DNA from: Deferrisoma camini S3R1
Lineage (GTDB): Bacteria; Desulfobacterota; Deferrisomatia; Deferrisomatales; Deferrisomataceae
Reading direction: 5' to 3'
Length of the DNA: 64,000 nucleotides
Assembly (NCBI RefSeq): GCF_000526155.1
Contig: NZ_JAFN01000001.1
Location: 3,722,264-3,786,263 of the forward strand
Shown here: piece after piece, positions 1 to 64,000 of the stretch
How the letters are laid out: each line of letters opens with the position of its first letter
How positions within the stretch are numbered: position 1 is the first letter of the stretch
Program-made: the position numbers and the translations under genes
Notes under the pieces: model-generated
What the model was told of the DNA's origin: nothing
What the model saw: only the letters and a program-made list of their open reading frames with translations
The model's database searches: none

Positions 1-33
1 GCCCTGGGTCGGCCCGGGCGGGGGAGGCCTGGC

Positions 34-1233
34 ATGGGCCGGAGAGTTCTGAGCCGGCCGCGCCTTCCCGGCACGGTCCGGGCGCTCGGGTGGGTGAGCC
101 TGCTCACCGATCTGTCGAGCGAGATGATCTATCCCCTGCTCCCGGCGTTTCTCACGGGCGTCCTGGGGGCGGGGGCCGGAGCCTTGGGGGTGATCGAGGG
201 GGTGGCCGAGGCCACGGCGTCGGTGCTCAAGTGGGTGTCGGGCCGGTGGTCCGACCGGATGGAGCGCCGGAAGCCGTTGGTGCTGGTGGGGTATACGGTG
301 TCCGGGATGAGCCGCCCCCTGATCGGGGCGGCCTCCTCGTGGCTCGGGGTGCTGGGACTGCGGTTCTCGGATCGGGTGGGCAAGGGGCTTCGCACGTCCC
401 CGCGCGACGCCTTGATCGCCGAGGCCGTGGCGCCCGAACAGCGCGGCCGGGCGTTCGGATTCCACCGGGCCATGGACCACGCGGGTGCCGTGGTGGGGCC
501 CCTGGTGGCCGCGGCCCTGCTGGGCTGGGGCGTGCCGCTCCGCGTCGTGTTTGGGCTGGCCGCGCTGCCCGCAGCGGCGGTGGTCGTTGTGATCGCGCGA
601 GGAGTTGCGGAGTCTCCCCGTTCTGCTCCGCAACCCGATCCGTCCCTGGCCGCGGCCCCAAAGCCGGGGGGATTCGGCCCCGGCTTCGGACGGTTTCTGC
701 TGGCCCTGGCGGTGTTCACCCTGGGCAACTCTACCGACGCGTTTCTCCTGTTCCGGATGTCCGAGCTGGGGGCCCCGGCTGCCAGCGTGGCCGTGTTGTG
801 GGCGGCCCACCACGGGGTGAAAACCGCGGCAACCCTCTGGGGGGGCCGGATCGTGGACCGGCTAGGCCCGCGACGGTGCCTCACAGCCGGGTGGTTGTGG
901 TACGCCGTGGTCTACCTCGGCTTCGCCCTGGCGCGGGGGCCGGGCGCGGGCGTGGTGTGGTTCCTGGCTTACGGCCTCTATCACGGGTTGGCCGAGCCCG
1001 CCGAAAGGGCATGGACCGCCGCCCTGGCCCCCCGGGGCGTCCGGGGCGCCGCCTACGGGTGGGTTCACGGGGCGATGGGGCTCGCCGCCCTGCCTGCGAG
1101 CCTTCTTTTCGGGGGCCTCTGGGAGGCCTGGGGGGCTCCGGTGGCCTTCGGTGTCGGGGCGGCGCTGGCAGTGGGCGCGGCGGCGCTGCTGGCGGGCGTA
1201 CCGAGCCGTCCCGTCGGCGGCGCGAACGCCTGA
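34..1233 (+). CDS. MFS transporter
   Basis: A 399-residue polytopic membrane protein of about 12 hydrophobic segments, the normal size for a major facilitator. A motif-A-like loop GRWSDRMERRKP lies between the second and third segments (about residues 70-82). The stretch RVGKGLRTSPRDALIAEA at about 114-131 is a hallmark of a widespread, poorly characterised bacterial MFS subgroup. It probably moves a small solute or drug by proton coupling; the substrate cannot be read from the sequence. The ATG is preceded by GGGGAGG at a good distance. It stands alone and converges with the large lipoprotein gene downstream. Confidence 0.88.
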   Translation: MGRRVLSRPRLPGTVRALGWVSLLTDLSSEMIYPLLPAFLTGVLGAGAGALGVIEGVAEATASVLKWVSGRWSDRMERRKPLVLVGYTVSGMSRPLIGAASSWLGVLGLRFSDRVGKGLRTSPRDALIAEAVAPEQRGRAFGFHRAMDHAGAVVGPLVAAALLGWGVPLRVVFGLAALPAAAVVVVIARGVAESPRSAPQPDPSLAAAPKPGGFGPGFGRFLLALAVFTLGNSTDAFLLFRMSELGAPAASVAVLWAAHHGVKTAATLWGGRIVDRLGPRRCLTAGWLWYAVVYLGFALARGPGAGVVWFLAYGLYHGLAEPAERAWTAALAPRGVRGAAYGWVHGAMGLAALPASLLFGGLWEAWGAPVAFGVGAALAVGAAALLAGVPSRPVGGANA

Positions 1234-1329
1234 GCGGCCGCGCACGGACTTCCTCCCGTCCCCAGGGCGGACCGCCTCCCGGCCGGTCCCCGCCCGCAAA
1301 GAGGCTCCCGCCGAAGAGTCGGTCCAGGG

Positions 1330-4300
1330 CTACGGCGAGATCCAGGTGCTCGTCCCGTCGGAGATCGACTCCAGCACCGGATCGATCATCCGCAGCTCCA
1401 GCTCGCTCTCGCTCTGGTCCACGAACACCCGGGCCGTGGCCTGGGGGCTCGTGCGGCCTGCCTCCACCACGGTGGTGGTGAGGAACGGGAACGCGGTGGG
1501 GTCCGAGCCGCCCACTCGCACGCGGAAGTCCACGAGATTCCGCTGGGCCGGGTCCACCTCCGGGTACTTCGTGCTGAGATCGGAGGGGGCGGCCTGGGTC
1601 TGTCCCCCGGGTACCGCGACGATCACGAGGGGCCCGAACGCCGGCCTCATGCGCAGGTAGAACGGGGCGCTCCGGTCCTGCCCGGCCACCTGGACCGTGG
1701 CCCCCCCGCCCTTGCGGCTCGCCCGGGCGCTGGCTCGGGCCAGGATCCGGGCCGTGCGCAGGTCCAGATCGGACTGGGTTAGCCGGGCGAGCCACGCCAC
1801 CCGGGCCCCGGCCTGGGGGTCGCCCTGCACCGCGTTCTCCGGGATCACCAGGGCCACCTGGTCCAGGGCGTAGGCGTGGGACGTATGGTTGGCCGAGTAG
1901 TTCTCCGGGGCTATGGAGTCGTTGATCACGTTGGCCAGCACCCCCGCGATGAGGCCTGCGGTGAGCTGGGCGCCGCTCACCTCGAACCGGAGGGATTCGG
2001 GAGCCTGAGTGAACACGCCGAAGGGCTTCTTCACCGGAACCCGTTCGAAGGTGCCCGTTTCATACAAGAGGAACTTGCCGGTGTCCTGGTCGAGCACGGC
2101 GTTCACGGTGAGGCGCTCCCATACCCGGGGGAACACCTCCTCCAGGCCCTCCTGGGCGAGGATCCCTGGCGGCGCCCCCTGGGCGGTGCTCACCAAAGAG
2201 GCCAGGGCGTGGTCCGGGAGGCCCTTGCCGGTGCTGGGGTTCATGGCCTGGTTGTCCCAGATCTGGAACGCCGCGGCTACCCCGGCGGAGGCCAGAACTC
2301 CGGCCGGGCCGGCCGCGGTGAGCATGGCGCCCACGGCCGCCGCCCCCACGGACACGACCACCTTGGCCGTGGAGGCCTTGAGGGCCGCCTCGGCGTCCAC
2401 CCGGGTGGTCAGCCGGATGTCGTCGTCCCGAACCACCTGGGGGTAGCGGCTCAGCACCAGCGGCGCCTTGAGGGTGGCTTCGACCAGGGGCTGGCCGCTC
2501 GGGTCCGTCGGGTCGGTGGTGAACTCGAAGGCCGCGTTCGGCCCCCCCAGGTGGAACGCGGTGCGGATCACGTCCCGGCCGTCCAGGTCCTTGGAGAAGG
2601 TGACCACCCGGCCGTCGGCGGCCGAGTCCGCGCGCACCGCCTCCTCGCCGATCGTGTCGCCCAGGTCCGAGATCTGACCCGTGCGCAGGTAGCCGCAGTC
2701 GAGCCCGGGGGTGTCCACCCCGGGGGTTCGGGTGATCACCTGGTACCGGGTGCCCGCGAACCGTCCTCCCGAGGCGCCGCCCTGCTGATACAGAAGGCCG
2801 CTGTCGAGCATCGTGTCGGGCGGAGCAGGAAAGAACGACAGCAGTTCGGTCCCGTTGGGCGATTTCCTGCCGTACGTCCAAGGGTCGAAGCACACCCCCC
2901 CCAATGTGAGGCCAAAGGGCGTGAGCCGGGTGGACCCGGTCACAATCGTCTCGGTGACCGGATCCGGGGCGAACGGCTCCGGCTCACCGACGAAGTCCGC
3001 CCACCGGCCGTCGTCCGGGGTGCCGGGGAAGAACGGCATGTCCAGGACTCCGAGCCCCTTCTCCGGGTCGTGGTCGATCCCGATCCAGACCTCCTGAGCC
3101 GCGTTGGGATCCGGAGGGGTCGGCTCCCCGGTCGTCTGGTTCGGCTCGAAGGAAAGGGCGGCGTAGGCATCGTCCCGGGATAGGTTTCCTTCCTCCACGG
3201 CCAGCGTCGGCGCCCGAAGCGTCTCGTGCCGGGGCACGAAGTTGAAGACGGTGAGGGTCTGCTCCAAGATCGTCTGCGCCAGACCCTGCTGGGTCACCTC
3301 CACGGCGAGCGTGGTGTCCCCCGGGTTGGAGCTGACCCGGTCGGGCAGCCCGTCGGGCAGATCCACGGTCTGGTCGCCCACTGTGGTGGTCTGGTCCGTG
3401 AGGTCACCGTACAGGTCGAACCGCGCCGTCTGCCCGCCCGCAAGCCACCGCTGCAGCTTGGGCTGCAGGGTGTACGTGGGAACGTACACCCCGGGGGTCC
3501 GGGTGCGCGTGCGGGAGAACCCGGCAAGGGGAGTGGTCTGGCCCGCGGTCTCCACCCGGGCGGTCACGCGCACGGGAAGCGTGGTGCCCGTGACCTCCAC
3601 CTCCACGGGCACCCGGGCCCGCTCCGCCACCCCGGGCCATTTGGCATTGAGCGGGAGCACCGTGGGAACGGCGCCCGTGGGCTTGACCTCGGCGATGTCC
3701 AGGGGGCCGGCCTTGTAGTGGGCCTCGCCCTGGCTCCCGAAGAACAGATGGAGCTCGAAGCTCCCCCGGCCGGAGGTGAAGTACTCTTCGGGCACGGTCA
3801 GGGTCACGTCCAGGGTGCTGGCGTCCACTGGCGTCACCGCATCCACCAAGGGCTCGAGCGCCGCCTGCCCGTCGCGCCGCAGCTCCACCCGGGCGAGGGT
3901 GGGCGTGCCGGCGGCCAGGAGGTCGGCGAAACTCTTTCCTCCCTTCAGCCGCCAGGTCGCCTGGAACGCCCCGGAGTGCCCCGAGGGGGCGAGCTGCACC
4001 GCCGGCGTGGCTACGAGGGAGGCGCCCCCGAACACGAGTTCGATCGTCCCGGCAGCCTGGTTGGGTAGTTCCGTGTAGAAGAACGAGCCCGCGATCACAT
4101 CCCCGGGCTCGGCAGCCACGGCGAGCTGGGGCTGGAGTTCGGCGCACCCGCCCTTTGCGACCTCGGTGGTCGAGGAGGTGGTATTCGTCCCCCCGCTCAA
4201 CACCGTAAAGGTGAGGGCGTTCGACTGCTGGCTGCCGTCCGGGCGGTACAGCGTGAAAGATCTGGAGGAGAAGTCTACCTCCACGCCGTTATCCGCGCTC

Positions 4301-7300
4301 GTGCACACCCTCACGGGCTGGAGCGCGCCTTCGGAGAAGTCCTGGACGGTCCGCTCGGCCCACGTGGAGGCGCTTCCCGTGACCACCTCGGTGGATTGCA
4401 CCGCGTAGCCGGTGTCGTCCGGGAACTCCAGGTACCGGATGCGGAACTCGTAGGTGCCGGCCTGGCTCGAGTCGAACGCGGCCACGAACCCGTCGGTGCC
4501 CTGGGACGTGAGCCCCGAGCCGCCTCCGATCCCGGAGCCGGGGAAGGTCCCGGTGAGCAACGGCGCCGGAGTCCATCCCCCGCCGCCCCCCTGCGGCCGG
4601 TACTCCACCACCGGGGTGAGGCCGACGACGGCGGGGGCGTAGCTCACGTTGACGTAGAAGGGAGAGCCCGTGGGCCCGATGTTCGTGGGGCCCACGTTCA
4701 CGGTGTCCGGCTCCGGGAAGGCCCCGGTCACCGTGAACTGCACCGGCGTGGCGATCCGCTGCCCCCGGTACAGGAGCACCGTGCCGGTCAGGTCGAGGGT
4801 CACGGTGACGTCGCCCACGGCCCGGGGCACGACGTCGGCGAGCACGTGCACCGTGCCCTGGAGATCCGGGTTCTGGCCGGGCAGGTCGAGGATGCCCCCG
4901 ATCTGCGGAGCGGGCACCAGGCCGGAAACCGTGACGGTCTCCGTGCGGACCTCCACCTCGGCCACCCGGTCCGTGCCGTCTTCGTACACGATGGGCGGGT
5001 CGGCGACGGTGATGCTACCGCCGAACCCGCCTGCGGTGTTGTGCCAGAGGGCCTCCAGCCCCGGCGGCAGGAAGCCGCCCTGGTCCGCCGCGACCCGGAA
5101 GTTCCCCCGAACATCCCCCAGAAGCGCGGCGAGCTCGTCGGGCAAAAGGGTCTGCCCCTGGCTGTCGGTGGCTTTGAGGAAGAGCGCCAGGGCCACGGTC
5201 TCGTTGAAGCCCTGAGTTCCCTCGGGCGTCACCACCACGTCGCCGGCGTTGGTGGCCGCGCCTTCCACGCCATCGGCCTTCACGATCCAGGGGGTGACCT
5301 CCAGCCCCAGGAACTCGGCCGTGAACGTGGCGCTCTTCCCGGTCTGGCTCTCGGTGACCCGGAACGCGGCCACCCCCACCTTGCGGCCGAACACCACCCG
5401 GCCCGCGGCCGCGTCCACGTAGGCCACGTAGGTGGTGGGGTCCGGCAGGGGATCCACGGGGCTCTCCCGGGGCTGGACCCAGCCGTTCGAATCGAGGGCC
5501 TCGTAGGTCACCGCGTCGGTGGGCGCCAGGTCGTAGGCCCCACCGGCGTGGGGCCCCCGCTGGGGTTCTAGGAGCACCTGGATGGGCTTCTGGTAGCCTT
5601 CCACCGCTCCGTAGACCGCGTCCGGGGTGACCTCCAGCACGTAGTCGGTGTCGGAGACCACGATCACCCCGGCCTGGGGGGAGCCGGGCGTCGTGGTGTC
5701 GGTGAACGTCACCGTGGTGCGGCCGAGCTCGCTGCCCATGGTGACCGTGGGGGGGGCGACCGATGCGGTGGCCACCGCCGTGTTGTCCGTGGACGCCTGG
5801 ATGCCGGGGTCGTTGGTGAGATCCACCGAGGTCCCGTCCGACAGCTCTGCCGTGAGCGAGATCGCGTGGCTCGAACCCGCCTGGGTGGACCGCACGATCC
5901 CCGGGTCGGCCACGAGCTCCATGAGCGGGAACGACACCTCGTCGAAGGCGGTGGGGTCCTCCACGCTCTGGGCCCGGATCGTGATGGTGAGGGGCTTCGT
6001 GGGCATGAGCGGCGGCGCCTTGTACTCCCCGGCGTCGGTGATGGTCCCGGTGGCCGGATCGCCCCCCTCCACGTTGTTCACGAACCAGCGCACGTTCGTG
6101 TTCACCGCTCCCGTGACCGTGGCCGTGAACGTCACCGTGGCCCCCAGCCCCACCCGCGGAGGTTGCGGATCGATCGCCACCTGGATGTCCGCCGGTTCGG
6201 CCACCAGGGTCACGGCGGCAGACGCGCTCGCCGTGGGATCGCCGGCCAGCCGCGCCTCGAGCGTGACCTGGTTTCCGGCCGTTGGCATGAGGATCGGCGC
6301 GTGGTAGGTGTACGTGCCGGGCGCGTCCGCGCTCTCCTCGATCGTGCCCACCTGGGTGTCGCCCCCCTCCACGCCGTTGACCAGAACGATCACGGCCTGG
6401 CCCGCCGGCTCGGTGGTCACGGTGAAGGTCTCCCGGCCGTCCAGGGGCACGGTGGCCTCGGCCGGGGCGATGGAGACCGTCGTTGGGGCCGACACCGTGA
6501 AGGTGACCTCGGCGAACCGCGTCGGATCCGACTCCAGTTCGGCCCGCACGGTGACCGCACCGGGCGGGGCGCCCGCCGGCGCGGTGTAGGTGCCGTCGGA
6601 CGCGATCGAGCCGTAGGTGGCATCGCCCCCTTCCACGCCGTTCACGAGCCACCGGACCGGGTCGGTCACGGGGTCGGCGCCCGAGAACAGCACGAACCCC
6701 ACGGTTTCTCCCAGGGCCACCTGGGACACCGCAGGCGCGAGCGAGAGCGTTGTGCCTCCCCCGCTTCCCCCTGCTTGCTGCTGCCGAAAGGTCACCGTGG
6801 CCGAGGCCGCGACCTGGGGCAGGGCCTTGAGCCGTGCCGTGACCGCGACCTGCCCGGCCGGAGGCGGACTGGCCGGCGCGGCGTACTGCCCGGAGTCCGA
6901 GACCGTGCCCACGGTGGCGTTGCCCCCGAGGATCCCCTCCACCAGGAACTCCACAGCCGTGTCCGAAAGGGCGCCCTCCGGGTTCACCGCGACCGCGGCG
7001 GTGAACACCGTGGTACCCCCCGGGTCCAGGACGGCGGTGGTCGGGTTGAGGGTGATCCCCACCGAGGCCACGGTGAACGTCGTCTCCGCCGCGGCCGAGG
7101 GGGCGGTCGCGCTTTCGGCTCGCACCGTGACCACCACCGGGGCCGAGGGGTCCGAGGGCGCGGTGTAGGTGCCGGCCGGGTCGATCGTGCCGGCGTCGGC
7201 GCCGCCGCCCTCCTCGCCGTTCACGAACCAGCGGGCGTCCGTCGCCGGGGATCCGCCGGCGTCTACGAGCTGGAACGAAACGGCCTGCCCGGGAAGCACC

Positions 7301-8601
7301 GTACCCGGCGCGGGCACCAGGGCGAAGTCCCCTGTGACCGGAGGCCAGGTCCGGAAGCTCCAGCTGTACGTCGTGCCGTCGGCCGTGACCGAAGCGGTGT
7401 AGGTCTGGCCGGGCTCCAGGGGGGCCCGGGGGACGATCACCACGGCGTCGCGGGTGTTGAGGACGAGCCGCCCGCGGTCCTGGTCGTCCGGGTCGGGGTT
7501 GGTGTAGGTGGCCTCGTCGAACCAGCAGACCTCAAGGTCGGTGCCCCCCCCGGCTTGGAGCGACACCGCGGTGACGTCGGGAACGTTGGTCCCAAAGGGA
7601 TCCGAGCCGAGCTGGACCACCAGGGGGAGCCCCGTGGGTGCCGTGAATCCATCGCAGCCGGAAAGGGGGTCGGGGCTCTCCAACCCCGGGTACTCCAGCA
7701 GGTGCACCACCGCGTCCGGCCCGGGAAAGAACAGGGGAAAACTCACCCCGTCCGGCACCTGGTCCGCGAGGCCCGAGAGCACGTTCAGAACGGCCGCCGA
7801 CTGCCATCCCGTGCCGTCCGCCTCGTTCCAGATGCCGTACCCCACCCGCTCGAGACGGGGATCCAGGATGCCCAGGGCGTGGAACGGGCCGGTCATCCAG
7901 GCGTCGAAGGCCCGGGCGCTGTCCATGGCCGCGTCCTCGGACTTGACCACGTTGCCCTTCTGGGCCGCGGTCTGCCCTTCGGCCGAGTACCCCGGCTTGG
8001 TGGGCTCCTCGTCGTGGACGTTGCCGTCCGGATCGATCTCGGGGTGGGAGGTGTCGTTCGCCACCAGGTACTTGGCGTGCTTGAGGGCGCCGACGCTCAG
8101 GTCGGCGTCCTCGGCCACGGCGGGGAGGAATGTGCCGGCGCGGGCGGCCCGGCGGGAGGCAGGGGCCCGGGTGCCTGAGCGAAACAGATTCAGGTAGGCG
8201 AGCCACTGCTCCCCCACCCTTACCGTGATCTCCGCCTCGTCGGTGACCGACGGATCCGCTTTGGCCGTTGCCCGCACGTGGTAGGTGCCGGGCACGAGCG
8301 GAGCGGTGTACCGGCCTGAGGTGTCCACCGTGCCCCCCCCGGGCTCCACCACCGACCAGTCGGCCTCGGCCGAGGCGCTGAGCTGCACCGAGGTGCCGAT
8401 GTCCACGGTCTGCTGCTGGGGGGTGACCGCGAGCTGCACCGCCCCGCCGCCCGCACCTTCCCCGGCTCCGCCCCCCGTCTCTTCCGTGGCGTCTCCTCCA
8501 CCCCCTCCTCCGCAGGCGGCGAGGCCCAAGGTCAGCAGGAGGACGGCAACGCAACGCATCGCCACCGTGGCGGGGGACAAAGGTCGAGACACTCGGCGCA
8601 T
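1330..8601 (-). CDS. Giant secreted lipoprotein with CAP domain and Ig-like repeats
   Basis: A 2,423-residue protein with an N-terminal signal peptide ending in the lipobox LGLAAC, followed by a run of glycines, so it should be lipid-anchored and surface or periplasmic. A first Ig-like module is followed by a CAP/SCP-like domain (about residues 130-300: ALKHAKYLVAND, HALGILDPRLERVGYG). At least five related modules follow, with the signature VNGVEGGDxxxGTI then GxYTAP, each about 90-100 residues. The C-terminal half contains further beta-rich sequence that I cannot assign. It lies 33 bp downstream of another minus-strand lipoprotein gene and is probably cotranscribed with it. The function is unknown; adhesion or matrix structure is plausible. 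A frameshift inside so long a reading frame is unlikely because it stays open throughout. Confidence 0.85.
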   Translation of the reverse strand: MRRVSRPLSPATVAMRCVAVLLLTLGLAACGGGGGGDATEETGGGAGEGAGGGAVQLAVTPQQQTVDIGTSVQLSASAEADWSVVEPGGGTVDTSGRYTAPLVPGTYHVRATAKADPSVTDEAEITVRVGEQWLAYLNLFRSGTRAPASRRAARAGTFLPAVAEDADLSVGALKHAKYLVANDTSHPEIDPDGNVHDEEPTKPGYSAEGQTAAQKGNVVKSEDAAMDSARAFDAWMTGPFHALGILDPRLERVGYGIWNEADGTGWQSAAVLNVLSGLADQVPDGVSFPLFFPGPDAVVHLLEYPGLESPDPLSGCDGFTAPTGLPLVVQLGSDPFGTNVPDVTAVSLQAGGGTDLEVCWFDEATYTNPDPDDQDRGRLVLNTRDAVVIVPRAPLEPGQTYTASVTADGTTYSWSFRTWPPVTGDFALVPAPGTVLPGQAVSFQLVDAGGSPATDARWFVNGEEGGGADAGTIDPAGTYTAPSDPSAPVVVTVRAESATAPSAAAETTFTVASVGITLNPTTAVLDPGGTTVFTAAVAVNPEGALSDTAVEFLVEGILGGNATVGTVSDSGQYAAPASPPPAGQVAVTARLKALPQVAASATVTFRQQQAGGSGGGTTLSLAPAVSQVALGETVGFVLFSGADPVTDPVRWLVNGVEGGDATYGSIASDGTYTAPAGAPPGAVTVRAELESDPTRFAEVTFTVSAPTTVSIAPAEATVPLDGRETFTVTTEPAGQAVIVLVNGVEGGDTQVGTIEESADAPGTYTYHAPILMPTAGNQVTLEARLAGDPTASASAAVTLVAEPADIQVAIDPQPPRVGLGATVTFTATVTGAVNTNVRWFVNNVEGGDPATGTITDAGEYKAPPLMPTKPLTITIRAQSVEDPTAFDEVSFPLMELVADPGIVRSTQAGSSHAISLTAELSDGTSVDLTNDPGIQASTDNTAVATASVAPPTVTMGSELGRTTVTFTDTTTPGSPQAGVIVVSDTDYVLEVTPDAVYGAVEGYQKPIQVLLEPQRGPHAGGAYDLAPTDAVTYEALDSNGWVQPRESPVDPLPDPTTYVAYVDAAAGRVVFGRKVGVAAFRVTESQTGKSATFTAEFLGLEVTPWIVKADGVEGAATNAGDVVVTPEGTQGFNETVALALFLKATDSQGQTLLPDELAALLGDVRGNFRVAADQGGFLPPGLEALWHNTAGGFGGSITVADPPIVYEDGTDRVAEVEVRTETVTVSGLVPAPQIGGILDLPGQNPDLQGTVHVLADVVPRAVGDVTVTLDLTGTVLLYRGQRIATPVQFTVTGAFPEPDTVNVGPTNIGPTGSPFYVNVSYAPAVVGLTPVVEYRPQGGGGGWTPAPLLTGTFPGSGIGGGSGLTSQGTDGFVAAFDSSQAGTYEFRIRYLEFPDDTGYAVQSTEVVTGSASTWAERTVQDFSEGALQPVRVCTSADNGVEVDFSSRSFTLYRPDGSQQSNALTFTVLSGGTNTTSSTTEVAKGGCAELQPQLAVAAEPGDVIAGSFFYTELPNQAAGTIELVFGGASLVATPAVQLAPSGHSGAFQATWRLKGGKSFADLLAAGTPTLARVELRRDGQAALEPLVDAVTPVDASTLDVTLTVPEEYFTSGRGSFELHLFFGSQGEAHYKAGPLDIAEVKPTGAVPTVLPLNAKWPGVAERARVPVEVEVTGTTLPVRVTARVETAGQTTPLAGFSRTRTRTPGVYVPTYTLQPKLQRWLAGGQTARFDLYGDLTDQTTTVGDQTVDLPDGLPDRVSSNPGDTTLAVEVTQQGLAQTILEQTLTVFNFVPRHETLRAPTLAVEEGNLSRDDAYAALSFEPNQTTGEPTPPDPNAAQEVWIGIDHDPEKGLGVLDMPFFPGTPDDGRWADFVGEPEPFAPDPVTETIVTGSTRLTPFGLTLGGVCFDPWTYGRKSPNGTELLSFFPAPPDTMLDSGLLYQQGGASGGRFAGTRYQVITRTPGVDTPGLDCGYLRTGQISDLGDTIGEEAVRADSAADGRVVTFSKDLDGRDVIRTAFHLGGPNAAFEFTTDPTDPSGQPLVEATLKAPLVLSRYPQVVRDDDIRLTTRVDAEAALKASTAKVVVSVGAAAVGAMLTAAGPAGVLASAGVAAAFQIWDNQAMNPSTGKGLPDHALASLVSTAQGAPPGILAQEGLEEVFPRVWERLTVNAVLDQDTGKFLLYETGTFERVPVKKPFGVFTQAPESLRFEVSGAQLTAGLIAGVLANVINDSIAPENYSANHTSHAYALDQVALVIPENAVQGDPQAGARVAWLARLTQSDLDLRTARILARASARASRKGGGATVQVAGQDRSAPFYLRMRPAFGPLVIVAVPGGQTQAAPSDLSTKYPEVDPAQRNLVDFRVRVGGSDPTAFPFLTTTVVEAGRTSPQATARVFVDQSESELELRMIDPVLESISDGTSTWISP

Positions 8602-8634
8602 GATTTCACTCCTTTGCCCCGCCCGCGATGTCGT

Positions 8635-9834
8635 CTACTCGAACGTGGCGCATGGGCCCTGGGGGAGGGCCGCCTTGCTCTGCCAGTCCAGGTCCATCTC
8701 GCCGGTTCTGAGCACCCGGAATCGGTCCAGGGGAATGTTCGGCAGCGGGACGAAGTCCCCGTCTGGCAACACCCCGTCGTACGGGTTTCCCTCGACGCTT
8801 CGGGGGTCGATGGCGTAGAGCCCGATCCCCGAGCCTCCGCCCGTGTCCACGAGGAACATGCCGTACTCCTGGAGCGCACGGGCGATGGTTCTCTCGTAGG
8901 GGGTAAGCCCGAGGGTGTCGAGGTCCAACTCCGGATCGAGCTGGAGCCGGGCCCCTTCGGGCATGGGCACGGCGCCCGGACCGGCGAGGTCCCGGATCTC
9001 CTCTTCCGTGCCGTCCCAGACCCCATCGGTGGCCGTGGCCGGCGCCACGGGACCGCCCGCGCGGGTGTAGGGGTAGTTGAACACGAGGGCGTGCTCGATC
9101 CGGCCGGCCTGCAGCTCGTCGGGCCAGATCAGCCCGCCCAAGAAAGCGAACCCCGAGCCCCGGGTCGAAAGGCCTCCCGGGTAGATCCCGGTGCCATCGA
9201 GGGAGACCGCCCCGCCCCAGCTCGCCACGGCCTGGTCGCCGACCCACCGGAACTGCCAGAAGTCGTACTCACACCGGGTCTGGAGGTCGAGCACGATCAG
9301 GTTGTTGTCCTGGTCGGCGTTTTCACCGCAGGTGGTGGTGTCCGGGGGGACCGGGTTGTCGGAGCCGTCCACGTCGAGGGTCGGCTCTGCGCTGTCGGGA
9401 ATCGGGACACCGGTCATGCGCGAGGCGCCGAGCTCCCACCACGGGCCGCACGGCAGCTCCACGGTGCGCCGCGGGGTGGACGCGTCGGCGATGTACACGG
9501 GTGAGGAGTATTGCCGCACCTGAATCACGAGCTCCCCGCTCGCTTGGAGGAGCCGCACCATGGCGTCGGAGTCCGGATCGATGGCCGGGTCTTGGGAGAT
9601 CGGCCGGTTCAGGGGGCTGTCGGCGGAGTAGAGGTTCACCTCGGAGAATCCCGGCAAGATCGACGGTGCTGTCCCTTTTCCGCCCCCGGCCGGCGGCTCA
9701 AGCGAGCTTCCATTGGGCCCGGTTTCGTCGGCAACCTGCGGGTCAACGGTCGGGTCGGAGTCTCCCCCCCCGGAGCCTCCCCCGCCGCAGGACACGCCTG
9801 CCAACAGGAGCATCCCTGCCAAGGCGATCCGCAT
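8635..9834 (-). CDS. Secreted lipoprotein of unknown function
   Basis: About 399 residues when started at the Met of MRIALAGMLLLAGVSC, which gives a short lysine/arginine-poor signal peptide and a clear lipobox (LAGVSC) followed by a glycine/serine/aspartate linker. An upstream in-frame ATG (9879) would add 15 residues that do not look like a signal peptide, so the internal start is preferred. The mature part is soluble-looking, rich in W, D and P, with several cysteines (for example TTCGENAD, TRCEYDFWQ), and ends in GPCATFE. I recognise no family. It precedes the giant CAP/Ig lipoprotein on the same strand and the two may act together at the cell surface. Confidence 0.72.
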   Translation of the reverse strand: MRIALAGMLLLAGVSCGGGGSGGGDSDPTVDPQVADETGPNGSSLEPPAGGGKGTAPSILPGFSEVNLYSADSPLNRPISQDPAIDPDSDAMVRLLQASGELVIQVRQYSSPVYIADASTPRRTVELPCGPWWELGASRMTGVPIPDSAEPTLDVDGSDNPVPPDTTTCGENADQDNNLIVLDLQTRCEYDFWQFRWVGDQAVASWGGAVSLDGTGIYPGGLSTRGSGFAFLGGLIWPDELQAGRIEHALVFNYPYTRAGGPVAPATATDGVWDGTEEEIRDLAGPGAVPMPEGARLQLDPELDLDTLGLTPYERTIARALQEYGMFLVDTGGGSGIGLYAIDPRSVEGNPYDGVLPDGDFVPLPNIPLDRFRVLRTGEMDLDWQSKAALPQGPCATFE

Positions 9835-10124
9835 CCAGCCGCCGGGGGAGGGGTAACAGCCTCGGATCCGCGCACCCATGTGCCTCCTCCTAGTCGTACC
9901 TCCGGGGTCATTCCTGTGCCCCCCGCATGATGTTCCTCGAACGTTTCACGGGTTTTGAAAAACTTGCAAGGTCTGTACCGGCCCGCTCAGCCGCGAGCAG
10001 GTCGCAAGAGGGCAGAGGGGTGAGTAGTTCGGTTCCTCGGGTGGGAAATCTCTTTCTCAAAATATAGACTGAAAGAGTCAGTTATCGACGGGCCGGCGGG
10101 ATGAGGGTAGGATGAGGAATTATC

Positions 10125-10550
10125 ATGAGAAGACGCGCCACGCTCTGGGCCCTACTCTTGCTCCCCCTGTGGTCGGGGGTTGCCCGTTCGGAGGGAACGG
10201 CGGGGCGTCTCGGCCGGGACGCGGGAGCGTACGTCACGGTTCCCGCTCGGTGGGGTGGGCAGGAGTGGCGCCGGCTCGCGTTGACGGCGGGCTCGGTGGG
10301 GGGCGTCATGCTCGCGGACGGGGGGGGACGGCGGCGGGTCCTCGCGGGAAGAGCCCGGTCGGGCCGAGACCTGGCCCGATTCGTGAAGGGATTCGGAGAG
10401 CCCCTCGGACTCGGCGGCGGGGTTGCGGCCTCGGTGTTCCTGGGTGGGTGGCTCTCCGGCGATCCGAGCACCCCGGATAACCCGGATTCCGATGAATGGC
10501 AACTTGGTACGAGAGGCAGACACCGACCAGGCGGAGGAGAGAGGGCGTGA
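10125..10550 (+). CDS. Exported protein resembling a truncated PAP2 phosphatase
   Basis: A 141-residue product with a signal peptide (RRRATLWALLLLPLWSGVARS). The mature part resembles the N-terminal region that precedes the catalytic domain in some membrane PAP2-family phosphatases: a DAGAYVTVPARWGGQEW stretch, a hydrophobic segment ending near a D, and FGEPLGLGG before another hydrophobic segment. The PAP2 catalytic motifs (KxxxxxxRP, PSGH, SRxxxxxHxxxD) are absent here and in the other frames downstream. The reading frame runs into a proline/aspartate/arginine-rich tail and stops where the next gene begins. It is therefore either a decayed remnant or a small unrelated exported protein. An AGGATGAGG ribosome site supports the start. 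Confidence 0.5.
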   Translation: MRRRATLWALLLLPLWSGVARSEGTAGRLGRDAGAYVTVPARWGGQEWRRLALTAGSVGGVMLADGGGRRRVLAGRARSGRDLARFVKGFGEPLGLGGGVAASVFLGGWLSGDPSTPDNPDSDEWQLGTRGRHRPGGGERA

Positions 10551-10621
10551 AGTGCGACAAACCCAGTTCACGGGATCGCCCGGGGGGCGTGGAGGCTCCC
10601 GAAGGGGAGGGGAGAACCGTG

Positions 10622-11896
10622 GTGGCTGACGATATCCGGATGAGGGTGGCCGCTTTGGAGGAGGAACTCCGGTCACTCCGTGCGACCAACGAGCCCCTGG
10701 CTCAACGGGCGCAAGACCTGGAATTCGTGGAGGTCCGGCTTCGGGACCGCACGTGGGAACTCCGGGAGAAGAACGCCCTGCTCCAGGCCATTTACGACGC
10801 GGTGCCGGACATGATCTTCCTTCACGGCGCGGATGGGAGGGTGGAGGAGGTCAACGAGAACGTGCTCCGGACGTTCGGGTGGACCCGGGACGAGGCCCGG
10901 CGGGTGGGGGTGGTCGAGGCGAGCGGGCCGGACATGCGCCCCGAGGAGGCCATGGAGCGGATCCGCCGGGCCAAGGCGGGGGATCCGCAGGATTTCCAAT
11001 GGACCGCCCGCCGGAAAGACGGGACCACGTTTCCGGTGGAGGTGCGACTCCGGCGCTTGGAGGGGCTGCCGGGGGAGCCGAAGGTCCTGGCCCTGGTGCG
11101 GGACCTCACCGGGGAGAGGCGGCGTCAGCAGGAGTTGCGGGTGCAGGAGCGGCTGGCCGCCCTCGGTGAGTTGGCCGCCGGGATCGCTCACGATTTCAAC
11201 AACCTCCTGACCCCCGTGTGCAACTATCCGGAGATGCTCCGGGACCTGCCGGGGGTCCCCGACCGGGTCCGCAGGGCGCTGGAGGTGATCGGGGAGCAGG
11301 GCCATCGGGCGGCGAGGCTGGTACACCAGCTCCTGGACTTCGGGCGGGGGGCCCCACCCGACCGCCGGGTGCTGGACCTTCGCTCCTTCGTCCCCGAGGT
11401 CGGGGAGATGGTTCGTCGTACCCTGCCCGACGCGGTGGAGGTGCGGGTGGAGATCCCCGAAGGGAGCGATCTCAGGGTGTGGGCGGATCCGGTGCAGATC
11501 CAGCAGATTCTGGTGAATCTGGCCGTGAACGCCCGGGACGCCATGCCCAAAGGGGGGGGCTTGACCTTCGCTGCGGACCGGGTTCGGCTCCCGGCGGAGC
11601 CGGTTGAGCCCGGGACCCCCGAGGAGGGGGAATGGGTGCGGCTGACCGTGCGGGACACGGGAGAGGGGATCCCGTCCGACGTCCGGCCGCGGATCTTCGA
11701 TCCCTTCTTCACGACCCGCGGGCCCGGCGAGGGCACGGGCCTGGGGTTGTCACAGGTCCACGGTCTGGTGACCGAGCACGGCGGGCGGATCACCGTGGAG
11801 TCCGAGCCCGGCCGGGGCACCGTGTTCCGGATGTACCTGCCGCCGGCGCCCAGCCCCACGAAAGGATCGCCCGGAGAACCGACAGGTCGCCGGTAG
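10622..11896 (+). CDS. PAS-domain sensor histidine kinase
   Basis: About 424 residues. A short coiled coil (residues 5-50) leads into a PAS domain (about 55-180: AIYDAVPDMIFLHGADG, FGWTRDEAR). Then come a HisKA dimerisation helix with the phospho-acceptor in AAGIAHDFNNLLTPV and an HATPase domain (N box NLAVNARDAM, G1 DTGEGIP, G2 GTGLGLS). No membrane segment is present, so it acts in the cytoplasm. The open frame extends upstream to 10496 and overlaps the previous gene, but the GTG at 10622 has GGAG seven bases away and the extra N-terminal residues are low complexity, so the GTG is chosen. No response regulator lies next to it; its partner is elsewhere. Confidence 0.85.
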   Translation: MADDIRMRVAALEEELRSLRATNEPLAQRAQDLEFVEVRLRDRTWELREKNALLQAIYDAVPDMIFLHGADGRVEEVNENVLRTFGWTRDEARRVGVVEASGPDMRPEEAMERIRRAKAGDPQDFQWTARRKDGTTFPVEVRLRRLEGLPGEPKVLALVRDLTGERRRQQELRVQERLAALGELAAGIAHDFNNLLTPVCNYPEMLRDLPGVPDRVRRALEVIGEQGHRAARLVHQLLDFGRGAPPDRRVLDLRSFVPEVGEMVRRTLPDAVEVRVEIPEGSDLRVWADPVQIQQILVNLAVNARDAMPKGGGLTFAADRVRLPAEPVEPGTPEEGEWVRLTVRDTGEGIPSDVRPRIFDPFFTTRGPGEGTGLGLSQVHGLVTEHGGRITVESEPGRGTVFRMYLPPAPSPTKGSPGEPTGRR

Positions 11897-11921
11897 AACC
11901 ATCCCTCGGACCGCGGTCGGG

Positions 11922-12749
11922 TCAGCCGCCCTGCCCGAAAAGCCGGTCCCCCGCGATCTCTCGGGCGGCCTGCAGGGCCGTGCGGCCCGACCGGATGCCC
12001 CGCTCCAGGGCCCAGCGCTCGGCCTCGGCCTCCCACCCGGCCGGGGGCTCCACCCCGAACGCCGCCAGGTGCCGGGCCACGGCCTCGCGAAAGGTGGCCG
12101 GATCGAAGGGGTAGAACCCCAGGGACAGCCCGAACCGGTCGGCCAGGCTGATCGCCTCGGCCACGCCCTCCTGGGGATGGATCTCACCGTCGTTGGGGAA
12201 CCGCTCGGGCACCAGGTGCCGCCGGTTCGAGGTGGCGACGACCAGGGTGTTCTCGGGGCGGGCCCGCAGCCCCCCTTCCAGCAGCACCTTGAGCTCCCGG
12301 TACCGGTCGTCGGTGCCGGCGAACGAGAGGTCGTCCAGGTACACGACCCACCGCCGGGGGTCCCGGTCCAGGGCTTCGAGAACCGACGGGAGCTCGGGGA
12401 TTCGGGGCTCCGGCACCTCCACCAGCGCCAGCTCGGGAAACACCCGGAACAACGTGCGCACCAACGACGACTTCCCCGTGCCCCGGTCGCCCCACAGGAG
12501 CACGTCGTGGGCAGGCGCGCCCCTCAGAAACCGGCGGATGTTTTCGTAGAGCGCCTGTTTCTGCCGCTCCACGCCCACGAGGAGGGCGGGGTCCACCTCG
12601 GCCACCCGAGCCACCGGCTCGAACCGGCCCTTCCACACGAAGGCCCGGTGGTCGGCGGCGGGGGGTGGGGGAGGACCGGGGGACGCCCCCGCCAGCAGTG
12701 CCGCCAGACGATCGAGTCTTTCGAGAAGCGCCTGCATCGCGTCGGTCAC
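11922..12749 (-). CDS. DUF815-family AAA ATPase
   Basis: A 275-residue cytoplasmic ATPase. The N-terminal helix MQALLERLDRLAALL is followed by the family's LLVGVERQKQALYENIRRF block, Walker A GDRGTGKSS, Walker B VVYLDDLSF and a sensor-like NTLVVATSNRRHL, all typical of DUF815 proteins. The GTG start overlaps the TGA of the upstream metalloprotease gene as GTGA (12746-12749), a strong sign of translational coupling. A start at the Met four codons later is possible. The family's role is not established; the coupling suggests work with the membrane protease. Confidence 0.86.
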   Translation of the reverse strand: MTDAMQALLERLDRLAALLAGASPGPPPPPAADHRAFVWKGRFEPVARVAEVDPALLVGVERQKQALYENIRRFLRGAPAHDVLLWGDRGTGKSSLVRTLFRVFPELALVEVPEPRIPELPSVLEALDRDPRRWVVYLDDLSFAGTDDRYRELKVLLEGGLRARPENTLVVATSNRRHLVPERFPNDGEIHPQEGVAEAISLADRFGLSLGFYPFDPATFREAVARHLAAFGVEPPAGWEAEAERWALERGIRSGRTALQAAREIAGDRLFGQGG

Positions 12750-14605
12750 CCCTCGTTCTCGCCCGAAGCCCGCGCCCGCCCGCCGTCCTCGACGGCGGCC
12801 TTGAACTTCTGGAGCTGGGCCTCGTAATAGGAACGGTTCGTTTTCGCCCGGGCCAGGGCGGCCCGCGCCGCCTCGACCGCGCCCCGGAAGTCCCGCACCC
12901 GAAACCGGGCCTCGGCCAGGGTGTCGAGGATGTGGGGGGAGGGTTTGAGCCGTACCGCCATCTCGGCAAGGGCCAGGGCCCGCTCCGGCCGGAACAGGTC
13001 CGGAGCCTTCGTGGTGACGTAGAGCCACGCCAGGTTGTTCAGTGCCTCCGCGTTGTTGGGGTCGAGCCGGATCACCCGGAGGTAGGCCTCCTCCGCCTTC
13101 GCCTCGTCGCCCGCCTCGTAGTACAGGTTCCCCAGCACGAACCACGCGCCGGCGTCCCGGGGATTCTTTTCGACCCGGTGCACCAGGCCCTGCTCGGCGA
13201 CGAACCGGTTCAGGGATCGGTTCAGGGGGCCGGTGTGGAGCGCCACGGCGAGCCCGGCCGTCAGCACCACCCCGGCCCCGGTGAGACCGATGAGCCGCCG
13301 CACCCGACGGTGGTGGGCCCGGCCGACCCGGGGGTCCCGGGCGGCCGCCCAAAGGAACTCGACCCGCTCCGCGATGGATCCGTGATGCCAGCTGGGTAGG
13401 TCGCGGATGTCGCCCGAGTACCGGGCGACCCGCTCCAGGGCCGCGACCACCGGCTCGGGCCGGCCCAGGGCCTCCAGCGAGAACAGGTCGGCCTGGCGCT
13501 CGAAGGCCCGGCTCAGGCGGCCGAACAGACCCCGGAAGTACCCCACCAACAGCAGCAGCAGGCCGGCCGTGGTGGAGGCCGACACCACCAGGTCCGCCCG
13601 CGGGTTGCGCAGGAACTGGGGATCGGCGATCCCCCACCCGGCCAAGGCGGCCTCCACGAGCCGGAAGAACACCCCGACGAGCCCCACGTACCCCACGAAG
13701 AAGAACAGGTAGTACCAGAGATGGCGGTATCGCACGTGGCCGGCCTCGTGGGCAACCACGCCGTCGATCTCGTCGGGGGGAAGCAACTCGGCCAGGGCAG
13801 GGGTGATCAGCAGATACCGGTACCGGGGCACCAGTCCGACGATGCCGGCGGTGAGCACCCGCCCCTCCAGGAGGGGCCAGTAGAGCATCTCGCGCACCCG
13901 GAGCCCCAGGTGGGCCGACAGCCGCTCGAGCTGGGCCCGGAGCGGGCCCGGTGGGATCGGTTCGCATCCCCACATGGCCTTGACCAGGGCGGGGAGGAAC
14001 ACTCCGAGGAGCACGAGGAACGCCGGCGCGTACAGGAGCTGCAAGAGGGGGTTTGCCTCGAGGGCCGCGTAGCCGGCCGGCCACAGGGCGCGCAGGGCGT
14101 CCGACAGCGCCATGAGCACGATCCACGGCGCCAGGATCGGCAACTCCATGCGGGCGTGGCTCCAGGCGAACCGGGCCCGGCTGTGCTCCCCTCCAAGGAG
14201 CACGCCCTGAAGGGGGTATGCCTCCCACCACAGGATGACCAGGAGCGCCACGAACGGCAGGATGCCGAGCACGCTCGCGAGCATCTCGGACCGCCCGGCG
14301 GCCGGTTCCACCACCAACCCCACGTAGTCCGTGGCGTAGCACACGGCCGCGAACGGCACCAGCATGACGGCCTGGTAGGTCTGGAGGAGCCCGGGAAACA
14401 GGGCGCGGAGGTGGGCCGCCTCGACTCCGTCGTGGAGCGCCTGGGCCATGAGACGGCGGAACCGCCACCGCAGCGCGGCCCAGGTCACGGCCGGGTACAG
14501 CACCATGTGCCCCGCTGCCGACAGGGTCCAGGTGGGCTCACCTCCGCGGGGGGCCAGCGCCTGTATCGCGATCGCGATCAGAAATACGAGAACGTTTCCG
14601 TACAT
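12746..14605 (-). CDS. M48-family membrane metalloprotease with C-terminal TPRs
   Basis: A 619-residue integral membrane protein starting MYGNVLVFLIAIAIQ. Several hydrophobic segments surround the zinc protease motif VVAHEAGHVRYRH (HExxH) at about residue 300, with a downstream E in the FERQADLFSLEALG helix as third ligand, as in HtpX/Ste24-like M48 peptidases. After a further membrane segment, two or three TPR-like repeats follow (GAWFVLGNLYYEAGDEAKA, NAEALNNLAWLYV). An upstream in-frame ATG exists at 14911, but the added residues are low complexity and lie in a repeat-rich region. It is translationally coupled to the DUF815 ATPase. A likely role is quality control of membrane proteins. Confidence 0.85.
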   Translation of the reverse strand: MYGNVLVFLIAIAIQALAPRGGEPTWTLSAAGHMVLYPAVTWAALRWRFRRLMAQALHDGVEAAHLRALFPGLLQTYQAVMLVPFAAVCYATDYVGLVVEPAAGRSEMLASVLGILPFVALLVILWWEAYPLQGVLLGGEHSRARFAWSHARMELPILAPWIVLMALSDALRALWPAGYAALEANPLLQLLYAPAFLVLLGVFLPALVKAMWGCEPIPPGPLRAQLERLSAHLGLRVREMLYWPLLEGRVLTAGIVGLVPRYRYLLITPALAELLPPDEIDGVVAHEAGHVRYRHLWYYLFFFVGYVGLVGVFFRLVEAALAGWGIADPQFLRNPRADLVVSASTTAGLLLLLVGYFRGLFGRLSRAFERQADLFSLEALGRPEPVVAALERVARYSGDIRDLPSWHHGSIAERVEFLWAAARDPRVGRAHHRRVRRLIGLTGAGVVLTAGLAVALHTGPLNRSLNRFVAEQGLVHRVEKNPRDAGAWFVLGNLYYEAGDEAKAEEAYLRVIRLDPNNAEALNNLAWLYVTTKAPDLFRPERALALAEMAVRLKPSPHILDTLAEARFRVRDFRGAVEAARAALARAKTNRSYYEAQLQKFKAAVEDGGRARASGENEG

Positions 14606-14681
14606 GGCGGGCCCATTGTACCCCCAACACGGCCCCCCGGCACCAGGGGGTCGGGCGGGCGCTGGTAAACGACCGGGAACG

Positions 14682-14707
14682 TGGTATGCATTTATGGTAT
14701 GCATTTG
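14682..14707. repeat. Tandem duplication of a 13-mer
   Basis: TGGTATGCATTTA is followed directly by TGGTATGCATTTG, two nearly identical 13-base units in the roughly 390-bp gap between the M48 protease and the next kinase. ATGCAT is itself palindromic, so two spaced palindromes result. They lie about 80 bp upstream of the protease start codon on its strand and could be tandem operator sites, though no regulator can be named. Confidence 0.5.
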
Positions 14708-14898
14708 AAACTGTGGTAGGCCACGAGGCGACCTGTTCGTGAAAAAAAGGAACTTCTTGCGCGGCTCACACTGGAGTTTCGGCGACAAGGCATGCGGCCT
14801 GCTTCCGGCCGCGCGCGGCTCTCCAGCAGACCCCATGCCTCCCGGACCATGAGGTGGAGGCGAAGAGGCATGGTAATGCCTAGAACGTCGGGCAATCC

Positions 14899-14918
14899 GG
14901 GAGGTTTTCAAACCTCCC
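14899..14918. promoter_or_regulatory. Perfect 9-bp inverted repeat followed by heptad-like run
   Basis: GGGAGGTTT and AAACCTCCC are separated by TC, a perfect dyad. It is followed by a run of degenerate 7-8-mers of the type CGTCCCA, GCCTCCTA, ACGTCCTA up to 14945. It lies about 80 bp before the kinase at 14996 and could be a hairpin, terminator-like element or operator. The rest of the 14606-14995 gap shows no gene. Confidence 0.4.
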
Positions 14919-14995
14919 AGCGTCCCAGCCTCCTAACGTCCTAGCGGAAGTTACATGGAAGGTGCGGTGTCCGTGGGGTGGGGAAAGGATTCCTC

Positions 14996-16294
14996 ATGAG
15001 GTTCGGGGAACGGTCCCCTGCCGGGGCGGCGTGGGTGGCGGTCGGCGCGGTTGCCGCGCTGGGCATGGCGTGGCTGGTGGCCTCGGACCGTTGGTTGGAA
15101 GGGCTGGGGCTCGGTGTGGAGGATCTGCTGCGCTTTCGGCGGGTGGAGGGCGCGGTGCTGGTCGCCGTGGTTGCTGCCGGGGCGGGTTGGCTGGTGCGGT
15201 GTTGCGCCGGGCGGGGCCGTCGGGAAGACCGGTGGCTCGCGGCCCTGGCCGAGGAGAGCCCGGGTCCGGTGGTCTCGTTCGACGGCCAAGGGCGGTTCGT
15301 GTGGGCCAACGCGTCGGCTCGCTCGTTCGCCACCGAGCAGGGGCTGTCGTCTCCGTTGGACCTCTTGCCCCCGGGTCACGGGGAGGTGGTTGTGCGGTGT
15401 CTGTCCACGGGGCAGCCCGAGCGGCGGCTGGAGACCCGATGCGGCGAGCGGTGGTTCTCCTGGAACTTCCTGCCCGTGCTCTCGGGCCGGGGGGTGCACG
15501 CGTACGGCGGCGAGATCACCGACCTCGTGAGGGCGCGTAGGGAGCGGGAACGCCTGGAGGAGCGGCTGCGGCAGGCGGAACGGCTGGAGGCGTTGGGCCG
15601 GTTCGCCGCCGGCATCGCCCACGACTTCAACAACCTCCACATGATCATCCAGGGAAACGCGGAGCTGGGGCTTCTCCAGACCACCCGCCCCGAGGCGGTG
15701 AGGCGGTCCCTCAAGCGGATCGCGTCTGCTTCGGGCCGGGCCGCGGACTTGGTGGCGAAACTGCTGGCCTACGCCGGCGCCGAACCCACCGCGCCCGAGA
15801 CCGTGGACCTGGCAGGGGTGGCGCGGCAGGTGGCGGACGAAATGGCCGATCTGGTGCCGGAAGGGGTGAATCTGCGGGTCGAGGCGGCCCCCCAGACCCC
15901 GGCGGCGTGCGCCGATGTGGGGCAGATGCGCGTGGTTGTGCTCAATCTGATCACCAACGCCCTGGAGGCGGTGGCGGCCGGGGGCGAAGTGGCGGTGCGG
16001 GTGAGGCTTTTGGACGACGCCGAGGCCTGGCTCGCCGGGGCCGAGCTCTTCGAGATCGAAGGGGGGCGGCCCTACGTACTGCTGGAGGTGGCGGACACGG
16101 GGCCGGGCATGGACGAGGAGACCCGGCGGCGGGCCTTCGACCCGTTTTTCACCACCAAGTTCCTGGGCCGGGGGTTGGGGCTCTCGGTGGTGTGGGGCGT
16201 GGCCCGCCGGTTCGGCGGAGCCGTTCGGATCGACTCCGCCCCGGGCCGGGGTACGACGGTGGGCGTGGCCCTGCCGGCGTGCCCGGGTTCGTGA
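14996..16294 (+). CDS. Membrane-bound sensor histidine kinase
   Basis: About 432 residues. Two membrane helices near the N terminus (AAWVAVGAVAALGMAWLVA and VLVAVVAAGAGWLV) enclose a short periplasmic loop. They are followed by a PAS-like region (PGPVVSFDGQGRFVWANA), a HisKA helix with FAAGIAHDFNNLHMI and an HATPase domain (NLITNALEAV, DTGPGMDEE, GRGLGLS). The G2-region sequence is FLGRGLGLS rather than GTGLGLS. An upstream GTG (14978) is in frame, but the ATG at 14996 has AAAGGA six bases upstream and is preferred. It is a single gene without an adjacent regulator and ends four bases from the convergent thermonuclease gene. Confidence 0.83.
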   Translation: MRFGERSPAGAAWVAVGAVAALGMAWLVASDRWLEGLGLGVEDLLRFRRVEGAVLVAVVAAGAGWLVRCCAGRGRREDRWLAALAEESPGPVVSFDGQGRFVWANASARSFATEQGLSSPLDLLPPGHGEVVVRCLSTGQPERRLETRCGERWFSWNFLPVLSGRGVHAYGGEITDLVRARRERERLEERLRQAERLEALGRFAAGIAHDFNNLHMIIQGNAELGLLQTTRPEAVRRSLKRIASASGRAADLVAKLLAYAGAEPTAPETVDLAGVARQVADEMADLVPEGVNLRVEAAPQTPAACADVGQMRVVVLNLITNALEAVAAGGEVAVRVRLLDDAEAWLAGAELFEIEGGRPYVLLEVADTGPGMDEETRRRAFDPFFTTKFLGRGLGLSVVWGVARRFGGAVRIDSAPGRGTTVGVALPACPGS

Positions 16295-16298
16295 CCCG

Positions 16299-16832
16299 TC
16301 ATCTCCCGCGGCTCCTTCGCCCGATCCCCCAGATCCCTCTGCGGGCCCGCCGAGCCTCGGCCTCCAGGGCGAGGAACCGGCTTTTTCCGGGGTAGTCGAA
16401 GAACCGGATGGCCCGACCGAGCCCTGCCTTGAGGATCTCCTCCGACAGATTTACCGGCTCCCTCCTCCCCGGCACGTGGAGCCACAGGAACCCCAGGATC
16501 CGGCCGTGGGCGTCGATCCGGTCGCCGGCCACCTCCAGATCCACCCGCTCGGCCCGGCCGATCCACGCCCGGGTGAACTCGGTGGCCCGGCGGGAGAACG
16601 GCTCGGCCGGCCTGCCCTCCCGGGCTTTCTCCGGGGTGTCCACCCCAAGCAGCCGCACGTGGATCTTCTGCCCGGCCCACCGGGCCACCACCGTGTCGCC
16701 GTCGATCACGTGCACGACCCGGATCGGAGCCCGTTCCGCCTGACCCGCCGCCGCGGCCACCGCAGCCAGCGCCAACAGGAGGGCGACGGCCAGCTTTCTC
16801 GAGGTGTGGCTTCGGTGTGGGCGGCAACGCAT
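16299..16832 (-). CDS. Secreted thermonuclease (SNase-like)
   Basis: A 177-residue exported nuclease. A signal peptide (TSRKLAVALLLALAAVAAAA) precedes an SNase OB-fold: VIDGDTVVAR carries the metal-ligand aspartate, VRLLGVDTPEK the family's catalytic Arg/Asp/Glu block, and RIDAHGRILGFLW the later conserved strand. The domain reaches near the C terminus (RRARRGIWGIG). The start MRCRPHRSHTSRK is chosen because it begins just before the signal peptide; an open frame extends to 16958 through repeat-like DNA. It probably degrades extracellular or periplasmic DNA/RNA. A decayed paralogue lies at 22877-23175. Confidence 0.85.
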   Translation of the reverse strand: MRCRPHRSHTSRKLAVALLLALAAVAAAAGQAERAPIRVVHVIDGDTVVARWAGQKIHVRLLGVDTPEKAREGRPAEPFSRRATEFTRAWIGRAERVDLEVAGDRIDAHGRILGFLWLHVPGRREPVNLSEEILKAGLGRAIRFFDYPGKSRFLALEAEARRARRGIWGIGRRSRGR

Positions 16833-16843
16833 CGTACAGCCTC

Positions 16844-16871
16844 CGGTCAACGGTCGCCGGTCTTCGGTTTC
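16844..16871. repeat. Heptamer array, 4 units of CGGTCNN
   Basis: CGGTCAA, CGGTCGC, CGGTCTT and CGGTTTC follow each other without gaps. The array ends 12 bp upstream of the thermonuclease start codon, so it would lie in the mRNA leader and read NNGACCG on the sense strand. It belongs to the same family as the arrays at 45685, 46857, 52515, 54293 and 57599. Confidence 0.65.
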
Positions 16872-17007
16872 CTGGCCCCTCAGGGCAAGCAACTCTCGCC
16901 CCCCCGCGGGCACGGGGTCTGCTGGAGCGCCCGCCCGCCTCACGGGCCGAGGCCCCAAAGATTTTTTAGTCTCTCTAGGCGGCCTCGCAGGGACCGGACG
17001 GGGCTTC

Positions 17008-18177
17008 CTACGGGGTCGGAGCGAAACGCGGGATCCGGACCGCGACCTTGGCGTCCAGGGCGCCGATATGGGCGGCCGGTTCGTCGGGCCGCACCGTGAT
17101 CCGGACGGCCCGTTGAAGGGGCTCGTATCGTTTCTGGTACTCCGGCGGCACGTCGGTGACCGTGGGGTCCACGTGTTCGATCCGGCCGGCCCCCGTGGCT
17201 CCCGTGGCGAACACCAGCGTGACTCGGGTTCCCGTCCGGAGGCGCGGTTGCTCTGCGGGGGGGAACCACGCCTCCACGAGGAGGGAGCCGGGGTCCACCA
17301 CGCGCGCCAGGGCCTCGCCCTCCCGGAGCACCTCGCCCGTTCGGCGGAACACCTCGCCCACCACCCCGCCCAGGGGGGATCGCAGTTCCACCGTTTCGGC
17401 CCTCAGGGAGCCGTGCCGGTCAGCCCCTGCTGCGAGGGAGGCCGCCCGGCGCCGCGCGTCGGCGAGCCGGGCCCGGGTCTCTTCCGAGGCCCGGGGGCTG
17501 CGCGCCCCGAGCGCCCGGAGGCGCTCCCGGAGCCGGGCCAGCTCGGCCCGGAGGGCCTGGAGCTCCGCGTCGTCGTCGGCGGGGGGCGGGGCTGGGGGGG
17601 CCCGTTTCAGGTACTCCTCCAGGGAGATGGCTTCCAGCTCGTAAAGCCTTCGCCACCGGGCGCGCTCCTGTTCCGCGGCTTCCCGCGCGGCCCGCCGTCG
17701 CGCCGCCTCGGCCTCCAGTACGGCCAGGCGCCGTTCCCGGTCGGCCGTCCGGTCCTCCAGGGTCTGCCGCTCCCGGGCGATCCTCTGGGCTTCCTGCCGG
17801 CGTTCGTCTCGGGCTCGGGCCTCGAGCCTCCGGACTTCGGCCCGCACCGCCTCCCGTTCCTCTGGACCGGTCCGGGGGAGACCGGCAGGGGCGGAGTCGG
17901 GGCCGAGGCGCGCCAGCACCTCACCGGCCTCGACCCGCCGGCCCACCTCGGCCCCCGACCAGAGGATCCGGCCCCGGTCCACGGTCTGCACCAGCGCGGA
18001 CGCGCCCCGCACGAAGCCCTTCCCCTCGATGTACCAGAGCTTCCGGAACCCCAGCCGGAAGAGCACCGCTGCCGCGAGGACGAGAACCCCGAAGTAAATC
18101 ACCTTGCCCACCGAGATCCGTCTCCGTTCCCTCTCGGAGGGGGTGCGAACCTGAGGACGCAGTTTCGTGAGTCGCAT
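17008..18177 (-). CDS. HlyD-family periplasmic adaptor protein
   Basis: A 389-residue membrane-fusion protein. A single membrane anchor (VIYFGVLVLAAAVLFRLGF, about residues 25-45) is followed by the first half of a biotinyl/lipoyl domain (IEGKGFVRGASALVQTVDRG), a long alanine/arginine/glutamate-rich coiled coil (about 105-255), the second half (VELRSPLGGVVGEVFRRTGE) and a beta-barrel domain (LVEAWFPPAEQPRLRTGTRV). It is the last gene of a four-gene operon with a GT2 glycan synthase and a coiled-coil/TIM-barrel protein, so it probably links the inner-membrane synthase to the outer envelope during polysaccharide export, like Alg44 or its analogues. It lies 3 bp after the preceding gene. Confidence 0.84.
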   Translation of the reverse strand: MRLTKLRPQVRTPSERERRRISVGKVIYFGVLVLAAAVLFRLGFRKLWYIEGKGFVRGASALVQTVDRGRILWSGAEVGRRVEAGEVLARLGPDSAPAGLPRTGPEEREAVRAEVRRLEARARDERRQEAQRIARERQTLEDRTADRERRLAVLEAEAARRRAAREAAEQERARWRRLYELEAISLEEYLKRAPPAPPPADDDAELQALRAELARLRERLRALGARSPRASEETRARLADARRRAASLAAGADRHGSLRAETVELRSPLGGVVGEVFRRTGEVLREGEALARVVDPGSLLVEAWFPPAEQPRLRTGTRVTLVFATGATGAGRIEHVDPTVTDVPPEYQKRYEPLQRAVRITVRPDEPAAHIGALDAKVAVRIPRFAPTP

Positions 18178-18180
18178 GGG

Positions 18181-20139
18181 TCACTCTCCCGGGACGGCCC
18201 GGGCCGCCCGGCGCCAGTGGGCCCAGTCGTGCACCTCGACGCGGGGCGCGTTCGGCCATAGCTCGGCGAGCCGCCGGATCTCCCGCTCCAACTCCCCCTC
18301 GGTGGCAGCCTCCCGGGCGTTTACCGCCGGCCAGCAAGGCGTCGGCCTCCAGCTTCCGGCCGCGGCCGACACCCGGTCGGCCCTGGGCCTTCCGTAGGCC
18401 ATGAGCACCGCCCCATCAAGGGCCGCCGCCAACCGACGCACGAGCTCGGGGGACGCCCCCTGGGCCAGCCAGAGGGGGAACGAAGCCGTCAGCGGCACCG
18501 ACGTGGGCAGCGAGTCCAAGGTTCGACGGGCCGTCTCCACCACCTCGACGAGTCCTTGAATCAGGTTCTCCTTTTCGCGAGGCCAAGCGGCGAGGGCCTG
18601 GGGCTCCACGTCCAGGTGGAGGCCCTGGAACGGGATCGGGGCCGCCGTCTGGAAGGTCTCGAATTCGGTCAGGCGTTTCCGGAACCGGTCCACGCCTCCG
18701 GGCTCGGCCCAGCGGTTCTCCCCCAGCAGGAGGTGGACCTCGATCCCGGCCCGGACGAGCTCCCGAAGCACCCGTTCCCACCCCCCGGAAAACGGGTCCA
18801 GCTCGGTCCCTCCGGGGGAGAGGTAGATCCGGTCGATCCCTTTCGTCCGGCAGAACGCCACGGCCTCGGATGGGTCGCCCAGCGCCGAGGGGCCACCCCA
18901 CACGTACACGCCCCGTGGCGGGTTCTTTCGAAGGCCGGTGAGGCGTTGGGGCGGTCGGAATACCGCCTTCGGGGGGCGCTCGCAGGCGGGGACCCCCGCC
19001 GGAAACAGGCGGGCGTGGAGCTCCAGGGCCTCCAGGTACACGTCCCAGGCCCGCTCCAACGGGTCCGGGGCCGGCCGCGGTGGATCGCCTCGAAGCGACC
19101 GGGTCCGCTCCCGCTCGGCGGCGAGCGCCGCCTCGGTCCTGGCCAGACGATCCTCCGCCACCAGCGCGTCCACCCGGGCCCACAGGGCCACCCGCTGCTC
19201 CCCGGCTCGAACGGCCTGCGCCCGGGCCCGGGCCTCCCAGCGGCGGGCCGCGGCCCGGGCTCCCCGCCTTTCGGAGCCCCCCAGCGGCCAGACGAATCGG
19301 ATCCCGATGCGGCCACCCCCTTGCAGTCCCTCGTCCACGTCCTCCTCCCAGGTGTAACCGGTTTCGAAGTCCAGCCGGGCGCCGCTCCGTCCAAGCTCCT
19401 CTCCCAGTTCCCGCTCCAGGCGAGCGCGCCGGAGCAGGGACGCCGGGGGCCCTGGGGAGGAATCGCACGACGGATCGGGGAACACCACCGGATCGAGGTC
19501 CCGCTCCGGATCGGGCGGGGCGCACTGTGCCCCCCTCCACTCCTCCCACGCCGTGCGGGCTTCGGCGTCCCAGCGGGCCGCTTCGGCAAGGGCCTCGTCG
19601 CGGTCCCTCCGGGCGGCGAGCACGTCTTCCAACAGGACCACCTTGTCGAGCCAGAGCCCCTCGAGACGGCGTGCCTCCTCGTCCAGACGCCCGGCGCGCT
19701 CCCGGGCCCGCCGCGCGAGCTCTCGGGCTCGGGCGTGGCGGGCCTGGGCTGCGCGGGCGCGGGCCGCCTGGGTCCGGACCCGTTCGTCCCGCTCGGCCCG
19801 GAGGGCCTCGATCTCCGCCTCGAGACGTTGCCGTTCGAGCGGCAGACGCCGGAACCGCTCCCACAGGGGGTAGCGGAGGTAGAGATCGGCCCGCTGCTGG
19901 GTGCCGGTTAGATCCTCCTCGGTGAGGTTGGGGTCCGGGTAATAGAAGTACGACCCCCGGATCTCCCATAGGGTGTCGTCGTAGGCCCGGAGGCGCTCCT
20001 CGACCCGTGCGAGACGCGCCTCGACCTCCTGGATCTCGGGCACACACGCGAAATCAGGCGACGGGCCGGCCCAGGCCCGCGCGGCCACCACCAGAGAGAA
20101 CAGCGTTAGTGCCACCCGTCCGGTCACGGCGGTCCTCAC
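18181..20139 (-). CDS. Exported coiled-coil protein fused to a TIM-barrel-like domain
   Basis: About 652 residues from a GTG that overlaps the synthase stop as GTGA. A signal peptide (VALTLFSLVVAARAWA) is followed by a long helical, Arg/Ala/Glu-rich region (about 35-360) that looks like the periplasmic coiled coils of TolC-type outer-membrane factors; FETGYTWEEDVDEG and GIRFVWPLGG resemble their short beta strands. From about residue 408 a second domain begins (RGVYVWGGPSALGDP) with alternating strands and helices. It includes IDRIYLSPGG and LHLDVEPQAL, where the D-x-E pair resembles catalytic residues of TIM-barrel glycoside hydrolases. I know no named family with this combination. In this operon it may be an export channel with a glycan-trimming domain. 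Catalysis is inferred only. Confidence 0.68.
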   Translation of the reverse strand: MRTAVTGRVALTLFSLVVAARAWAGPSPDFACVPEIQEVEARLARVEERLRAYDDTLWEIRGSYFYYPDPNLTEEDLTGTQQRADLYLRYPLWERFRRLPLERQRLEAEIEALRAERDERVRTQAARARAAQARHARARELARRARERAGRLDEEARRLEGLWLDKVVLLEDVLAARRDRDEALAEAARWDAEARTAWEEWRGAQCAPPDPERDLDPVVFPDPSCDSSPGPPASLLRRARLERELGEELGRSGARLDFETGYTWEEDVDEGLQGGGRIGIRFVWPLGGSERRGARAAARRWEARARAQAVRAGEQRVALWARVDALVAEDRLARTEAALAAERERTRSLRGDPPRPAPDPLERAWDVYLEALELHARLFPAGVPACERPPKAVFRPPQRLTGLRKNPPRGVYVWGGPSALGDPSEAVAFCRTKGIDRIYLSPGGTELDPFSGGWERVLRELVRAGIEVHLLLGENRWAEPGGVDRFRKRLTEFETFQTAAPIPFQGLHLDVEPQALAAWPREKENLIQGLVEVVETARRTLDSLPTSVPLTASFPLWLAQGASPELVRRLAAALDGAVLMAYGRPRADRVSAAAGSWRPTPCWPAVNAREAATEGELEREIRRLAELWPNAPRVEVHDWAHWRRAARAVPGE

Positions 20140-21437
20140 CACCGATCCATCCGGGACCGGACTTTGAAGGGGGCGAAGGGATCCCGGTATGACCCCTTGG
20201 ACAGGATCTCCTCGAGGTACCCGGATACCCGGGCGAACTTGAGCAGCCGCTTGTAGAGGTTGAACAGGGGAAGATAGGCAAGCCCACGAGCGTCCACCCC
20301 GGGCCTCTCCGAGAAGCCGATCATTACGGTCGCCTCGAACACCTCCGCCAGAAGGTACAGGACGTAATTTCCGAGGATCACCCAGGGCAGGATCGTCGGG
20401 TAATGGAGGATCATATCGATGAGGTAAACGATCGAGGTCATCGCCAGCACCACATGGAAAAACACGCTGTCGGCGCTGGACACTGCGTTCTCGGGCCGCC
20501 ACACGGCCCGGAACGGGCTGAACACGTCTCCATGTTTGAACAGCCGGTTCTTCGCGAGGTTCCGGGCCCAGCGACGTCGCTGGCGAAACAGGGCGCCGAG
20601 CCGCGTAGGCACATTGGTCATGCAGATCGCCTCGGGCGCAAAGCTCACACGGTAACCGAGCTTGCGGAATTTCGCCGTGAGATCCGAGTCGTTGCCCGGT
20701 CCCGGGTCGTAGCCCCCCACGGCCTCGAACACCTCCCGGCGGAATGCGCCGAACGCCCCCGAAACGATGGGCAGGGTTCCCATGGCCGCACGGATGCGCC
20801 GGCCCACCGCGATGGCAAATCCGTACTCTAGGTTTTGGAGCTCGGTGAGCAGGTTCACCCGGGGGTTTCGCACTCGCACGTTCCCGGCCACACACCCGAC
20901 CTGGGGATCTCGGAGGTGGCCTACCATGTGGGCGATCGCGTCCCGGTCGAAGGTCGTGTCGGAGTCGACGAACACGAACACCTCCCCCCTGGCGTATCGG
21001 GCGCCCAGGTTGAGGGTTGGCGACTTTCCCTCCCGCTCCACGTTCCGGAAAAACCGGACGTTCGGGAACCGCTTCTGAACCTGAGTGCACACCTCTGGGG
21101 TGCCGTCGGTGCTTCCGTCGTCCACGAGCACGATCTCGACGGGGTGGTAGGTCTGGTCTTGGAGGGACTCCACCGTGCGCATGACGGTGTCGGCCTCGTT
21201 CAGAACCGGGATCACCACCGTCACCAGTGGGTTACGCCCCCCGAAGGCGTCACGGTCCGCCGGTTGGGGTGGCACCGGGCGATAGAGCCATAGGTATGCG
21301 ATGAGAACCACATCCGTGACGAGGTACCGCGGAAAATCAAGGAAAAAGAAGTGCCAAAACAGTCGGACCGTTCGGTCGAGCCCGGCACCAAACAAGTAGT
21401 CGAATACGTTGATAAGCCGGTCTTCCCAGCCGATCAC
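20136..21437 (-). CDS. Processive family-2 glycosyltransferase (polysaccharide synthase)
   Basis: About 433 residues. N-terminal hydrophobic segments (LFWHFFFLDFPRYLVTDVVLIAYLWL) precede a GT2 catalytic domain with VDDGSTDGT, FVDSDTTFD, GNDSDLTAKF (in the position of the usual TED) and the product-binding RQRRRWARN (QxxRW type). C-terminal membrane helices follow. This is the arrangement of BcsA/PgaC/hyaluronan-type synthases, which extend a beta-linked glycan and pass it across the inner membrane. The GTG at 21437 is preferred over one at 21455 because it has GAGGA six bases upstream and overlaps the previous stop as GTGA. The polymer made is unknown. Confidence 0.88.
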   Translation of the reverse strand: MIGWEDRLINVFDYLFGAGLDRTVRLFWHFFFLDFPRYLVTDVVLIAYLWLYRPVPPQPADRDAFGGRNPLVTVVIPVLNEADTVMRTVESLQDQTYHPVEIVLVDDGSTDGTPEVCTQVQKRFPNVRFFRNVEREGKSPTLNLGARYARGEVFVFVDSDTTFDRDAIAHMVGHLRDPQVGCVAGNVRVRNPRVNLLTELQNLEYGFAIAVGRRIRAAMGTLPIVSGAFGAFRREVFEAVGGYDPGPGNDSDLTAKFRKLGYRVSFAPEAICMTNVPTRLGALFRQRRRWARNLAKNRLFKHGDVFSPFRAVWRPENAVSSADSVFFHVVLAMTSIVYLIDMILHYPTILPWVILGNYVLYLLAEVFEATVMIGFSERPGVDARGLAYLPLFNLYKRLLKFARVSGYLEEILSKGSYRDPFAPFKVRSRMDRW

Positions 21438-22804
21438 GAGCGTTCCTCGATCCACTCGAGACGGATGCCCAGGTCAATTCCGGCAAGGCGTTCCACCACC
21501 TCTTTCACGGCTCGCCCCATTCCCTTCCGGGCGCCATCGCCGGGGGTTTCCAGTAAAAGTACGCGGAAGCGGTCTTCTCCCAGAGGACAGACGACGTCGG
21601 TTTCTCGCAGATTTCCTCGCAAGATCTCGACGAAGGATCGCAGCAACCGCAGGAGTTCCACCGGACCGATCTGTTGGAGGAGATAATCCCGGGCGCCCAG
21701 CACGACCTCGACCAGGGTGTACGGTCTCCCGTACCGATCAGCGACATGTCGGGCTAGCCTGAGGATGCTCGCAAACGTTTCAGGCTCTTCCGTGTGAACG
21801 TGCTCGCGCAGCAGTTCCCCCAAACTCCGGGACGGGATCTGCCCCGCCTCCGCCGCCGCGGCTCCCCTCGCCGTGAGAGAGTAGGACGCCACGTCGAATT
21901 TGCGTGCCACGTCCGGTCCGAACACCTTGCCGCATACGAGACTCAGGCACTCCACTTCGGGTTCGGTGGAAACCGCTCCACAGTCGAGGCACCGCGCCAC
22001 CTCGTTGGGCCGGTCGAAGTCCACCCCCACGTGCCGGAGGATCCGTCGGCACTTCGGGCATATGAGGTCTTCGCCTTCGCGGAAGTCGGGTTCCGGGGCC
22101 ACGTGGCCGCACCGGTAATGATGCACGTTGGCGACGACTTGGATCCGGGGCGACCGGCACGAGGGACACACCTCCCGGAAGTTGATCGCATAGTGACCGC
22201 AGTACGGGCACAGATGGATCCGATCGCGAAACTCTTTCTCAAAAAGTCCCACCGCCGCGAGTTCCTCGCACAGGGCGAACTCCTCGCCTCGGGGAAGCCC
22301 GAGGATCAGCCCGGCGAGCGGCAGGTTGTACCCCTTGGTGGCCGTGGGGTGGCGTACCGGGTCGAGCCGTTCGACCCCCCGGGTGGTCAAGAACCGGAGC
22401 AGGCTCACCTCGCGCAACTGCGTGGCGGTGGCCCTGGAGTCCGGCGGGGGGAGGGCTGCCACGGCCTCCCCCACCTGGTCCAGCCGTCCGAGGACGCGCT
22501 CCAGGGCCGCCTCGCTCCCGCCCAGGGGCCAGAGGGCATCGGCAAAGAGACGGTCCTCATCGGCCCGGTGGCCCTCGGGGCTCTCCGCTGCCGCGACGGG
22601 GCAGAGCGCGGTGGAAGGGTTGCGCCGCAGATCCCGGAGCCAGCCGGAGACCTTCTGGTCGTTCGCGTGGAAAAGGAGCACCCGGTCGGTGACGGCCGGG
22701 GTTCCGGGTCCTTCGTCGCCGGCTCGCACACGCACGGGGTGGCGGGCTTTCAGCCGATCGAGGAGGTGGGGGACGGGAACGTCGGTGACGAGAACGTAAG
22801 CCAT
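21434..22804 (-). CDS. TackOD1 zinc-ribbon protein with degenerate GGDEF domain
   Basis: A 456-residue cytoplasmic protein. Residues 1-115 form an alpha/beta region that looks like a degenerate receiver. The middle carries a chain of zinc ribbons: CPYCGHYAINFREVCPSC, HHYRCGH, CPKCRRILRHVGVDFD and CLDCGAV, a pattern typical of the TackOD1 output domain. The C-terminal part (about 345-450) resembles a diguanylate cyclase fold: LRETDVVCPLGEDRFRVLL, where GEDRF replaces GGDEF, so cyclase activity is unlikely and c-di-GMP or nucleotide binding is more probable. It is the first gene of the exopolysaccharide operon, overlapping the synthase by four bases, and presumably controls it. Confidence 0.74.
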   Translation of the reverse strand: MAYVLVTDVPVPHLLDRLKARHPVRVRAGDEGPGTPAVTDRVLLFHANDQKVSGWLRDLRRNPSTALCPVAAAESPEGHRADEDRLFADALWPLGGSEAALERVLGRLDQVGEAVAALPPPDSRATATQLREVSLLRFLTTRGVERLDPVRHPTATKGYNLPLAGLILGLPRGEEFALCEELAAVGLFEKEFRDRIHLCPYCGHYAINFREVCPSCRSPRIQVVANVHHYRCGHVAPEPDFREGEDLICPKCRRILRHVGVDFDRPNEVARCLDCGAVSTEPEVECLSLVCGKVFGPDVARKFDVASYSLTARGAAAAEAGQIPSRSLGELLREHVHTEEPETFASILRLARHVADRYGRPYTLVEVVLGARDYLLQQIGPVELLRLLRSFVEILRGNLRETDVVCPLGEDRFRVLLLETPGDGARKGMGRAVKEVVERLAGIDLGIRLEWIEERS

Positions 22805-22876
22805 GGGAGTTTCCTCGGGGACCCTCTTGCCGCAGCCCCCGGTCTGTTATCGTCTTCGGAAGCGGCGGTCTTGAGA

Positions 22877-23175
22877 TCAGAGGCTCCGGCGGGCGTTCCG
22901 GGTCCGCCGTTCCAGATCCAGGAACTCTTGCCTTCGGGGATACTCGAAATGCCGGATGGCCCGGGAGAGCCCGGCCCGGAGGAGCTCGGCCGAGAGGTTT
23001 ACCGGATCACTTCGGTTCGGCACGTGGAGCCATAGGAACCTCAGAAGTCCGGCCATGGGCGTCCACACGGTGGCCCGTTACCTCCAGATCCACCCGTTTG
23101 GCCCGGGCAGGCGAGCACGCCAAGGCCACCGTCCAGAGGGCGAGGATCCACTCCTTGAGGCGTTGGCGAGCCGTG
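22877..23175 (-). pseudogene. Decayed thermonuclease (SNase) paralogue
   Basis: Reading toward lower coordinates, one frame gives a signal-peptide-like LKEWILALWTVALACSPARA joined directly to KRVDLEVTGHRVDAHGR, and the next frame continues AGLLRFLWLHVPNRSDPVNL to the end of an SNase-like domain. Compared with the intact gene at 16299-16832, the segment with the metal site and catalytic block (DGDT, GVDTPE) is missing, and one extra base after the GGCCGGA shifts the frame. No start codon is evident. This is a non-functional copy with an internal deletion plus a frameshift, lying in the gap between the exopolysaccharide operon and the MoxR gene. Confidence 0.72.
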
Positions 23176-23238
23176 GGGGATAATGCACCGCTGTCCGACC
23201 CTCCGCTTCTGCCGATCCGCTTCCCGACGAGGAACGAT

Positions 23239-24075
23239 ATGCGACAGGTTACCATCGACGGCGTGACCCTCCACCTGGCCCGGCCGGCCGACCTGGACCT
23301 GCCCTGGGTGGGGCGGGAGGATCTGGTGCGCCAGGTGCTCGCGGCCTGGATGGTCCTGGACGAGCGGGACCGCCCCATGACCCCCCGGCTCGTGGGCCGG
23401 CCCGGGGTCGGCAAGACCACCCTGGCGTTCGCCGCGGCCCGGCGGCTCGGGCGGGAGGTGTACCTGTTCCAGGCCACCATGGACACCCGCCCCGAGGACC
23501 TGGTGGTGAGCCCGGTGGTGGGGCCCGACGGGAAGATCCAGTACGTGGCCAGCTCGCTGGTGACGGCGGCCGTGCGGGGCGGGGTGTGCGTGCTGGACGA
23601 GGGCAACCGCATGAGCGAGAAGAGCTGGGCCTCGCTCGCTCCTCTCCTGGACGACCGGCGGTACGTGGAGTCGGTGCTGACCGGTCTCCAGGTCCGGGCC
23701 CACCCGGACTTCCGGCTGGCCGTCACCATGAACGAGGACGCCTCCACCTACGAGATCCCCGAGTACATCCACACCCGGCTCCAGCCCCAGATCCAGGTGG
23801 ACTTTCCCGAGGCCGACGAGGAGCTGGCGATCCTGCGGGAGAACCTGCCCTTCGCCCCCGAGGACCTGCTGCGGTACGTGGTGGGGTTCCTGCAGGCGGC
23901 CCACGCCGCCGACGAGCCCTACGGCGTGCGCGACGGGATCAACGCGGCCCGCTACGCCCTGAAGCTCGCCCGGTCCTCCGGGGAGGACCCGGTGGCCTGG
24001 GTGCCCCGGGCCCTGGAGCAGGTGATTGGCGAGGAGGCGCTGGCCTACCTCAAGTTTCCGGAACGGCGTGCGTAG
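23239..24075 (+). CDS. MoxR-type AAA+ ATPase
   Basis: A 278-residue ATPase. Walker A is RLVGRPGVGKTTLAF, Walker B GVCVLDEGNRM, sensor-1 RLAVTMNEDAS, and the following PEYIHTRLQPQIQVDFPE segment matches the MoxR/RavA style lid region. The ATG is preceded by GAGGAA. MoxR ATPases act as chaperones or activators, usually with a von Willebrand-A partner; none is adjacent. The nearest same-strand gene is the TraB-like protein at 24796, separated by a toxin-antitoxin pair on the opposite strand. The 3' end overlaps the VapC gene by 31 bases tail to tail. Confidence 0.84.
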   Translation: MRQVTIDGVTLHLARPADLDLPWVGREDLVRQVLAAWMVLDERDRPMTPRLVGRPGVGKTTLAFAAARRLGREVYLFQATMDTRPEDLVVSPVVGPDGKIQYVASSLVTAAVRGGVCVLDEGNRMSEKSWASLAPLLDDRRYVESVLTGLQVRAHPDFRLAVTMNEDASTYEIPEYIHTRLQPQIQVDFPEADEELAILRENLPFAPEDLLRYVVGFLQAAHAADEPYGVRDGINAARYALKLARSSGEDPVAWVPRALEQVIGEEALAYLKFPERRA

Positions 24076-24488
24076 GACGAGATCGGGGCGATTCGACCCA
24101 GCCCCCGCGCCTTGGCCAGGTATGTTTCGTCGGCCGTGTAGCAAATCGCGTGGGGGCTCAGGAGCGCGGCGGCGTGGTACAGCGTGTCGAACAAATGGTG
24201 GCCCAGCCGTACCGAGAGATCCGTAGCCGTCTCATAGAGTTCCAGGGTGTTGAGGACCGGAAACTCGAGAGCCCACAGTAGGCGGACCGCGGTCCGGGCC
24301 AGGTTCGGGGCGAGGCGGGCGATCACGGCACCCGTCTCGGCGAGCCAGTGGGGCGGCTGGAGGGGGGCCACGGATCCCGCCTGGATATCTCGAAAAAGGT
24401 CGATGGCCGGCCCAACGTGGTCCTCGCCGGGCCGGTCGGGCAGGACCCACTTGACCGTGACGCTCGCATCCACCACCACCGTGTTCAC
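24045..24488 (-). CDS. PIN-domain toxin (VapC-like)
   Basis: A 147-residue PIN-fold protein. The start VVVDASVTVKWVLPD carries the first active-site aspartate, LAETGAVIARL the conserved E/D helix, and HHLFDTLYHAAALL plus CYTADETYLAKA the C-terminal acidic residues. PIN toxins are Mg-dependent ribonucleases that cut RNA, often initiator tRNA. The GTG start overlaps the antitoxin stop as GTGA, the standard coupling of VapBC pairs. It is oriented against the MoxR gene and ends inside its last codons. Confidence 0.85.
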   Translation of the reverse strand: MNTVVVDASVTVKWVLPDRPGEDHVGPAIDLFRDIQAGSVAPLQPPHWLAETGAVIARLAPNLARTAVRLLWALEFPVLNTLELYETATDLSVRLGHHLFDTLYHAAALLSPHAICYTADETYLAKARGLGRIAPISSYARRSGNLR

Positions 24489-24718
24489 GGCCTGCCCTCT
24501 TCCCGTGCGGTGCGGACCTCTTCGGCGGTGCATGCAGGGGCCGTGGCCCGGAGTTCCAAGATCGCCTCGACGGCCCGGGCCCGCCGGATCCGGCGACGCT
24601 CCTCTTCCACCGCGTCCATCATGAGCTTGGCGATGATGGCGCTCTTGTTCCGGCCCGCAAAGGTTTCGTTGAAGGCCTTTTTGACCTCGTCGGGAACGCT
24701 GAAATTCACCGTGGCCAT
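24485..24718 (-). CDS. Ribbon-helix-helix antitoxin
   Basis: A 77-residue protein beginning MATVNFSVPDEVKKAFNETF, the beta-strand plus helix of a ribbon-helix-helix (CopG-like) DNA-binding domain, then an acidic/basic tail that would wrap the toxin. It has a perfect AGGAGG ribosome site. It lies directly upstream of and coupled to the PIN toxin, and a palindrome just before it (24733-24749) is a good candidate for autoregulation by the antitoxin or the toxin-antitoxin complex. Confidence 0.82.
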   Translation of the reverse strand: MATVNFSVPDEVKKAFNETFAGRNKSAIIAKLMMDAVEEERRRIRRARAVEAILELRATAPACTAEEVRTAREEGRP

Positions 24719-24732
24719 GGGGCACCTCCTGG

Positions 24733-24749
24733 TGTTGAAATCTTCAACA
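24733..24749. promoter_or_regulatory. Palindromic operator candidate of the toxin-antitoxin pair
   Basis: TGTTGAA and TTCAACA are separated by ATC, a perfect 7-bp dyad. It lies immediately upstream of the antitoxin's AGGAGG, in a position where a bound ribbon-helix-helix dimer would block transcription. It is AT-richer than its surroundings. It is also between the antitoxin and the divergent TraB-like gene, so both directions could be affected. Confidence 0.6.
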
Positions 24750-24795
24750 ATAGTGTACCCGGACGACTCGCGACCCGCAATGGGGGGACTCCGGC

Positions 24796-26760
24796 ATGCG
24801 TAAAGACGAGCTGTACCTGGCCCGTTGGGAGGCCCCCGGCGGCGGGGAGGTCGTGGCCGTGCCGGTGCTCCACGGCCGGGTGGAGTTCGCCGGGGCCGTG
24901 GCCCGGGCGTTCCGGTGGGTGCGGCCCACGGCCGTGGCGGTGGAGTTGCCGCCCACCCTGCGGGCCGCCGTGCTGCGCGCCGTGGACCGGCTGCCCCGGG
25001 TGTCGGTGGTGACCTACGAGACCGCGGACGGCGAGGCCGTCTACTGGCTGGTGGAGCCGGCCGACCCGTTCGTGGAGGCGCTGCGCTTGGGCCTTGAGGC
25101 CGAACTGCCGCTCCTTTTCGTGGACGCGGACATCGACCAGCCCCCCGAGCACGACGAGCCGTTCCCCGACCCCTACACCGTGGCCCGCATCGGCCACCGG
25201 GCCTATGTGGAGGCCTGCCTCCGGGAGCGCGCCTACCCCGCCACCCAGGCCGACCTGCGTCGGGAGCGGGCCATGGCCGCCGGCCTGGCCGGGGCCGCCG
25301 GGCCGGGGGAGCGGGTGCTGTTCGTGTGCGGGCTGGCGCACCTGGAGCGGGTGGGCCGCATGCTCCCCGGGCCCCACGCCCAGCCCCTGGCCCGGATCCG
25401 GCGCGAGGGGGTGCGGCTCTTTCACCTGGCCTCCGCGAGCCTCCCCGAGGTGTCGAGCGAGATCCCGTTCGTCCAGGCCGTGTACGAGATGCGGCGCGCC
25501 GGGCCCGTGGCCGAGCCGGACCTCGACGGCTCCACGGTGCGGAAGCGCGTCGGGGCGTTGGAGATCCTCACGGGCCGGGCCCGGTGGGACGAGAAAAAGG
25601 CCCTGGACGATGCCGTGGCCTGGGCCGCGGCCCGCAACGGCCCGCCGGGCGCACCCCTGGATCGGCAACGGTGCCTGTACCACCTGGTGCGGCTGGCCGG
25701 CCGCCACTACCGCCAGGAGACCGGGGAGGCCCTGGAGCCCTGGCAGGTGCGCACCCTGTTCCGGTACCTGCGCAACTGGGCCCTGCTGGAGGGGCGGCTG
25801 CTGCCCGACCTCTATCAGCTCGTCGAGGGGGCGCGGTCCGTGGCCGACGACAACTTCGCCTTCGCCGTGCTGCGGCTCGCCGGTCACATGCCCTGGCAGG
25901 CCGGGGCCGACGACCTGGCCGCGGTGGAGCTCTCGGCCGAGGAGCTCCGGATGGGCTCGCGCCGCATCCGGATCCGGCGCCGGCTGGGCCGGACCAAGCG
26001 CCGGGTCCTCAAGGTGCCCCGCCGGCGCAAGGGCGAGAAGCACCCGGGGGAGTGGCTCGATGGGTTCGACCCCCAGGCCGTGTGCTCCTACCCGCCCGAG
26101 GACGAGGTGATCGAGGCGTTCGGCCGGTGGCTCCAGCAGAAGGCCGGCCGGGTGCTCTCGGAGGAGGCGGCCCGGTCCGAGCCGTTCCGGGGCTCGATGC
26201 TCGACGGCATCGACATGCGCGAGACCCTGCGCCACCTGCCCGAGGGGGAGATCTACGTCAAGGAGTTCCGCAAGGTGCCGGGCGGGGTGGGAAGCGTGGT
26301 GGTGATCTTCGACGAGGACCCGGGGCTCGAGCGCCACCCCTTCACCATGACCTGGCTGGGCGAGCACCAGCAGGAGTCGGACATGGCGTTCTACGCCACG
26401 CCGCCCCTGGACAACGTGGTGGGGCCCGGCATCTGCCGGTGCGAGTACGGGGGGTTCCTGCTGTCGTACCCGCCGCTCAGGATGGCCGACGTGTGGACCG
26501 ACCCGGACTACGCCTGGACCCGCACCCCGGCCGAGCGGCTCCTGGCCGCCGGCATCGACTACTCCGAGGACCGATTCGTGGTGTACTGCGCCCCCCGGCC
26601 GCCCCGGGCGTTCCTGAAGCAGTACGCCGGGTGGCTCGACCGAAGGATCGTGTACATCCCCCTGGGCACCCTGAGCCCCCAGCGGCTCAAGCGCCTGCGG
26701 GTGGTCCACATCCTCTGGGGCAAAGACAAGCGCGACATCGCGGCGGACTACATCTGGTAG
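24796..26760 (+). CDS. TraB/ChaN-like protein with large unknown C-terminal domain
   Basis: A 654-residue cytoplasmic protein. The first 230 residues have TraB/PrgY-like features: an LHGRVEF start block, VRPTAVAVELPPTLR, and a late GERVLFVCGLAHLERV strand, a fold proposed to hold metal-binding or hydrolase sites. The remaining 420 residues include a basic stretch (RRIRIRRRLGRTKRRVLKVPRRRKG) and conserved-looking GSMLDGIDMRETLRHLPEGEIYVKEF and HPFTMTWLGEHQQESDMAFY, which I cannot assign. It probably pairs with the upstream MoxR ATPase; a comparable arrangement is seen in MoxR systems carrying large TraB-like or DUF5682-like partners. The function is unknown. Confidence 0.6.
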   Translation: MRKDELYLARWEAPGGGEVVAVPVLHGRVEFAGAVARAFRWVRPTAVAVELPPTLRAAVLRAVDRLPRVSVVTYETADGEAVYWLVEPADPFVEALRLGLEAELPLLFVDADIDQPPEHDEPFPDPYTVARIGHRAYVEACLRERAYPATQADLRRERAMAAGLAGAAGPGERVLFVCGLAHLERVGRMLPGPHAQPLARIRREGVRLFHLASASLPEVSSEIPFVQAVYEMRRAGPVAEPDLDGSTVRKRVGALEILTGRARWDEKKALDDAVAWAAARNGPPGAPLDRQRCLYHLVRLAGRHYRQETGEALEPWQVRTLFRYLRNWALLEGRLLPDLYQLVEGARSVADDNFAFAVLRLAGHMPWQAGADDLAAVELSAEELRMGSRRIRIRRRLGRTKRRVLKVPRRRKGEKHPGEWLDGFDPQAVCSYPPEDEVIEAFGRWLQQKAGRVLSEEAARSEPFRGSMLDGIDMRETLRHLPEGEIYVKEFRKVPGGVGSVVVIFDEDPGLERHPFTMTWLGEHQQESDMAFYATPPLDNVVGPGICRCEYGGFLLSYPPLRMADVWTDPDYAWTRTPAERLLAAGIDYSEDRFVVYCAPRPPRAFLKQYAGWLDRRIVYIPLGTLSPQRLKRLRVVHILWGKDKRDIAADYIW

Positions 26761-26837
26761 GCCGCTTCCGCCCCGCGTGGGGGCGTGGTACGGTGCCGGG
26801 AGATTCCCAGACCGGTTCGGGGCGCGAGACAAGAACG

Positions 26838-28511
26838 ATGGGCCTACACCTTGATTCATCCACCCGTAAGAGGCTTGGCGCGTTCTACACCGACGGGGCC
26901 GTGGTGGAGTTCCTCGTTGCTTGGGGGGCACGAAAGCCGCGGCGCCGGGTTCTGGACCCATCCTGCGGAGACGGCCGGTTCCTGGAGGCCGCCGCCCGCA
27001 GGGGCGTGCCGGAGCTGATCGGATGCGACCTGGACCCTGAAGCGCTCGCCATGGCGCAGCAGAGGCTGAACGGCGCGGACTCGGATGCGCGCTGGATCCG
27101 AGGGGATTTTTTCGAGCTTTCCCCGGCAGACCTCGGGTCGGTGGATCTTGTGGTGGGAAACCCGCCCTACGTCCGGTACCAGAGTTTCCGGGGAGAAACG
27201 CGGCGCCGGGCCCTCACATCCGCCGCGGAGATGGGGGTGCGCCTGACGGGGCTCACCTCCTCCTGGGCCCCGTTTCTGCTCCATGCCACGCGATTCCTGG
27301 AGACGGGGGGAGACCTGGCGATGGTCGTGCCCGCAGAGCTCGTGCACGCCCAGTACGGGGTGGCGACGTTGCGGGGCCTCCTGAAACACTTCGGGCGTCT
27401 CCGACTCCTCGGGTTCGACCGGAATCTGTTCCCGGAGGCCCAGGAGGAGACGTTTCTTCTGTTGGCTGAGGAGCGTGGAAAGGCCTCGGACCGCATGGAG
27501 TGGGTGGATGTGGGCGATCCCGAGGGTTTGCTCCGGCTGTTGGACGTGGAGCCGCCCAGCGTACCGCTCGTCGTGGCGGGAACGGTTCGGTTCGGAGAGG
27601 CGCTGATCGGACCGGAGGCCCGGAAGGTGTGGCACCGGTGGAGGGGGTCTCGGTACGTACGCACGTTGGGGTCCATCGGACGGGTCGTGAACGGATATGT
27701 TTCGGGGGACAACGGCTTTTTCCACCGGACCCTCGACGAAGGGGCGGAATTGGGCATGCCCAGCCGTTGGCTTGTTCCGGCGGCCCGAAGCGCGAAATCC
27801 CTGAGGGGGCTTTTCTTCTCCGAGGAGGACGTCCGAGCTTTGGAGGCCAGGGGGGTGGCCCATCATCTGGTCGTGCCGGAGGATGGGTTGTTCGGCGCCG
27901 CCACTGCCGATGCTCTGGCCCGGTGGTGCAGGTTGGGGGAGCAGGAGGGTGTGCCTGACCGGTACAAATGCCGAACCCGGCGTCCCTGGTGGAGGGTCCC
28001 GGGGGTCTACACGGCGGACGTGTTCTGGTCCTACATGATCGGCGATCTGCCGCGGGTCAGCGTAAACCGGGCAGGGGCGGTGTTCGCGAACAGCTTGCAC
28101 GGGGTGCGGTTGCAAAAGGACCACGTCGATCCACGGCGGGTCGCGTTGGCCGCGTACACCTCCCTGGGATTGCTGGCCATGGAGTTGGAAGGCCGGGTGT
28201 ACGGCGGGGGGGTGTTGAAGCTGGAACCCACAGAGTGTGCCGCGATTCCGCTTCCCTTCCCCCCGGTGGAGGCCGAGGATCTGGACAGGGTTGCGCAACG
28301 GGTGGACGCGTGCCTGCGGCAAGGCGAGTTTGAAGGGGCCATTGCCCGGGCCGATGAGCTCCTGCTGATCCGGGGACTGGGGATGGCCGAGGAAGAGGTG
28401 CTTGTTCTGCGAGACGCGTGGCACCGGTTGGTCGAGCGACGGAAGCGTCGTAGACCTGCGCGGACCCCGAACCCGGCAGAAAGGAGACCGGCCGATGGGG
28501 ACCCGGCTTGA
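26838..28511 (+). CDS. N6-adenine DNA methyltransferase (Eco57I-like)
   Basis: A 557-residue methyltransferase. The SAM-binding FYTDGAVVEFLV and VLDPSCGDGRFLEAA blocks are followed by the catalytic NPPYVRYQ, the signature of gamma-class adenine-N6 enzymes. The C-terminal 300 residues (from about VSGDNGFFHR) should recognise the target sequence. The product modifies the host genome to protect it from the partner nuclease. It is followed by and overlaps (17 bp) a gene that is probably the restriction enzyme. A longer open frame upstream is a shadow; the ATG at 26838 fits the start of the fold. Confidence 0.86.
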   Translation: MGLHLDSSTRKRLGAFYTDGAVVEFLVAWGARKPRRRVLDPSCGDGRFLEAAARRGVPELIGCDLDPEALAMAQQRLNGADSDARWIRGDFFELSPADLGSVDLVVGNPPYVRYQSFRGETRRRALTSAAEMGVRLTGLTSSWAPFLLHATRFLETGGDLAMVVPAELVHAQYGVATLRGLLKHFGRLRLLGFDRNLFPEAQEETFLLLAEERGKASDRMEWVDVGDPEGLLRLLDVEPPSVPLVVAGTVRFGEALIGPEARKVWHRWRGSRYVRTLGSIGRVVNGYVSGDNGFFHRTLDEGAELGMPSRWLVPAARSAKSLRGLFFSEEDVRALEARGVAHHLVVPEDGLFGAATADALARWCRLGEQEGVPDRYKCRTRRPWWRVPGVYTADVFWSYMIGDLPRVSVNRAGAVFANSLHGVRLQKDHVDPRRVALAAYTSLGLLAMELEGRVYGGGVLKLEPTECAAIPLPFPPVEAEDLDRVAQRVDACLRQGEFEGAIARADELLLIRGLGMAEEEVLVLRDAWHRLVERRKRRRPARTPNPAERRPADGDPA

Positions 28512-29154
28512 GGCGCGGCTGCGAGGTGTTCTGGCGAGCATTCCGGCGCCCGGCGCCAACGGCACCCGTGCGGAGAAAAAGAACTACACCGAAGCGTTGA
28601 GCAGTCAGGTGACCGAGGCGCTCGCCGACGCATTTCGGGAGGCCGGCCTGCCGGGCGTCAGGGCGCCACGGGGCCGGGACAAGCAGTTCATGGGAGGATA
28701 CGGGACGAAGGGCGTGGATGCGTACCTGTCGGACGAAAAGCACGGGCTTCTTCTCTCCTCCGGAACAAAGGGGCTCCTTTACGATGTTCCGAAGAATCTG
28801 AAGAACCGGTACCGGGACATGGTGATGGAGGCGCTGGAGCTTCACAAGCGGTTCCCGTACGCGGTGTGCGGACATCTCCTGTTCCTGGGAAAATCCGAGG
28901 CAGATCGCACCTCGAAGGCCTTCGGGACGGTGCTCGGTGAGGCCGTTGCCCTCCTGCAAGGAATCTCGGGCCGCACCCGACCCGATGAACCCCCCGAGCT
29001 TTACGAGGTGGTGGGGGTGACGCTGTTAGACCCAGGGGAGCCGGAGTCTCTCGACCTCTATCCTTCTGGGGTGCCGGAAGCCCTACAAGGGGGCAGGTAC
29101 GTGGATCGAATGGTTCGCCGTTTTCGGGTGCGCACCCCCTTTTACCGCCCGTAG
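28495..29154 (+). CDS. Probable restriction endonuclease partner of the methyltransferase
   Basis: A 219-residue cytoplasmic protein, start supported by AAAGGAGACC and by a 17-bp overlap with the methyltransferase gene. No family is recognised with certainty. The segment GVDAYLSDEKHGLLLSSGTKG fits a PD-(D/E)XK-like pattern in which the acidic residue before xK is replaced (D-x12-SGTK), and the following KNLKNRYRDMVMEALEL helix with HLLFLG is common in such nucleases. The context, size and coupling to an N6-adenine methyltransferase are the main reasons for the call. It could also be an unrelated accessory protein. Confidence 0.55.
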   Translation: MGTRLEARLRGVLASIPAPGANGTRAEKKNYTEALSSQVTEALADAFREAGLPGVRAPRGRDKQFMGGYGTKGVDAYLSDEKHGLLLSSGTKGLLYDVPKNLKNRYRDMVMEALELHKRFPYAVCGHLLFLGKSEADRTSKAFGTVLGEAVALLQGISGRTRPDEPPELYEVVGVTLLDPGEPESLDLYPSGVPEALQGGRYVDRMVRRFRVRTPFYRP

Positions 29155-29166
29155 ATCGGGTCCCCC

Positions 29167-30528
29167 ATGGCCAAGACCCGGACCGTGTTCGAGTGCCAGC
29201 AGTGCGGGGCCCAGAGCCCCAAGTGGCTGGGCCGGTGCCCCGACTGCGGGGCGTGGGGCAGCCTCGCCGAGGTGCGGCAGGAGGCCGCCCCCGCCAAGGG
29301 GGCCTATGCGGGGCTCGCCACCTCGGCCGAGGTGGCGCCGCTCGCCGAGGTGGAGGGAGGGGCGGAGAGCCGGTGGCCCTCGGGCCTGCCCGAGCTCGAC
29401 CGGGTGCTGGGCGGGGGCATCGTGGCCGGGTCGGCCGTGCTGGTGGGGGGGGACCCGGGCATCGGAAAGTCCACCCTGCTCCTCCAGTTGGTCCAGGCCC
29501 AGGCCCGGAGCGGCCGCAAAGCGCTCTACGTCACGGGCGAGGAGTCGGCCCGCCAGATCCGCATGCGGGCCGACCGGCTGGGCGGCCCTCCGCCCGGCCT
29601 GTACGTGTTGAGCGAGACCGATCTGGGCCGGGTGCTCGCGGCCGTGGACCGGGTGGGGCCCGAGATCCTGGTGGCCGACAGCGTCCAGACCCTGTACTCC
29701 CCCGAGATCGGCAGCGCGCCGGGCACGGTGAGCCAGGTGCGCGAGGTGTCGGGGCGCTTGGCGGTGCTGGCCAAGGGCCGGGGGGTGCCGGTGTTCCTGG
29801 TGGGCCACGTGACCAAGGAGGGGGCCCTGGCCGGGCCCCGGCTGCTGGAGCACATGGTGGACACCGTGCTCTACTTCGAGGGCGACCGGGGCCACCCCTA
29901 CCGGATCCTCCGGGCCGTGAAGAACCGGTTCGGATCCACCAACGAGGTGGGGGTGTTCGAGATGGGCGAGGCCGGGCTCCAAGGCGTGGCCAACCCCTCG
30001 GCCCTGTTCCTGGCCGAGCGGCCCAAAGGTGCCGCCGGCTCGGCCGTGGTGCCGTGCCTCGAAGGGACCCGAACGCTTCTTGTGGAGGTTCAGGCCCTGG
30101 TGGCCCCGGCAACCTTTGCCGCACCCCAGCGCACCACCTCGGGGGTGGAGCGCAACCGGGTCCAGATCCTGGCGGCCCTGCTGGAGCGGAGGCTGGGCCT
30201 GCCGCTGGCCACCCACGACATCTTCGTGAATGTGGCCGGGGGGCTCCGGGTCGCGGAGCCGGCCGTGGACCTGGCCGTGGTGGCCGCCCTGATCAGTGCG
30301 TTCCGGGACCGGCCGCTTCCGGCGGACGCGGTGTTCTTCGGCGAGGTGGGGTTGGCCGGCGAGGTGCGGGGCGTGTCGCGGGCCGACGCCCGGCTGGCCG
30401 AGGCCCGGGAGCTGGGGTTCGGACGGGCGTTCGTGCCCCTTCCCGCGGCAAGGCATTTGCATGGAACCGGGGGTATCGATCTCATCGGGGTGCCTTCGGT
30501 GGCCGATCTCCTCGACCGCCTGGGGTAG
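29167..30528 (+). CDS. radA: DNA repair protein RadA (Sms)
   Basis: A 453-residue protein of the usual RadA length. It has an N-terminal zinc finger CQQCGAQSPKWLGRCPDCGAW, Walker A GGDPGIGKSTLLLQ, the KNRFGSTNEVGVFEM block that is diagnostic of RadA, and a C-terminal Lon-like domain (NRVQILAALLERRLGLPL, LPADAVFFGEVGLAGEVR). It drives branch migration of recombination intermediates. It begins 12 bp after the restriction gene on the same strand. Confidence 0.96.
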   Translation: MAKTRTVFECQQCGAQSPKWLGRCPDCGAWGSLAEVRQEAAPAKGAYAGLATSAEVAPLAEVEGGAESRWPSGLPELDRVLGGGIVAGSAVLVGGDPGIGKSTLLLQLVQAQARSGRKALYVTGEESARQIRMRADRLGGPPPGLYVLSETDLGRVLAAVDRVGPEILVADSVQTLYSPEIGSAPGTVSQVREVSGRLAVLAKGRGVPVFLVGHVTKEGALAGPRLLEHMVDTVLYFEGDRGHPYRILRAVKNRFGSTNEVGVFEMGEAGLQGVANPSALFLAERPKGAAGSAVVPCLEGTRTLLVEVQALVAPATFAAPQRTTSGVERNRVQILAALLERRLGLPLATHDIFVNVAGGLRVAEPAVDLAVVAALISAFRDRPLPADAVFFGEVGLAGEVRGVSRADARLAEARELGFGRAFVPLPAARHLHGTGGIDLIGVPSVADLLDRLG

Positions 30529-30617
30529 CCCGGACGGTCCACGCGGTGCCTCGGCGCCTGGGGACGAACGGCGCTCCCCCGCGGCGAACGAGTCCGCGCC
30601 CGATTCCCAGGGGTGCC

Positions 30618-32645
30618 ATGGGTCTTCCTGCCAAGCTGCTGCTCGGGTTCCTCGTCCTGTCCCTGGCGCCGATCGCGGTCATGACGGGCCTGTCCCTCAA
30701 ACATCTGGTTACCATCCAGGCCACGGCGGTGGACGAGACCCGCGCGCTCCTGATCTCGGCCCAGATCAACCGGATGACCGAGCGGCTCGCCCAGGAGTCC
30801 ACCCGGCTGGCCAGCGTGTTCCAGCGACTGCGCGACGAGATCCACGTGGTACAGCGGTTCGCCGAGGCGTTCCGAGCCGACCCGGAGGCGTTCCCCTACC
30901 GCAACGGCAGCCGGTACCGGATCGCCCCGGACGGCAGCTACGGCAACCCCGACGACGACGGAAACTCCGTGCTGTTCGTGCCCCGGTACCGTCCGGACCT
31001 GACGCGCCTCGCCCGGGCCACCGAGGTGTTCGACGTGGTGGCGCGGCCCCTGGTGGAACGGGAGGAACGGATCGTTCTGGCCTGGATCATCCTGAAGGAG
31101 GGGCTGACCCGGGCCTATCCCTGGCGGGACTTCGGGGACATGCCCCGGGAGAAGGACTACACGACCTGGCCGTTCTACTACCTGGCCGACCCTTCCCACA
31201 ACCCGGCCCGGGAGGAGGTGTTCACCGACCTGTACCTGGACCCCCTGAGCGGCGAGTGGATGATCTCGTGCCTGGCGCCGGTCTACGTGGGGGGAGACCA
31301 CGTGGCCACGGTGGGCATGGATGTGACCGTGGACAACCTGCTCCGGGACATCGCGGCCATCCGGTTGTCTCCGGACTCCAGTTCGGCCCTCCTCTCCGGC
31401 AACCGCATCCTGGCCGCGTCCGAGAACTTTCCGTTGGCCGCACTGGGCCTGGATCCGTCCCGTCCGGCCCACGGCCAGGATCTGGGAGAGGCCGGGGAGC
31501 CCGAGGTGGCCGCCCTGTTCGCCTCTCTGCCGGGCACGGGCGAGGGGGTGCGGTTCCTGAAAGGCGGAGGGCGGTGGTTCGTGGGGGCTGCAACGGTGGC
31601 CCCGCCGGGGTGGCGCATCGCGATCCTGGTGCCCGAGGACGACGTGGTGGGCCCGGCCTACGAGAGCGCCGGCCGGATCCTGAGCGAGACCGACCGGATC
31701 CGGTCGAACTTCATCCACATCCTGGTGTTCTCCACCCTCGGGGTGCTGGGGCTGACCTGGCTCGTGGCCGTTCACCAGTCCCGGGGGCTCCGCACCCTGC
31801 TCCGGGGCATTCGCCGGATCGGGGAGGGCGACCTCAAATACCGTCTCCCCGAGGGCCCGGGGGACGCGGGTCGGCTGGCCAGCGCCTTGAACTCCATGGC
31901 CGAGGGCCTCCAGCAGAAGAAACGGGAGCTGGAGCGGGTGTACGCCGAGGTGGAGCAGGAACGCAAGCTCTCGGCCGTGGGACGGCTGGCCGCGGGGGTG
32001 GCCCACGAGGTGAACACCCCGCTGGCCACCATCGCCACCTACGCCCAGCTGCTCCGGCGTCGGCCCGATCTGCCCCCCGAGGTCCAGGACGACCTGAACG
32101 TGGTGCTGGGCGAGGTGCGGCGGATCCAGGACAAGGTGGGTGGGTTGCTGGACCTCGCGCGGCTGGAGGGCCCCTGTCGTGTGTCCGCGGACCTCAACCG
32201 GCTGGTCCAGGACGTGGTGGGGCTGGCCCGCCACGAGGCCGAGGCCCGGGGGTGCTTGCTGCGGACCCAGCTCGACCCGGCCCTGCCCGCCGTCCGGGTG
32301 GACCGCTCCGGCATGAAGCAGGTGCTGTGGAACCTGATCGGGAACGCCCTGGACGCCCAGGGAGCGGGGGGGGCCGTTTGGGTGCGCACCCGAGGGCCGA
32401 ACGGCCAGGGGCCGCACCGGGTGGTTCTCGAGGTGGAGGACGAGGGGCCCGGCATCCCCGAGCACCTGCTGCCGAAGGTGTTCGAGCCGTTCTTCACCAC
32501 CAAGGAGGTGGGCCAGGGAACCGGCCTCGGGTTGCCGGTATCGTTTCGGATCGTGAGGAGCCACGGTGGCCGAATGGAGGTGGAGAACCGTCGGCCCCGG
32601 GGCTGCGTGTTCCGGGTGGAGATTCCGGTGGAGGAGGACCCATGA
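30618..32645 (+). CDS. Cache-HAMP sensor histidine kinase
   Basis: A 675-residue membrane kinase. A first membrane helix (LLLGFLVLSLAPIAVMTGLSL) precedes a roughly 330-residue periplasmic double-Cache-like sensing domain (DYTTWPFYYLADP, CLAPVYVGGDHVATVGMDVTV). A second helix (FIHILVFSTLGVLGLTWLVAV), a HAMP segment, a coiled coil, a HisKA helix (RLAAGVAHEVNTPLATI) and an HATPase domain (NLIGNALDAQ, GTGLGLPVS) follow. The stop overlaps the start of the NtrC-type regulator as ATGA, so the two form a two-component pair. The Cache domain senses a small extracytoplasmic ligand; the QHNDH operon downstream suggests an amine or its product. Confidence 0.87.
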   Translation: MGLPAKLLLGFLVLSLAPIAVMTGLSLKHLVTIQATAVDETRALLISAQINRMTERLAQESTRLASVFQRLRDEIHVVQRFAEAFRADPEAFPYRNGSRYRIAPDGSYGNPDDDGNSVLFVPRYRPDLTRLARATEVFDVVARPLVEREERIVLAWIILKEGLTRAYPWRDFGDMPREKDYTTWPFYYLADPSHNPAREEVFTDLYLDPLSGEWMISCLAPVYVGGDHVATVGMDVTVDNLLRDIAAIRLSPDSSSALLSGNRILAASENFPLAALGLDPSRPAHGQDLGEAGEPEVAALFASLPGTGEGVRFLKGGGRWFVGAATVAPPGWRIAILVPEDDVVGPAYESAGRILSETDRIRSNFIHILVFSTLGVLGLTWLVAVHQSRGLRTLLRGIRRIGEGDLKYRLPEGPGDAGRLASALNSMAEGLQQKKRELERVYAEVEQERKLSAVGRLAAGVAHEVNTPLATIATYAQLLRRRPDLPPEVQDDLNVVLGEVRRIQDKVGGLLDLARLEGPCRVSADLNRLVQDVVGLARHEAEARGCLLRTQLDPALPAVRVDRSGMKQVLWNLIGNALDAQGAGGAVWVRTRGPNGQGPHRVVLEVEDEGPGIPEHLLPKVFEPFFTTKEVGQGTGLGLPVSFRIVRSHGGRMEVENRRPRGCVFRVEIPVEEDP

Positions 32646-34039
32646 GCCCGGGGGAGGCGGCGCGGATCCTTCTGGTGGACGACGACGAGAGGTTGCTCCA
32701 GGCCCTGGAGAAGGCGCTGGTGTCCATGGGGTACGAGGTGTGCGCCGAGACCCGGCCGGCCCGGGCCGTGGAGAAGGCGGCGGAGTGGGGGCCGGACGTG
32801 GCAGTGGTGGACCTCAGAATGCCCGGCATGGGGGGGCTGGAACTGGGCAAGACCCTGTTGGAGCGCATGCCGGGCCTCCCCGTCGTGGTGCTCACGGGGT
32901 ACGGCACGATCCGGGGGGCGGTGGAGGCCCTGCGAAAGGGCATGTTCGATTACTTGACCAAGCCCTTCGACCTGGACGAGGTGGACCTGACCCTGCGTCG
33001 GGCGGTGGAGCAGGGGCGGCTCCGCCGGCAGAACCGGGGGCTCTCCGAGGCCCTGGCCCGGGCCGGGCCGTGGGGCGGGCTGGTGGGCCGCAGCCGCGCG
33101 ATGGAGGAGGTGAGGCGCGCGGTGGAGATCGCCGCCTCCACCGACTCCACGGTGCTGGTGACCGGGGAGACCGGCACGGGCAAGGAGTTGGTGGCCCGGG
33201 CGCTGCACCGAAGGGGCAGCCGGCGTGACGAGCCGTTCGTGACCGTGGACTGCGCAGGGGTCCATGGTCCGCTTCTGGAGAGCGAGCTGTTCGGCCACAC
33301 CCGCGGAGCCTTCACCGGGGCTCTTCGGGATCGGCCGGGGTACTTCGAGGTCGCCGCCCGGGGCACCGTGTTCCTCGACGAGATCGGCGAGCTGGAGCTG
33401 CCTCTGCAGAAGAAGCTTCTGCGGGTGCTGGAGGCCCGGACCTTCTCCCGGGTGGGGGAGACCCGGGAGCGCCTCAGCCGGGCCCGGGTGGTGGCGGCCA
33501 CGAACCGGGACCTGGAGGCCGAGGTGGATGCCGGCCGGTTCCGCTCCGATCTGTACTACCGCCTCCGGGTGATCCAGATCCGGATTCCGCCGCTTCGGGA
33601 GCGGCCGGAGGACGTGGCTCCCCTGGTGGAGCACCATCTGCCCCGCTTGGCTCGCCGTCTGGGCCGGCGAACCCAGGGGATCACGCCCCAGGCCCTGGCT
33701 ACGCTCGAGGGATACGCTTGGCCCGGAAACGTCCGTGAGCTCGTGAACCTGCTGGAGCACGCCCTGGTGTTCCACGACCCCCCGGTGCTGGATCTCGGGC
33801 ATCTGCCGCCGGGCCTCCACCAAGGGAGCGAGGCCCCGGAGGCATCCCCACTCACCTACACCGAGGTGAAGTCCCAGGCCGTGGAGGAGGCCACCCGCCG
33901 GTACCTGGTGGGGCTCCTGCAACGGTACCGAGGGAACGTCTCCCGGGTGGCGAAGCACGCCGGCCTGAACCGGCGCCACGTCCACCGCCTCCTCAACTCC
34001 CTGGGGCTGGACCTGTCCGCCTACCGCCGGTCGGGATAG
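32642..34039 (+). CDS. NtrC-family sigma-54-dependent response regulator
   Basis: A 465-residue activator. Residues 1-120 form a receiver domain (LLVDDDER, phosphorylatable D in VVDLRMPGMGG, K in YLTKPF). Residues 145-385 are the AAA+ domain with TGETGTGKELVAR, the sigma-54-contacting RGAFTGA loop and FLDEIGELE. The C-terminal part is a Fis-type helix-turn-helix (RYRGNVSRVAKHAGLNRRH). It is coupled to the Cache kinase by ATGA overlap. Its likely targets are the dyads at 34065-34162 and the sigma-54-like promoter in front of the amine-dehydrogenase operon. Confidence 0.92.
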   Translation: MSPGEAARILLVDDDERLLQALEKALVSMGYEVCAETRPARAVEKAAEWGPDVAVVDLRMPGMGGLELGKTLLERMPGLPVVVLTGYGTIRGAVEALRKGMFDYLTKPFDLDEVDLTLRRAVEQGRLRRQNRGLSEALARAGPWGGLVGRSRAMEEVRRAVEIAASTDSTVLVTGETGTGKELVARALHRRGSRRDEPFVTVDCAGVHGPLLESELFGHTRGAFTGALRDRPGYFEVAARGTVFLDEIGELELPLQKKLLRVLEARTFSRVGETRERLSRARVVAATNRDLEAEVDAGRFRSDLYYRLRVIQIRIPPLRERPEDVAPLVEHHLPRLARRLGRRTQGITPQALATLEGYAWPGNVRELVNLLEHALVFHDPPVLDLGHLPPGLHQGSEAPEASPLTYTEVKSQAVEEATRRYLVGLLQRYRGNVSRVAKHAGLNRRHVHRLLNSLGLDLSAYRRSG

Positions 34040-34064
34040 GGCCGGCCTCCTGCCCCGCCTCGCC

Positions 34065-34162
34065 GGGACACGCGCGTCCCGGTGGGGCTCCCCTTACCCC
34101 CCCGAGTTGAGACATGCATGTCCCGCCGAACGGGGCCGGTGGGACACGGATGCCCGTGTTCC
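34065..34162. promoter_or_regulatory. Three related dyads upstream of the amine dehydrogenase operon
   Basis: The dyads are GGGAC/GTCCC at 34065-34080, GAGACATGCATGTCCC at 34109-34124, and GGGACACGG/CCGTGTTCC at 34141-34162. They share a GGGACA(C/T)G half-site with its reverse complement. Centre spacings are 44 and 35 bp. They lie 67-180 bp upstream of a sigma-54-like promoter, a usual position for NtrC-family enhancers, and directly after the gene of an NtrC-type regulator. Confidence 0.55.
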
Positions 34163-34228
34163 GGGTACAGGCAAACCTTCGTTTGTCGTCCGATTTGTTC
34201 TGTGTTCTGTATAACCCCCTTAAATAAA

Positions 34229-34245
34229 TTGGATATTGTGTCGCT
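34229..34245 (+). promoter_or_regulatory. Candidate sigma-54 promoter
   Basis: TTGG at 34229-34232 and GC at 34243-34244 give the GG-N10-GC spacing required for sigma-54, in an AT-rich patch of an otherwise GC-rich window. The match is partial: the -24 element is TTGGAT rather than TTGGCAC and the -12 element TCGC rather than TTGC. A start near 34256 would leave a leader of about 85 bases before the outer-membrane protein gene. A second GCATGCATG repeat lies in this leader at 34279-34287. Confidence 0.35.
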
Positions 34246-34339
34246 TGCTCGTTTTTGTCGGGATGGGAGCATGAGTGGGCATGCATGTTGAAAAGGCGTT
34301 TGCCTCGTGTGGCTCCCCCGCGAGAAAGGAGGATGACGA

Positions 34340-35185
34340 ATGGCGAGACGGACTCTGGCGGTACTCGTGCTGGCGTTGCTGTGGGCAACCGCCAGCCAGG
34401 CGATCCTGGTGGACCCCTACGACAACATCCTGGCGCCGGACGGCTACTACGGTCTCCTCTATCTCAACTACTACCAGGCGGACGAGTTCACCGGCCCCGA
34501 CGGCGACAAGGCGGCGGACATCGACCTGACCGCCACGGTCGCGGTCGTTCGGCCGTTGGCCTACTTCCACGTGGGGCCGGTACCGGCTGCGTTCCAGGTG
34601 ATCGTGCCGTTCGGGAAGGTGGAGGAGACCGATCTGTTCGACGAGGACTCGTCCGGCCTGGGAGACGTCATCTTCGGCCCGGGGATCTTCCTGTACACCA
34701 ACCAGAACACGAACACCTACGTGTCCTACTGGTTCTACGTGTTCACCCCCACCGGCGAGTGGGACAAGGATCAGACCATCAATCTGGGCCAGAACCACTG
34801 GTATTTCGAGCACCAGCTCGCGTTCAACCAGATCCTCGGCAAGTGGGTGTTCGACATGAACCTGAACTACTACCACCACCTTGAGGAGCCCGACAACGAC
34901 TGGAAGGCCCCCCCGCGGTTCGAGCTGGAGCTGAGCCTGGCGTACCAGGCAACCGACCGGCTGGTCCTCGGGCTCAACGGCGGCGGGTACTGGGACCTGG
35001 ACAACGCGGAGATGGACGGCACCGAGGTGGACGACACCAAGGCGAAGCGGATCCAGTTCGGCCCCACCCTCGGGTACCAGATCACCGACCGGTTCGGGGC
35101 GAACCTGCGTTGGACCCGGGACCTGTCGGCCGCCAACGACGTGAAGGGCGACGACGTGTGGCTGCGGTTCTCCTACGCGTTCTGA
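34340..35185 (+). CDS. Outer-membrane transporter barrel (phenol-pathway MetA type)
   Basis: A 281-residue exported protein: signal peptide RRTLAVLVLALLWATASQA, then amphipathic beta strands ending in an aromatic terminus (WLRFSYAF), as expected of an outer-membrane barrel. The spacing of GLGDVIFGPGIFLYT and HQLAFNQILGKWVFDMNLNY resembles the transporter family associated with meta-cleavage pathways. It is the first gene of the operon, 19 bp before the amine-dehydrogenase alpha subunit, so it probably admits amine substrate into the periplasm. The GGAGGATGACG ribosome site fits. Confidence 0.78.
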   Translation: MARRTLAVLVLALLWATASQAILVDPYDNILAPDGYYGLLYLNYYQADEFTGPDGDKAADIDLTATVAVVRPLAYFHVGPVPAAFQVIVPFGKVEETDLFDEDSSGLGDVIFGPGIFLYTNQNTNTYVSYWFYVFTPTGEWDKDQTINLGQNHWYFEHQLAFNQILGKWVFDMNLNYYHHLEEPDNDWKAPPRFELELSLAYQATDRLVLGLNGGGYWDLDNAEMDGTEVDDTKAKRIQFGPTLGYQITDRFGANLRWTRDLSAANDVKGDDVWLRFSYAF

Positions 35186-35204
35186 AGGAAAGGAGCAGAG
35201 ACCC

Positions 35205-36761
35205 ATGAAGGTTCGAATCCCGATGGTGCTGGCCGTGTCGGTGCTCTGCGCCGGGATCGCAGGGGCCGGTTCGTTTTCCCCGGACTCGCTGGTCTGGAAG
35301 AAGTGCACCGGCTGCCACGAGCCCGTCGGCGGGGTGATCCCCAGGGTGGAGGAGGTGCGCACCACCCCGGAGGAGTGGGCCGTGGTGGTCGAGCGAATGG
35401 CCCGGCTGCACGGCATGTCGCTCTCGGCGGGTGAGATGGAGCAACTGCTCAAGGAGCTGTGCGCCACCCAGATGCTCCGGCCCGACGAGGAGGAAGCGGT
35501 CGCCTACCTGCGGCTGTTCAACAACACCCAGCACCAGGAGGCGCCCCGTGACAAGGACGAGGAGCGGCTGTTCGCCACCTGCGTGCGGTGCCACAGCTTC
35601 GGAAAGATCGCCTCGTACCGCATGACCCCCAAGAACTGGGCGAAGCTGCGGGACTTCCACCTCTACATGGACCCGGCGATCCTGTTCCAGATGCGCGAGA
35701 TGCACTGGATCCAGGAGGCGGACGCCGTGCTGGCCTACCTGGCGAAGCGGTTCCCGTACCAAGAGGCGTGGAAGGCCCCGAAGGCGGACCTGTCCGGCGA
35801 GTGGGTGGTGTTGGGGTACGAGCCCGGCAAGGGCACGTACCGGGGCACGGCCCGATGGAAGGATGCGGGCGGGGGCGAGGCCTCGGTGACCGGCACCCTG
35901 TGGTTTTCCGATGGCACCACCGAGGCGTTTCGGGGCGCGGGCACGGTGTACGGGGGCTACGCCCTGCGCACCCGCACCCGGCACAACGGGTTCGAGACCC
36001 GCGGCGCGTTCACCCTCGACGGGGACGTGATCCGGGGGCAGCACCACTTCCCCGCCCCGGACTTCCGCACCTCGGCGAGCACGTGGTACCGCAACGACGG
36101 CAAGGCCCGGGTGCTGCGGGTCACCCCCGGGTACCTGCTTCCCGGCGAGGAGACCCGGGTGGTGCTGGAGGGGATGAACCTGCCCGAGGTGTCGGCCGAG
36201 GAGGTGTCGTTCGGCGGCTCCGTGGAGGTGCTGGCGGCCCGCAGGCTGGACCCGGGTGTGATCGAGGCGGTCGTGGTGAGCCGTCAGCCGGCCCTGGGCT
36301 CGGCCGAGGTGAGGGTGAAGGGCCTGCCGGCCGGTGAGGTGACCCTGGCGCCCCGGGTGGACTACATCGTGGTCACCCCGGCGGTGGGTCGGGCCCGGCT
36401 GGACGGCGGGGCCTACTACCCCCCCGAAGGGGTCCAGTTCGAGGCCGTGGCCTATTCCAACGGCCGAGACGTGTGGGACGGGGCCGACGACGTGGCCCTG
36501 GGGCCGGTGCCGGCCCGGTTCCGCCTGGAGGAGGAGGTGACCCGGCCCGGCGACGACGACCTGCCCTGGCTGGGCGCCATCGAGCCCGACGGCACCTACA
36601 TTCCGGTGGGCGACTACCGGCCGATCGCGGCCCGGGAGTACTCGGGCGAAGGGTCCGGCTGGGTGAAGGTTGTGGCCGAGTACGATCGGGGCGGTCGCAC
36701 CTACCGGGCAGAGGCCCGCCTGGCGGTCACCGTGCCCGACTACATCCGGAGGATCAAGTGA
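35205..36761 (+). CDS. qhpA: Quinohemoprotein amine dehydrogenase alpha subunit (diheme)
   Basis: A 518-residue periplasmic subunit with a signal peptide (residues 1-21). Two c-type heme sites lie in the N-terminal cytochrome domain: CTGCH (C34/C37/H38) and CVRCH (C126/C129/H130). The rest is beta-rich, with the domains known from QHNDH (for example GEWVVLGYEPGKGTYRGTA and RVTPGYLLPGEETRVVLEG). The subunit passes electrons from the CTQ cofactor of the gamma subunit through its hemes to a periplasmic acceptor. Gene order alpha-D-gamma-beta is the one known from Paracoccus. It overlaps the radical-SAM gene as GTGA. Confidence 0.93.
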   Translation: MKVRIPMVLAVSVLCAGIAGAGSFSPDSLVWKKCTGCHEPVGGVIPRVEEVRTTPEEWAVVVERMARLHGMSLSAGEMEQLLKELCATQMLRPDEEEAVAYLRLFNNTQHQEAPRDKDEERLFATCVRCHSFGKIASYRMTPKNWAKLRDFHLYMDPAILFQMREMHWIQEADAVLAYLAKRFPYQEAWKAPKADLSGEWVVLGYEPGKGTYRGTARWKDAGGGEASVTGTLWFSDGTTEAFRGAGTVYGGYALRTRTRHNGFETRGAFTLDGDVIRGQHHFPAPDFRTSASTWYRNDGKARVLRVTPGYLLPGEETRVVLEGMNLPEVSAEEVSFGGSVEVLAARRLDPGVIEAVVVSRQPALGSAEVRVKGLPAGEVTLAPRVDYIVVTPAVGRARLDGGAYYPPEGVQFEAVAYSNGRDVWDGADDVALGPVPARFRLEEEVTRPGDDDLPWLGAIEPDGTYIPVGDYRPIAAREYSGEGSGWVKVVAEYDRGGRTYRAEARLAVTVPDYIRRIK

Positions 36762-38152
36762 GCGCCACCTACGCCTGGGCGGACCATCGCCTGTTCCGTT
36801 GGGACGGCGAACCCGTGCTCTACGGGGTGGAGGACGTGAGCCTGTTCCACCTGGACCGGGAGGCGGACGAGGTCCTGGCCCGGTGGCGGCCGGCCGAGCC
36901 CCTGGTGCTGGAGCAAACCCCGCCCCAGGACCGCCCGGTGCTGGAAGCGTTTCGCCGGGCCCGGCTCCTGGTGCCGGCCAGGGCCCGGGTTCGGAGCCCC
37001 AGGCCCCGGCCTCCGGCGGCTCCCCCCCTTTCCACCCTGGTGCTGGAGGTGGCCCAGGACTGCAACCTCGCCTGCCGGTACTGCTACGCAGACGGCGGCA
37101 CCTACCACGGCGCCCCCCGGCTCCTCTCGCCTGCCGTGGCCCGGCGGGCCGCCCGGTACCTGGTGGACCGGTCCGGGCCCCACGGGGAGGTGACCCTGGT
37201 CCTGTTCGGTGGGGAGCCCCTCTTGAACCTCCCCGCTGTGCGGGCAGCGGTGGACGAGGCCGAGGCGGCCGCCCGGGCCGCGGGCAAACGGGTCCGGTTC
37301 AGCCTGACCACCAACGGCACCCTGGTCACCGAGGAGGTCTGCGAGTTCCTCCACCGGCACCGGGTGAGCGTGTCCGTGAGCCTGGACGGGCCGCCCGAGG
37401 TCCACGACGCCAACCGCCCCACCCGGGGGGGCTCGGGGTCGTACCGGGCCGCCCGGCAGGGGTTGGCCCTCCTCCTTCGGTCCCCCCAGGCGCCGGTGGC
37501 GGCCCGGGTCACCCTGCCGCCGGCCCAGTGGGACCGCATCCCCGAGGTGTTCGACCACCTGATCGGGCTCGGGGCCCACGAGGTGGGCATCGCGCCCGCA
37601 AGCCCGGTCACCCGGGATCTGCTCCCCACGGCCGAGCAGGAGGAGGCCCTGTTCGCGGGGTTCTCTGGGTTGGCGAGCCGGTTTCTGGCGGCGGCGGGGA
37701 AGGGGGAGGTCCTTCCCTTCTCGAACCTGCTGGACCTCCTGGCCCGGATCCACCTGGGGGCCTCCCGTTCGGCGCCCTGCGGCGCCGGGCTCGGATACCT
37801 GGCCGTGGACACCGAGGGCCGCTTCTTTCTGTGCCATCGGCTGGTCGGAGAGGAGCCGTTCCGGGTGGGGGACCTGGACTCCGGTCCCCGGCCCGGGGCC
37901 ATCCGGGGGTGCTTGGAGGCCTTGGCCGCGCCCCGGGAGGAGCCGTGCTCCCGGTGCTGGGCCCGGGCCCTGTGCCGGGGCGGCTGCCACTACGAGAACC
38001 ATCTGCGGGAAACCGTGCTGGGGTTGCCCTTCGGGGGGACCTGCGGGTTCGTGCGCCGGTGGATCGAGCTGGGCATCCGGGTGTACGCCCGGTTGTGCGC
38101 CTCGGGTCACGAGGATCTGCTCGGCCGGATCGGGGCCCGGGCCCGCTGCTGA
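36758..38152 (+). CDS. qhpD: Radical-SAM/SPASM peptide maturase QhpD
   Basis: A 464-residue cytoplasmic enzyme. The radical-SAM cluster motif is CNLACRYC (C102, C106, C109). A SPASM-type C-terminal region carries many cysteines (APCGAG, FFLCHRL, EPCSRCWARALCRGGCHYEN, GGTCGF) for auxiliary iron-sulfur clusters. QhpD forms the intra-peptide Cys-to-Asp/Glu thioether bonds of the gamma subunit before export. The GTG start overlaps the alpha-subunit stop. The substrate gene follows 55 bp downstream. Confidence 0.93.
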   Translation: MSATYAWADHRLFRWDGEPVLYGVEDVSLFHLDREADEVLARWRPAEPLVLEQTPPQDRPVLEAFRRARLLVPARARVRSPRPRPPAAPPLSTLVLEVAQDCNLACRYCYADGGTYHGAPRLLSPAVARRAARYLVDRSGPHGEVTLVLFGGEPLLNLPAVRAAVDEAEAAARAAGKRVRFSLTTNGTLVTEEVCEFLHRHRVSVSVSLDGPPEVHDANRPTRGGSGSYRAARQGLALLLRSPQAPVAARVTLPPAQWDRIPEVFDHLIGLGAHEVGIAPASPVTRDLLPTAEQEEALFAGFSGLASRFLAAAGKGEVLPFSNLLDLLARIHLGASRSAPCGAGLGYLAVDTEGRFFLCHRLVGEEPFRVGDLDSGPRPGAIRGCLEALAAPREEPCSRCWARALCRGGCHYENHLRETVLGLPFGGTCGFVRRWIELGIRVYARLCASGHEDLLGRIGARARC

Positions 38153-38207
38153 GATTACGCCCACACCGCCCTCCCGGGCGGTCCAGAAAAACCGGAAGGA
38201 GCGAGAG

Positions 38208-38543
38208 ATGAGCGACAAAAAGGCGGTCTTGAAAGCCCTCAACGAGAAGGCCCGGGCCATCGAGACGTTGGCCGAGGGGGAGGAGGAGAGCGCGAGGGCG
38301 CTGCAGGAAGGCCCTCCCGGCATGCCCGCCGGCTGCACCACGGTGTTCGACACCGGATGGGAGACCAACCCCCGGCCCACATACCCCGTGGGCAACTGCC
38401 AGGCCTCGGCCCGGGACTTCCACGGGTGCGCCGGGGACTGCTGGTGGCCGGCCCAGGTGCCGGACGGCCTCACCAACTACCCCGACGTGGACAAGCAGTG
38501 CCCCAACGTGGCCCGGGACTGGCGGAAACTCCAATACGATTGA
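38208..38543 (+). CDS. qhpC: Quinohemoprotein amine dehydrogenase gamma subunit (CTQ-bearing)
   Basis: A 111-residue precursor. All cross-link partners known from the Paracoccus and Pseudomonas enzymes are in register: C43-E52, C64-D70 and C78-D86 for the thioethers, and C74-W80 for the cysteine tryptophylquinone, in the GCAGDCWWPAQVPD segment. About 36 residues precede the expected mature start (around P37) and serve as the leader for QhpD binding and QhpE cleavage. One extra cysteine (C98) has no known partner. No classical signal peptide is present, consistent with export by the dedicated ABC transporter QhpF. Confidence 0.95.
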   Translation: MSDKKAVLKALNEKARAIETLAEGEEESARALQEGPPGMPAGCTTVFDTGWETNPRPTYPVGNCQASARDFHGCAGDCWWPAQVPDGLTNYPDVDKQCPNVARDWRKLQYD

Positions 38544-38604
38544 CCGGAAGCGGCCAGACCATGCCCGGGGTTCTCACCGGTTCGGACTGCGGAAAGGAGC
38601 AGCC

Positions 38605-39615
38605 ATGAGAAGAACTTCCTTGATCGGAGTCGTCACGGCCCTCGCTGTGGGCCTGGTTTCGTTCCAGGCCTCGGCGAAGGATCTCTTCTACTACATCGGC
38701 TACGGGGTGATCCAGGTGATCGACGGCGACACCGACGAGATCGTGGCCGACATCCCGGCCGAGGGGTGGCTGCGGGAGTCCGCGCTGTCGCCGGACAAAC
38801 GCTACCTGTACGTCACCGCCAAACGCCGCCTGATCCACAAGGTGGACCTGAAGGCGAACAAGGTGGTCCAGACCCTCGACATGAGCGGCGGGGGGTGGGA
38901 CCGGTTCATCTACGGGTTCGACGTGGCCCCGGACGGCAAGACCGCCTACGCGTCCATCCGGGCCCGCACGACCGAAGGAGGAGAGGTGGTCGTGAAGCCG
39001 CCCCAGCTCTCCCAACTCGACCTGGCCACGGGCAAGGTGCTGCGGACCCTGGAGCTGCCCTGGGACGCCGCCACCCTGACCACGGTGCGCGACGGCCGCA
39101 TGGTCTACGTGATCGGGAAGGACCTCTACAAGATCGACGTCTCCGGAGATCAGATGCGCCTGGTGGAGACGTACCCCATGTACGAGAAGCAGATGAACTT
39201 CCTGCCCTTCTGGAACTACGCCTGGGAGAACGGTGGGGTGTTCATGGCCAACTACTACACCCCCGAGCTCATGGGGCTCCTGGCGATCGACAAGAAGACC
39301 GGAGAGATCCGGGACACGCCGCTCAACGGCATCCCGGTGTTCGCGTACTCGGTGATCTACTCCCCCGACAAGAAGAAGGCCTACGGCGTCATGGACGAGC
39401 TCAACGTGATCGACCTGGAGACGAAGACCTACGAGTCGATCACGGTGAACCACGAGGGCACCTGCTACGGGGTCAACGTGTCGAGCGACGGCTCCAAAGT
39501 CTACGTGGGCGGCGGCGGATCCACGGTGACGGTGTTCGACGCCCGGACCCTGCGGCCGCTCAAGGTGCTCCAGATGGCCACCGACGGCATGGACATCCGG
39601 CGGGTCACGTTCTGA
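38605..39615 (+). CDS. qhpB: Quinohemoprotein amine dehydrogenase beta subunit
   Basis: A 336-residue periplasmic subunit with a signal peptide (RRTSLIGVVTALAVGLVSFQASA). The mature chain has the repeated blades of a seven-bladed beta-propeller (IQVIDGDTDEIVADI, LSPDKRYLYVTAK, VAPDGKTAYASI, YSPDKKKAYGVMDELNVID, VSSDGSKVYVGGG), as in the known beta subunit, which forms part of the substrate channel and active site with the gamma chain. AAAGGAGCAGCC precedes its ATG. Confidence 0.92.
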   Translation: MRRTSLIGVVTALAVGLVSFQASAKDLFYYIGYGVIQVIDGDTDEIVADIPAEGWLRESALSPDKRYLYVTAKRRLIHKVDLKANKVVQTLDMSGGGWDRFIYGFDVAPDGKTAYASIRARTTEGGEVVVKPPQLSQLDLATGKVLRTLELPWDAATLTTVRDGRMVYVIGKDLYKIDVSGDQMRLVETYPMYEKQMNFLPFWNYAWENGGVFMANYYTPELMGLLAIDKKTGEIRDTPLNGIPVFAYSVIYSPDKKKAYGVMDELNVIDLETKTYESITVNHEGTCYGVNVSSDGSKVYVGGGGSTVTVFDARTLRPLKVLQMATDGMDIRRVTF

Positions 39616-39686
39616 GCCCCTCCCGAGCGCCGGCCCGGGGGGTTCCCGGCCGGCGCGCATCCTCGCTTCGGCGGTGGGGAGGAAGC

Positions 39687-40499
39687 ATGGAGTACGGTTG
39701 GCGGCCCAAGGAGCCCGGCCCGATCCCCGAGGACCCCAGGGACCTGTGCCCGGAGGGGTGGAGGGCGGTCCTGCCGTCGGGAGAGATCACGGCGCTCTGC
39801 TTCGGCTCGGAGTTCTGCCAGGAGGCCCTTCCCACCCCCGAGGGGGCGCAGCGCTGGGTGGGGTGGGCCGGGGATCTGGGGTTGGAGCCGGTGCTCCTCA
39901 CCCCCCCCGTGACCTCCCGGGGCCTGGCCCGGCTGGGGGCGCTCCTGGAGGGGCTCTCCGGTCGTTGCCCCGGTCTCCAGGTGGTTTGCAACGATTGGGG
40001 AACGCTCCGAGCCGTGGGCGAGAGGTTCCCGCGGTTTCGGGTGCGCGCGGGGCGGCTCCTGAACCGGGGGTTACGGGACCCCCGGCCGGGAGCCCAAACC
40101 GGGAGGGAGGCCGGGGACCGGGCCGGGCGCCTGCGCCGGCTGCTCGCCGGCCTGGGGGCCGAGGCCGTGGAGACGGACGTGGACCTGGCCGGTGGATTTC
40201 TGGGCGACGGGTCGGAGGGGCTGGAGCGAACGCTCCATCTCCCCTTCTCGTTCGTCGCCAGCGGCCGCAACTGCCTGGTCCGGTTGGCCGAGGGGGGCGA
40301 GGCCCCGGACGACTGGACCACGGGGCGCCCCTGCACGACCCCCTGCCGCCGGGGGCCGAAGCGGGTCGTGAGGCAGGACACCCCGGTTCCGCTGTGGCGG
40401 GCCGGGAACACCCTGTTCCGTGAGGCCCCCTTGGGGGAGGCGCTTCGCGACCTGGCTCGGGCCGACCGGGTGGTGCTACATGAGGAGCCCCTGCCGTGA
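39687..40499 (+). CDS. Peptidase-U32-family protein, UbiV-like
   Basis: A 270-residue cytoplasmic protein. It resembles the U32-family hydroxylase component UbiV: an early strand TALCFGSEFC (C44, in place of the UbiV cluster cysteine in its GEAVC), then GLEPVLLTPPVTSRGLARL, QVVCNDWGTLRAV, and a late ASGRNC...GRPCTTPC group (C196, C216, C220). This C-x19-C-x3-C set parallels the C-x12-C-x3-C of UbiV that holds a 4Fe-4S cluster. U32 proteins UbiU/UbiV, RlhA and TrhP are O2-independent hydroxylases. The gene is coupled (GTGA) to a second U32 gene and lies inside the QHNDH operon, which lacks flavin hydroxylase QhpG. I infer hydroxylation of the gamma-subunit tryptophan. The family call is by motif, not search. 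Confidence 0.68.
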   Translation: MEYGWRPKEPGPIPEDPRDLCPEGWRAVLPSGEITALCFGSEFCQEALPTPEGAQRWVGWAGDLGLEPVLLTPPVTSRGLARLGALLEGLSGRCPGLQVVCNDWGTLRAVGERFPRFRVRAGRLLNRGLRDPRPGAQTGREAGDRAGRLRRLLAGLGAEAVETDVDLAGGFLGDGSEGLERTLHLPFSFVASGRNCLVRLAEGGEAPDDWTTGRPCTTPCRRGPKRVVRQDTPVPLWRAGNTLFREAPLGEALRDLARADRVVLHEEPLP

Positions 40500-41464
40500 G
40501 CGCGATTCTCGCCCCGGTCCGGCACCCCGAAGAGGTGGCCCCGCTGCGGGGGGCGGGGGCGACGGAGTTCTACTGCGGGCTCACGCCGTGGTTCTGGTCC
40601 CGGGCCGGTGGCGAATGGGTGAACCGACGGAACCCGGAGAGCGCCGGCCTGGAGGACGAGGATGCCCTGCATCGGGTGGTGGAGGAGGCCGGCGGGCTTC
40701 CGGTGTACGTGACCCTCAACGCCCCGTGGTACCCGGGAGACGCGGTCGACGGGCTCGCGGCGTTCGGGGCGTGGCTCCTCCAGGAACAGGGGGTGTCGGG
40801 GCTCATCGTGTCCGACATGGAGCTCCTCCTGGCCCTTGCGGATCTGGGCCTGGCCCATAGGCTCCACCTGTCCAGCGTGGCCGTGTGCACCAACCCGGAG
40901 GCCGTGGGGTTCTTCCGGGACCTGGGGCTCCGGAGGGTCATCCTTCCCCGGCATCTGGCGCTCGACGAGATCGGGGCGGCGCGGGTGCCGGGTGTGGAGC
41001 TCGAGGTCTTCCTTCTGAACGACGGCTGCGTGTTCGAGGAGGGGCTGTGCGCCACGACCCACCGGCTCGGCCCGTTTTGCCTGGGGGACGGCCCCGGGAC
41101 GGAAGGGGTGGGAGCCGAGGCGGTGGACCGGTACGAGTTCTGGAAGTGGACCCGGAACAACTGCGGATGCCGCACGAACCGAGGGATCCCCCTGGGACCC
41201 TGCGGTCTGTGCGCCCTGCCGCGGTTTCTGGGGTGGGGCATCGAGAGCCTGAAGGTGGTGGGCCGGGAGGCGTCGCTGCCCCGGAAGAAGGGCTCGGTCC
41301 GTCTGGCCGCCCGGGGGATGGAGATCGCCCGGTCCGGCGGGGGGCCGGAGGAGATCCGGGAGGCCGTGATCGGGATGCGGGGGGCGGCCGGGCTGTGCGA
41401 GGGGGGGCGCCTGTGTTACTACCCCGAGGTGTGGCGGGGAGAACCCAGGAGGGCGGCGTGTTGA
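40496..41464 (+). CDS. Peptidase-U32-family protein, UbiU-like
   Basis: A 322-residue cytoplasmic protein starting at a GTG that overlaps the previous stop. U32 features: GATEFYCGLTPW near the start, a TIM-like series (LPVYVTLNAPWYP, GLIVSDMELL), and the core VFLLNDGCVFEEGLC, related to the U32 signature (E-V-F-x-H-G-x-L-C). Cysteines C178 and C185 are seven apart, as in the UbiU cluster pair, and C195, C223/C225, C236 and C239 follow. GIESLKVVGREA matches the family's GI-x-S-LKI-x-GR block. It should form a heterodimer with the upstream UbiV-like protein. The inferred role is anaerobic hydroxylation of the QHNDH gamma-subunit tryptophan in place of QhpG. Confidence 0.72.
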   Translation: MSAILAPVRHPEEVAPLRGAGATEFYCGLTPWFWSRAGGEWVNRRNPESAGLEDEDALHRVVEEAGGLPVYVTLNAPWYPGDAVDGLAAFGAWLLQEQGVSGLIVSDMELLLALADLGLAHRLHLSSVAVCTNPEAVGFFRDLGLRRVILPRHLALDEIGAARVPGVELEVFLLNDGCVFEEGLCATTHRLGPFCLGDGPGTEGVGAEAVDRYEFWKWTRNNCGCRTNRGIPLGPCGLCALPRFLGWGIESLKVVGREASLPRKKGSVRLAARGMEIARSGGGPEEIREAVIGMRGAAGLCEGGRLCYYPEVWRGEPRRAAC

Positions 41465-43146
41465 GGGACCTGCGCGAGTTCGCCCGCCACCTGCGGGGCA
41501 AGGGGCCTACGCTCTTCCTGCTCCTGGGCCTGGGGTTTGCCGGGGCCGGGGTGTCGCTCTCGAGCCCCCTTCTGGCGAAGGCCTTCGTGGACGCCGTGGC
41601 GACCCGGGGGGACTACTCCGTGGTGCCGTGGATCGCCGGTGGGCTGGTCGGCGTGGCCCTGCTGGACCTGGGCCTGGGCGTCGTGATCCGGCTGGTGCAT
41701 ACGCGGCTCTCGGCCGCGCTCCTCACGGAACTGCGGCAACGGCTCCTGGAGCACTGCCTGTGCGCCCGGCTGGACGAGCTGGAGGGGTACCGGCACGGGG
41801 ACCTCCTCAGCCGGTTCGGCACGGATATCCCCCAGGTCCAAGGGCTCCTGGTGGACGGCGTGCTGGGGGGGCTGCGCAATCTCCTGACGCTCGGGGTGGC
41901 GGCGGTGATCCTGGTCCGGATGCACCCGGGCCTTGCCGCGTGGAGTTTCCTGGGGGTGGCCGCGGCGTTGACCGCCGCCGTCTGGTTCCGCAGACCGGTG
42001 GAGGCCCACGCCCGGCGAACCCGTCTCGCCATGGTGGATCTCTCCCATTTCCTGGCGGAACGCCTGGCCGCGCTCCGGCCGATTCGGATCCACGGGGCCG
42101 TCGGGGAGGAGCTGGGGCGGTTCCTCGGGGTGCAGCGGACCCTGGTTCGGCGGGTGGTGGCCTTTCAGGGGGTGGACGCCGCGGCCGGAGGGGTTCCCGG
42201 GCTTCTCCTGACGTGCAGCCTGGCGTGGATCTACTGGATGGGCGGAGGGCTCCTGGAGTCCGGGAGCCTGACCCTGGGCACGTTCGTGGCGTTCGTTCTG
42301 TACCAGGGACGCCTGTTCGGGCCGGCCCAGGGCCTGCTGGGACTGGTCCGAGGGCTCCAGGAGGCAAAGGTGAGCGTTTCGAGGGTTGCGGAGCTGCTCC
42401 GGCTGGCCCGGGAGCCCACGGCGCCTCCGACGCGCCGGCCCGAACCGGAGAGGCTCGTGCGCTTATCGCGCGTCTCGTTCTCCTACCCGGGAAGAGAGCG
42501 GCTCCTCGAGGGGGTCGATCTCGACCTGGGGCCCGGCGAACGGGTGGTACTGATCGGGGCGTCGGGCGCCGGGAAGTCGACCCTGGTGCAGCTCCTCTTC
42601 GGGCTTCGGTCTCCCGGGGTGGGCACCGTGCGCCTCGGGGGGGGGGATCCCAGGGCCATGCCCCCGCCCGAGCTGCGCCGGTGGATCGGGTACGCCGGCG
42701 CCGAGCCGTTTCTCCTCCACGCAACGGTGGAGGAGAACCTCTGCTACGCCCGGCCCGACGCCACGGAGGCCGAGATGCTGGAGGCGGCCCGGATCGCCTG
42801 CGCGCACGGCTTCATCCTTTCGCTTCCCCAGGGCTACCGGACCGTGGTCGGGGGGCGCGGGCTGACCCTGTCGGACGGCCAGCGCCAGCGCCTGGGGTTG
42901 GCCCGCCTCGTTCTCCAGGCGCCCCGGGTGTTCGTCCTGGACGAGGCCCTGAGCGGGCTCGATCCGGAAACCGAGCGGCGGGTGTGGGAAAACCTCACGG
43001 GGGCCTTCCCCGACCGGTCGTTCCTGGTGATCACCCACCGGCCGGAGCGGCTTTCCGGTGTGGGGAGAGTCCTTCGGCTGGAGCACGCACGCCTTGTCCC
43101 GGCATCCATCCCGGACGAACCGAACCTGCGTACCCACTCCCCTTGA
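41458..43146 (+). CDS. qhpF: ABC exporter for the gamma subunit, QhpF-like
   Basis: A 562-residue half-transporter with six membrane helices (residues about 15-300) followed by an ATPase: Walker A IGASGAGKST, LSDGQRQRLGLARLV signature, Walker B RVFVLDEALSGLD and an ITHRPERL H-loop. This fusion is the QhpF layout. It moves the cross-linked gamma peptide to the periplasm. The GTG at 41458 overlaps the U32 stop and follows AGGAGGG; a TTG three bases later is an alternative start. Position between the maturation enzymes and the protease supports the role. Confidence 0.85.
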   Translation: MLRDLREFARHLRGKGPTLFLLLGLGFAGAGVSLSSPLLAKAFVDAVATRGDYSVVPWIAGGLVGVALLDLGLGVVIRLVHTRLSAALLTELRQRLLEHCLCARLDELEGYRHGDLLSRFGTDIPQVQGLLVDGVLGGLRNLLTLGVAAVILVRMHPGLAAWSFLGVAAALTAAVWFRRPVEAHARRTRLAMVDLSHFLAERLAALRPIRIHGAVGEELGRFLGVQRTLVRRVVAFQGVDAAAGGVPGLLLTCSLAWIYWMGGGLLESGSLTLGTFVAFVLYQGRLFGPAQGLLGLVRGLQEAKVSVSRVAELLRLAREPTAPPTRRPEPERLVRLSRVSFSYPGRERLLEGVDLDLGPGERVVLIGASGAGKSTLVQLLFGLRSPGVGTVRLGGGDPRAMPPPELRRWIGYAGAEPFLLHATVEENLCYARPDATEAEMLEAARIACAHGFILSLPQGYRTVVGGRGLTLSDGQRQRLGLARLVLQAPRVFVLDEALSGLDPETERRVWENLTGAFPDRSFLVITHRPERLSGVGRVLRLEHARLVPASIPDEPNLRTHSP

Positions 43147-43163
43147 GACACGGAGGAAGCCCC

Positions 43164-44873
43164 ATGTCGCGGATTCTTCGCATCGACCTTTCCCAGAAGC
43201 GGTTTTCGTTTGAGGACCTGCCCGATGCCTGGCAGGGGCTGGGGGGGCGCGGGCTCACCTCGGCCGTGGTGGCGGAGGAGGTGCCGCCCGACGCCGATCC
43301 CCTGGGGCCCGAGAACCGGCTGGTGCTGGCGCCGGGCCTGCTGGCCGGGACGGCGGCGCCCAACAACGGGCGCCTGTCGGTGGGGGCCAAGAGCCCGCTC
43401 ACCGGAACCATCAAGGAGTCCAACGCCGGCGGGTCGTTCGCCCAGAAGCTCGCCCGTCTCGGCGTGGCCGCGGTTGTGCTCGAGGGGAGCGCCCCGGACC
43501 CGGTGACGGTGACGATCCGGGCCGCGGGGGTGGAGCTCGAGCCCGCCGGCGATCTGTGGGGGAAGGGCGCGTACGAAGCTGCCGACGCGCTGGGCGCCCG
43601 CTGCCCGGGCTGCGGCATCGCCCTGGTGGGGCCTGCCGGGGAGAGGGGGTGCAAGGCGGCGGCGGTATGCGTGACCACGCCCGACGGGTTCCTGCGCACG
43701 GCCGCCCGGGGCGGGTTGGGGGCGGTCATGGGCTCCAAGGGGGTCAAGGCCGTGGTGGTGGACGACGCGGGCGGGCCGGGCGCCTCGGTGGCCGATCCGG
43801 ACCGGTTCCGGGCGGCCGCAAAGACCCTGTCGGAGGGCATCGCGGCCCACCCCCTCGTGGGCGGGTTCCAGGCCCTGGGCACCTCGATGCTGGTGGGGCT
43901 GATCAACGAGCTGGGGGGGCTGCCCACCCGCAACTACTCGGCGGGCCGGTTCGAGGGCGCCCCCCGGATCGCCGGGGAGGCCTTGGCCGAGATCATGGCG
44001 GCCCGGCCCAACGCGAGCTCCCGGCACCGGTGCATGGCCGGGTGCCTGATCCACTGCTCCCAGGTGTACACGGCCGAGGGCGGCGAGGTGATCACCTCGG
44101 GGTTCGAGTACGAGACCCTTGGGATGGTGGGGAGCAACTGCGCCATCGACGACCCGGACGCCATCGCCCGGATCGACCGGCTGTGCGACGCCCTGGGGCT
44201 CGACACCATGGAGGTCGGGGCCGCGGCCGCGGTGGCCATGGAGGCTGGCGCCCTTCCCTGGGGGGACGGGGCGGCCCTGTTGGAGGCCCTCGCCTCGGTG
44301 CCCACCGGCGGAAGGCTGGGGCTCCTGCTCGCCGACGGCTCCGTGGCCACGGGCCGGGAGCTCGGCGTGGCCCGGGTGCCCGCGGTCAAGGGCCAGGCCA
44401 TGGCCGCCTACGACCCCCGGTGTCTCAAGGGAACCGGTGTGACCTACGCCACGAGCCCCATGGGAGCGGACCACACCGCGGGCAACGTGCTGCCGAGCCC
44501 GGCCAACCCAGACTACGACCCGGCCAAGCCGGAGGGGCAGTACCAGGTCTCCGAGTTCGTGCAGTGCTACTTCGCGGCCGTGGACACCCTGGGCCTGTGC
44601 CTGTTCGCCTCGCTCCCCGTGGTGGAGAGCGAGGAGCTCCAGGCCGCCCTGGCCGAGGCCGTGGCCGCCAAGCTGGGCCACGAGATCCCCGGTGGCTCCC
44701 TGATCGGGCTCGGCCGGCGGGTGTGCCTGACCGAGAAGGGGTTCAACCGGCGAGCCGGGTTCGGGCCGAGGCACGACCGGCTGCCCGGCTTCTTCGCCCG
44801 GGAGCCGCTGCCGCCCCACGGCCACGTGTGGGACGTGCCGGACGCGGACCTGGACCGGGTGTTTGCGGAGTGA
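43164..44873 (+). CDS. Aldehyde:ferredoxin oxidoreductase-family tungsto/molybdoenzyme
   Basis: A 569-residue enzyme. The N terminus ILRIDLSQKRF leads into the family's GGRGLTSAVVAEEV and GRLSVGAKSPLTGTIKESNAGG region that binds the pterin cofactor. The 4Fe-4S ligands are in RCMAGCLIHC (C-x3-C-x3-C) with a later C in TLGLCLFASLP. It has ESN-like and YET (FEYETLGMVGSNC) motifs expected of the family. It oxidises aldehydes to acids with ferredoxin as acceptor in the cytoplasm. In this operon it would take up the aldehyde made by periplasmic amine oxidation. GGAGGA precedes the ATG. Confidence 0.88.
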   Translation: MSRILRIDLSQKRFSFEDLPDAWQGLGGRGLTSAVVAEEVPPDADPLGPENRLVLAPGLLAGTAAPNNGRLSVGAKSPLTGTIKESNAGGSFAQKLARLGVAAVVLEGSAPDPVTVTIRAAGVELEPAGDLWGKGAYEAADALGARCPGCGIALVGPAGERGCKAAAVCVTTPDGFLRTAARGGLGAVMGSKGVKAVVVDDAGGPGASVADPDRFRAAAKTLSEGIAAHPLVGGFQALGTSMLVGLINELGGLPTRNYSAGRFEGAPRIAGEALAEIMAARPNASSRHRCMAGCLIHCSQVYTAEGGEVITSGFEYETLGMVGSNCAIDDPDAIARIDRLCDALGLDTMEVGAAAAVAMEAGALPWGDGAALLEALASVPTGGRLGLLLADGSVATGRELGVARVPAVKGQAMAAYDPRCLKGTGVTYATSPMGADHTAGNVLPSPANPDYDPAKPEGQYQVSEFVQCYFAAVDTLGLCLFASLPVVESEELQAALAEAVAAKLGHEIPGGSLIGLGRRVCLTEKGFNRRAGFGPRHDRLPGFFAREPLPPHGHVWDVPDADLDRVFAE

Positions 44874-45568
44874 GCCCGGCGGTGCCGGTTCGGCTGCGGG
44901 TGGGGGTGGTGGACACCGGCGTGAACCCCTGGCACTCCCACGTGCGGGGGGCCGTGGCCGGGTGCCGGGTGTTCCTGGACCCGCGGGGACGGATCCGGGA
45001 GGACGGGGAGTTCTTCGACCCGGTGGGCCACGGCACCGCGGTGGCCGGCGTGCTGCGCCAGGAGCTCCCCGGGGCCGAGATCTACGCCGTGCGCGTGTTC
45101 GGGGCCGGGCTCACCACCTACCCCTCCCTGGTGGCCCGGGGGATGCTCCGGGCGGCGGCCGAGGGCTGCGCGGTGATCAACCTGAGCCTGGCCGTGCCCC
45201 CGGGCCCTGGGTCCGCCCTGATCGCGGAGGCGTGCGGCCTGGTGCGCCGGGCCGGATGCCGGGTGGTGGCCGCGGGGGACGCCGGCGGTCGGGTCGTTCT
45301 GCCCGCCGCCCTGCCCGGGGTGCTGGGGGTGGTGGCGGACGATGCGCTGGCCGACGGCGAGGTGGGGGTTGGGGGCGGGCCCTACCCGTTTCGGGCCCCC
45401 GGCCGGCCCCGGGACCTGGCCGGGCTCCCCCGGGGGGCCAACCTGCTGGGGGGATCGTTCGCCTGCGCCCGGGTCGCGGCCCGGGCGGCCCGGGACCCGG
45501 CATGGGCCGAAAAGGCCCTTGACCGGACCGGCCGATCTGAGTATAAAGACCGCCTCACGGGCGATTAG
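44870..45568 (+). CDS. qhpE: Subtilisin-like maturation protease QhpE
   Basis: A 232-residue serine protease. The S8 catalytic triad is visible: D in VGVVDTGVNPWH, H in GHGTAVAGVL and S in GGSFACARVA. It is short for a subtilase and has no signal peptide, as for QhpE, which removes the gamma leader in the cytoplasm after cross-linking. The GTG overlaps the previous stop. The last three codons lie inside the tRNA-Val gene and its stop TAG is tRNA positions 8-10, so the gene and tRNA share ten bases. Confidence 0.86.
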   Translation: MSPAVPVRLRVGVVDTGVNPWHSHVRGAVAGCRVFLDPRGRIREDGEFFDPVGHGTAVAGVLRQELPGAEIYAVRVFGAGLTTYPSLVARGMLRAAAEGCAVINLSLAVPPGPGSALIAEACGLVRRAGCRVVAAGDAGGRVVLPAALPGVLGVVADDALADGEVGVGGGPYPFRAPGRPRDLAGLPRGANLLGGSFACARVAARAARDPAWAEKALDRTGRSEYKDRLTGD

Positions 45569-45633
45569 CTCAGCGGGAGAGCACTGGCCTCACATGCCAG
45601 GGGTCGCAGGTTCAATCCCTGCATCGCCCACCA
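45559..45633 (+). tRNA. tRNA-Val (CAC)
   Basis: A complete cloverleaf: acceptor GGGCGAT/ATCGCCC, anticodon stem CTGGC/GCCAG with loop CTCACAT giving anticodon CAC, T-loop GGTTCAATC, and encoded CCA. It shares its first ten bases with the end of the QhpE gene and is followed by a terminator. Confidence 0.95.
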
Positions 45634-45644
45634 TGCCTTGGCAA

Positions 45645-45678
45645 GGGACTCGGAAGCGTTTCCGGGTCCCTTTTCTTT
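45645..45678 (+). terminator. Rho-independent terminator after tRNA-Val
   Basis: GGGACTCGGAA pairs with TTCCGGGTCCC around a short loop, with one mismatch, followed by TTTTCTTTT. It would end the tRNA and the QHNDH operon transcript. Confidence 0.8.
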
Positions 45679-45684
45679 TGAAGG

Positions 45685-45719
45685 CGGTCATCGGTCATCA
45701 GTCGTCGGTCGTCGGTGTG
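45685..45719. repeat. Heptamer array, 5 units of CGGTCNN
   Basis: CGGTCAT, CGGTCAT, CAGTCGT, CGGTCGT, CGGTGTG in direct succession after the terminator. Same family as the other CGGTCNN arrays in the window; the downstream minus-strand gene TrmH would read it as NNGACCG. Confidence 0.6.
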
Positions 45720-45740
45720 GGGCGTCACCAGGCCAGCTAC

Positions 45741-46016
45741 TACCAAGTTGCGTTCAAAGCCATCAGACCCCTGAACCGGCGGGGCCTGGTGGAGCGCCGG
45801 GCGTGGCTCCTACGGTCGCTGCACCCGGCACTCAGCCGATGTTTGCCTCGCAACAATCCCGAAAATGCCTTGCCAAAGTTCGTTCTTCCAGCGCCAAGGA
45901 GCATAGGGCTGAGTGCCGGGTGCGGCGTAAGTCGGATGCTGCACTCACGCACGGCCGGAACCAGGCCCCTTTGCCCCGGCCCCCCGGATGGATCTTGGTT
46001 TGAACGCAACTTGGTA
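45741..46016. mobile_element. MITE-like element with 18-bp terminal inverted repeats
   Basis: TACCAAGTTGCGTTCAAA (45741-45758) is repeated as its exact reverse complement at 45999-46016, bounding 276 bp without a gene. Each end carries TA at the outermost position, as expected of IS630/Tc1-type insertion at TA. A second exact inverted repeat, GCACCCGGCACTCAGCC (45821-45837) with its complement at 45907-45923, sits inside, so the element can fold into a long nested hairpin. No transposase is present, so it would need one in trans. It fills most of the gap between tRNA-Val and TrmH. Confidence 0.68.
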
Positions 46017-46046
46017 TAACGCCGCGCGGGGCGGCGTTGTTCCTCC

Positions 46047-46691
46047 TCACCCCCTGCCGCGCACCAGCCGCCGGCCGAACCGCAGGCTCTTGGGCAGCCA
46101 CTGCTCAAGGACCTCGCGCCGTTCCTCTGCGGTGAGAAGCCCCCCGCCGGGCCGCTGCCGGACCCTCTGGGTCACGCTGTACAGGCTCACGGCCACGGCC
46201 ACCGACACGTTGAAGCTCTGCACGAACCCGTACATGGGGATCGTGTAGGCCCCGTCGCACCAGGCCCGGGCCGCCGGGCTGACCCCATCCCTCTCGTTTC
46301 CGAACACCAGGGCCACCGGCGCGTCCACCGGGATCTCCTCGAGGGCCACGGCTCCCGGGTCGAGCATGGCCGCGAAGAGCCGGAACCCCCGGGCCTTCAG
46401 GTCCCGGCCGCACTCCTCGAACCGATCGTGGCGGTGGATCGAGAGCCACTTGTGCGCTCCCAGGGTGATGCGCCGGCTGGGTACGGTGTTCTCCCGGGTG
46501 TCCACCACGTGGAGGTGCTGCACGCCCAGGCCCTCACAGGTGCGCATCACGGCGCTCAGGTTGTGGGGGTGGTGGAGGTTCTCGATCACCACCCGCACGG
46601 CGCCAAGTCGGTGGTTGAGGGCTCGCTCCATCTTGGCCCACCGCTCGGGCCGCAGGGCCTGCCGGATGATGTCCAAGGGGTCGTCTGCCAC
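46047..46691 (-). CDS. trmH: SpoU-class tRNA (guanosine-2'-O)-methyltransferase, TrmH-like
   Basis: About 214 residues. SpoU/TrmH motif 1 is VIENLHHPHNLSAVMRTCEG, motif 2 VALVFGNERDGVS and motif 3 IPMYGFVQSFNVSVAVAVSL, which build the trefoil-knot SAM site. TrmH methylates G18 in the D-loop. The GTG start has GGAG at a good distance. An upstream ATG (46766) would add 25 residues of weak character. The C-terminal RSLRFGRRLVRG tail is basic, for tRNA binding. Confidence 0.88.
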   Translation of the reverse strand: MADDPLDIIRQALRPERWAKMERALNHRLGAVRVVIENLHHPHNLSAVMRTCEGLGVQHLHVVDTRENTVPSRRITLGAHKWLSIHRHDRFEECGRDLKARGFRLFAAMLDPGAVALEEIPVDAPVALVFGNERDGVSPAARAWCDGAYTIPMYGFVQSFNVSVAVAVSLYSVTQRVRQRPGGGLLTAEERREVLEQWLPKSLRFGRRLVRGRG

Positions 46692-46856
46692 GTCTTCGTC
46701 TCCGTGGTTCGGTTCGGACGGGCGGCCGAGAATAGCAGACCGACGTGGGCCGTGCACCCAGGACATCCGTCCCTGGCCGAGCCCCCGAGCTTGTGTTAGT
46801 TATGAAATATCCCATGCTCCCTGCCTCGGCGTTTGCCCAGGGTCCACAGGTTGTTC

Positions 46857-46877
46857 GACCGGCGACCAACGACCGAA
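46857..46877. repeat. Heptamer array, 3 units in GACCGNN orientation
   Basis: GACCGGC, GACCAAC, GACCGAA end 20 bp upstream of the hybrid kinase start. The orientation is opposite to the other arrays on the window, but relative to the downstream gene it is the same: GACCG on the sense strand. Confidence 0.5.
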
Positions 46878-46896
46878 GTTGTTCGGAAGGTGTGCC

Positions 46897-48480
46897 ATGG
46901 GGCCCGAAAAAGATCTGATCTGTCCCCCGGCCTGCGAGATCGTGCGGGAGGACCGCGCGGAGATCCAGGAGGAGTACGCCCGGAGGCTCAAGAAGGTGGG
47001 CCCCGACTACGGGGCCCGTCCGCTGGAGGAGCTCCGGCAGACCACGGGCCAGGCGGTGGCCTCCTATCTGGCGGTCCTGTGCGCCGGGGACTGGGGCCCG
47101 ATGGAGAGCTTCGTGCGGGAGATCGCGGAGCGCCGGTTCGCGCTTCGGTTCCCCATGTCGGAGGTGCAGCGGGCCTTTGCCCTGTTCCGGGAGTTGTGTC
47201 ACTCGCGGCTCACCGATCGCCTGGAGGGGGCAGAGCTCAATCGGGCTCTGGACCGGCTGGACCGGGTGGTGGACGAGGCGATTCACCGGTTCAGCGACAC
47301 CTACCAGGAACTCCATCTCGACGAGATTCGGCGGAAAACGGAGGAGCTCGCAGAGGCCCACCGCCAGCTCCAGGCCCAGTACCGGGAGGTGGCCGAGGCG
47401 GCCCGGATCAAGAGCCAGTTCTTCGCCAACATGAGCCACGAGCTCCGCAGCCCCCTCAACTCGGTGATCGGGTACACTGAGCTCCTCCTGGACGGCATCG
47501 ACGGCCCCCTGACCCGGGAGCAGCGGCAGGATCTGCAGAAGATCCTCGCCGGCGCCCGGTATCTCCTCAAGCTCATCAACAACATCCTCGATATGACCCG
47601 GATCGAGGCCGGCCGCATGGAGACCGACATCCAGCCGTTCGACCTGGGCCGAGTCCTCCAGGAGGCCTCCGACACGGTGGCGCCCCTGGCCTATCGGAAG
47701 AACCTGAAGATCCTCGTGGACGTGCCCCCCGATCTGGGCATGGTGCGGTCCGACCCGGGCAAGGTGAAACAGGTGGCGATCAACCTGCTGGCCAACGCCG
47801 TCAAGTTCACCGAGAAGGGCCGGGTGGTGTGCCGGGCCCGGCGGGAGGACGGCGGGGTGCGGGTCGAGGTGGAGGACACCGGCTCGGGCATCGCCCCGGA
47901 GGAGCAGGAGCGGATCTTCACCAAGTTCTACCAGGTGAACGCGGCCCACGGCCGCGAGCACCGGGGCACCGGCCTGGGGCTGCCCCTGAGCCGGATGTTG
48001 GTGGAGCTCCTGGGCGGCCGGATGGGGTTGGAGAGCGAGGTGGGGCGGGGCAGCCGGTTCTGGTTCTGGATCCCCGACGCCGGGGCGGACGGCGAGACGG
48101 CCGCCCGGCGTCGCCGCCCGCTGGTGCTGGTGGTGGAGGACGATCCCGCGGCCCAGGAGCTGCTGAAGAGGTTCCTGGAGACCGGGGAGTACGACGTGAT
48201 CACCGCCTCGGACGGGGCCGAGGGAATGGACCTGGCGAGGCTCCGCCGGCCCGACGTGATCACCCTGGACCTGCTCATGCCCCGGGTGGACGGGTGGCAG
48301 CTGCTGCGCCGCCTCAAGGCCGACCCCGACACCCGGCCGATCCCCGTGGTGGTGGTGACCTGCGTGGATCGCCAGGATCAGGCGGTGCGGGACGGCGCGG
48401 CCGCCCACCTGGCCAAGCCCGTGGACCGGGCCGAGCTGCTCCGGGCCGTGGGCCGGGCGCTGGAGCCCCAAAGGGGGTAG
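46897..48480 (+). CDS. Hybrid sensor kinase with RsbRD-like N terminus and receiver
   Basis: A 527-residue cytoplasmic protein. Residues 1-135 are all-helical and resemble the RsbRD N-terminal sensory region (EIQEEYARRLKKVG, ERRFALRFPMSEVQRAF). A coiled coil leads to the HisKA helix (FFANMSHELRSPLNSVIGY), an HATPase domain (INLLANAVKFTE, GTGLGLPLSRM) and a C-terminal receiver (LVVEDDPAAQELL, phospho-acceptor D in ITLDLLMPRVDGW). The ATG follows GGAAGG. Three bases downstream of its stop lies a small HExxH gene, so the pair may be an operon. A general stress input is likely. Confidence 0.84.
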   Translation: MGPEKDLICPPACEIVREDRAEIQEEYARRLKKVGPDYGARPLEELRQTTGQAVASYLAVLCAGDWGPMESFVREIAERRFALRFPMSEVQRAFALFRELCHSRLTDRLEGAELNRALDRLDRVVDEAIHRFSDTYQELHLDEIRRKTEELAEAHRQLQAQYREVAEAARIKSQFFANMSHELRSPLNSVIGYTELLLDGIDGPLTREQRQDLQKILAGARYLLKLINNILDMTRIEAGRMETDIQPFDLGRVLQEASDTVAPLAYRKNLKILVDVPPDLGMVRSDPGKVKQVAINLLANAVKFTEKGRVVCRARREDGGVRVEVEDTGSGIAPEEQERIFTKFYQVNAAHGREHRGTGLGLPLSRMLVELLGGRMGLESEVGRGSRFWFWIPDAGADGETAARRRRPLVLVVEDDPAAQELLKRFLETGEYDVITASDGAEGMDLARLRRPDVITLDLLMPRVDGWQLLRRLKADPDTRPIPVVVVTCVDRQDQAVRDGAAAHLAKPVDRAELLRAVGRALEPQRG

Positions 48481-48482
48481 CC

Positions 48483-48998
48483 ATGGGAACTCGGCGGTTC
48501 GGTCCGGGGGAGATCGCGGCCGTGCGCGGGGCGGTTCCGCTGGCCCAGGAGCTGACCGGTCAGCACTACGGGCTGCCCGACGACTGGTTCCGGCGCACCA
48601 GCCACGAGATCTGCACGGGCAGGGACCTGCGGCCGTTCGAGGTGCTGGGCCCGGGGGTGCTGGCCCACATTCGCAGGGTCCATCGCGTGGAGGGCGCTCC
48701 CTGGAGGCCCTGCCGGAGGCTGTGCCCCCACTACCGGATCTGCCTCCAGGACCACAACCTCCTGGCCCGGCTTCACGAGGAGCGTTGGATCCGCCTGGCG
48801 GACCTCCTCGTGACCGTGCTCATCCACGAGTACGTTCACCTCGTGCGGTTCTGCCGGTACGAGTGCCCCTACCGGCCCCTTCGTGAGGACGCGTCGCGGC
48901 ACGAGGAGGACGAGGTGAACCGGGTCACGCGCAGGATCCTCCGAGCCGGCCCGGCCTCCCTCCGGGAGGCCGGCGAGCGGCTGCTGCCGGGGGGGTAG
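48483..48998 (+). CDS. Cysteine-rich HEYVH protein of unknown function
   Basis: A 171-residue cytoplasmic protein directly after the hybrid kinase. It has a metal-binding candidate HEYVHLVRFCRYECPY (HExxH) and an earlier cysteine pattern CRRLCPHYRIC, with more acidic/histidine residues downstream (ASRHEEDEVNRVTRR) that could complete the site. It looks like a compact zinc- or iron-binding protein, perhaps a peptidase-like fold, but I recognise no family. Tight linkage suggests it is the output or partner of the kinase. Confidence 0.72.
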   Translation: MGTRRFGPGEIAAVRGAVPLAQELTGQHYGLPDDWFRRTSHEICTGRDLRPFEVLGPGVLAHIRRVHRVEGAPWRPCRRLCPHYRICLQDHNLLARLHEERWIRLADLLVTVLIHEYVHLVRFCRYECPYRPLREDASRHEEDEVNRVTRRILRAGPASLREAGERLLPGG

Positions 48999-49033
48999 TG
49001 TTCCGTTTCGCAAAAACGTATACGGATTACCTC

Positions 49034-49191
49034 GGTGGGGCTGGGGGCTCCGACGAAGCGCGACGGCCGAGCAGCCGGGCCGCCCGGCGCCAGGGGAGCG
49101 GCCGCGGCGCGTGCCCTCACGCGCCGCAGCGGACCGCGCCGAGGCGGCCCCTGCGAGGCCGTTCAGCGAAGGAGGGGCCCCCAGCCCCACC
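49034..49191. repeat. 158-bp imperfect palindromic element
   Basis: The arm GGTGGGGCTGGGGGCTCC (49034-49051) pairs with the arm at 49171-49191. Between them further partial complementarity converges on a perfect 10-bp hairpin, GCGGCGCGTG/CACGCGCCGC with loop CCCT, at 49104-49127. It lies between two convergent genes and contains no gene of its own. It could be a terminator for both directions or a palindromic mobile repeat. Confidence 0.6.
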
Positions 49192-49210
49192 CCCTGGGAA
49201 AACCACGAGA
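49166..49210. repeat. 44-45 bp interspersed repeat, copy 1
   Basis: This module starts GCGAAGGAGGGGCC, contains CAGCCCCACCCCCTGGGAAAA and ends CCACGAGA. A second copy at 54375-54418 differs by one indel and one substitution. It overlaps the right arm of the palindromic element. Confidence 0.75.
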
Positions 49211-49250
49211 ATTCGGAAACCCTACAGTAGGGGCAAGAGGGTGAAGGGGC

Positions 49251-50474
49251 CTACCAGGGCTGGATCTCGGCGTGGATCCGCCGGAACTCCTCGTGGATGT
49301 CCCGGAAGATGCGCAGAAGCTCGGGGTCGAAGTGCTGCCGGGGGCGGGTGCGGTGGTCCCCCACCGTGAACACCTCCAGGGCCTGCTCGTGGGAGAGGGC
49401 GGGCTTGTAGGGCCGGGGCGAGCGAAGGGCGTCGTACACGTCCACGATCTTCACCAGCCGGGCCTCCCGGGGGATCGCCTCGCCCCGGAGCCCGCGGGGG
49501 TAGCCCGAGCCGTCCCAGTTCTCGTGGTGGGCCCCGGCGATCCGGCGGGCCATGGCGAGCCGGGGCGAGCTTCCGATGATCTTCTCGCCCTGGAGGGTGT
49601 GCTCCTGCATCAGGGCGAGCTCCGCCGGCGTGAGCGGGCCGGGTTTGCGCAGCAGCTCCCGGGGCGTGTGGATCTTGCCCACGTCGTGGAGCTGGGACGA
49701 GTAGGCCAGCACCCGGGCCTCGCCCTCGGGGTAGCCGGCGGCCCGGGCCAGGACCTCGCAGTACCGGCTCACCCGGACGATGTGGTCGCCGGTGACCTCG
49801 TCGTTGACCTCGCTGGCCCTCGCCAGGGCCCCGATCAGGTACACGAACGCTTCCTCCACCTGGGCCACCCGGGAGCCCAGGGTCCACACGGTGCCCAGGG
49901 TCACGGCCAGGGCGGCCAGCACCTGGGCCTCGTACCGGGTGGCCCGGTCGGGATAGTTGAAGGCGATGATGGCCCCCGGCCGGTCGCCGGCCACCCGGTA
50001 GCTCACGTAGTTGCGGATCGGCTCGCCCACCGCCCGACGCACCTCGGGGTGGAACCGGGCCTGATACGCCTCCAGATCCGCCCCCTCGTCCCGGTAGTTC
50101 GACACGGTCACGTCCCCCGCGTCCACCGAGAACGCGTGGGTCTCGTCGGCCGTGAGGCGGATCGGGGGCCCCACCGGACGAAAGCCCTGGGGGCTCGCCC
50201 GGTAGAGGATCCCCTCGAACCCGGCCTGCCGGGCGTGCACCAGGAACACGTGGGAGGGCGATCGGGTCCGCCCCTGGGGCTCGCCGAGGGTCATCTCGTC
50301 GAGGGCCCTCAGCACCAGCGAGTCCAGGTCCGGCAGTCGGGGGCACTCGCAGCACAGGTCCTCCAGGGCCTGGTCCGTGATCCGGAGCACGTCCAGGGTC
50401 TGCCGGAACGCCTGGTGGCACAAGTCCCTTCCCCGCCGGGGGGGCAGGTGCACGAGACGGGCGCGGTGGGGCAT
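49251..50474 (-). CDS. HD-GYP domain protein, probable c-di-GMP phosphodiesterase
   Basis: About 407 residues. Residues 1-200 form a GAF-like sensory region (AQVLAALAVTLGTVWTLGS). The C-terminal HD-GYP domain shows GDHIVRVSRYCEVLA, the metal-binding HDVGKIHTP, LMQEHTLQGEKI, and AHHENWDGSGYPRGLRG, where GSGYP is the GYP loop; residues such as DVYDALRSPRPYKPALSHEQAL follow. These enzymes hydrolyse c-di-GMP. The ATG is preceded by GGAGG at nine bases; an open frame runs to 50540. It is divergent from queH. Confidence 0.9.
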   Translation of the reverse strand: MPHRARLVHLPPRRGRDLCHQAFRQTLDVLRITDQALEDLCCECPRLPDLDSLVLRALDEMTLGEPQGRTRSPSHVFLVHARQAGFEGILYRASPQGFRPVGPPIRLTADETHAFSVDAGDVTVSNYRDEGADLEAYQARFHPEVRRAVGEPIRNYVSYRVAGDRPGAIIAFNYPDRATRYEAQVLAALAVTLGTVWTLGSRVAQVEEAFVYLIGALARASEVNDEVTGDHIVRVSRYCEVLARAAGYPEGEARVLAYSSQLHDVGKIHTPRELLRKPGPLTPAELALMQEHTLQGEKIIGSSPRLAMARRIAGAHHENWDGSGYPRGLRGEAIPREARLVKIVDVYDALRSPRPYKPALSHEQALEVFTVGDHRTRPRQHFDPELLRIFRDIHEEFRRIHAEIQPW

Positions 50475-50569
50475 GGGCGAGGTCCTCCCAGGGGCTAGGG
50501 TTGCTCCGCGGGCCTTGACCCGAGGGCGGCGCCAACCCATCCTAGCCTTCTTCCCCGGGAGTGCAACCG

Positions 50570-51118
50570 ATGCGGATCCTGCTCCACACCTGCTGCGGCC
50601 CCTGCGCCATCGTGCCCCTCCGGCGGTTGCGCGCCGAGGGGACCGAGGTCATGGGGGTGTACACGAACCCCAACATCCAGCCCTACACCGAGTGGGCCCG
50701 GCGCCGGGAGGCGTTGGAGACCCTGGCGGCGGCCGAGGAGCTTCGGCTCCTACCCCCCGGGGACTACGATGTCGTGGCGTGGCTCAGGCAGGTGGTGTTC
50801 CGGGAGGCCGAGCGCTGCCGCATCTGCTACCACCTGCGGCTCCGGCACACGGCACATCTCGCGAAGCGCGGGCGGTTCGACGGGTTTTCGACCACGCTCC
50901 TCTACAGCAAGTTCCAGAAGCACGACCTGATCGCCGAGGTGGCCGGGGCCGTCGCGAGCGAAACCGGGGTGCGGTTCGTGTACCGGGACTGGCGCGAGGG
51001 TTGGTCCGAGGGGGTGGAGGCGTCGAAGGCCATGGGGCTGTACCGCCAGTCCTACTGCGGGTGCGTGTACAGCGAGCAGGACCGCTACCGGCCCCGCCGT
51101 CGAGGAGGAGAGCCATGA
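50570..51118 (+). CDS. queH: Epoxyqueuosine reductase QueH
   Basis: A 182-residue enzyme with LLHTCCGPCAI at the N terminus, ERCRICYHLRL in the middle and SYCGCVYSEQDR near the end, the cysteine sets that bind an iron-sulfur cluster and metal in QueH, the cobalamin-independent enzyme of the last queuosine step. The ATG has GGGAG nearby; a GTG three codons upstream is possible. It overlaps the next small gene as ATGA. Confidence 0.94.
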   Translation: MRILLHTCCGPCAIVPLRRLRAEGTEVMGVYTNPNIQPYTEWARRREALETLAAAEELRLLPPGDYDVVAWLRQVVFREAERCRICYHLRLRHTAHLAKRGRFDGFSTTLLYSKFQKHDLIAEVAGAVASETGVRFVYRDWREGWSEGVEASKAMGLYRQSYCGCVYSEQDRYRPRRRGGEP

Positions 51119-51330
51119 CCGACCTGGCGAAGCTGCTCATCGGGCTGGGGGCGCTGTTGATCCTGGCGGGCGCGCTGCTCCTGGTCGTCGGCAAGGTGCC
51201 CTGGCTGGGGCGCCTTCCCGGCGACATCGTGGTGGAGCGGCCCGGGTTCCGGTTCTACTTTCCGCTGGGTACCTCGATCCTCCTGTCGGTGGTCCTGAGC
51301 CTGGTGCTGTGGCTTCTGGGCCGCCGGTGA
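51115..51330 (+). CDS. Small membrane protein, DUF2905 type
   Basis: A 71-residue protein with two membrane segments (LLIGLGALLILAGALLLVVG and GTSILLSVVLSLVLWLL) separated by the conserved VPWLGRLPGDIVVERPGFRFYFP loop features (LGRLPGDI, FYFP) of the DUF2905 family. It starts within the queH stop (ATGA). The function is unknown. Confidence 0.88.
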   Translation: MTDLAKLLIGLGALLILAGALLLVVGKVPWLGRLPGDIVVERPGFRFYFPLGTSILLSVVLSLVLWLLGRR

Positions 51331-51335
51331 GGGCC

Positions 51336-51363
51336 TTGACACCTTCGGCGGGATGGTTATTCA
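51336..51363 (+). promoter_or_regulatory. Sigma-70-type promoter candidate for hsp20
   Basis: TTGACA at 51336 and TATTCA at 51358 with a 16-bp spacer, just upstream of the small heat-shock gene. Good -35, moderate -10 match. Confidence 0.5.
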
Positions 51364-51418
51364 AGAAATCGCCGAGGGGGGGCGAGGAAGACCATCCCAG
51401 GAACGAGGAGGTGCAGCC

Positions 51419-51895
51419 ATGCGTGGGACGAGCCTGATTCCGAGGGAAGAGGTGTTCGAACCCATCCGCGCGCTCACCCGGGAGGTGGACCGCATGTTCC
51501 ACGACGTCCTGGGAGACTGGACGGAGCGGATGCCTGCCCGGTTCCGGTTCGACTGGGGTGAGTGGCAGTTCTCGCCCCGGATCGACGTGATGGACCGGGG
51601 CAACGCCTACGAGCTTCGGGCCGAGGTGCCCGGGTTCCGGCGCGAGGACCTCCAGGTGGACGTCACCGAGAACGCGGTCACCCTGAAGGGCGAGCGCAAG
51701 GAGGAGCAGCTGCAGGAGGGCGAGAGCTTCCTGTACCGCGAGACCCGGGCCGGCACGTTCGAGCGGGTCATCCGTCTGCCGGAGGAGATCCGGGTGGACG
51801 GGGTGACCGCCAAGCTCAAGGACGGCGTGCTGACCATGACCCTGCCGAAGGTGCACGAGGAGCAGCGGCGCAAGGTGGAGGTGATCACCGAGTAA
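51419..51895 (+). CDS. Hsp20-family small heat shock protein
   Basis: A 158-residue chaperone. After a variable N terminus (LTREVDRMFHDVLGDW), an alpha-crystallin domain begins at FSPRIDVMDRGNAYELRAEV and runs to the hallmark A-x-x-KDGVLTMTLPK (AKLKDGVLTMTLPK). The short tail carries KVEVITE. It prevents aggregation of unfolding proteins. The ATG follows GAGGAGGTGCAGCC; a promoter-like TTGACA lies upstream and two hairpins downstream, so it is its own unit. Confidence 0.93.
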   Translation: MRGTSLIPREEVFEPIRALTREVDRMFHDVLGDWTERMPARFRFDWGEWQFSPRIDVMDRGNAYELRAEVPGFRREDLQVDVTENAVTLKGERKEEQLQEGESFLYRETRAGTFERVIRLPEEIRVDGVTAKLKDGVLTMTLPKVHEEQRRKVEVITE

Positions 51896-51920
51896 GCCGG
51901 CCGCGGTGCTCGCGGGAAAA

Positions 51921-51965
51921 GGGGACCTTCGCAGGTCCCCCGTCGCCCCGGATGGGTGGGGCGAC
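51921..51965. terminator. Two hairpins after hsp20
   Basis: GGGGACCT/AGGTCCCC with loop TCGC (51921-51940), then GTCGCCCC/GGGGCGAC (51942-51965). Neither has a clear U tract, so they may act as transcript-stabilising or weak terminator hairpins. Confidence 0.45.
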
Positions 51966-51981
51966 CCGAGGGTGAATACGA

Positions 51982-52017
51982 AAAAACGGGGTTCCCGAAG
52001 CGGGAACCCCGTTTTTG
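51982..52017. terminator. Bidirectional terminator between hsp20 and cold-shock gene
   Basis: AAAAACGGGGTTCCCG is mirrored by CGGGAACCCCGTTTTT around a short AAG loop, giving A and T tracts on both sides, so it can stop both convergent transcripts. Confidence 0.9.
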
Positions 52018-52034
52018 GTCGATGGGGTCGGCCG

Positions 52035-52238
52035 TTACACGGCGCGGACGTTCGCGGCCTGGGGGCCCTTGGGGCCCTGGGCCACGTCGAACTCGACCTC
52101 CTGGCCCTCGGTCAGGGTCTTGAACCCCTGGCCCTGGATGGCGCTGAAATGCACGAACACATCCGGGCCGCCGCCGGCCTGGGAGATGAATCCGTACCCC
52201 TTCTGGTCGTTGAACCACTTCACGGTTCCCTTTGCCAT
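52035..52238 (-). CDS. Cold-shock protein (CspA family)
   Basis: A 67-residue OB-fold protein of the standard size. [15 protein letters not shown] carries RNP-1, [12 protein letters not shown]-2, and the end is [10 protein letters not shown]. It binds single-stranded nucleic acids and melts RNA structure. AAGGAGTAGCACC precedes the ATG. It converges on hsp20 with a shared terminator. About 435 bp upstream are gene-free and hold a second terminator and a heptamer array. Confidence 0.95.
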
Positions 52239-52381
52239 GGTGCTACTCCTTCGTTTGGTATGGGCGTTCGGCCCAGGGTAATGCACATGCGACGGGTCGA
52301 AGCGCCCGGGCAGGAACCGTTCCGGTCCGGGATCGAGCTGGATCCATCGATGTGACACGGTGCGTGTGCGCGGTCGGGACG

Positions 52382-52420
52382 AAAAAGCGGGAGCGGCCAC
52401 CTCGTTGGCCGCTCCCGCTT
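52382..52420 (-). terminator. Terminator of the AEC permease gene
   Basis: AAGCGGGAGCGGCCA pairs perfectly with TGGCCGCTCCCGCTT (15 bp), and on the minus strand the stem is followed by TTTTT. It lies about 255 bp beyond the permease stop codon, with the heptamer array between. Confidence 0.8.
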
Positions 52421-52514
52421 CCGAAAGTCCGCCACTCGGTAAAGCTCGCCGCCGTCGCGACGTGGTGCCACCCTACCCCCCGCCGAACGGGGTGTCAAGG
52501 GAAAAACTCAGTTT

Positions 52515-52577
52515 CGGTCTCCGGTCGTCGGTCTCCGGTCTGCGGTCTTCGGTCGTCGGTCTGCGGTCTCCGGTCGG
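52515..52577. repeat. Heptamer array, 9 units of CGGTCNN
   Basis: Nine contiguous units (CGGTC plus TC, GT, TC, TG, TT, GT, TG, TC, GG), the longest such array in the window. It lies downstream of the permease stop, before its terminator, so it would be transcribed as NNGACCG in that mRNA. Confidence 0.78.
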
Positions 52578-52673
52578 GCCCTCGGTCCGCGCGGGCGCTC
52601 CACCAGACCCCCACCCCGTATTCCTCAAGGGAAAGGGAGGACGGGCCCGGCAACACTTTCGTTGGAATTAGTA

Positions 52674-53582
52674 TCACACCACCGAGAGGAGGAACGTCAG
52701 GGTCGGCAGGCTCAGCAGGGTGGACAGGAACACCGTGGTGGTGGCCAGGGTCGGCTCCACCTCGTACTCCATGGCGATGATCGACACCAGCACCGCCGCG
52801 GGCATGCCCGCCTGCAGGATGCCGGCCGCCTGCTCCACCGCGCCCAGGCCGAAGGGGGCGGCCAGCGCCGCGGCCAGGGCCGGGGCGGCCAGCAGCCGGA
52901 AGGCCGACGAGATCCAGGCGTCGGCCGAGGGCTTCAGGTTCCGGGCGCCGGCCAGCTGCATGCCCAGGGCGAACAGCATCGTGGGGATCATGGCGTCGGC
53001 CAGCAGGGCGGTGGTGCGGGCGAGCCACAGGGGCGGGATCAGCCCCCCGGCCGACACGGCCAGGGCGGGGGGCACGGCCCACAGGGCCGGGGTCTTGAGC
53101 ACCGAGGCGAGGGCCGTCATGCCCCCGCCCTTGGCCCAGCCGGCCGCGGCCACGCACACCACGAACGCCGCGGTCATGATGGCGATGAAGTAGATCGTGG
53201 CCGGGGCCAGGGCCTCCTCGCCCAGGCGGAACCGGATCAGGGCCAGGCCGAAGTTCCCCACGTTCCCGAACACGGCCACCATCACGTACACGGCGGTGAC
53301 TTCCCGGCTGCGCCGGAGGACCCGGGCCAGGGCGAACCCGCAGGCGGCGAACGCCAGGTGGGCCACCACGATGTACCCGGTCATCCGCACCACCGCGGCC
53401 AGCTCCACCCGGGAGGTGCTGATCACGTGGAACGCGAACGCCGGCACGAACACGTAGTAGGCCGTTCTCGCCAACGTCCGGCCGTCCAGGCCGAGCCTCG
53501 GCCCCACGGCGTAGCCCAGCCCCACGATGGCGAACACCGGCAGGACCACATCGAGGAATACGCCGAGGACGTGGGCGAGCAC
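52674..53582 (-). CDS. AEC-family permease (auxin efflux carrier type)
   Basis: A 302-residue inner-membrane protein with about ten hydrophobic segments in two five-helix halves, the AEC layout. Conserved-looking features are FGNVGNFGL in the first half and the polar LPAALVS-like break PAAVLVSIIAMEYE in the second. These carriers move organic acids or amino acids; the substrate is unknown. The start is a GTG with a weak ribosome site 13 bp after the LOG gene on the same strand, so the two are probably cotranscribed. Confidence 0.87.
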   Translation of the reverse strand: MLAHVLGVFLDVVLPVFAIVGLGYAVGPRLGLDGRTLARTAYYVFVPAFAFHVISTSRVELAAVVRMTGYIVVAHLAFAACGFALARVLRRSREVTAVYVMVAVFGNVGNFGLALIRFRLGEEALAPATIYFIAIMTAAFVVCVAAAGWAKGGGMTALASVLKTPALWAVPPALAVSAGGLIPPLWLARTTALLADAMIPTMLFALGMQLAGARNLKPSADAWISSAFRLLAAPALAAALAAPFGLGAVEQAAGILQAGMPAAVLVSIIAMEYEVEPTLATTTVFLSTLLSLPTLTFLLSVV

Positions 53583-53595
53583 GACCCGGTACCCG

Positions 53596-54270
53596 TCACC
53601 CGCGGGAGCGGCGGCGTTCTTCGGGGAGCTCCTTCGAGATGGCCACGTAGTGGGTGGTGATGAGCCGCACCACCTCGTCCGGGTCGTCCGTGAGGTCGAA
53701 CAGGTTCAGGTCCTCGGGCTCGATGCAGCCGAGGGCCGCCACGCGGCCCCGCATCCAGTCCACCAGGCCCTGCCAGTAGTCCTTGCCGAACAGGATCACC
53801 GGGAAACGACGGATCTTCCGGGTCTGGATCAGGGTGAGCGCCTCGAACAGCTCGTCGAAGGTGCCGTACCCGCCCGGGCAGATCACGAACGCCACCGAGT
53901 ACTTCACGAACATGAGCTTGCGCACGAAGAAGTAGCGGAACGTGAGCCCCAGGTCCTGGTAGCCGTTGGGCTTCTGCTCGTGGGGCAGGTGGATGTTGAG
54001 CCCCACGGACAGGCCGTCGCCTTCATAGGCCCCCCGGTTCGCGGCCTCCATGATCCCGGGCCCCCCGCCCGTGATCACCGCGAACCCGGCGTCGGACAGC
54101 CTGCGGCAGAACGTCTGGGTCGCCTCGTAGTAGGGGGAGTCGGGCGGGATGCGCGACCCGCCGAACACGCTCACGGCCGGCCCCAGGTCGTTGAGGGTCT
54201 CGATCCCGTCGATCAGCTCCGCCTGGATCCGGAAGATGCGCCAGGTCTCCGAGGTGCGAAGGTCTTCCAT
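53596..54270 (-). CDS. LOG-like Rossmann protein (TIGR00730 family)
   Basis: A 224-residue cytoplasmic protein. VFGGSRIPPDSPYY near the start, VITGGGPGIMEAANRGA and CPGGYGTFDELFEALT (the PGGxGTxxE motif) place it in the so-called lysine-decarboxylase family. Its members mostly hydrolyse nucleoside 5'-monophosphates such as cytokinin ribotides. GAGGA precedes the ATG. A heptamer array lies 23 bp upstream. Confidence 0.92.
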   Translation of the reverse strand: MEDLRTSETWRIFRIQAELIDGIETLNDLGPAVSVFGGSRIPPDSPYYEATQTFCRRLSDAGFAVITGGGPGIMEAANRGAYEGDGLSVGLNIHLPHEQKPNGYQDLGLTFRYFFVRKLMFVKYSVAFVICPGGYGTFDELFEALTLIQTRKIRRFPVILFGKDYWQGLVDWMRGRVAALGCIEPEDLNLFDLTDDPDEVVRLITTHYVAISKELPEERRRSRG

Positions 54271-54292
54271 GGCAGGGTCCTCTTTGTAACTT

Positions 54293-54320
54293 CGGTCGTT
54301 GGTCGTCGGTCGTCGGTCGG
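54293..54320. repeat. Heptamer array, 4 units of CGGTCNN
   Basis: CGGTCGT, TGGTCGT, CGGTCGT, CGGTCGG, ending 23 bp upstream of the LOG-like gene start; the mRNA would carry NNGACCG. It continues directly into a GGGGCCTTCGG element. Confidence 0.7.
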
Positions 54321-54418
54321 GGGCCTTCGGTCCGCTGGGCGGCTAGTGGCATGGAACTCAGGAAAACATATCCCTGCGAAGGAGGGGCCCCAGCCCCACC
54401 CCCTGGGAAAACAACGAG
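54321..54418. repeat. GGGCCTTCGG element and 44-bp repeat, copy 2
   Basis: At 54321-54350 a GGGCCTTCGGTCCGCTGGGC... element occurs, related to ones at 58755 and 58846. At 54375-54418 lies the second copy of the GCGAAGGAGGGGCCCC...CTGGGAAAAC module that is also at 49166. The 200-bp gap between the LOG gene and the barrel gene holds nothing else. Confidence 0.65.
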
Positions 54419-54471
54419 ATCTAATCTCTAGCCCGCAGGGGCCTGGAGGGGCTTCTCTCTACCGATGGGGG

Positions 54472-56133
54472 TCAGAACGCGGAGAGCTCCACCCCCACCA
54501 GCCCCAGGGCGCGCACCACGCTGCCGAACTCGTCCCGGTTTCCGCCCGAGCCGCAGGCGGCGAACGAGAACAGGCGCCACCGGTCCGACAGGTTCCACTC
54601 GAAGTATCCCGTGGCCAGGCCGCTTCGGTCGTCCAGGTTCTGGGTCCATCGCACCAGCACCGTGAACCGGTCGGCGATCTCCGACTGGAGGTACTGGCCG
54701 AACAGGTAGTGGCGCCGCAGGAGCCGCAGGCGGGTGGGCACCCCGCCGGGGTCCGGCGTCAACAGGCCCTGGGCCACCAGCTCGGCCGCGCCGTGGGCCA
54801 GGTCGAAGAACCGGCGGGCGTCCCCGGCGCGGTAGCCCTCGCCGTTGAACACGTACTCCAGGCTCAGGGTAGGGCCGGCTTCCAGGGTGTACGATGCCCC
54901 CACGAGCGTGAACGGAAGGAGCGCGGGGTCGTCGCTGCGCACGTCGTCCAGGGCCAGGCCCAGGGGAGGGGGTCCGTCCGTGGGGTAGAGGGCCTTGGTC
55001 CCCTTCTGGACGCTGGCCTCGGCGTAGAGGAGCAGGGCGTCCGAGGCCGTCCACCGGCCGAAGGCCCGGAACGAGGTCTTGTCGTCCGGTCCCCCGTGCA
55101 CCACCAGCCCGCCGTTGGCCTCGTAGCCGACGTACTCCACCTTGAGGGCGTGGGACGGGTGCCAGTCCCGCCCCTGCAGGTCGCCCTCGCCCCGGCCGGT
55201 ATTGGTGATCCACGACACGGTCCACTCGTAGCTCGGCAGCCACACCACCCGCAGAAAGTCCATGCCCGAGATCTCCCTCACCGGGTTCTCGCGGCCGTTC
55301 TCGGCGAAGAACGGGTTCGAGGGGTTCACGAGCTGGCCGGGGCCCCACTGCAGGTTCTCGCGGCCGAACGACACGAACAGGGTGTCGTGGAACCTCCACC
55401 GCGCGGCTCCCTCCAGCAGCACGGTCTCCTCGTCCCGCTCGGTGTCGCCGGCCCGGGGCCCGTCCTGCCAGTGGTCCCGGGTGAGCCGGAGCCGGGGCTT
55501 GGCCGTGAGGAGCAGTCGGCCCACCTGGAGGGAGGCGTCGAACCGGACCTCCCCCTCCGAGGTCTGGCGGGGCAGGGAGAGGACCCGGTTGTCCGGGTCC
55601 AGGCTTCCGAGGGTGGGCACCTGGTAGCGGTGGGAGCCCAGCAGCCGCAGGGAAAGCGTGGTGCCGTCCCAAAGGGACCGCAGCCATCCGGGCTCCTCCC
55701 CGGCCTCCGGCTCCTCGGCGGCGGGCTCGCGGGCGATCATCAGCACCCACCCCTCCCGATCCCGGGCCTTGGCCGAGACCCACGCGTCGTCGGGCAGCTC
55801 GACCCCGCGGTCCAGGGGCTGGGCGTCGCCGAGGAGCAGGCCGTAGGCGTCCCGCCGGGTTCCCCGAAACCGCACCTCGAGCCCGTCGGCCGCGGTCAGC
55901 GTGACCCGAAACCCCGTCCGGTCGACCCCGGCCTCCACCCGCACCGCCCAGGGGTTGGCCCGGGCCAGGTCCAGCCGCAGGGGCCCCTCGGCCGGGGCGG
56001 TGGGTGCGGCCAGGGCCTCGATCACCCGCGTGGGCAGCCGCAGCTCCAGCTCCCCGGCCCGCGCCGCAGGGGCCGCGGACAGGGCCAGGACCGCCGCCGC
56101 AACCAGGGCGCGACCCAGCACCGGCCGCCTCAC
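54472..56133 (-). CDS. Predicted outer-membrane beta-barrel protein
   Basis: About 553 residues from a GTG overlapping the LolA-like stop (GTGA). A signal peptide (LGRALVAAAVLALSAAPAARA) precedes a chain with many amphipathic strands and aromatic girdles (FVSFGRENLQWGPGQLVNP, GMDFLRVVWLPSYEWTVSW, SYTLEAGPTLSLEYVF), ending LVGVELSAF as a terminal beta strand. I recognise no named family; similar proteins often accompany LolA-like and ABC genes. It probably assembles in the outer membrane with help from the lipoprotein-carrier-like protein upstream. Confidence 0.72.
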   Translation of the reverse strand: MRRPVLGRALVAAAVLALSAAPAARAGELELRLPTRVIEALAAPTAPAEGPLRLDLARANPWAVRVEAGVDRTGFRVTLTAADGLEVRFRGTRRDAYGLLLGDAQPLDRGVELPDDAWVSAKARDREGWVLMIAREPAAEEPEAGEEPGWLRSLWDGTTLSLRLLGSHRYQVPTLGSLDPDNRVLSLPRQTSEGEVRFDASLQVGRLLLTAKPRLRLTRDHWQDGPRAGDTERDEETVLLEGAARWRFHDTLFVSFGRENLQWGPGQLVNPSNPFFAENGRENPVREISGMDFLRVVWLPSYEWTVSWITNTGRGEGDLQGRDWHPSHALKVEYVGYEANGGLVVHGGPDDKTSFRAFGRWTASDALLLYAEASVQKGTKALYPTDGPPPLGLALDDVRSDDPALLPFTLVGASYTLEAGPTLSLEYVFNGEGYRAGDARRFFDLAHGAAELVAQGLLTPDPGGVPTRLRLLRRHYLFGQYLQSEIADRFTVLVRWTQNLDDRSGLATGYFEWNLSDRWRLFSFAACGSGGNRDEFGSVVRALGLVGVELSAF

Positions 56134-56873
56134 CGCACCAGCAGGTTCAGGTTGAAGGTGGCGTCCGGCAGCCGTTTCACGGTGATCTTCGAGTACTCCA
56201 GGGTGGTGACCTCCTGGGGCCGGATGGCGTCGCGGATCACCATGCGGCTGACGAACGGGATCTCCTCGCCCCGGTACCGGACGCGGTTCCTGTACTCGAA
56301 CTCCGCGGTCTTGAACAGCTTCCCGCTCACCGTGTAGAACTCGGCCCGGACGCCAACCAGGCGGGACTTGCTCACCCAGTACTTGATCCGGTCGTAGGTC
56401 ACCTTCTTGTTGCGGGCCCTGAGATCGAGCACGTAGCAGTCCTCCCCGTTCACGGCCTCCTCGCCCACGATCACCCCATCGTAGTCCCCCGAGTAGTTGG
56501 TGCTGGCGATGTCGCCGTTGGCCGCCTGGCCCATGAGCTTCTGGCGGGGGCTGATGGGCACGGGTTTGGACACCCCCGGCTTGATGAACCACATGTTCCG
56601 GCCCACCATCAGGAGCTTCTGGCCCTTGACCCGGGGCGGGGCCGTGAACGTGGCCAACACGTCCTCGTTGCGGGCCTTCACCTCCAGGGTCTGCTTCCGG
56701 GTCCGACCCCGCTCCACCGAGGTCATCTTCACGGTCCACACCATGCCCGGCAGCTTGCCCCGGGCCCGGTCGGCCCTCTCCAGCACCTGGCGGGGCGACA
56801 GGGCCGCGCCGGCCGCGGCGGCCGCGAACACCAGGGCCGCCGCGGCGGCCCACACAGCGGGTCTTCGATTCAT
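56130..56873 (-). CDS. LolA-like outer-membrane lipoprotein-sorting protein
   Basis: A 247-residue periplasmic protein. A signal peptide of about 22 residues is followed by the LolA/LolB-like half-barrel signature: LSPRQVLERADRARG, MVWTVKMTSVERGRTRKQTLEV, RNMWFIKPGVSKPVPISP, DGVIVGEEAVNGEDCYVLDL. This subgroup differs from housekeeping LolA and usually sits in operons with an MacB/LolCDE-like ABC transporter. It lies 13 bp after the ATPase gene and is coupled to the barrel gene. The expected permease gene is not here. Confidence 0.84.
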   Translation of the reverse strand: MNRRPAVWAAAAALVFAAAAAGAALSPRQVLERADRARGKLPGMVWTVKMTSVERGRTRKQTLEVKARNEDVLATFTAPPRVKGQKLLMVGRNMWFIKPGVSKPVPISPRQKLMGQAANGDIASTNYSGDYDGVIVGEEAVNGEDCYVLDLRARNKKVTYDRIKYWVSKSRLVGVRAEFYTVSGKLFKTAEFEYRNRVRYRGEEIPFVSRMVIRDAIRPQEVTTLEYSKITVKRLPDATFNLNLLVR

Positions 56874-56886
56874 GGCGGTACCCCCT

Positions 56887-57576
56887 TTACTCGGTTCGGT
56901 TCTCCTCCCCCACGATCCGGCCGTCTTCGAGGCGGATCAGGCGCTTGACCTGGTCGAGCAGCCGGGGGTCGTGGGTGGAGAAGATGAAGGTGGTCCCTTG
57001 CTCGTCGTTGAGTTGGCGCATCAGTTCGATGATCCGGTGGCTGGTCTCCGAGTCCAGGTTGGCCGTGGGCTCGTCCGCGATCACGATCTGCGGATCGGTC
57101 ACCAGGGCCCGGGCGATGGCGACCCTCTGGCGCTGACCCCCGCTCATCTTGTCGGGCCGGTGATGCACGAACTGTTGGAGCTCCACCTGCTCGAGCCGGT
57201 GGAGGGCCTTCTCCTTCACCCGCTTGGCGGGCTCCCCCCGGATCTGCAGGGGGAGCATCACGTTCTCCAGGGCCGAGAGCACCGGCACCAGGTTGAAGTT
57301 CTGGAAGATGAACCCGATGTGCCGGTTGCGCAGATCGGCCTTCTCGTTCTCGGACAGGCCGGCGACGTCCGCGCCGCCCACCTTCACCGTGCCGGCCGTG
57401 GGCTCGTCGATCACCCCGATCAGGTTGAGCAGACTGGTCTTGCCGCTGCCCGAGGGGCCCCACACGGCCACGAACTCGCCGGTGTCCACCGACAGGTCCA
57501 CCCCCCGCAGGGCGTGGACCCGGGTCTCGCCGAGCCGGTACACCTTCTCGACCGCGGTCAGTTCCACCAGTGCCAC
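56887..57576 (-). CDS. ABC transporter ATP-binding subunit (LolD/MacB-like)
   Basis: A 229-residue ATPase. Walker A is GPSGSGKTSLLN, Q-loop FIFQNFNLVP, signature MSGGQRQRVAIARA, Walker B IVIADEPTANLD, H-loop FSTHDPRL, all typical of the MacB/LolD/FtsE group that powers mechanotransmission or lipoprotein release. Its FtsX-like permease partner is absent between it and the LolA-like gene and is not seen elsewhere in the window. A heptamer array lies 23 bp upstream. Confidence 0.93.
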   Translation of the reverse strand: MALVELTAVEKVYRLGETRVHALRGVDLSVDTGEFVAVWGPSGSGKTSLLNLIGVIDEPTAGTVKVGGADVAGLSENEKADLRNRHIGFIFQNFNLVPVLSALENVMLPLQIRGEPAKRVKEKALHRLEQVELQQFVHHRPDKMSGGQRQRVAIARALVTDPQIVIADEPTANLDSETSHRIIELMRQLNDEQGTTFIFSTHDPRLLDQVKRLIRLEDGRIVGEENRTE

Positions 57577-57598
57577 AGGCGTCTCTCCGTTGTGAGTT

Positions 57599-57633
57599 CG
57601 GTCGCCGGTCCTCGGTCTACGGTCGTCGCTCGG
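57599..57633. repeat. Heptamer array, 4-5 units of CGGTCNN
   Basis: CGGTCGC, CGGTCCT, CGGTCTA, CGGTCGT and a degenerate fifth CGCTCGG, ending 23 bp upstream of the ABC ATPase start; sense-strand reading NNGACCG. Confidence 0.68.
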
Positions 57634-57681
57634 GGACCTTCGGCCGCCCTCCCGCCCGTTTCGGCACGAACGCCCCCGGGC

Positions 57682-58746
57682 TCAAGGCCCGGGCGACCAC
57701 TCCTCGCCGGGGGGCAAGGGCTCGAAGAAGGCGGCCGCCGCCTCGTCGGAGACCCGCTCGAGGTCCGGCGGGTCCCACCGGGGCCGGCCGTCCCGGTCCT
57801 CGAGCACGGCCCGCACGCCCTCGCAGAAGTCGCGGGCCGCCAGGAACCGGCACACCAGACGGTACTCCATGGCCAGGCACGATGCCAGGTCCAGGCTTCG
57901 GCCTCGCCGCAGGGCCTCCCACGTCACCTTCAGGCCGGTGGGGGACTTGCGCAGAAGGTCCTCCCGGGTGCGGCGGGCCCAATCCGAGCCCTCCCGGGCC
58001 ATGAGCGCAAGCTCTTCCAGCACCTCGTCCAACCGCCGCTGCCCGAAGGCGCGTTCGATCTCGGCGCGGCGATCCCACAGGGGCGCCGGGCCGGCCGGGC
58101 CGGAGAGGCCCTCCAGTGCTTGGCCCACCTCGGCCCGCGTCCCCGCGTGGGCGAGCGCCTCTCGAAGTCTCGGCAGCCGGTCGCGGGGAACGAAGTGGGT
58201 GGCGAGCCCCAAGGCCAGGGCATCGCCCGGCCCCACGGCCGCCCCGGTCAGCCCCAGGAACGGGCCGAAGGCGGCGGGGAGGCGGGGGAGGAGGTACGAG
58301 GCGCCCACGTCCGGGAAGAACCCGATCCCGGTCTCGGGCATGGCGATCCGGGTGGCCTCGGTGGCGACCCGGTGGAAGCCGTGGACCGAGATCCCCACCC
58401 CCCCGCCCATGGTGACGCCGTCCATCAGGGCCAGGTAGGGCTTGGGAAAACGGTGGATGGCCAGGTTCAGCCGGTACTCCTCCAGGAAGAACGCCCGGGT
58501 CTCGGGGGCGAGCCCCGCTTCCCGGAGCCGGCACACCGCGCGCACGTCGCCCCCGGCGCAGAAGGCCCGCCCGCCCTCCCCCTCGGTCACGACCAGCCCC
58601 ACGGCAGGGTCCGCCTCCCAGCCCCGGAGCGCGGCCGTCATCGCCCGGACCATGGGCAGGGTCAGGGCGTTGAGCCGGTCGGGGCGGCTCAACGTGAGCC
58701 ACCCGGCCCGCCCCCGGCGTTCGGCCCGAAGATGCTCGGCGGTCAT
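57682..58746 (-). CDS. Enoyl-CoA hydratase/isomerase, 3-hydroxyisobutyryl-CoA hydrolase-like
   Basis: A 354-residue crotonase-fold enzyme, longer than plain enoyl-CoA hydratases. RPDRLNALTLPMVRAM, GRAFCAGGDVRAV (oxyanion-hole AGGD) and MDGVTMGGGVGISVHG, then the MPETGIGFFPDVGASYLLPRL block and the C-terminal SPTGLKVTWEALRRG region are typical of 3-hydroxyisobutyryl-CoA hydrolases (valine catabolism). Substrate is inferred from family only. It is a separate transcript with an extended divergent region to the HAD gene. Confidence 0.87.
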   Translation of the reverse strand: MTAEHLRAERRGRAGWLTLSRPDRLNALTLPMVRAMTAALRGWEADPAVGLVVTEGEGGRAFCAGGDVRAVCRLREAGLAPETRAFFLEEYRLNLAIHRFPKPYLALMDGVTMGGGVGISVHGFHRVATEATRIAMPETGIGFFPDVGASYLLPRLPAAFGPFLGLTGAAVGPGDALALGLATHFVPRDRLPRLREALAHAGTRAEVGQALEGLSGPAGPAPLWDRRAEIERAFGQRRLDEVLEELALMAREGSDWARRTREDLLRKSPTGLKVTWEALRRGRSLDLASCLAMEYRLVCRFLAARDFCEGVRAVLEDRDGRPRWDPPDLERVSDEAAAAFFEPLPPGEEWSPGP

Positions 58747-58754
58747 GGGAGTTT

Positions 58755-58876
58755 GGGGCCTTCGGCCCGCTTGCAGGCTGGACGGCCCAGAACCTCTCTT
58801 GTGTCCTGACGGTTGCTAGTGGCGCTCGTCATCGGTGGGTGGTTTGGGGCCTGCGGCCCGCTGGGCAGCTAGGCGG
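58755..58876. repeat. Two GGGGCCTTCGG-type intergenic elements
   Basis: GGGGCCTTCGGCCCGCTTGC at 58755 and GGGGCCTGCGGCCCGCTGGG at 58846-58865 with a following CAGCTAGGCGGC, related to the copy at 54321. Each contains a GGGCC/GGCCC hairpin. They fill the 273-bp divergent gap between the hydrolase and HAD genes, where no gene is seen. Confidence 0.5.
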
Positions 58877-59019
58877 CCGGGCGGCTCTCGAACCGCGCCA
58901 AAGCCGAGAGGCCTGCCGAAGCCTCCCAGCCCAAAGACTGGGCAGTATAACGCAAGCCGCGGAAACGAACAGGGACGTGCCCGTTGCGTGGGCCGCGGCC
59001 CGGCGGGTATGCTCGGGTC

Positions 59020-59694
59020 ATGAACCGATCCGACGGCGTACGGCTTCTGCTGCTCGACTGCGACGGGGTCCTGATCCGGTCCGAACGGGCGAACCTGGCC
59101 TATTACAACCACCTGTTCCGGGCGTTCGGCCTGCCCGAGGTGGCCGAGGACGACCCGGAGGCCCTGGCGCGGCTCCACACCCTGTCGACCCCCCAGGTGA
59201 TCGAGGCGTTCTTCCCGCCCGAGGTGCGCGACGAGGCCCGGGCCTTTGCCGAGGGGCTCGACTACCGCCGGTTCCTTCCCCTGCTGGAGCCCGAGCCGGG
59301 GTGGCGCGAGGTGCTGGCGCGCCGCCGCGGGTTCCAGCGGGTCGCCGTGGCCACCAACCGGGGGCGCAGCGCCCACGAGGTGCTCGCGAGCGTGGGGCTG
59401 CTGGACCTGGTCGACCGGGTGGTCACGGTGCGCGACGTGGCCCGGCCCAAGCCCCACCCGGATCTGCTCCTGCGGGCCCTGGACCTGTTCGAATGCTCCG
59501 CCCCGGAGGCCCTGTACGTGGGCGACTCGGAGCTCGACCGGCGCGCGGCCCGGGCCGCCGGGGTGGCGTTCCTGGGATTTCGCACCCCGTTTCCGCCTTC
59601 CGCGGGATCGGCCGGCGAGGTGGCGGCCTTCCTTGCCAACCACGGAACCCCTGGTACCCTTCCCGGCGGTGTGTCCCCATCCCTTGTCCGGTGA
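59020..59694 (+). CDS. HAD-superfamily phosphatase
   Basis: A 224-residue hydrolase. Motif I LLLDCDGVLIRS (nucleophile D), motif II VAVATNRGRSA, motif III KPHPDLLLRAL (K) and motif IV YVGDSELDRRAARAAG (GD..D) are all present, with a four-helix cap between I and II, as in phosphoglycolate-phosphatase-like enzymes. The substrate is unknown. The ATG at 59020 is preferred over an upstream GTG-like extension because it sits just before the HAD fold. It is followed by a Zn mini-protein gene. Confidence 0.88.
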   Translation: MNRSDGVRLLLLDCDGVLIRSERANLAYYNHLFRAFGLPEVAEDDPEALARLHTLSTPQVIEAFFPPEVRDEARAFAEGLDYRRFLPLLEPEPGWREVLARRRGFQRVAVATNRGRSAHEVLASVGLLDLVDRVVTVRDVARPKPHPDLLLRALDLFECSAPEALYVGDSELDRRAARAAGVAFLGFRTPFPPSAGSAGEVAAFLANHGTPGTLPGGVSPSLVR

Positions 59695-59705
59695 AGGAGG
59701 CGGAG

Positions 59706-59891
59706 ATGAGCCAGAAGGACATGTTCCACACGTCCGACAACGTACTCAAGCGGGGTTGCCAAGTGTCCGAAGAGGACATTGAGCTGTGTCCTTGTGGATC
59801 GAAAAAGTCCTTTAGCAAATGTCACGGTGCCCCCTGTGAGTGCGGATCGGGTAAACCCAAATTCAAGTGCTGTCACACCGACGATTTCTGA
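59706..59891 (+). CDS. SEC-C-type zinc-binding mini-protein
   Basis: A 61-residue protein. Two cysteine clusters, CPCGSKKSFSKCHG and CECGSGKPKFKCCH, are the pattern of the SEC-C motif, a zinc-binding unit at the end of SecA and in other proteins. Here it makes up the whole protein. AAGGAGG precedes the ATG by seven bases. It follows the HAD gene by 11 bp on the same strand. Confidence 0.86.
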   Translation: MSQKDMFHTSDNVLKRGCQVSEEDIELCPCGSKKSFSKCHGAPCECGSGKPKFKCCHTDDF

Positions 59892-59949
59892 GGGCCCGGA
59901 CACGGGGGGCGTGAGCCCCCCGTCCTCCCCCGGGGCCCAGGCATCCCCC

Positions 59950-61419
59950 ATGCCCAAACGCGTGCTGGTGGTGGAGGACAGCGAGTTTCTGGGGCGCCTG
60001 GTGGCGGACCGGCTCGCTGCCCGGGGATACGAGTGCACCCTGGCCGCCGACGGGCTGGAGGGGCTTCGGCGGTTCACCGACGAGCTGCCGGACGCCGTCG
60101 TCCTCGACCTGAACCTGCCCCGGCTCCACGGCCTGGACGTCCTGCGGCAGATCAAGCGGATCCGCCCCGAGACCGTGGTGGTCGTGCTCACCGGCCACGG
60201 ATCGGAGCGCACGGCCATGAAGGCCCTGCGCCTGGGGGCCAACGACTACATCACCAAGCCGTTCCGGGAGGACATCCTCCTGCGCTCCCTCCGGATCCAC
60301 CTGGAGCGGGCCGAGCTCCAGGCCTACATCCACTCCGAGGCGCCCCTGCCCCCCCGGGTCGAGGCCCAGGTCCTGGCCCGGGTGTTCTTCGAGGCGCCCG
60401 CCGCCATCCTCCATGTGGACCCCGACAACCGGGTGGTGGCGGCCAACCGGGCCGCCGCACGGCTGCTGGCCCGCCGGATCGAAGAGCTGGTGGGCGCGCC
60501 GGTGGAGGGGTTCGTGTGCCCCGAGCTCCGGTGCCGGTGGATGGACCGGGTGCGCGAGGAGGCGTCGGCACCCGGGGGGTACGAGGGCGAGGTGTACATG
60601 GAGGGCCCCACGGGCCGGTTCCCCGCGGCCGTGGCCGGGGTGGAGCGGCCCGAACCGGGGCACCTGATCCTGGCCCTCCGGGATCTGACCCACCAGAAGG
60701 CCCTGGAGAAGCGGTATCTGGAGTCCAAGAAGCTGGCCAGCCTGGGCCGGGTTGTGGAGGGGGTGGCCCACGAGGTCCGGAACCCTCTCATCTCCATCGG
60801 GGGGTTTGCCCGCAAGCTGCGTCGCCGGCTGGACGGCCAACCCGAGAGCCGATACCTGGACGTGATCGTCAGCGAGGTCGAGCGGCTGGAGAGGATGGTC
60901 CAGGACATCGAGGACTACGTGGCCTTCAGCCGGGAGCACCGGTCCCGGTTCGAGCCGGTGGATCTGCGCGAGATCGTGCAGCAGTGCGTGGACCGTTGGA
61001 AAGGCCGGGCCGAGGCCCAGGGGGTGCGGGTCCGGTTCGACAAGCCGGAGGACCTGCCGCAGGTGTACGGCGACCGCAACCTGCTCGCGGAGCTGTTCGG
61101 GGGCCTGGTGGAGAACGCCATCGAGGCCATGCCCACCGGCGGGGACCTCACCGTGGACTTCCGCCCCGTGGAGAACTGGGTGCAGGTGCGCATCCGGGAC
61201 ACCGGCGTGGGCATCGACCCCGATGACCTGGAGGAGATCTTCGACCCGTTCTTCACCTCCAAGACCTCGGGCACCGGCCTGGGGCTGGCCAAGGCCCACC
61301 TGATCGTGGAGGAGCACGCCGGCACCATCGAGTTCGAGAGTCGGCGGGGTCAGGGCACCGTATGCACGGTGGCCCTGCCGGTGGACCGACGCCGGATCCC
61401 CCGGGGAGGGTCGGCGTGA
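59950..61419 (+). CDS. REC-PAS-histidine kinase
   Basis: A 489-residue cytoplasmic protein. Residues 1-118 are a receiver (LVVEDSEFL, phospho-acceptor D in VVLDLNLPRLHG, K in YITKPF). A PAS region (about 140-250: FEAPAAILHVDPDNRVVAANRA), a HisKA helix (VVEGVAHEVRNPLISI) and an HATPase domain (GLVENAIEAM, DTGVGIDPD, GTGLGLAKA) follow. The input receiver suggests a phosphorelay. The ATG at 59950 is chosen; a GTG at 59911 would add 13 residues. It overlaps the next gene as GTGA. Confidence 0.88.
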   Translation: MPKRVLVVEDSEFLGRLVADRLAARGYECTLAADGLEGLRRFTDELPDAVVLDLNLPRLHGLDVLRQIKRIRPETVVVVLTGHGSERTAMKALRLGANDYITKPFREDILLRSLRIHLERAELQAYIHSEAPLPPRVEAQVLARVFFEAPAAILHVDPDNRVVAANRAAARLLARRIEELVGAPVEGFVCPELRCRWMDRVREEASAPGGYEGEVYMEGPTGRFPAAVAGVERPEPGHLILALRDLTHQKALEKRYLESKKLASLGRVVEGVAHEVRNPLISIGGFARKLRRRLDGQPESRYLDVIVSEVERLERMVQDIEDYVAFSREHRSRFEPVDLREIVQQCVDRWKGRAEAQGVRVRFDKPEDLPQVYGDRNLLAELFGGLVENAIEAMPTGGDLTVDFRPVENWVQVRIRDTGVGIDPDDLEEIFDPFFTSKTSGTGLGLAKAHLIVEEHAGTIEFESRRGQGTVCTVALPVDRRRIPRGGSA

Positions 61420-62726
61420 GCGGCCCGGGCCGGTTTGTGCTGTTCGGACCGCCGGAGCAGGCGGAGACCCTGGCCCGGGGGTTGCGGGACCTGGGCCTGG
61501 GCGTCGAGGTGTGCCAGGACCTGGAGTCGTTCACCGGCAGCCTGCTTGGGGCCCGGCCCGCGGCCGTGGTGCTGTGGCACGAGCTGGAGCCCGAGGTCCG
61601 GGACCTGGCGGCCCAGTTCGTGGGCCACCACTACGTGTGCGGGGAGTGCCCGGCGTTGATGGTGGTGCGCTCGGCAGGGGAGGTGCCGCCCCCCGGCTGG
61701 ATGCCGGTGGAGGCCCCGCCCGACCCGGTGCAGATCCGGGACGCGGCAGCCCAGGCCCGGGAGCAGGGGCGGATCGGTCCGCGGACCATCCCGCGGATCC
61801 TGGTGGTGGACGACGACCAGAGCGTGGTCCTGCTGGGGTCCCACATCGTGACCAGCCTCGGCATGATCCCGCTGGTGGCCTTCGACGGCCGCGAGGCGGT
61901 GGAGAAGGTGGGGCGGTTCCAGCCCGACCTGGTGCTGCTCGACATCAACATGCCGGGCATGGACGGGTTCCAGGTGATCGAGACCCTCAAGGCCGACCCG
62001 CGCACCGCCTTGACCCCGATCATCGTGTTCTCGGCCCGCACCGAGGACACCGACAAGGTGCGGGCCCTGCGCCTGGGCGCCGACGACTACGTGACCAAAC
62101 CGTTCAGCATCCCCGAGCTCTCGGCCCGGATCGACCGGCTGCTCCGCCGCACCCAGGCGGGGCTCAGCGCCTCGAGCACCACCGGCCTGCCCGGCAGCGT
62201 CACGATCGAGCAGGTGATCGCCGAGCGGCTGGCCCAGGGCCGGCCGTTGGCGGTGCTCTACGCCGACGCCGACCACTTCAAGGCGTTCAACGACCGCTAC
62301 GGGTTCGCCCGGGGGGACGGGGTGATCCGCCAGATCGCCGACCTCCTGCTCGAGGCCGTGCGGGACCTGGGCAGCCCCGACGACTTCGTCGGCCACGTGG
62401 GCGGCGACGACTTCGTGGTGGTCACCCATCCCGACCGGGCCGAGGCCGTGGCCCAGAGGATCGTGGAGCGGTTCGACCGGGTGATCCCCCTCTACTACGA
62501 CCCGGAGGATCGGGCCCGGGGCCGGATCGAGACCAAGGACCGTCGGGGCCGGGTGACCCGGTTTCCCCTGATGACCCTTTCGGTGGCCGTGGTCACCAAC
62601 GAGGCCCGGCCGTTCGCCCACGTGGGCGAGATCGCGGACGTGGCCGCCCAGCTCAAGGGGTATGCCAAGTCGAAACCGGGAAGCCTCTGGGTCAAGGACC
62701 AGCGCACCAATGGGAAGGGCGGGTAG
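61416..62726 (+). CDS. REC-GGDEF response regulator (diguanylate cyclase)
   Basis: A 436-residue regulator. Residues 1-115 form a receiver-like domain without clear phosphorylation residues; a second receiver (about 125-250) has LVVDDDQS, phospho-acceptor D in VLLDINMPGMDG and K in YVTKPF. The C-terminal GGDEF domain has YADADHFKAFNDRYGF and HVGGDDFVVV, where GGDDF replaces GGDEF with the acidic residues kept, so activity is plausible. The GTG start overlaps the kinase stop, so the two form a signalling pair controlling c-di-GMP. Confidence 0.9.
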   Translation: MSGPGRFVLFGPPEQAETLARGLRDLGLGVEVCQDLESFTGSLLGARPAAVVLWHELEPEVRDLAAQFVGHHYVCGECPALMVVRSAGEVPPPGWMPVEAPPDPVQIRDAAAQAREQGRIGPRTIPRILVVDDDQSVVLLGSHIVTSLGMIPLVAFDGREAVEKVGRFQPDLVLLDINMPGMDGFQVIETLKADPRTALTPIIVFSARTEDTDKVRALRLGADDYVTKPFSIPELSARIDRLLRRTQAGLSASSTTGLPGSVTIEQVIAERLAQGRPLAVLYADADHFKAFNDRYGFARGDGVIRQIADLLLEAVRDLGSPDDFVGHVGGDDFVVVTHPDRAEAVAQRIVERFDRVIPLYYDPEDRARGRIETKDRRGRVTRFPLMTLSVAVVTNEARPFAHVGEIADVAAQLKGYAKSKPGSLWVKDQRTNGKGG

Positions 62727-63339
62727 GGCGGCCGGCCTGGGGGGGCGTACCGGGTGGGCCGTGGCAGTGGCCCTGTTGGCCCTCGCCCCGACGGCGGCCG
62801 CCGACGTGTACCGGTCGGACGGGCCGGGGGGAACCCCCCTGTTCACCGATGCCCCCACGGCTCCGGGGTGCCGCCTGGTGATCCGCACCGAGCCCCCCCG
62901 GGTCCCCTGGCGCGAGGCGGTGGAGCGGACCGCCCCCCGCCACGGGCTCGACCCGCTGCTGGTGCGGGCCGTCATCCAGGTGGAGTCGGCCGAGAACCCC
63001 CGGGCCGTCTCGCCGAAGGGGGCGGTGGGTCTCATGCAGCTCATGCCCCGCACCGCGCGGGAGCTCGGGGTGCTCGACCCCTACCACCCCCGGGACAACG
63101 TGCAGGGCGGCATGGCCTACCTGGCCCGGCTCCTCGACCGGTACGGCGGGAACCTGGCGCTGGCCCTGGCCGCCTACAACGCCGGCCCGGCCGCAGTGGA
63201 TCGGTACGGCGGGGTCCCCCCGTACCCCGAGACCCGGCGGTTCGTGGACCGGGTGCTCGGCCTGTACCGACGTGCCAAAGGGGTTGACTTGCGGGGGGCG
63301 AATGTGGATACTACGCAGCCTGACGACGGGCGGGAATAA
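62710..63339 (+). CDS. Lytic transglycosylase (SLT domain)
   Basis: A 209-residue exported enzyme: signal peptide (GWAVAVALLALAPTAAA), then a DUF4124-like ADVYRSDGPGGTPLFTDAP stretch and a Slt domain with the catalytic glutamate in VIQVESAENPRAVSPKGAVG, MQLMPRTARELG and the AYNAGPAAVDRYGG block. It cuts peptidoglycan to 1,6-anhydro products. It overlaps the GGDEF gene by 17 bp. Its stop TAA is positions 8-10 of the following tRNA-Gly, so ten bases are shared. Confidence 0.92.
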   Translation: MGRAGRAAGLGGRTGWAVAVALLALAPTAAADVYRSDGPGGTPLFTDAPTAPGCRLVIRTEPPRVPWREAVERTAPRHGLDPLLVRAVIQVESAENPRAVSPKGAVGLMQLMPRTARELGVLDPYHPRDNVQGGMAYLARLLDRYGGNLALALAAYNAGPAAVDRYGGVPPYPETRRFVDRVLGLYRRAKGVDLRGANVDTTQPDDGRE

Positions 63340-63404
63340 CTCAGTGGTAGAGTGCGACCTTGCCAAGGTCGAAGTCGCGGGTTCGAATCCCGTTTCCCGC
63401 TCCA
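63330..63404 (+). tRNA. tRNA-Gly (GCC)
   Basis: Acceptor GCGGGAA/TTCCCGC, anticodon stem CGACC/GGTCG with loop TTGCCAA (anticodon GCC), GGTTCGAATC T-loop and encoded CCA. It begins inside the lytic transglycosylase gene. Confidence 0.96.
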
Positions 63405-63413
63405 TCGAAGCTC

Positions 63414-63444
63414 AAACCCCCGGGCGTTTTGCCCGGGGGTTTTT
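63414..63444 (+). terminator. Rho-independent terminator after tRNA-Gly
   Basis: AAACCCCCGGGC pairs with GCCCGGGGGTTTTT around GTTTT; a strong GC stem with a T tract. Confidence 0.95.
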
Positions 63445-63622
63445 CCGTTCGTGGGGCGCCCCGATTTGTAGGGTGCCCTGACCCATCCCCTTCCCAAAGC
63501 CCGTCGCCCCCGACGGACAGGATCTGACCGCCATTCCCCCGTTTCGGTTTCCCCCGAGGTTGCCGAACCCGCGGGGGTTCCCGTACCATGGCGAGCCTCC
63601 GTTCAGCGGGAGGGGAGCCACC

Positions 63623-63667
63623 ATGGCGGAGGAATCGGATCGGAACACCACGAGCGGCCACCCATAG
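63623..63667 (+). CDS. Candidate 14-residue leader peptide
   Basis: MAEESDRNTTSGHP with a strong GGGAGGGGAG ribosome site. Its stop codon TAG lies in the loop region of the long hairpin 63652-63694. This is the arrangement of a translated leader that could control a downstream gene. It is a short ORF and could be chance. No protein signature is present. Confidence 0.35.
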   Translation: MAEESDRNTTSGHP

Positions 63668-63694
63668 CGCCCTTTGGGCGCGGGGTGGCCGCTC
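63652..63694 (+). promoter_or_regulatory. Long structured leader hairpin
   Basis: GAGCGGCCACCC pairs perfectly with GGGTGGCCGCTC (12 bp), enclosing a second hairpin GCGCCC/GGGCGC. Further hairpins follow: GGCGGCAA/TTGCCGCC near 63707-63734 and GGGTGCCGGG/CCCGGCACCC at 63815-63841. The 63405-63894 gap therefore carries dense RNA structure before the last gene. The hairpin lacks a following T tract, so attenuation by Rho-independent termination is not supported. Confidence 0.5.
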
Positions 63695-63894
63695 GTCCGT
63701 CTGGGGGGCGGCAACCGGCGGCAACATTGCCGCCCTGGCCCCGGGGGCCCGCCCTGCCGGAGCATGGCATCGGCTCGCGGGGCCTTGCTCTTTCGGGGCG
63801 GGCGGCTTCGCACGGGGTGCCGGGCGGCGTTCCCGGCACCCGACCTTTGCCGGGGCGACGGCGTGCGGCAAGAATCGAGGCAACGGAGGGATCC

Positions 63895-64000
63895 ATGGCT
63901 CAGGGACTTCTCGTGTCGGTGGGAGGCACGGCCGAGCCGGTGGCCGCGGCCGTGGCCGAGCACCGGCCCCAGGTAGTGTGCTTCTTCTGCTCCGAACGGT
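63895..64000 (+). CDS. CRISPR-associated TIGR02710-like CARF protein, 5' end only
   Basis: The first 35 codons of a gene cut by the window end. It begins MAQGLLVSVGGTAEPVAAAV and continues AEHRPQVVCFFCSER, matching the N-terminal layout of the Cas02710/CARF group: a hydrophobic strand, a SVGG loop followed by EP, then HRP and a hydrophobic strand ending in SE. Those proteins bind cyclic oligoadenylates in type III CRISPR defence and often carry an effector domain later. GGAGGG precedes the ATG. The domain beyond the edge cannot be seen. Confidence 0.6.
   Translation, partial: MAQGLLVSVGGTAEPVAAAVAEHRPQVVCFFCSER

Follow-up and report, generated by a model that had tools for sequence, protein, structure and literature searches.

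The DNA analysed here, referred to as the window, is a 64,000-nucleotide stretch of the Deferrisoma camini S3R1 genome (4.24 Mb, single contig). Its plus strand carries a quinohemoprotein amine dehydrogenase (QHNDH) operon at 34340-45568 (34.3-45.6 kb), in which the genes are arranged in the order qhpA-D-C-B-U32A-U32B-qhpF-AOR-qhpE (Table 1). Genes for the alpha, gamma, radical-SAM, beta, exporter and protease proteins all lie together, which meets the criterion for a QHNDH operon; QhpB, QhpD and QhpE are the best matches of their own models, yet remain under the equivalog cut-offs. The closest named relatives of the operon are Deferrisomatales, and the position of the outer-membrane-like gene 5' of qhpA is kept in close relatives.

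Table 1. Genes of the QHNDH operon, in window coordinates
Feature	Position	Strand	Basis
Outer-membrane-like protein (Phenol_MetA_deg), first gene of the run	34340..35185	+	PF13557, 136 bits
QhpA, alpha subunit, heme-binding domain	35205..36761	+	TIGR03908, 299 bits, above cut-off
QhpD, radical-SAM thioether-forming maturase	36758..38152	+	TIGR03906 top match, 316 bits, cut-off 453
QhpC, gamma subunit precursor	38208..38543	+	NF037958, 122 bits, above cut-off; alignments
QhpB, beta-propeller subunit	38605..39615	+	TIGR03907 top match, 128 bits, under cut-off
U32A, UbiV-like partner, TIM barrel	39687..40499	+	AF2 model, 5D88 match, cysteine conservation, weak UbiV profile match
U32B, UbiU-like partner	40496..41464	+	PF01136, UbiU profile, conservation, AF2 pLDDT 85
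QhpF, ABC exporter	41461..43146	+	PF00005 and PF00664; conserved position
Aldehyde:ferredoxin oxidoreductase (AOR)	43164..44873	+	PF01314, PF02730
QhpE, subtilisin-like leader protease	44870..45568	+	NF049966 top match, 121 bits, cut-off 165

The two U32 genes encode proteins of 270 (U32A) and 322 (U32B) residues and overlap, the GTG start of U32B sharing the letters GTGA with the TGA stop of U32A; the exporter gene, which starts with TTG at 41461, overlaps in turn with the U32B stop. No qhpG is found in the operon or in the host genome. The first-pass annotation, made from sequence alone, had placed two coupled genes between the structural genes and the exporter, among homologues of QhpA, QhpD, QhpC, QhpB, QhpF and QhpE and without qhpG. 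Both claims held, with the reservation about cut-offs given above.

The AOR gene, whose start was set at MSRILRID, sits between qhpF and qhpE, where the loci of Leisingera, Paracoccus and Cupriavidus have an aldehyde dehydrogenase; its protein likely oxidises the aldehyde product. Desulfobacterales-type loci encode a multiheme cytochrome resembling NapC/NrfH 3' of qhpB (L056:8287-8841, L018:7822-8418, L020:3001-3840), which could conceivably be the electron acceptor for QHNDH.

Alignments assign to the QhpC of the window the thioether pairs C43/E52, C64/D70 and C78/D86 and the CTQ pair C74/W80. The thioether residues are conserved in QhpC from operons carrying the U32 pair (U32-type), as are the CTQ tryptophan (60/60) and the CTQ cysteine (59/60). 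Retention of Trp80 and Cys74 implies that the hydroxylation step is still required. A divergent QhpC at L019:5707-6021 keeps the tryptophan and has a threonine in place of the CTQ cysteine, so that its cofactor may differ. An extra C-terminal cysteine is present in 55 of 60 U32-type sequences versus 2 of 20 QhpG-type sequences.

Fold and conserved residues of U32A and U32B

U32B belongs to the U32 family by both sequence and fold. It passes PF01136 with 83.6 bits against a gathering score of 22.4, the match spanning residues 94-191 only. The best NCBIfam model is that of UbiU (NF047963), which scores 54.1 bits without meeting its equivalog cut-off of 440, and which is matched by all 50 U32B members; the family aligns with the UbiU profile over ~280 columns at 99.9% probability. 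Against the TrhP model, U32B reaches 43 bits (cut-off 534). The top Foldseek match of its AlphaFold model is the U32 structure 5D88.

Across the 50 U32B proteins there is no variation at E170, C178, C185, C195, C236 or C239 and almost none at C301 and C307, which leaves more invariant cysteines than a single cluster needs. The [4Fe-4S] ligands are C169, C176, C193 and C232 in UbiU and C39, C180, C193 and C197 in UbiV (PMC6747719). C178 and C185 of U32B align with C169 and C176 of UbiU; C195 and C236 are candidates for the counterparts of C193 and C232, but the spacing differs. Glu 170, Cys 178 and Cys 185 also show the same spacing (E-X7-C-X6-C) as the essential E162, C170 and C177 of TrhP (PMC6599085).

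Structure and pattern, together with a distant profile match, mark U32A as a U32-fold protein; family models do not. No Pfam match is obtained for the window protein or any of the 55 members, the gathering score of PF01136 not being reached, and no informative NCBIfam model matches, with the UbiV model unmatched in all 55; U32A is therefore placed in U32 by fold and distant profile only. The AF2 model is confident (pLDDT 89.6, pTM 0.90) and its top PDB match, by both Foldseek and VIA-align, is the U32 domain 5D88 (MK0906). The VIA-align superposition (Z 13.7, rmsd 3.5, 193 residues) has just a modest margin over other TIM barrels, the next of which score Z 12.0.

Profile comparison of U32A with UbiV gives a weak local match (hhalign P 4e-4) in which C44 aligns with the UbiV cluster ligand C39. 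All 55 U32A proteins have C44, C196 and C216, and nearly all have C220, a C44-Xn-C196-X19-C216-X3-C220 arrangement that resembles the CXnCX12CX3C of UbiV except for the middle spacing. On the strength of the local match and the cysteine pattern, kinship with UbiV is likely but not proven. Searching PDB sequences with either the U32A or the U32B profile returned no useful relative.

These results bear on several earlier claims. The residues listed in the first-pass annotation (C44, C196, C216 and C220 of U32A, C178 and C185 of U32B, W80 of QhpC) are right, though its account of the U32B cysteines was incomplete, as C195, C236, C239, C301 and C307 were missing. That both proteins are U32-like held, for U32B by sequence and fold and for U32A by fold; the proposed PF01136 check is passed by U32B alone, U32A having no match to Pfam or to the UbiV model.

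The U32 pair and QhpG are mutually exclusive in operons

When 84,980 species genomes were scanned with a QhpC alignment, 80 loci came up, listed in order of similarity to the QhpC of the window; with loci from the phylum and from plasmids added and duplicates removed, 88 non-redundant qhpC loci were obtained. The survey is thus similarity-ranked, and it includes many metagenome bins. U32A is present in 60 loci and QhpG in 20, whereas both are present in none within the stretch seen; the remaining eight are truncated or unresolved. Co-occurrence in one operon, which would have spoken against the original claim, was therefore found in 0/80 typed loci. Fisher's exact test gives p 1e-13, but this is no true probability because related loci were counted as independent.

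The pair recurs in ~60 operons of at least six phyla (Thermodesulfobacteriota, Pseudomonadota, Bacillota, Nitrospinota, Acidobacteriota and Poribacteria, assigned partly from record titles), and its recurrence next to qhp genes is far beyond chance. U32B follows U32A wherever the contig permits, save in L056, where a transposase lies 3' of U32A. A U32A-only operon type was considered and rejected: apart from L056, four of the loci in question stop at the edge of a contig (L035, L040, L063, L065) and one reaches a scaffold gap (L057), so that no genuine single-gene type is shown.

Several of the loci of neither type are also limited by the sequence available. L028 and L066 end at contig edges, the contig of L101 starts inside qhpD and leaves the upstream side unseen, L092 is a short contig, and L055 has a gap in qhpB. 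L060 and L062 are satellite structural sets with the pair elsewhere in their genome, and L093, like L092, comes from Bryobacterales with additional qhp operons. Divergent Bryobacterales qhp operons (L167:12860-13735 and L171), one of them beside a weak QhpG-like protein of ~120 bits, are possibly a further variant. A UbiU-like match in L094 (Leisingera sp. ANG1) was rejected as a qhp pair, as it belongs to a ubiT-ubiU-ubiV set (L094:235-2664) upstream of a QhpG-type operon.

QhpG was also searched for across whole genomes, with positive controls recovered at 485-566 bits. The best matches to the QhpG profile in the host genome score no more than 64 bits, so a qhpG elsewhere in that genome, another outcome that would have counted against the claim, was not found; the two top matches look from their sequence like geranylgeranyl-reductase-type flavoproteins and not QhpG. 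Whole-genome searches for 43 other loci, of which 39 are U32-type, found no QhpG either, with only the 40 best first-look candidates scored in most genomes. The exception is G443, a Terriglobia bin (Acidobacteriota) with both in one genome, where a contig carries U32A-U32B-QhpB (84.6-87.6 kb) and a complete QhpG-type operon (95-107 kb). Drawing 385 genomes independently from the class to which L087, an alphaproteobacterium, belongs added six new QhpC genomes; QhpG is present in 4/4 fully visible operons, two contigs being cut short, and U32A in 0/6.

Mapped onto a QhpD tree, the two labels (U32 and QhpG) require two changes, each imposed by branches with good support, compared with a mean of 18 after shuffling. 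The systems have therefore been swapped at least twice, whichever way round. A Rhodospirillales-like U32 group adjoins the proteobacterial QhpG group, and in it the pair lies 3' of qhpE, not 3' of qhpB. Relative to paralogues, qhp-linked U32A proteins form one clade (support 98/95) and so do the U32B proteins (99/95), so that they make up a subfamily of their own and do not stem from UbiU-UbiV taken up time and again. In the G077/G451 bin (L018, L020, L121), qhpD, U32A, U32B, qhpF and qhpE form one cluster, with two qhpA-C-B sets that lack maturation genes elsewhere. This separation from the structural sets ties the pair to maturation and suggests that maturation proceeds in trans.

A proposed O2-independent tryptophan hydroxylase

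We propose that U32A and U32B are an O2-independent iron-sulfur peptidyl-tryptophan hydroxylase that takes the place of QhpG in CTQ formation, a reading we regard as likely (probability ~0.8). The replacement itself is shown by genomics without biochemistry, and the operon place, fold, conserved cysteines, QhpG exclusivity, dedicated clades and retained CTQ residues are likewise shown. The heterodimer, the clusters, catalysis, the substrate, dihydroxylation and the oxygen source are inferred by analogy with UbiU-UbiV. The first-pass annotation had already claimed that the pair hydroxylates the CTQ tryptophan without O2; all three of its refutation checks came out in favour of this, and the chemistry is still inference. 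Its 'anaerobic route' is better called O2-independent, given that Bacillus, Brevibacillus and Aneurinibacillus have the pair as well. The Bacillota carrying the pair include species generally regarded as aerobic.

In the proposed sequence of events, QhpD would act first, in the cytoplasm, introducing three Cys-Asp/Glu thioethers into QhpC. U32A and U32B, as a UbiU-UbiV-like heterodimer with probably one [4Fe-4S] cluster per subunit, would next hydroxylate the W80 indole of the crosslinked QhpC at C6 and C7 without O2. The oxygen donor may be prephenate, as in other U32 oxidases; the host genome encodes two chorismate mutase domains, which makes a supply of prephenate likely. After removal of the leader by QhpE and export of the gamma subunit by QhpF, formation of the Cys74-Trp80 bond and the final oxidation to CTQ would come last, probably with the alpha-subunit hemes.

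The step assigned to the pair corresponds to that of QhpG, which dihydroxylates the CTQ tryptophan with FAD and O2 after QhpD has formed the thioethers (PMC7876137). The two systems share operon context, proposed substrate and product step, but they are unrelated proteins that rely on flavin and O2 in one case and on a predicted iron-sulfur centre in the other. The O2-independent ubiquinone hydroxylase UbiU-UbiV (PMC6747719) is another parallel, since it too consists of adjacent UbiU-like and UbiV-like genes with similar cysteine patterns and stands in for O2-dependent flavin hydroxylases. There are differences: the qhp pair is a separate clade, U32A is missed by the UbiV model, U32B has extra cysteines, and the substrate of UbiU-UbiV is a prenylated phenol whereas that proposed here is a peptide. 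No partner like UbiT (SCP2) was found among the ten operon proteins scanned. In anaerobic ubiquinone synthesis the hydroxyl comes from prephenate, while the role of the cluster is unknown (review, PMC11574389). TrhP and RlhA are also prephenate-dependent proteins with a U32 domain, and the E-X7-C-X6-C spacing likens U32B to them, but they are single proteins acting on RNA (PMC6599085). LodB/GoxB and MauG resemble the proposed enzyme in oxidising a protein tryptophan to a quinone cofactor, but are flavin or di-heme enzymes that act on pre-hydroxylated tryptophan (PMC7876137).

Other roles for the pair can be envisaged. It might supply electrons or iron-sulfur chemistry to QhpD, or make the Cys74-Trp80 bond, with the tryptophan hydroxylated otherwise or by itself. 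The iron-sulfur-type cysteines and the grouping with qhpD, qhpF and qhpE in G077/G451 would fit such a helper, but we consider it unlikely, as QhpD works without the pair in QhpG-type operons, the pair occurs exactly where QhpG is missing, and the characterised U32 iron-sulfur proteins are hydroxylases (PMC11574389). It is similarly improbable that the pair performs only one hydroxylation, the other being spontaneous or due to another protein. The first hydroxyl of MADH and LodA/GoxA is indeed thought to arise separately from the maturase, but QhpG adds both oxygens (PMC7876137), and no second candidate recurs in U32-type operons, although the gene table covered known qhp families only.

Two further alternatives are less probable still. 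The pair could make some cofactor other than CTQ for U32-type QHNDH, as the threonine in the L019 QhpC and the extra C-terminal cysteine of most U32-type sequences might suggest; against this stands the near-complete retention of Cys74 and Trp80. The pair could instead act as a peptidase and trim QhpC or some other product of the operon, since U32 bears a peptidase-family name and U32B matches PF01136. However, U32-type loci also have the leader protease QhpE, the conserved features are the E/C/C residues and cysteine clusters common to UbiU and TrhP, and exclusivity with QhpG would be left unexplained.

U32 oxidases are known to act on RNA bases and on precursors of ubiquinone (PMC11574389). 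If the hydroxylase reading is correct, they would gain a new class of substrate, a protein side chain, and with it their first known protein target. It would also be explained how a tryptophylquinone enzyme with a known biogenesis that depends on O2 can be made in obligate anaerobes such as Geobacter and Desulfobacterales. In the open PMC literature searched (preprints excluded), no paper linking U32 proteins to QHNDH was found. Oxygen insertion by U32 proteins is itself still open, as direct evidence of catalysis is reported to be lacking and the substrates of UbiU-UbiV are hydrophobic. There is in vitro work on QhpC, QhpD and QhpG, and QhpC would therefore offer a soluble, defined peptide substrate for probing this chemistry.

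Paralogous U32 proteins outside QHNDH operons

Applied to 395 genomes of the phylum, the U32A profile matched 39, compared with eight that have QhpC. The additional matches are paralogues, either pairs near lipB-lipA or ubiX-like genes or single proteins beside moeA- or mobB-like genes. Paralogous pairs without QHNDH lie at L139:9744-11568, at L137:9565-11504 and in L144, beside lipB-lipA-like genes or near a ubiX-like gene, and most genomes of the family that holds them have two U32A copies. They share the two-gene arrangement and the cysteines of the qhp pair, but fall outside its clade. Their different neighbours imply that the family is not confined to tryptophan. On a bolder reading, which we favour by a narrow margin, an iron-sulfur U32 heterodimer would dihydroxylate a protein tryptophan without O2 and would belong to a wider, uncharacterised U32A-U32B family with other targets, near lipoate, molybdopterin and ubiX-like genes.

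The host genome has a U32A-like paralogue next to a moeA-like gene (C1:1824846-1825553, L136:8837-9724), and a second genome from the order has one next to a mobB-like gene (L143:9801-10487), so a molybdopterin link is possible. The host genome also encodes a lone U32B-like protein (L002:1186-2169), which adjoins a tetrapyrrole-methylase-like gene (L002:387-1157).
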